Source: Patescibacteria group bacterium (lineage in GTDB: Bacteria; Patescibacteriota; Minisyncoccia; Minisyncoccales; Minisyncoccaceae). Taken from it: a stretch of 11,680 nt of DNA. Numbering within the stretch: the first letter of the stretch is position 1; each line of letters begins with the position of its first letter. The position numbers and the translations under genes were made by a program. Shown one piece after another: positions 1 through 11,680 of the stretch. Location of the stretch: NCBI GenBank assembly GCA_012798645.1, contig JAAZMU010000092.1, positions 1 to 11,680 of the forward strand, written 5' to 3'. The notes under the pieces are model-generated. The model did not search any database, had not been told where the DNA came from, and saw nothing but the letters and a program-made list of their open reading frames with translations.

Positions 1-246
1 AAGATTTTAAAGGTGTCTTATCTTTTATCTGCACCAGTTGTTTTAGGAGCATCTATTTATCTTTATTTGAAAAATCCAGATATTGTTATGCAAGGAGGTT
101 GGATTGCTTTGATTTTCTCTTTTATATTTGGTTTTATTTCCCTTAAGTCTTTATTAAAGTTATCTCAGAGAATAGATTTTTCTAAATTTACTTTGATATT
201 TGGTATAATATGTATTTTAGGAGCATTACTTGAATTTTTAATATGA
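1..246 (+). CDS. uppP: Undecaprenyl-diphosphatase (UppP/BacA), C-terminal part
   Basis: The frame is open from base 1, so this is the 3' end of a gene that starts before the window; the GTG at 13 is an internal Val codon, not a start. The roughly 81 visible residues form the last three membrane helices. The pattern SYLLSAPVVLGA, then a KSLLKL..RI.F element, then a final hydrophobic helix matches the end of E. coli UppP (SFLLAVPMMMGA ... KTFLQLIKRISF). UppP dephosphorylates undecaprenyl pyrophosphate at the membrane and recycles the lipid carrier for peptidoglycan synthesis. Its catalytic Glu/Arg motifs lie upstream of the window and cannot be checked. The TGA stop overlaps the next gene's ATG (ATGA, 243-246), so translation of the two is probably coupled. 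Identity rests on recalled similarity over a short stretch. Confidence 0.8.
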   Translation, partial: KILKVSYLLSAPVVLGASIYLYLKNPDIVMQGGWIALIFSFIFGFISLKSLLKLSQRIDFSKFTLIFGIICILGALLEFLI

Positions 247-3200
247 ATAGTTTAAATAAAGAACAAAAACAAGCAGTTTTTCATGATAAGGGGCCTCTTT
301 TAATAGTGGCAGGAGCAGGAACTGGAAAAACTACTGTACTCACAAAAAGGATTGCTCATCTTATGCAAAAAGGGGTGAGTGCTAATGAAATACTTGCTTT
401 GACTTTCACAGAAAAAGCTGCTGAAGAGATGCAAACTAGGGTAGAGAGTTTTTTAGATTTTGGCTATTATGATTTTTGGATTTCAACTTTCCATTCTTTT
501 TGTGATAGGATTTTGAAAATTCATGGATTAGAGATTGGAATACCCACAAATTATAAACTTTTGGATGAAACTGCTGCTTGGATTTTAATTAAGAGAAATT
601 TTAATGAATTTAACTTTTTAAAGGAATATAAGCCACTTGGAAATCCTACTAAGTTTATTCATGCATTGGTTCGTCATTTTGAGGATTGTAAAAATGAAGG
701 TATTTATCCCGAAGATTATTTGATTTATGCTGATTCTCTTAAAAAAGATTTAGTTATAAATGATGATTTGGAATATGTGCAAGTAAATGAAGTAGCTGAA
801 GCTTATCATACTTATCAAAAATTACTTTTAAATAATAATAGTTTGGATTTTGGTGATTTAATAAATTATGTACTTAAGCTTTTTAAAAAACATAAAAAAG
901 TTTTAGAAAAATATCAAAAGCAATTTCAATATGTTTTAATAGATGAATTTCAGGATACTAATTTTGTACAATATGAACTTGTTAAGAAAATAGCTGAGCC
1001 AAAAAATAATATTACAGTTGTGGGAGACGATGATCAATGTTTGGATGAAAATACTTTGATTGAAAAAATAGAGGGAAAAACAAAAATTAAAAATATTAAA
1101 AAAGGAGATAAGGTGCTAGCGGGTGTTGGCGAAGGACGTATTGGTGTAGCCAAAGTTTTAGATGTTTCTTTTAATAAAAAGGAGGTTGATTTATTAAACA
1201 TCAAGACCAAGAAAGGCAAAGAGATTCTTTTAACAGACAATCATAAAATGTTTTGTTTGGGTGAGAATTATGAAAAAACATATATTACAATGTTTTCAAA
1301 GGCAGAAAATGGTTTGCATACTTTAAGTTCTGACAAGGATGTTTCAAGTTCTAGTTTAAGAGAATTAATTAAACTTTCAAAAGAATATACTGATGAAAAG
1401 GTGGGGGTTAGATTTAAGGCAGGTTTAAATGATTATGCTATTATGGTGCCAGCTAGAGAGTTAAAAGTTAAAGATAAAATTCCAATTAAATGGGGGAATA
1501 AGATTATATATGATCAAATTATTGAGATTAGAAAGAATAAAAAAGTGGCTAAAATCTATGATCTAGAAATTGAAAAAGCACATAATTTTTTAGCAAATGA
1601 TATATTGGTTCATAATTCAATTTTTTCTTTTCAGGGAGCGTCATTTAATAATGTCTTGAGGTTTAAAAGCGACTATCCAAAATCAAAAGAAATTATACTT
1701 ACAGAGAATTATAGATCTACGCAAGAAATATTGGATTTAGCCTATAATTTTATTCAATTGAATAATCCAAACAGACTAGAATTTCAACTAAAGGAAGATT
1801 TAGAGAAAATAGATAAAAGATTAAAAAGCAATTCAAAGGAAAAAGGTTTGCTTGAGCTTTTGTCATTTGAAACAGCAGATGATGAAGTAATGGGGGTGAT
1901 TGATAAGATTTGGGAGCTTAAAGAAATAGATAATAGCGCAAAGTTTTCTGATTTTTGTGTATTAGTAAGAACAAATGAAACAGCAGATCAGTTTGTCAGA
2001 GGTTTTGAAAGAGCTAATATGCCCTGTCACTTTTTAGCTTCTAAAGGACTTTATTCGCATCCGATTATCATAGATATTATTGCATATTTTAGAGTGGTTT
2101 TAGATTTTTATGATTCGCCTAATCTTTACAGGGTTTTAAGGTCTCTACCTTTTGATTTTTCACCAGAAGAGGTTGCTAAGATAGGGTGGTTTGCTCAAAG
2201 AAAAACTATTCCTTTGTTTGAGGCTATTCAAAAACAAGAACTTTTAAACGAATTGTCTAAAGAGACTGGAGAAAGATTAAAGGAATTAATAGTGATTTTA
2301 AAAAATCATTTTGAATTATCAAAGGAGAAAAATATAAGTGAAGTTTTTGTACGAATGATAAATGACCTTCATTATGCGAAATGTTTAAAACAAGCAACAG
2401 AAGAAAATTTAAGAGTCTGGGAGATTATTTATCAATTTTTTCAGAAAACTAAAAGTTTTGAAAATAGCAATCATGATGGAAAGTTAATTGCTTTTATGGA
2501 TCAAATACAAATGGAATTAGATGCAGGAGAGGAAGGAAGTTTAGATAACCAGGTAGGGAGTGAGAGCGACTCGGTTAAGATTATGACAATTCATTCTGCA
2601 AAAGGGCTTGAATTTAAATATGTTTTTGTGGTCAGTCTTGTTCATAGAAGATTTCCAAGTGATAGAAAACATTCTCAAATAAAGATACCAGAGGAGCTTG
2701 TAAAGGAGATTATAGGGGAAGGTGATTTTCATTTAGAAGAAGAACGAAGACTTTTTTATGTTGCTTTAACAAGAGCTAAAAAGGGGTTATTTTTAACTTG
2801 GGCTTCTGATTATGGGGGGAAACAACTTAAAAAGCCTTCAAGGTTTTTAATAGAGGCAGGACTTATTAAGGAAGAAGATGCTTTAAAGCAAAAATTAAAA
2901 AGAGAAGGATTTTCTTTTCAGAAGAATTTTAATAATTTTAAAAAAGAATCAAATGAAATATTAGATATTAGTTATGGGGATTTTTTGCCTTTGCATTTTT
3001 CCTTTTCTCAATTGGCAGCTTTTCAAAAATGTCCTTTGCAGTATAAGTTTGAATATATTTTGAAAATTCCTACAAAAGGAAAACCTAATTTTTCATTCGG
3101 AAAAACAATACATAATACGCTTTATAGGTTTGTAAATTTAAATGCTCAAATATTTCAAAAAGAGCAAAAAAACTTGTTTGGTAAATTGGATATAGAAAGA

Positions 3201-3776
3201 GAAAAAGTTAATTTAGGGATAAATGATTTATTGAGTATTTATAATGAGGAATGGATTGATGCGTGGTTTGACAATGAAGAGCATAAAAAAGAGTATAAGA
3301 AAAAAGGAAAAGAAATTTTAAAGAGTTTTTATAAAGATTTTCTTAAAAAAGGCTTTTGTGTTTTGTATATGGAAAATGAACCTGCGCTTGAAAAAGATTT
3401 TAGTATTAATTTAAATGGGAATAAGTTTGTTGGGTCAATTGATAGGATTGATAAAATTAAAGATGAGATTGAGATAATAGATTATAAAACAGGGAATGTT
3501 AAAAAGAGTTTGTCTGCGGATGATAAATTTCAGTTAGAAATTTATAATTTAGTTGCGAATAAATTATTTAATATAACGCCAAGTAAATTAACCTTCTATT
3601 ATTTAGAAGAGGGGAAACACTCTTCGTTTGAACCAAAAGTAAAGTCGCTTAAAAAAACAGAAGAAAAAATATTAAATATAATAAAGAGGATAAAAAGAAG
3701 TAAATTTAAACCAACAGCTGGTTGGCAATGTCAATTTTGCGATTATAAAGATATTTGTCCTCATAGAAAATTTTGA
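243..3776 (+). CDS. UvrD/AddA-type superfamily 1 helicase with C-terminal Fe-S PD-(D/E)XK nuclease, interrupted by a mini-intein
   Basis: The precursor is 1177 aa; removing the intein (residues 266-458) leaves a 984-aa ATP-dependent DNA helicase-nuclease for unwinding and repair. Helicase motifs occur in order: Q motif (4-12), Walker A GAGTGKTT (24-31), motif Ia (LTFTEKAAEEM), Walker B DEFQD (234-238), motif III GDDDQ/SIFSFQG split by the intein, motif IV LTENYRST (486-493), motif V IHSAKGLEF (about 780), motif VI YVALTRAKK (about 832). The C-terminal nuclease shows GKTIH (H957), D1067 in GSIDR, D1080-Y-K1082 and QLEIY (Q1097). Four cysteines (C930, C1163, C1166, C1172) match the AddB/Cas4-type iron-sulfur staple. 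The architecture resembles AddA-like or single-chain RecB-family enzymes; the precise subfamily is inference. The start is the ATG overlapping the previous stop; there is no Shine-Dalgarno. gpsA follows after 3 nt. Confidence 0.95.
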   Translation: MNSLNKEQKQAVFHDKGPLLIVAGAGTGKTTVLTKRIAHLMQKGVSANEILALTFTEKAAEEMQTRVESFLDFGYYDFWISTFHSFCDRILKIHGLEIGIPTNYKLLDETAAWILIKRNFNEFNFLKEYKPLGNPTKFIHALVRHFEDCKNEGIYPEDYLIYADSLKKDLVINDDLEYVQVNEVAEAYHTYQKLLLNNNSLDFGDLINYVLKLFKKHKKVLEKYQKQFQYVLIDEFQDTNFVQYELVKKIAEPKNNITVVGDDDQCLDENTLIEKIEGKTKIKNIKKGDKVLAGVGEGRIGVAKVLDVSFNKKEVDLLNIKTKKGKEILLTDNHKMFCLGENYEKTYITMFSKAENGLHTLSSDKDVSSSSLRELIKLSKEYTDEKVGVRFKAGLNDYAIMVPARELKVKDKIPIKWGNKIIYDQIIEIRKNKKVAKIYDLEIEKAHNFLANDILVHNSIFSFQGASFNNVLRFKSDYPKSKEIILTENYRSTQEILDLAYNFIQLNNPNRLEFQLKEDLEKIDKRLKSNSKEKGLLELLSFETADDEVMGVIDKIWELKEIDNSAKFSDFCVLVRTNETADQFVRGFERANMPCHFLASKGLYSHPIIIDIIAYFRVVLDFYDSPNLYRVLRSLPFDFSPEEVAKIGWFAQRKTIPLFEAIQKQELLNELSKETGERLKELIVILKNHFELSKEKNISEVFVRMINDLHYAKCLKQATEENLRVWEIIYQFFQKTKSFENSNHDGKLIAFMDQIQMELDAGEEGSLDNQVGSESDSVKIMTIHSAKGLEFKYVFVVSLVHRRFPSDRKHSQIKIPEELVKEIIGEGDFHLEEERRLFYVALTRAKKGLFLTWASDYGGKQLKKPSRFLIEAGLIKEEDALKQKLKREGFSFQKNFNNFKKESNEILDISYGDFLPLHFSFSQLAAFQKCPLQYKFEYILKIPTKGKPNFSFGKTIHNTLYRFVNLNAQIFQKEQKNLFGKLDIEREKVNLGINDLLSIYNEEWIDAWFDNEEHKKEYKKKGKEILKSFYKDFLKKGFCVLYMENEPALEKDFSINLNGNKFVGSIDRIDKIKDEIEIIDYKTGNVKKSLSADDKFQLEIYNLVANKLFNITPSKLTFYYLEEGKHSSFEPKVKSLKKTEEKILNIIKRIKRSKFKPTAGWQCQFCDYKDICPHRKF
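1038..1616 (+). mobile_element. Mini-intein (193 aa) in helicase motif III
   Basis: An in-frame insertion splits the conserved helicase element VVGDDDQ from SIFSFQG. The inserted protein begins with Cys (C266) followed by LDENTLI and a K-K-G-D-K-V block, the usual intein block A. Block B is LTDNHKMF with the T-x-x-H pair (T331, H334). Block F is YDLEIEKAHNF (D440, H447). It ends ILVHN with the penultimate His and C-terminal Asn (N458), followed by Ser as the +1 extein nucleophile (S459). All residues needed for class 1 protein splicing are present, so it is probably active. No LAGLIDADG, HNH or GIY-YIG homing motif is visible in the roughly 80 residues between blocks B and F, so it is a mini-intein. 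Some codons inside it (GCC, GGC, CGT) are less AT-biased than the flanks, which is weak evidence of separate origin. Confidence 0.94.
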
Positions 3777-3779
3777 AAT

Positions 3780-4766
3780 ATGAAAAAAGTTACAATTCTA
3801 GGTGATGGTGCATGGGCAACCACACTTGCTATATTATTAAATAGAAATGGGCATAAAGTTACAATGTGGAGTGTTTTTCCAGAATATTTAGATGAATTAA
3901 ATATTAAAAGAGAGAATAAGAAATATCTTCCTGGCTTTTTAATTCCGAAAGAAATATCTTTTGTAAAAGATGTTAACAAAGCAGTTTCAGAAAGTGATAT
4001 TATTATTAATGCAATACCTTCGAAGTTTTATAGAAGTGTTTTAAAAAAAATAGATTGTGTTGTTTTGGATAAAATATTCGTGAGTGTTTCAAAAGGAATT
4101 GAGCAGAAAAGCTTAAAAAGAATGTCCGAGATTATAGAGGAAGAGCTTGGAAAAGTTAAGACTTGCGTTTTATCTGGTCCTACAATTGCAATTGAAGTTG
4201 CTAAAGAAATGCCAGCGGCTGCTATATCTGCGTCATTTGATTTTGAAGTTGCAAAGCAAATTCAGGAACTATTTTTTAATGAAAATTTTAGAGTATATAC
4301 AAGTAGAGACCCTTTAGGAGTTGAGCTTTGCGGAGCACTTAAAAATATAATTGCCATTGCTTCTGGTGTATCTGATGGACTTGGCTTTGGAGCCAATACA
4401 AAGGCTGCTATTTTAACAAGAGGAGTGGTAGAAATTACAAGATTAGGGCAAGTTATGGGGGTTAAAAAAGAAACTTTCTTTGGAATAGCTGGAATTGGTG
4501 ATTTAATTACAACCAGCATAAGCCCTGATAGTAGGAATAGGACATTTGGAGAAAGAATAGGAAGAGGAGAAAGCATAGAAGATATTATTAGCTCTACAAA
4601 CAGTGTTATTGAGGGGTTAACAACAACAGAGGCTGTTTATAATTTAAGCAAAGAATATAATATAGAAATGCCTATTACAAAACAAGTCTATATGATTTTG
4701 TATCGTAAGAAAGATCTTAAAAAAGCATTAAAAGCTTTGATGCTAAGAGAAAAAAAAGAAGAATAG
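3780..4766 (+). CDS. gpsA: NAD(P)-dependent glycerol-3-phosphate dehydrogenase
   Basis: A 328-aa protein, normal length for GpsA, which reduces dihydroxyacetone phosphate to sn-glycerol-3-phosphate for phospholipid headgroups in the cytosol. The N-terminal Rossmann fold starts GDGAWATTLA (8-17); the family consensus is GAGxWGTALA, so this copy has Asp9 and an Ala13 in place of the last glycine. Further hallmarks are SKGIE (104-108), LSGPTIAIEVA (131-141), CGALKNIIAIASG with the catalytic Lys188, GVVEITRLG, GIAGIGDLITTSIS with D241, and SRNRTFG (251-257). It starts 3 nt after the helicase stop without a Shine-Dalgarno, so it is very likely co-transcribed with uppP and the helicase. The mix of a repair enzyme with two envelope-lipid genes suggests simple gene packing, not one pathway. 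Confidence 0.95.
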   Translation: MKKVTILGDGAWATTLAILLNRNGHKVTMWSVFPEYLDELNIKRENKKYLPGFLIPKEISFVKDVNKAVSESDIIINAIPSKFYRSVLKKIDCVVLDKIFVSVSKGIEQKSLKRMSEIIEEELGKVKTCVLSGPTIAIEVAKEMPAAAISASFDFEVAKQIQELFFNENFRVYTSRDPLGVELCGALKNIIAIASGVSDGLGFGANTKAAILTRGVVEITRLGQVMGVKKETFFGIAGIGDLITTSISPDSRNRTFGERIGRGESIEDIISSTNSVIEGLTTTEAVYNLSKEYNIEMPITKQVYMILYRKKDLKKALKALMLREKKEE

Positions 4767-4797
4767 ACAACATCTAATAATTTTGTTATAAGTTAAG

Positions 4798-4803
4798 TAT
4801 AAT
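4798..4803 (+). promoter_or_regulatory. Possible -10 element upstream of ppa
   Basis: A perfect TATAAT lies 18 nt before the ppa ATG, in the 55-nt gap after gpsA. No good -35 is found at 16-18 nt upstream, and there is no TG extension. If it is real, the leader would be only about 11 nt. It marks the likely start of the ppa-fdx-suf-mnmA transcript, but the sequence is so AT-rich that a chance match is possible. Confidence 0.35.
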
Positions 4804-4821
4804 AATTAAGCTAAATATATT

Positions 4822-5310
4822 ATGGAAATCAAAATATTTATAGAAATACCAAAAGGAAGTCGACAGAAATATGAGTTAAATGAAGAAACAGGACAAATAG
4901 AATTAGATAGAACTATTTATGGTCCTGTTTATTTTCCCTTTGAATATGGATATATTAAAAATACTTTAGCTGATGATGGAGACCCTTTAGATGCATTGAT
5001 TTTAACAAACGAAGCAACATTTCCAGGGTGCACTGTTTTAGCAAGAATAATTGGTATGCTTGTAATGGAAGATGAAAGTGGTATTGATAATAAAATATTA
5101 GCTGTTCCTGTTTCAAAAATAAATCCTGCGTATTCTCATATTAATGATATATCTGATTTAACTGATTATGAGAAGAATTTAATTAAGGAATTTTTTGAAG
5201 TTTATAAAAGAATGGAACCTAATAAATGGGTAAAAGTTGAAGGGTTTGCAGATAAGGAGAGGGCAATAAAAGAAGTAGAAAAAACAAAAAATAATTATGA
5301 AAAAATATAA
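4822..5310 (+). CDS. ppa: Inorganic pyrophosphatase, family I
   Basis: A soluble cytoplasmic enzyme of 162 aa (E. coli Ppa is 176) that hydrolyses pyrophosphate to two phosphates, pulling biosynthetic reactions forward. The family signature DDGDPLD is at 51-57, giving metal-binding D52, D54 and D57. FIEIPKGSRQKYE near the N terminus, GPVYFPFEYGYI (34-45), MEDESGIDNKILAVP with its two further metal-binding aspartates, and KWVKVEGF near the C terminus all match the family, so the active site looks complete. It is the first gene after the 55-nt gap and has no Shine-Dalgarno. Its last 14 nt overlap the ferredoxin gene. A link to the Fe-S genes is positional only; MnmA downstream does release pyrophosphate when it adenylates tRNA. 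Confidence 0.96.
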   Translation: MEIKIFIEIPKGSRQKYELNEETGQIELDRTIYGPVYFPFEYGYIKNTLADDGDPLDALILTNEATFPGCTVLARIIGMLVMEDESGIDNKILAVPVSKINPAYSHINDISDLTDYEKNLIKEFFEVYKRMEPNKWVKVEGFADKERAIKEVEKTKNNYEKI

Positions 5311-5491
5311 AATAGACAAAGAAAATTGTTTGGGTTGTGGTGGCTGTACTATTATATGTCCAGAAGGGATTGTTTTAGGAGAAGACGGCAAGGCTCAAAT
5401 AACTAATCAAGAAGAACTTGAGAGGGCAGGAGGGGAAAGTGTTTGTCCTTATGGGGCAATTGTGTTAGATGAAAAACTTTCTTCAGATTAA
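5297..5491 (+). CDS. Single-cluster [4Fe-4S] ferredoxin
   Basis: A 64-aa ferredoxin and small electron carrier. It has CxxCxxCxxxCP (C11, C14, C17, C21) and one distal Cys-Pro (C50-P51). The second CxxCxxC half of 8Fe ferredoxins is missing, so one [4Fe-4S] cluster held by C11, C14, C17 and C50 is expected, with C21 spare. This is the layout of Desulfovibrio or Thermotoga monocluster ferredoxins. The ATG lies inside the end of ppa (14-nt overlap), and its own end overlaps sufC by 23 nt, so it is embedded in the operon. Position directly before sufC suggests it supplies electrons for cluster assembly, or is a major client of it; that is inference. Confidence 0.92.
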   Translation: MKKYKIDKENCLGCGGCTIICPEGIVLGEDGKAQITNQEELERAGGESVCPYGAIVLDEKLSSD

Positions 5492-6182
5492 AAATTTAGA
5501 AGTAGAACTTGAAGGAAAAAAAGTCTTAAATGGGCTTGATTTTGAAATAGGAAAAGGTGAGATTGTGGCGCTTTTAGGTCCAAATGGGAGCGGAAAAAGC
5601 ACACTTGCAAAAGTAATTGCAGGAGACCTAAAATTCAAGATAAAAGCAGGAGATATTTTGTTTAATAAAAAGGATATTTCAAGATTACCTCCTGAAAAAA
5701 GAGTTAAAAAAGGGATAGCTTTAGCGTTCCAGGATCCACCTGAAATACAGGGGCTTAAAATGGATTTTTTTTTGAATAGTATGTCCCAGTTAGACGATTG
5801 CTTTAAGGAGGAGAAATTACTTAAAAGAGATGTTAATAAGGGATTTTCTGGTGGGGAAAAAAAGATTTCAGAATTAATGCAATTAACTTGCCTTGATTTA
5901 AAGCTTGTAATATTAGATGAAATTGATTCAGGTTTGGATATTAAAAGAGTGGAACAGGTGGCAAAGATTATCAATAGATATTTTATTCAAAAAGGAGTGG
6001 CTGTTTTAATAATAACACATCATGGTGATATTTTAGATTTATTAAAGCCTAATAAAACTAATATTATAATCAATGGAAGAATTGTAGGAAAGGATGAGGA
6101 TTATAAAAATGTCCTAAGAACAATCAAAAAATACGGATATGAAAAATGTAAAAAATGTACCAAATTTTTATCAGAGGAATAA
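5469..6182 (+). CDS. sufC: Fe-S cluster assembly ATPase SufC
   Basis: A 237-aa cytosolic ABC-type ATPase that pairs with SufB/SufD-type proteins and drives the conformational change needed for Fe-S cluster assembly. It shows Walker A GPNGSGKST (37-45), Q-loop FQDPPEI (Q88), the SufC-specific signature FSGGEKKISELMQL (126-139), Walker B LVILDEIDSGLDI (146-158, E151) and switch His in ITHHGD (H184). The region between Q-loop and signature is short, and the protein is slightly smaller than E. coli SufC (248 aa). Its extreme C terminus carries an uncommon CxxC (C227, C230), in the stretch overlapping the next gene by 44 nt. It overlaps the ferredoxin gene by 23 nt and lacks a clear Shine-Dalgarno. 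Confidence 0.95.
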   Translation: MKNFLQIKNLEVELEGKKVLNGLDFEIGKGEIVALLGPNGSGKSTLAKVIAGDLKFKIKAGDILFNKKDISRLPPEKRVKKGIALAFQDPPEIQGLKMDFFLNSMSQLDDCFKEEKLLKRDVNKGFSGGEKKISELMQLTCLDLKLVILDEIDSGLDIKRVEQVAKIINRYFIQKGVAVLIITHHGDILDLLKPNKTNIIINGRIVGKDEDYKNVLRTIKKYGYEKCKKCTKFLSEE

Positions 6183-6960
6183 TAAGGCAGAGATAAACTC
6201 TTTTAATGGTATTATAGTTTTACCAAGTGTTGTTGCATGGGAAAACTACGAATGGACGCATAATTATTTTGTTAAAAAGCCTGAGCAAGGATTTTTTTTA
6301 TGGGTTAAGGAGTCAATATTTAGTCAAATAAATACTCTAGTTGAAATTGATTCTAAAAATGTTTTTCAAAAAATGAATAATTTAATTGTTATTGAAAAAG
6401 GAATTAAAGCTAAATTATTTTCTACTTGTAAATCTTTGAAAGAGGTTAAGGGGAAACATTTTGCAAAGGCTAAAATTATAATTAAGAAAAATAGTTTTTT
6501 AGAATTTTTACAATATAGTTCTTGGCAAAAAGGAGATGAGTTTAAATCAGAGTATGAGTTTTTCTTAGAAGAAAAAGCATATCTTAAGGCAAACATTTCT
6601 AATAAGAATAAGGGAGCTAAAATAGTCACAAAAGAGAATGTTTATTTAGGAAAAAGAAAGGCAAGCGCTGATGTACGTATTAAAATGGTTGCTGAAAAAG
6701 GAGGAACTTTTTTTTCAGAAAGTTATATTCATGGAGAAAGCAATACAAAAGGACATTTGGAATGTTCAGGGTTAATTTCTGGTAAGGATTCTAAAATAAC
6801 TTCAATCCCTGGGTTAATGTGTAATTCAGATAAGGCTGAATTAACACACGAGGCTTTTGTGGGGAAAATTTCTGAAGAAAAGTTAATGTATTTAAGGATG
6901 AGAGGGCTTTCCTTGAGAAAAGCAGAAGAAATAATAATAAATAGTTTTTTAAGTTTATGA
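6139..6960 (+). CDS. Short SufB/SufD-family Fe-S scaffold protein
   Basis: A 273-aa protein, much shorter than classical SufB (about 490 aa) or SufD (about 420 aa) but near the size of the archaeal and minimal SufB-like proteins that work with SufC alone. The C terminus carries the family hallmark: GHLECSGLISGKDSKI (C209 lines up with the functional SufB Cys), then ELTHEAFVGKISEEKLMYLRMRGLS with H237 and E246/E247, as in SufB HEATTSKI.E.Q.FY...RG. Only three cysteines exist (C97, C209, C228). The middle is a beta-rich region as expected for the beta-helix core. The start ATG lies 44 nt inside sufC; the frame has a stop at 6115-6117 and no other ATG before residue 79, which fixes the start. 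It probably serves as both SufB and SufD, as a homodimer with SufC. The end overlaps mnmA by ATGA. Confidence 0.88.
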   Translation: MKNVKNVPNFYQRNNKAEINSFNGIIVLPSVVAWENYEWTHNYFVKKPEQGFFLWVKESIFSQINTLVEIDSKNVFQKMNNLIVIEKGIKAKLFSTCKSLKEVKGKHFAKAKIIIKKNSFLEFLQYSSWQKGDEFKSEYEFFLEEKAYLKANISNKNKGAKIVTKENVYLGKRKASADVRIKMVAEKGGTFFSESYIHGESNTKGHLECSGLISGKDSKITSIPGLMCNSDKAELTHEAFVGKISEEKLMYLRMRGLSLRKAEEIIINSFLSL

Positions 6961-7901
6961 AAAAGGTTTTTGTTGCTATATCTTCTGGTATAGACTCAAC
7001 AGTTGCACTTAAAATTTTAGCAAAGGAATATAATGTGACGGCTGTTTTTATGCGTTTATATGATATAGCAGATGAAAGAAGGGCAAAAGAAATTGCTGAT
7101 TTTTTTAATGTGCCTTTCTTGGTTTTTGATTTTAGAAAAGAATTTAAAGAGAAAATAATTAATAGATTTATTAAAGATTTAAAAGCAGGAAATACACCTA
7201 ACCCATGCGTTTTATGTAATCGAGATATTAAATTTAATTTATTTTATAAGGAGGCGAAAAAAAGAGGGGCAGATTTAATTGCAACAGGACATTATGTTAA
7301 GAAAAAAGGAGAATTTTTATATAAAGCAAAAGATGAAAAAAAAGATCAATCTTATTTTTTATGGGGGCTTACAAAAGAACAAGTTAAAAACTCATTATTT
7401 CCTTTGGGAGATTTTAGAAAAGAAGATATTAGAAAACAAGTAAAAATAAAAACAGGAAAAGAATCGCAAGAAGTTTGTTTTGATTTTAGTGAACTTTTAG
7501 AGAGTAAGAAGGGAAAAATACTAGATGAGAATAATAATGTCTTGGGGAAGCATCAAGGGGTTTGGTTTTATACGATAGGGCAGAGAAAAGGAATTGAATT
7601 ACCACAAGGTCCTTTTTTTGTTTTTAAAAAAGATGTTAAAAATAATATTTTGTATGTTACAAAGAACAAAGAATTACTTTTGAAAAAAGAAGTTAAGTTT
7701 AAAAAAACAAATTGGTTTGTTTTAAAGGAATTTCCGTTTCAGGCGAGTGCTAAAATTAGGTATAGGGCAAAAGAAGCATTATGCACAGTATATAAGAATA
7801 AAGCAATTTTTAAAGAGGGACAAAGCGCAGTTACAAGTGGACAATCAATTGTATTTTACAAGAATAAAAAACTTATAGGGGGAGGAATAATTTATGAATA
7901 A
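6957..7901 (+). CDS. mnmA: tRNA-specific 2-thiouridylase MnmA
   Basis: Thiolates U34 of tRNA-Lys, -Glu and -Gln at the wobble position, using ATP and a sulfur donor. At 314 aa it is shorter than E. coli MnmA (368). The PP-loop is SSGIDST (9-15), a variant of SGGxDS with Ser for the first Gly. Other hallmarks are TPNPCVLCNRDIKF (80-93), ATGHYV (109-114), DQSYFLWGL (130-138), LFPLGDFRK, EVCF (C174, equivalent to the E. coli catalytic C199) and FYTIGQRKGI. The first cysteine site reads C84-V-L-C87, that is CxxC and not the E. coli DxxC; CxxC plus the distal Cys is the arrangement associated with [4Fe-4S]-dependent tRNA thiolases. The start overlaps the SufB-like stop (ATGA, 6957-6960), linking it to Fe-S assembly. 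Confidence 0.95.
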   Translation: MKKVFVAISSGIDSTVALKILAKEYNVTAVFMRLYDIADERRAKEIADFFNVPFLVFDFRKEFKEKIINRFIKDLKAGNTPNPCVLCNRDIKFNLFYKEAKKRGADLIATGHYVKKKGEFLYKAKDEKKDQSYFLWGLTKEQVKNSLFPLGDFRKEDIRKQVKIKTGKESQEVCFDFSELLESKKGKILDENNNVLGKHQGVWFYTIGQRKGIELPQGPFFVFKKDVKNNILYVTKNKELLLKKEVKFKKTNWFVLKEFPFQASAKIRYRAKEALCTVYKNKAIFKEGQSAVTSGQSIVFYKNKKLIGGGIIYE

Positions 7902-8724
7902 GAAAACATTTTTTACTTTGTTAATTTTGTTTTTTTGCAATGTGATTGCCTTTAATTTTGTATTCAATAGAAACGATAATTTAAGAGTGATTTTCTTTGA
8001 TATTGGGCAAGGAGATTCTATTTTTATTGAAACAAGTCAAGGTCATCAAATTTTGGTAGATGGAGGACCTAATAATTCCGTGTTAAATAATTTAGAGAAA
8101 TTTATGAGTCCTTTTGATAAGAGCATAGATATGATTATATTAACACATGCAGACAAAGATCACTTAGCAGGGCTTGTAAGCGTTTTAAAGGTTTATAATG
8201 TTGATATTATTGTTTGGAGTGGTGCTTCCTCTGAATCTAATTTATTTTATGAATTTAAAGGATTGATGGATGGGAAGAAAGTGGTAACAGTTAAAGCATT
8301 TGATAAGATTTTTGCTGGGGATATTGAGCTTGAAATATTAAATCCAATAAAGGATGTTGAAACTGTTAAAGACCTTAATGATACATCAGTTGTTTTTAGA
8401 TTAGTGCATGGAAAGTCAAGGTTCTTATTAACAGGAGATTTATCTTCTAAGTTTGAAATGGATGTGATTGAGGTGTTTGATGATATTAAAAGTAATATTT
8501 TAAAAATAGGGCATCATGGTTCAAAATATTCTACTGCAGAAGAATTTGTTAAAGCAGTTTCTCCTAGTTGTGCTGTTATTTCAGTCGGGAAAAATAGTTA
8601 TGGGCATCCTGCAGAAAGAGTACTTGAGCTTTTAGAAGAAAGGAATATTAAGACTTTAAGAACAGATATTCATGGAGATGTTGTTTTTTACTCAGATAGG
8701 GAAAATATATTTTTGAAAAAGTAA
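7894..8724 (+). CDS. Stand-alone ComEC/Rec2-type metallo-beta-lactamase-fold hydrolase
   Basis: 276 aa. It begins with a charged MNKK and one hydrophobic segment (about 5-24), so it is probably anchored or exported with the catalytic domain outside. The rest is the C-terminal domain of ComEC proteins: FFDIGQGDSIFIE (34-46), LVDGGP (54-59), THADKDH (84-90) as the two-metal HxDxDH motif, LLTGD (178-182), GHHGSKYST (206-214) and GHPAERVLELL (237-247). The membrane-channel and OB domains of full ComEC are absent. ComEC hydrolase domains are thought to degrade one strand of incoming DNA, so DNA uptake or nucleotide scavenging is plausible but unproven. It overlaps mnmA by 8 nt and has a real Shine-Dalgarno (GGAGG, 7881-7885) within the mnmA end. 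Confidence 0.9.
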   Translation: MNKKTFFTLLILFFCNVIAFNFVFNRNDNLRVIFFDIGQGDSIFIETSQGHQILVDGGPNNSVLNNLEKFMSPFDKSIDMIILTHADKDHLAGLVSVLKVYNVDIIVWSGASSESNLFYEFKGLMDGKKVVTVKAFDKIFAGDIELEILNPIKDVETVKDLNDTSVVFRLVHGKSRFLLTGDLSSKFEMDVIEVFDDIKSNILKIGHHGSKYSTAEEFVKAVSPSCAVISVGKNSYGHPAERVLELLEERNIKTLRTDIHGDVVFYSDRENIFLKK

Positions 8725-8739
8725 ATTAAATGCTATACT
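8713..8739 (+). promoter_or_regulatory. Extended -10 promoter for the cupin gene
   Basis: TTGAAA (8713-8718) and TGC-TATACT (8731-8739) are separated by 15 nt. The short spacer is offset by the TGn extension. The predicted start is near 8746, leaving a leader of about 34 nt before the cupin ATG. The -35 lies inside the last codons of the preceding hydrolase gene. Confidence 0.65.
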
Positions 8740-8779
8740 AAAATTAAAGGTCTTTATAAGAAAATAAGAAATTAATAAT

Positions 8780-9175
8780 ATGAAAAAATATATAACAAAT
8801 ATAGAAGAGGAAACTTTAGAAAACGATAATTTTCGTAAAGTTCTTTTTACAGCTAAACATATGCAACTTGTTGTAATGTCTCTTAATCCTAATGAAGATA
8901 TTGGAGAAGAAGTTCATGAATCACATGATCAATTTATTAGAATAGAACAAGGAAATGCAAAAGCAATTTTAGATGGAAAAGAGTTTGAACTTGAAGATGA
9001 TTCAATTGTTGTAATTCCAGCAGGAGTTAGACACAACATTGTAAATACATCCTCTCAAAACAAAGTAAAACTTTATACCATATATGCCCCACCAGAACAT
9101 AAAGATAAGACAATTCATAAAATTAAGGAAGAGGGAATGGAACACGATGACTTTGATGGGATTACTTCATTTTAA
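8780..9175 (+). CDS. Small single-domain cupin protein
   Basis: 131 aa, one cupin beta-barrel. Motif 1 is GEEVHESHDQFIRIEQG (42-58), with H46, H49, Q51 and E56 as candidate metal ligands; motif 2 is VIPAGVRHNIVN (78-89) with H85. The N-terminal stretch (TNIEEETLENDNFRKVLFTAKHMQLVVMSL region) and the tail with YAPPEHKDKTIHK are typical of a widespread bacterial family of short cupins whose enzymatic role is not established. Cytoplasmic, no signal peptide. It stands alone: own promoter upstream, 55-nt gap from the hydrolase gene, and a new promoter just 2 nt after its stop. There is no Shine-Dalgarno. The metal-binding assignment is from family knowledge, and a specific substrate cannot be inferred. 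Confidence 0.9.
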   Translation: MKKYITNIEEETLENDNFRKVLFTAKHMQLVVMSLNPNEDIGEEVHESHDQFIRIEQGNAKAILDGKEFELEDDSIVVIPAGVRHNIVNTSSQNKVKLYTIYAPPEHKDKTIHKIKEEGMEHDDFDGITSF

Positions 9176-9177
9176 AC

Positions 9178-9206
9178 TTGATTATTGAGAACGATAATAG
9201 TATACT
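9178..9206 (+). promoter_or_regulatory. Sigma-70-type promoter of the non-coding RNA
   Basis: TTGATT (9178-9183) and TATACT (9201-9206) with the ideal 17-nt spacer. The predicted transcription start (about 9212-9214) coincides with the first base of the RNA's long closing stem. It begins 2 nt after the cupin stop codon. Confidence 0.75.
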
Positions 9207-9211
9207 AACAG

Positions 9212-9367
9212 TGCCTTGCTCTTTAAAAGTTTTCTGAACGCTTTTTCCCAGGGACTCTGCTTCTTTAATTGCTGTGGCAATTGAGGTAAGAAACCCACTT
9301 AAGTTTTTGCAGAATTTCTTTTAAGTTGAGCGAGGCAAAAAAAGCTTATCTTTGCGATAAGTTTTTT
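9212..9367 (+). ncRNA. ssrS: Structured small RNA, probable 6S RNA
   Basis: The 252-nt gap between cupin and the next gene has no plausible ORF but contains a complete RNA unit. The ends pair as GCCTTGCTC (9213-9221) with GAGCGAGGC (9328-9336), continuing TTAAAAG (9223-9229) with CTTTTAA (9318-9324) and TTCTG (9232-9236) with CAGAA (9310-9314). This leaves an internal bubble of 14 nt (9237-9250) opposite 13 nt (9297-9309). Above it GGG (9251-9253) pairs with CCC (9294-9296), and an apical hairpin has TTCTT/AAGAA and AATTGC/GCAATT (9261-9292, loop TGTG). Closing stem, single large bubble and apical stem are the 6S RNA plan, a promoter mimic that binds sigma-70 RNA polymerase. The core is about 124 nt, short for 6S (usually 160-200), so the name is a structural inference. 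Confidence 0.62.
9337..9367 (+). terminator. Intrinsic terminator of the small RNA
   Basis: CTTATC (9345-9350), loop TTTGC and GATAAG (9356-9361), followed by six T. Seven A precede the stem and can extend it by A-U pairing. It lies directly after the RNA's closing stem, so the precursor would be about 155 nt. Confidence 0.85.
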
Positions 9368-9369
9368 GT

Positions 9370-9422
9370 TTGCACTTAAGTCTTTAATTTGATATAATTT
9401 AAGTATGCAGAATCTAGGAGGT
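9370..9422 (+). promoter_or_regulatory. Strong promoter and Shine-Dalgarno of the small membrane protein gene
   Basis: TTGCAC (9370-9375), 17-nt spacer, TATAAT (9393-9398) preceded by TGA as an extended -10. The predicted start is near 9405. TAGGAGGT (9415-9422) is a near-complete Shine-Dalgarno 5 nt before the ATG at 9428. This is the best promoter and the best ribosome binding site in the window. Confidence 0.85.
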
Positions 9423-9427
9423 CAAAA

Positions 9428-9736
9428 ATGGAGTTTGCTAATTTGCCTTTATCATTAGACCCACTTTTAAGCATAGTTCTTTCATTCTTTTTGGCACTTT
9501 TACTTGCTTTTGCTTTGTATAAGTTTGCCTCAGGACAGCATGTTTGTTGTATTGCTTTCTATTCTATTGTGGCGTTGATTTTTATTCCAGCAATGATAGG
9601 AGCAGTGTTAGGAACTTTTGCATCGTTCCTTGCAACGATAGCTCTGATAGCTGGAGCAGTTTGGACTCTTTACGAGGTAAGACTCAAGGAAAGTAAAGAA
9701 GTGCTTACAAATGAAAAACCCTTAGAAGATATCTAA
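9428..9736 (+). CDS. Small integral membrane protein of unknown function
   Basis: 102 aa. I do not recognise a family. Three hydrophobic segments are visible at roughly residues 13-32, 40-58 and 62-82, with a cytosolic-looking charged tail (VRLKESKEVLTNEKPLEDI). Two adjacent cysteines (HVCC, about 39-40) lie at the start of the second segment, and the third is Ala/Gly-rich. It is a single-gene transcript: strong promoter and Shine-Dalgarno upstream, and a terminator hairpin that overlaps its last codons. High predicted expression for an unknown membrane protein is notable. No enzyme motif is seen, so a role in envelope structure or small-molecule passage is only a guess. Confidence 0.8.
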   Translation: MEFANLPLSLDPLLSIVLSFFLALLLAFALYKFASGQHVCCIAFYSIVALIFIPAMIGAVLGTFASFLATIALIAGAVWTLYEVRLKESKEVLTNEKPLEDI

Positions 9737-9748
9737 GGGCTTATTTTT
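9714..9748. terminator. Bidirectional intrinsic terminator
   Basis: A perfect 8-bp stem CCCTTAGA (9719-9726) / TCTAAGGG (9732-9739) with a 5-nt loop. On the + strand it is followed by CTTATTTTT; on the - strand the five A at 9714-9718 become a T run. It lies between two convergent genes and overlaps the last codons of the + strand gene. Confidence 0.85.
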
Positions 9749-9962
9749 CTTTATAAAGTGCTTTTATACATTTAGTGCACGCTAAAATTTTCTTACCCGC
9801 GTATTCCTTGTAAGCTTTTTTGTCCACATCGCTTGGAATAAGAACCCACTGTAAATTCGGGTACTTTCTCTTTTTAGGAGTGGGATTATATTTTGAAATC
9901 AGTTTTTTATATTGTCTTTCCATAGCTGATTTCTTTTCACATATTTTACATACTTTTGCCAT
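9741..9962 (-). CDS. rpmB: 50S ribosomal protein bL28, zinc-ribbon form
   Basis: 73 aa on the minus strand. It starts MAKVCKICEKKSA, has a central basic stretch KKRKYPNLQWV, and ends with GKKILACTKCIKAL. This is the bL28 pattern (MAKVC..TGK, then R..PNLQ, then a C-terminal strand), in the cysteine-containing C+ form seen for example in actinobacteria: C5xxC8 and C62xxC65 can bind one zinc. An insert of a few residues (SDVDKKAYKEYA) precedes the last strand. It is part of the large ribosomal subunit. It is transcribed away from the M50 gene and converges on the membrane protein gene. The predicted transcription start falls 1-2 nt before the ATG, and there is no Shine-Dalgarno. It is separated from rpmG, a frequent partner of rpmB. 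Confidence 0.85.
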   Translation of the reverse strand: MAKVCKICEKKSAMERQYKKLISKYNPTPKKRKYPNLQWVLIPSDVDKKAYKEYAGKKILACTKCIKALYKEK

Positions 9963-9970
9963 ATGTTATA

Positions 9971-9998
9971 TATATAGCAAAAAATAGAATAATTGCAA
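9971..9998 (-). promoter_or_regulatory. rpmB promoter, leaderless
   Basis: Reading the minus strand: TTGCAA (9998-9993), 16-nt spacer ending TGC, then TATATA (9976-9971) as an extended -10. The expected start (about 9964) is only 1-2 nt ahead of the rpmB ATG (9962), so the mRNA is predicted to lack a leader. The TA repeat allows the -10 to shift by 2 nt. Confidence 0.65.
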
Positions 9999-10021
9999 GT
10001 CTTTTTTTAATATGCTAGTAT
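9993..10021 (+). promoter_or_regulatory. Promoter of the M50 protease gene, sharing the -35 box
   Basis: The same TTGCAA (9993-9998, self-complementary) is followed by a 17-nt spacer ending TGC and TAGTAT (10016-10021), an imperfect -10 with a TGn extension. The expected start (about 10028) is at the ATG (10029), so a leaderless message is predicted. The -10 matches consensus in only 4 of 6 bases. Confidence 0.5.
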
Positions 10022-10028
10022 TTTACAT

Positions 10029-10643
10029 ATGAGCGAAGTTATCATAGTTAGTTTTATTGTTTTAATATTTTCAATCGTGATTCATGAAGTGTCTCACGGA
10101 AGTATGGCTTATCATTTGGGAGATGATACTGCCAAAAGGCAAGGAAGGTTAAGTTTGAATCCCTTGAAGCACATTGATCTTATGGGCACAATACTTTTGC
10201 CTTTGTTCTTAGTTATGTTGAATTCTCCTGCTGTAATTGGATGGGCAAAACCAGTTCCAGTTAATTTTAATAATTTACGAGATAGAAAATGGGGCGAATT
10301 AAAAGTGGCTATAGCTGGACCACTTTCTAATTTGTGCGTAGCGTTAGTTTGTGCCTTACTGATTAGATTCTTTACCTTGGGAGAAGGGATGACGTTGATT
10401 TTATCTGTAGCAGTGATTTATAATATTTTACTTGCTTTGTTCAATTTAATTCCTGTGCCACCTTTAGATGGTTCACATATATTGTTTACATTTCTGAGAA
10501 ATTATGAAGTAAAAGCTTTTTTGACTAGGTTTGGATTTTTTATTTTAATTTTTGCTTTATTCTTTACTCCCTTTTTAAAAATCTTACTTTCTGCCACGGT
10601 TTTTCTAGGTAATTTTTTAACAGCAGGAAAGCTATTGATATAA
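10029..10643 (+). CDS. Site-2 protease-like membrane zinc metalloprotease (peptidase M50)
   Basis: 204 aa, nearly all membrane helices. The zinc motif HEVSH is at 19-23 in the first helix (HExxH), and the third ligand motif NLIPVPPLDGS (139-149) supplies D147. AIAGPLSNL (94-102) and the NPLKHIDLMGT element (44-54) are typical of the compact M50 group without a PDZ domain. Members cut substrates within the membrane; regulated proteolysis or signal-peptide clearance are possible roles, but none is indicated by the neighbours. No Shine-Dalgarno; divergent from rpmB. The next gene starts 34 nt downstream with no terminator between, so the two may share a transcript. Confidence 0.93.
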   Translation: MSEVIIVSFIVLIFSIVIHEVSHGSMAYHLGDDTAKRQGRLSLNPLKHIDLMGTILLPLFLVMLNSPAVIGWAKPVPVNFNNLRDRKWGELKVAIAGPLSNLCVALVCALLIRFFTLGEGMTLILSVAVIYNILLALFNLIPVPPLDGSHILFTFLRNYEVKAFLTRFGFFILIFALFFTPFLKILLSATVFLGNFLTAGKLLI

Positions 10644-10677
10644 ATTAGTATTAATAAATAATAATAATTATAAATTT

Positions 10678-11538
10678 ATGAAGAAATTATTACCCACCAT
10701 TATTATAATATTGCTTCTTGTTTTTGTAGGTCTTTTCTTGCAAAATAAAGATTCTCCCTCCCTCACCCTTATTTTCCCTAATGGAGGAGAAGTTTTAGAA
10801 GAAGGCTCAACTTATACAATTAAATGGGATAGTAAAAATATTCCTGCTGATAGCAAAGTATCTATGAGTCTTCGCCGAGTAATATCAGCAACTGAGGAGC
10901 AAGAATTCCCCCTTGATCTTTTTGATTTATACAATACTGGAAGTGTAGAGTGGACAGTTTCTAACATGTATCCTGCAGGAGATTATTTACTAAGCATTGT
11001 TAAGTATTCTTCTAGCGCTCCTATTGCTGATGAAAGTGATGCTCCTTTTCAAATTGTAAAGTCTTCTCAAGAAATGAATTGGCAAACTTACTATAATGAA
11101 GATTTTGGATATAGTCTAAGTTATCCTGATAATTTAATTTTAAGAGAATTTCCAGGAACAAAGACTGGAGCCGGTTTTCGTTTAAAAGAGGAAATGTCTG
11201 GCGAATGTATTACTGTGTCTGTAAGAGAAGCAGTAAAAGACAAAGAGGATATCCCCTTTGATCAATATGTAAGAGAAGCAGCTATAGAGGAAATTCAAGA
11301 TTATAAGAGGTTAAATTCTATTGAGAAAGTAACTACAGACAGCGGACTTGATGGTTATAAAACGACTTGGGGTTATACTTTTTTGGGCGGAGAAGAAGAA
11401 ATTTCTTTGCCAATTACATATTTTGAAGGTCCTGGTAATGTCCAAGGAATAAATTACAAGACTATTCAGCTAAATTTAAATGATTCAAGCTTTGAGGAAG
11501 TTTACGAACAAATGCTACGTACTTTTAGTAAAGAGTAA
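10678..11538 (+). CDS. Exported two-domain protein: Ig-like (Kre9/KNH-type) plus PsbP-like domain
   Basis: 286 aa. It has an N-terminal signal anchor (MKK then hydrophobic to about residue 21) with no lipobox or clear cleavage site, so it is probably tethered outside the membrane. Residues about 28-125 read LTLIFPNGGEVLEEGSTYTIKW ... PAGDYLLSIV, the pattern of the extracellular Ser/Thr-rich 'PNGGE' beta-sandwich domain. Residues about 135-286 start NWQTYYNEDFGYSLSYPDN, the entry motif of PsbP-like domains found in many secreted bacterial proteins, and end in a short helix (EEVYEQMLRTFSKE). Function is unknown; cell-surface binding is an inference from the architecture. No Shine-Dalgarno. It lies between the M50 gene and rplU, with only a weak TTGATA (10635-10640) in the upstream gap. 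Confidence 0.85.
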   Translation: MKKLLPTIIIILLLVFVGLFLQNKDSPSLTLIFPNGGEVLEEGSTYTIKWDSKNIPADSKVSMSLRRVISATEEQEFPLDLFDLYNTGSVEWTVSNMYPAGDYLLSIVKYSSSAPIADESDAPFQIVKSSQEMNWQTYYNEDFGYSLSYPDNLILREFPGTKTGAGFRLKEEMSGECITVSVREAVKDKEDIPFDQYVREAAIEEIQDYKRLNSIEKVTTDSGLDGYKTTWGYTFLGGEEEISLPITYFEGPGNVQGINYKTIQLNLNDSSFEEVYEQMLRTFSKE

Positions 11539-11544
11539 GTTTAG

Positions 11545-11573
11545 TTGACGAACAGGCAAAAACTTGTTAATAT
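11545..11573 (+). promoter_or_regulatory. Promoter of rplU
   Basis: TTGACG (11545-11550), 17-nt spacer ending TGT, and TAATAT (11568-11573), an extended -10. The predicted start is near 11580, giving a leader of about 20 nt before the rplU ATG at 11601 with no Shine-Dalgarno. Confidence 0.7.
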
Positions 11574-11600
11574 GTTTTTGTTATTTAATAAATATAAATT

Positions 11601-11680
11601 ATGTTGGCTGTAATAAAAACAGGAGGGAAGCAATATATTGTTAGCCCTAAAAAGAAAATTAAAATTGAGAAGTTAGATAT
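11601..11680 (+). CDS. rplU: 50S ribosomal protein bL21, N-terminal part
   Basis: The frame is open to the window end, showing 26 complete codons. The start MLAVIKTGGKQYIVSP is the highly conserved bL21 N terminus (M-x-A-V-I-x-T-G-G-K-Q-Y), followed by a lysine-rich stretch. It is a large-subunit ribosomal protein that binds 23S rRNA. The AGGAGG visible at 11621-11626 lies inside the coding region (Thr-Gly-Gly codons) and is not its ribosome binding site. rpmA (bL27) would be expected next, beyond the window. Confidence 0.95.
   Translation, partial: MLAVIKTGGKQYIVSPKKKIKIEKLD

Follow-up and report, generated by a model that had tools for sequence, protein, structure and literature searches.

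A predicted class-1 mini-intein in the UvrD-type helicase of a Patescibacteria bacterium and its long relatives with a probable internal GIY-YIG endonuclease domain

The helicase gene and its in-frame insert

The window, here the whole stretch of 11,680 nucleotides analysed (contig JAAZMU010000092.1, assembly GCA_012798645.1), belongs to a Patescibacteria group genome (G000) of 496,825 bases in 121 contigs, which is 97.3% complete. A helicase-encoding ORF (243-3776, + strand) specifies a protein of 1177 amino acids, in which Pfam recognizes UvrD-helicase (e-value: 2.5e-71), UvrD_C (2.9e-52) and, at the C-terminal end, PDDEXK_1 (9.2e-33) domains. It is interrupted by an insert of 193 amino acids, which extends from Cys1 (residue 266; TGT at nt 1038) to a last Asn (residue 458; nt 1616), has a G+C content (28.3%) similar to that of the flanking sequence and lies at the splice site GDDDQ/SIFSFQG, which is helicase motif III. 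The features of the locus are as follows:

243..3776, + strand: precursor of a UvrD/PcrA-type helicase with a PD-(D/E)XK nuclease, 1177 aa (984 aa if spliced) (ORF, Pfam/NCBIfam)
243..1037, + strand: N-extein, residues 1-265, whose C-terminal end ...VVGDDDQ is motif III (translation, Pfam)
1038..1616, + strand: predicted class-1 mini-intein, 193 aa, Cys1-Asn193 (translation, Pfam, intein_Nterm/intein_Cterm, PDB match)
1233..1244, + strand: intein block B, T66-D-N-H69 (translation)
1260..1427, + strand: central-region remnant, intein residues ~75-130, lacking the GIY-YIG part and holding pieces of the second half only (pairwise alignment to the 369-aa sister intein; dN/dS)
1557..1589, + strand: intein block F, YDLEIEKAHNF (translation, intein_Cterm model)
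1602..1616, + strand: intein block G, ILVHN, with penultimate His and terminal Asn (translation, intein_Cterm model)
1617..3773, + strand: C-extein, with +1 Ser, SIFSFQG..., UvrD_C and PDDEXK_1 (translation, Pfam)

The initial annotation had read the insert as an intein and had proposed that residues 266-458 be compared with intein models, and all three such models match: PF14890 (Intein_splicing; Bitscore: 60.1, cut-off 35.8; e-value: 2.8e-16), TIGR01445 (intein_Nterm; 6e-7) and TIGR01443 (intein_Cterm; 7e-7), the latter two likewise exceeding their curated cut-offs. The top PDB sequence match of the insert is the intein structure 6rpq. TDNH (block B), YDLE...AHNF, the terminal His-Asn and the +1 Ser are all readable in the translation, and the set of class-1 residues (Cys1, TDNH, VHN and Ser459) is complete. 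The insert belongs to the cis-splicing mini-inteins of class 1, and its splicing is predicted from these features. According to the standard mechanism, Cys1 would attack the bond at Gln265, the N-extein would be transferred to the +1 Ser459 and cyclization of intein Asn193 would free the helicase-nuclease. Computed from the translation, excision leaves a protein of 984 amino acids, the length that had originally been given. The representative of a 90% protein cluster with 27 member sequences (P0122) carries the same 193-aa intein and differs from the window protein at 6/1177 positions, one of which is within the intein; the short form is therefore present in a second, non-identical sequence. 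No second UvrD-type helicase was found in the window genome in a PF00580 search, and as the only one found is interrupted by the intein, the intein would have to go on splicing.

Several further features were observed in this genome. A second intein-like insert of 187 amino acids occurs on contig C52 (L032:1453-2013, - strand) between TRVGFQ and CPFTN and ends in Gly-Asn; its PF14890 match is below the cut-off and its host protein was read as a ribonucleotide reductase. LAGLIDADG_3 had no match in the genome. Within the window, a compact run (5469-7901) encodes an ABC-type ATPase (SufC-like by context), an overlapping SufBD-core protein and an MnmA-like tRNA-modifying protein, with a gene for a metallo-beta-lactamase-fold protein (7894-8724) overlapping the end of the MnmA-like gene. 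From ~8500 to 11500 the GC skew drops from ~0.36 to 0.04-0.15 while the main genes remain on the + strand.

Intein states among related genomes

A helicase match is present in at least 137 of 196 related genomes. Among the matches listed, the gene is split at the splice site in G001, G003, G016, G030, G070, G083, G101, G105, G116, G151 and G162, in addition to the window's own. Complete long inteins of 362-374 amino acids were found in nine of these eleven loci when fetched (that of G162 with a masked stretch), while those of G003 and G016 are interrupted by contig ends, with pieces totalling 233 and 321 amino acids, respectively, both longer than the short form. A GIY-YIG motif is visible in the G016 piece; in G003 its position falls in the gap. 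The two-piece appearance of these genes had raised the possibility of a split intein, which was rejected, as the pieces end at contig ends and the appearance is therefore explained by assembly breaks.

All three states occur in the genus of the window genome (six genomes): G000 has the short form, G001 an intein of 369 amino acids and G003 one exceeding the short form, while G002, G004 and G005 are empty. Intein-free orthologues, for which the initial annotation had suggested looking, thus exist in the same genus as well as elsewhere, with their flanks joined exactly. Among the 21 genomes of the family, G000 included, 16 are empty at the junction and four carry an intein, with G010 not scored. 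Class-1 inteins need Ser, Thr or Cys at the +1 position. This residue is Asn, Gly and Gly in the empty congeners G002 (L134), G005 (L135) and G004 (L136), respectively, which under the usual rule would prevent a class-1 intein from splicing there; it is Ser in the remaining 13 empty family members. An empty orthologue in G006 (C16:25001-26731) contains two TGA and two TAA codons within its C-terminal match and is possibly a pseudogene.

In a host tree of 26 rows, which omits G009, G015, G017, G019 and G020 (all five empty with +1 Ser), G000 groups with its sister G001 (support 100/96), and their N-exteins share 226/265 residues. This pairing is not resolved by a GpsA tree of seven rows, although G001 has the GpsA most identical to that of G000 (80%, as compared to 61-74% in the others). 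The intein states require six changes on the host tree, at least four of which are forced by strong branches. As shuffled labels match the observed six changes in 68-82 of 500 draws, there is no clear clustering of intein presence. The helicase branch of G000 is long (0.14, as compared to 0.021 for G001). A causal role of the deletion in this fast evolution was considered and rejected, since GpsA also shows a long G000 branch (0.25 and 0.056, respectively) and the effect is not gene-specific.

Shortening of the window intein

In a pairwise alignment with the G001 intein, both splicing blocks are retained in the window copy, which is 176 residues shorter, and most of the intervening region is gone, with second-half remnants recognizable as ITMFS, HTL and LRELIKL...VRFKAGL. 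Between G000 and G001, dN/dS is 0.09 for the N-extein, 0.18 for the intein C-block and 0.41 for the remnant, which is the least constrained of the parts measured; for the intein N-block dN is 0.17 and dS is saturated. By these comparisons, the window insert is a shortened copy of an intein of ~360-375 residues at the same site, and we infer that the direction of change was deletion. As G001 still has the 369-aa form, the shortening is most simply dated after the split of G000 and G001. No endonuclease model was among the Pfam matches of the window insert, and it lacks the GIY-YIG part seen in the long relatives. The initial statement that there is no homing nuclease accordingly holds for the window copy but not for its close relatives, which carry a probable endonuclease.

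Two other readings of the insert bear on these results. It might be a helicase domain, dead or normal, that is never spliced out, a reading for which there is room in that splicing is predicted from sequence alone and the window copy falls so far below the length of its sister's. However, the splicing residues are retained, the C-block is constrained, the frame is kept in P0122, the junction lines up exactly in empty orthologues and no other UvrD-type helicase was found with PF00580, which makes this explanation highly improbable. The intein could alternatively serve as a post-translational switch, with conditional splicing, as is known for other inteins, freeing helicase activity in response to stress of some kind. 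Because the insert disrupts motif III, the precursor should lack activity, and the splicing residues are intact and constrained, as a switch would have it. Against this, the intein is absent from half of the genus genomes and from most of the family, no regulatory feature was seen and the requirement for splicing as such explains the constraint. We regard the regulatory switch as unsupported and very unlikely, and the initial alternatives of an old, fixed intein or one kept for regulation are largely replaced, given the long form in the sister genome and the variable state within the genus. Loss of the endonuclease from a formerly mobile intein, together with the need to splice, would be a sufficient account without regulation.

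Central domain of the long inteins

Models from Pfam, NCBIfam and PHROGs all failed to place the central domain of the long inteins, and a Pfam scan of eight of them with an e-value limit of 10 returned neither a GIY-YIG match nor a LAGLIDADG family. A profile of the central region nevertheless aligned with a GIY-YIG profile, built from 17 of 30 fetched loci chosen by motif pattern, with an hhalign score of 35.4, as compared to at most 18.0 for 100 shuffles and 19.9 for 150 ORFs. Comparison of an AlphaFold model further indicates a GIY-YIG-like fold for the first half of the domain. Across 137 aligned central regions, Tyr91 (137/137), Gly103 (137/137), Arg111 (135/137) and Glu137 (137/137) are conserved. 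The aligned GIY and YIG motifs read YVYLM and [WY]RxG and do not retain the literal letters; the YLM and [WY]R.G letters were partly selected for, as the pattern used to cut out the regions includes them, while Arg111 and Glu137 lie outside this pattern. A central Arg and a C-terminal Glu are features of the GIY-YIG superfamily according to passages of one source (PMC1564403). Profile and fold comparison together support assignment of the first half to the GIY-YIG nuclease superfamily.

The second half is predicted to adopt a beta-alpha-beta-beta-alpha-beta arrangement, ferredoxin- or half-LAGLIDADG-like. This, the LAGLIDADG rows returned by Foldseek (e-values of 0.13 and above) and the absence of a direct Pfam match would be compatible with a central domain of some other fold, such as a degenerate LAGLIDADG, or with a non-catalytic one. 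Such an interpretation appears unlikely for the first half, where the profile match beats both kinds of control and is joined by the fold rows and the Tyr/Arg/Glu conservation; the second half scored 13.8 against LAGLIDADG, within the shuffled range, in what was a poor test using one LAGLIDADG sequence.

The region holding the whole intein is matched by 764 protein clusters; among the best 120 of these, three proteins are off the intein pattern, and one that fits (431 aa) has a misplaced start. A search for free-standing relatives of the central domain gave one match, a UvrD fragment, and absence from the VIA lists was not counted as exclusion of a family. The BFVD model of a phage adenine methyltransferase (A0A8S5TZY8; 782 aa) matches the central-domain model (e-value: 2.6e-5), which possibly places the same type of intein, or the domain, in a different host protein.

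Phage members and mobility

Searches with the central domain identified 36 phage records, in three of which the match covers at least 80% of the domain. No relative was found in viral contigs with a single-sequence query, while an alignment query gave five weak matches to the C-terminal end. The helicase of coliphage JohannJBalmer has an annotated intein of 346 amino acids, not counting the +1 Cys, at GDEFQ/CIYQF, and CampHawk, found via the whole PcrA-type protein, has one of 275 amino acids at GDDDQ/SMYSF (KF669649.1 CampHawk_172; its end is Asn566 in the record and N576 in passages of the announcement, PMC3868849). Both inteins match the bacterial central profile (hhalign probabilities of 98.9 and 96.5, respectively) but gave no direct match to the GIY-YIG profile (5.6 and 2.0).

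Records similar to the JohannJBalmer gene number 119, of which 36 cover at least 80%. Five among the matches listed are 97.7-98.5% identical and span 1737 bases, which corresponds to an intein-less allele, as the full length of 2775 minus the 1038 of the intein is 1737. Nineteen records, including SPO1, contain a CampHawk-like gene: 13 cover at least 80% and six cover 72% in two pieces with 85-92% identity. Residue-by-residue comparison shows 346 and 275 amino acids to be missing from two empty phage alleles. Presence and absence in otherwise similar phage genes is the pattern expected for a mobile intein, as judged from these records.

Relation to known systems and proposed evolution

UvrD inteins in themselves are already known. 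Those of SPO1/CampHawk and JohannJBalmer share the host family, the motif III junction and the central region with the bacterial long forms; they are phage-borne, whereas the window copy has lost the central domain. In the parts of the CampHawk announcement seen (PMC3868849), an HNH homing nuclease is mentioned in the genome and the intein central domain is not assigned. LAGLIDADG (dodecapeptide) inteins likewise have an endonuclease inserted between the blocks of a Hint splicing fold, but the long relatives have a central domain that matches GIY-YIG and no LAGLIDADG model; PF14528 occurs in 101 of the 193 genomes of the relatives search and is absent from the window genome. Mini-inteins without an endonuclease are known from passages of PMC1635734. 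The AceL NrdHF intein is also associated with a GIY-YIG endonuclease (passages of PMC7891396), encoded there by a gene of its own that separates the two halves of a split class-3 intein, in contrast to the internal domain of a continuous class-1 intein in the long relatives. UPF0213/Slx1-type GIY-YIG nucleases have the same motif order (Y-V-Y-L ... [WY]-R-x-G ... R ... E) and a similar predicted fold, but the long relatives lack the first Gly of GIY, have W-R-x-G or Y-R-x-G as YIG and carry the domain inside an intein. Excerpts of one review (PMC5874633) place helicase inteins at the P-loop, whereas the inteins described here sit at motif III. Keyword passages of PMC1564403, PMC7765530, PMC8772380, PMC7891396, PMC5874633, PMC3943268, PMC5871332, PMC1635734, PMC5050341, PMC10448857, PMC3868849 and PMC2814812 contain no description of a GIY-YIG domain within a continuous intein, though an earlier description is possible.

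We consider it probable, with good confidence, that the window carries the endonuclease-less descendant of a GIY-YIG-bearing long intein at the same codon. The ancestor would have been an intein of ~360-375 amino acids with a central GIY-YIG-type homing endonuclease and a second, possibly DNA-binding, alpha/beta domain, and this parent form may have used the endonuclease to invade empty uvrD alleles. The window lineage would have lost the endonuclease by deletion after its split from the sister species and retained the splicing part, which the sole UvrD-type helicase found in the genome would need.

The more valuable result concerns the relatives, which form a widespread family of inteins that probably contain an internal GIY-YIG endonuclease, its activity being predicted. 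It appears likely, at slightly less confidence, that GIY-YIG is a further endonuclease class inside continuous inteins, represented by a large family in the UvrD/PcrA helicases of CPR bacteria, Omnitrophota, Margulisbacteria and cultured phages including SPO1, which would home into motif III, with the window lineage as an endonuclease-lost stage. If so, the list of endonuclease classes in inteins grows, and the phage cases open the GIY-YIG reading to testing in laboratory strains. The long, short and empty states within one genus would furthermore constitute a natural series for the loss of mobility with retention in an important gene.
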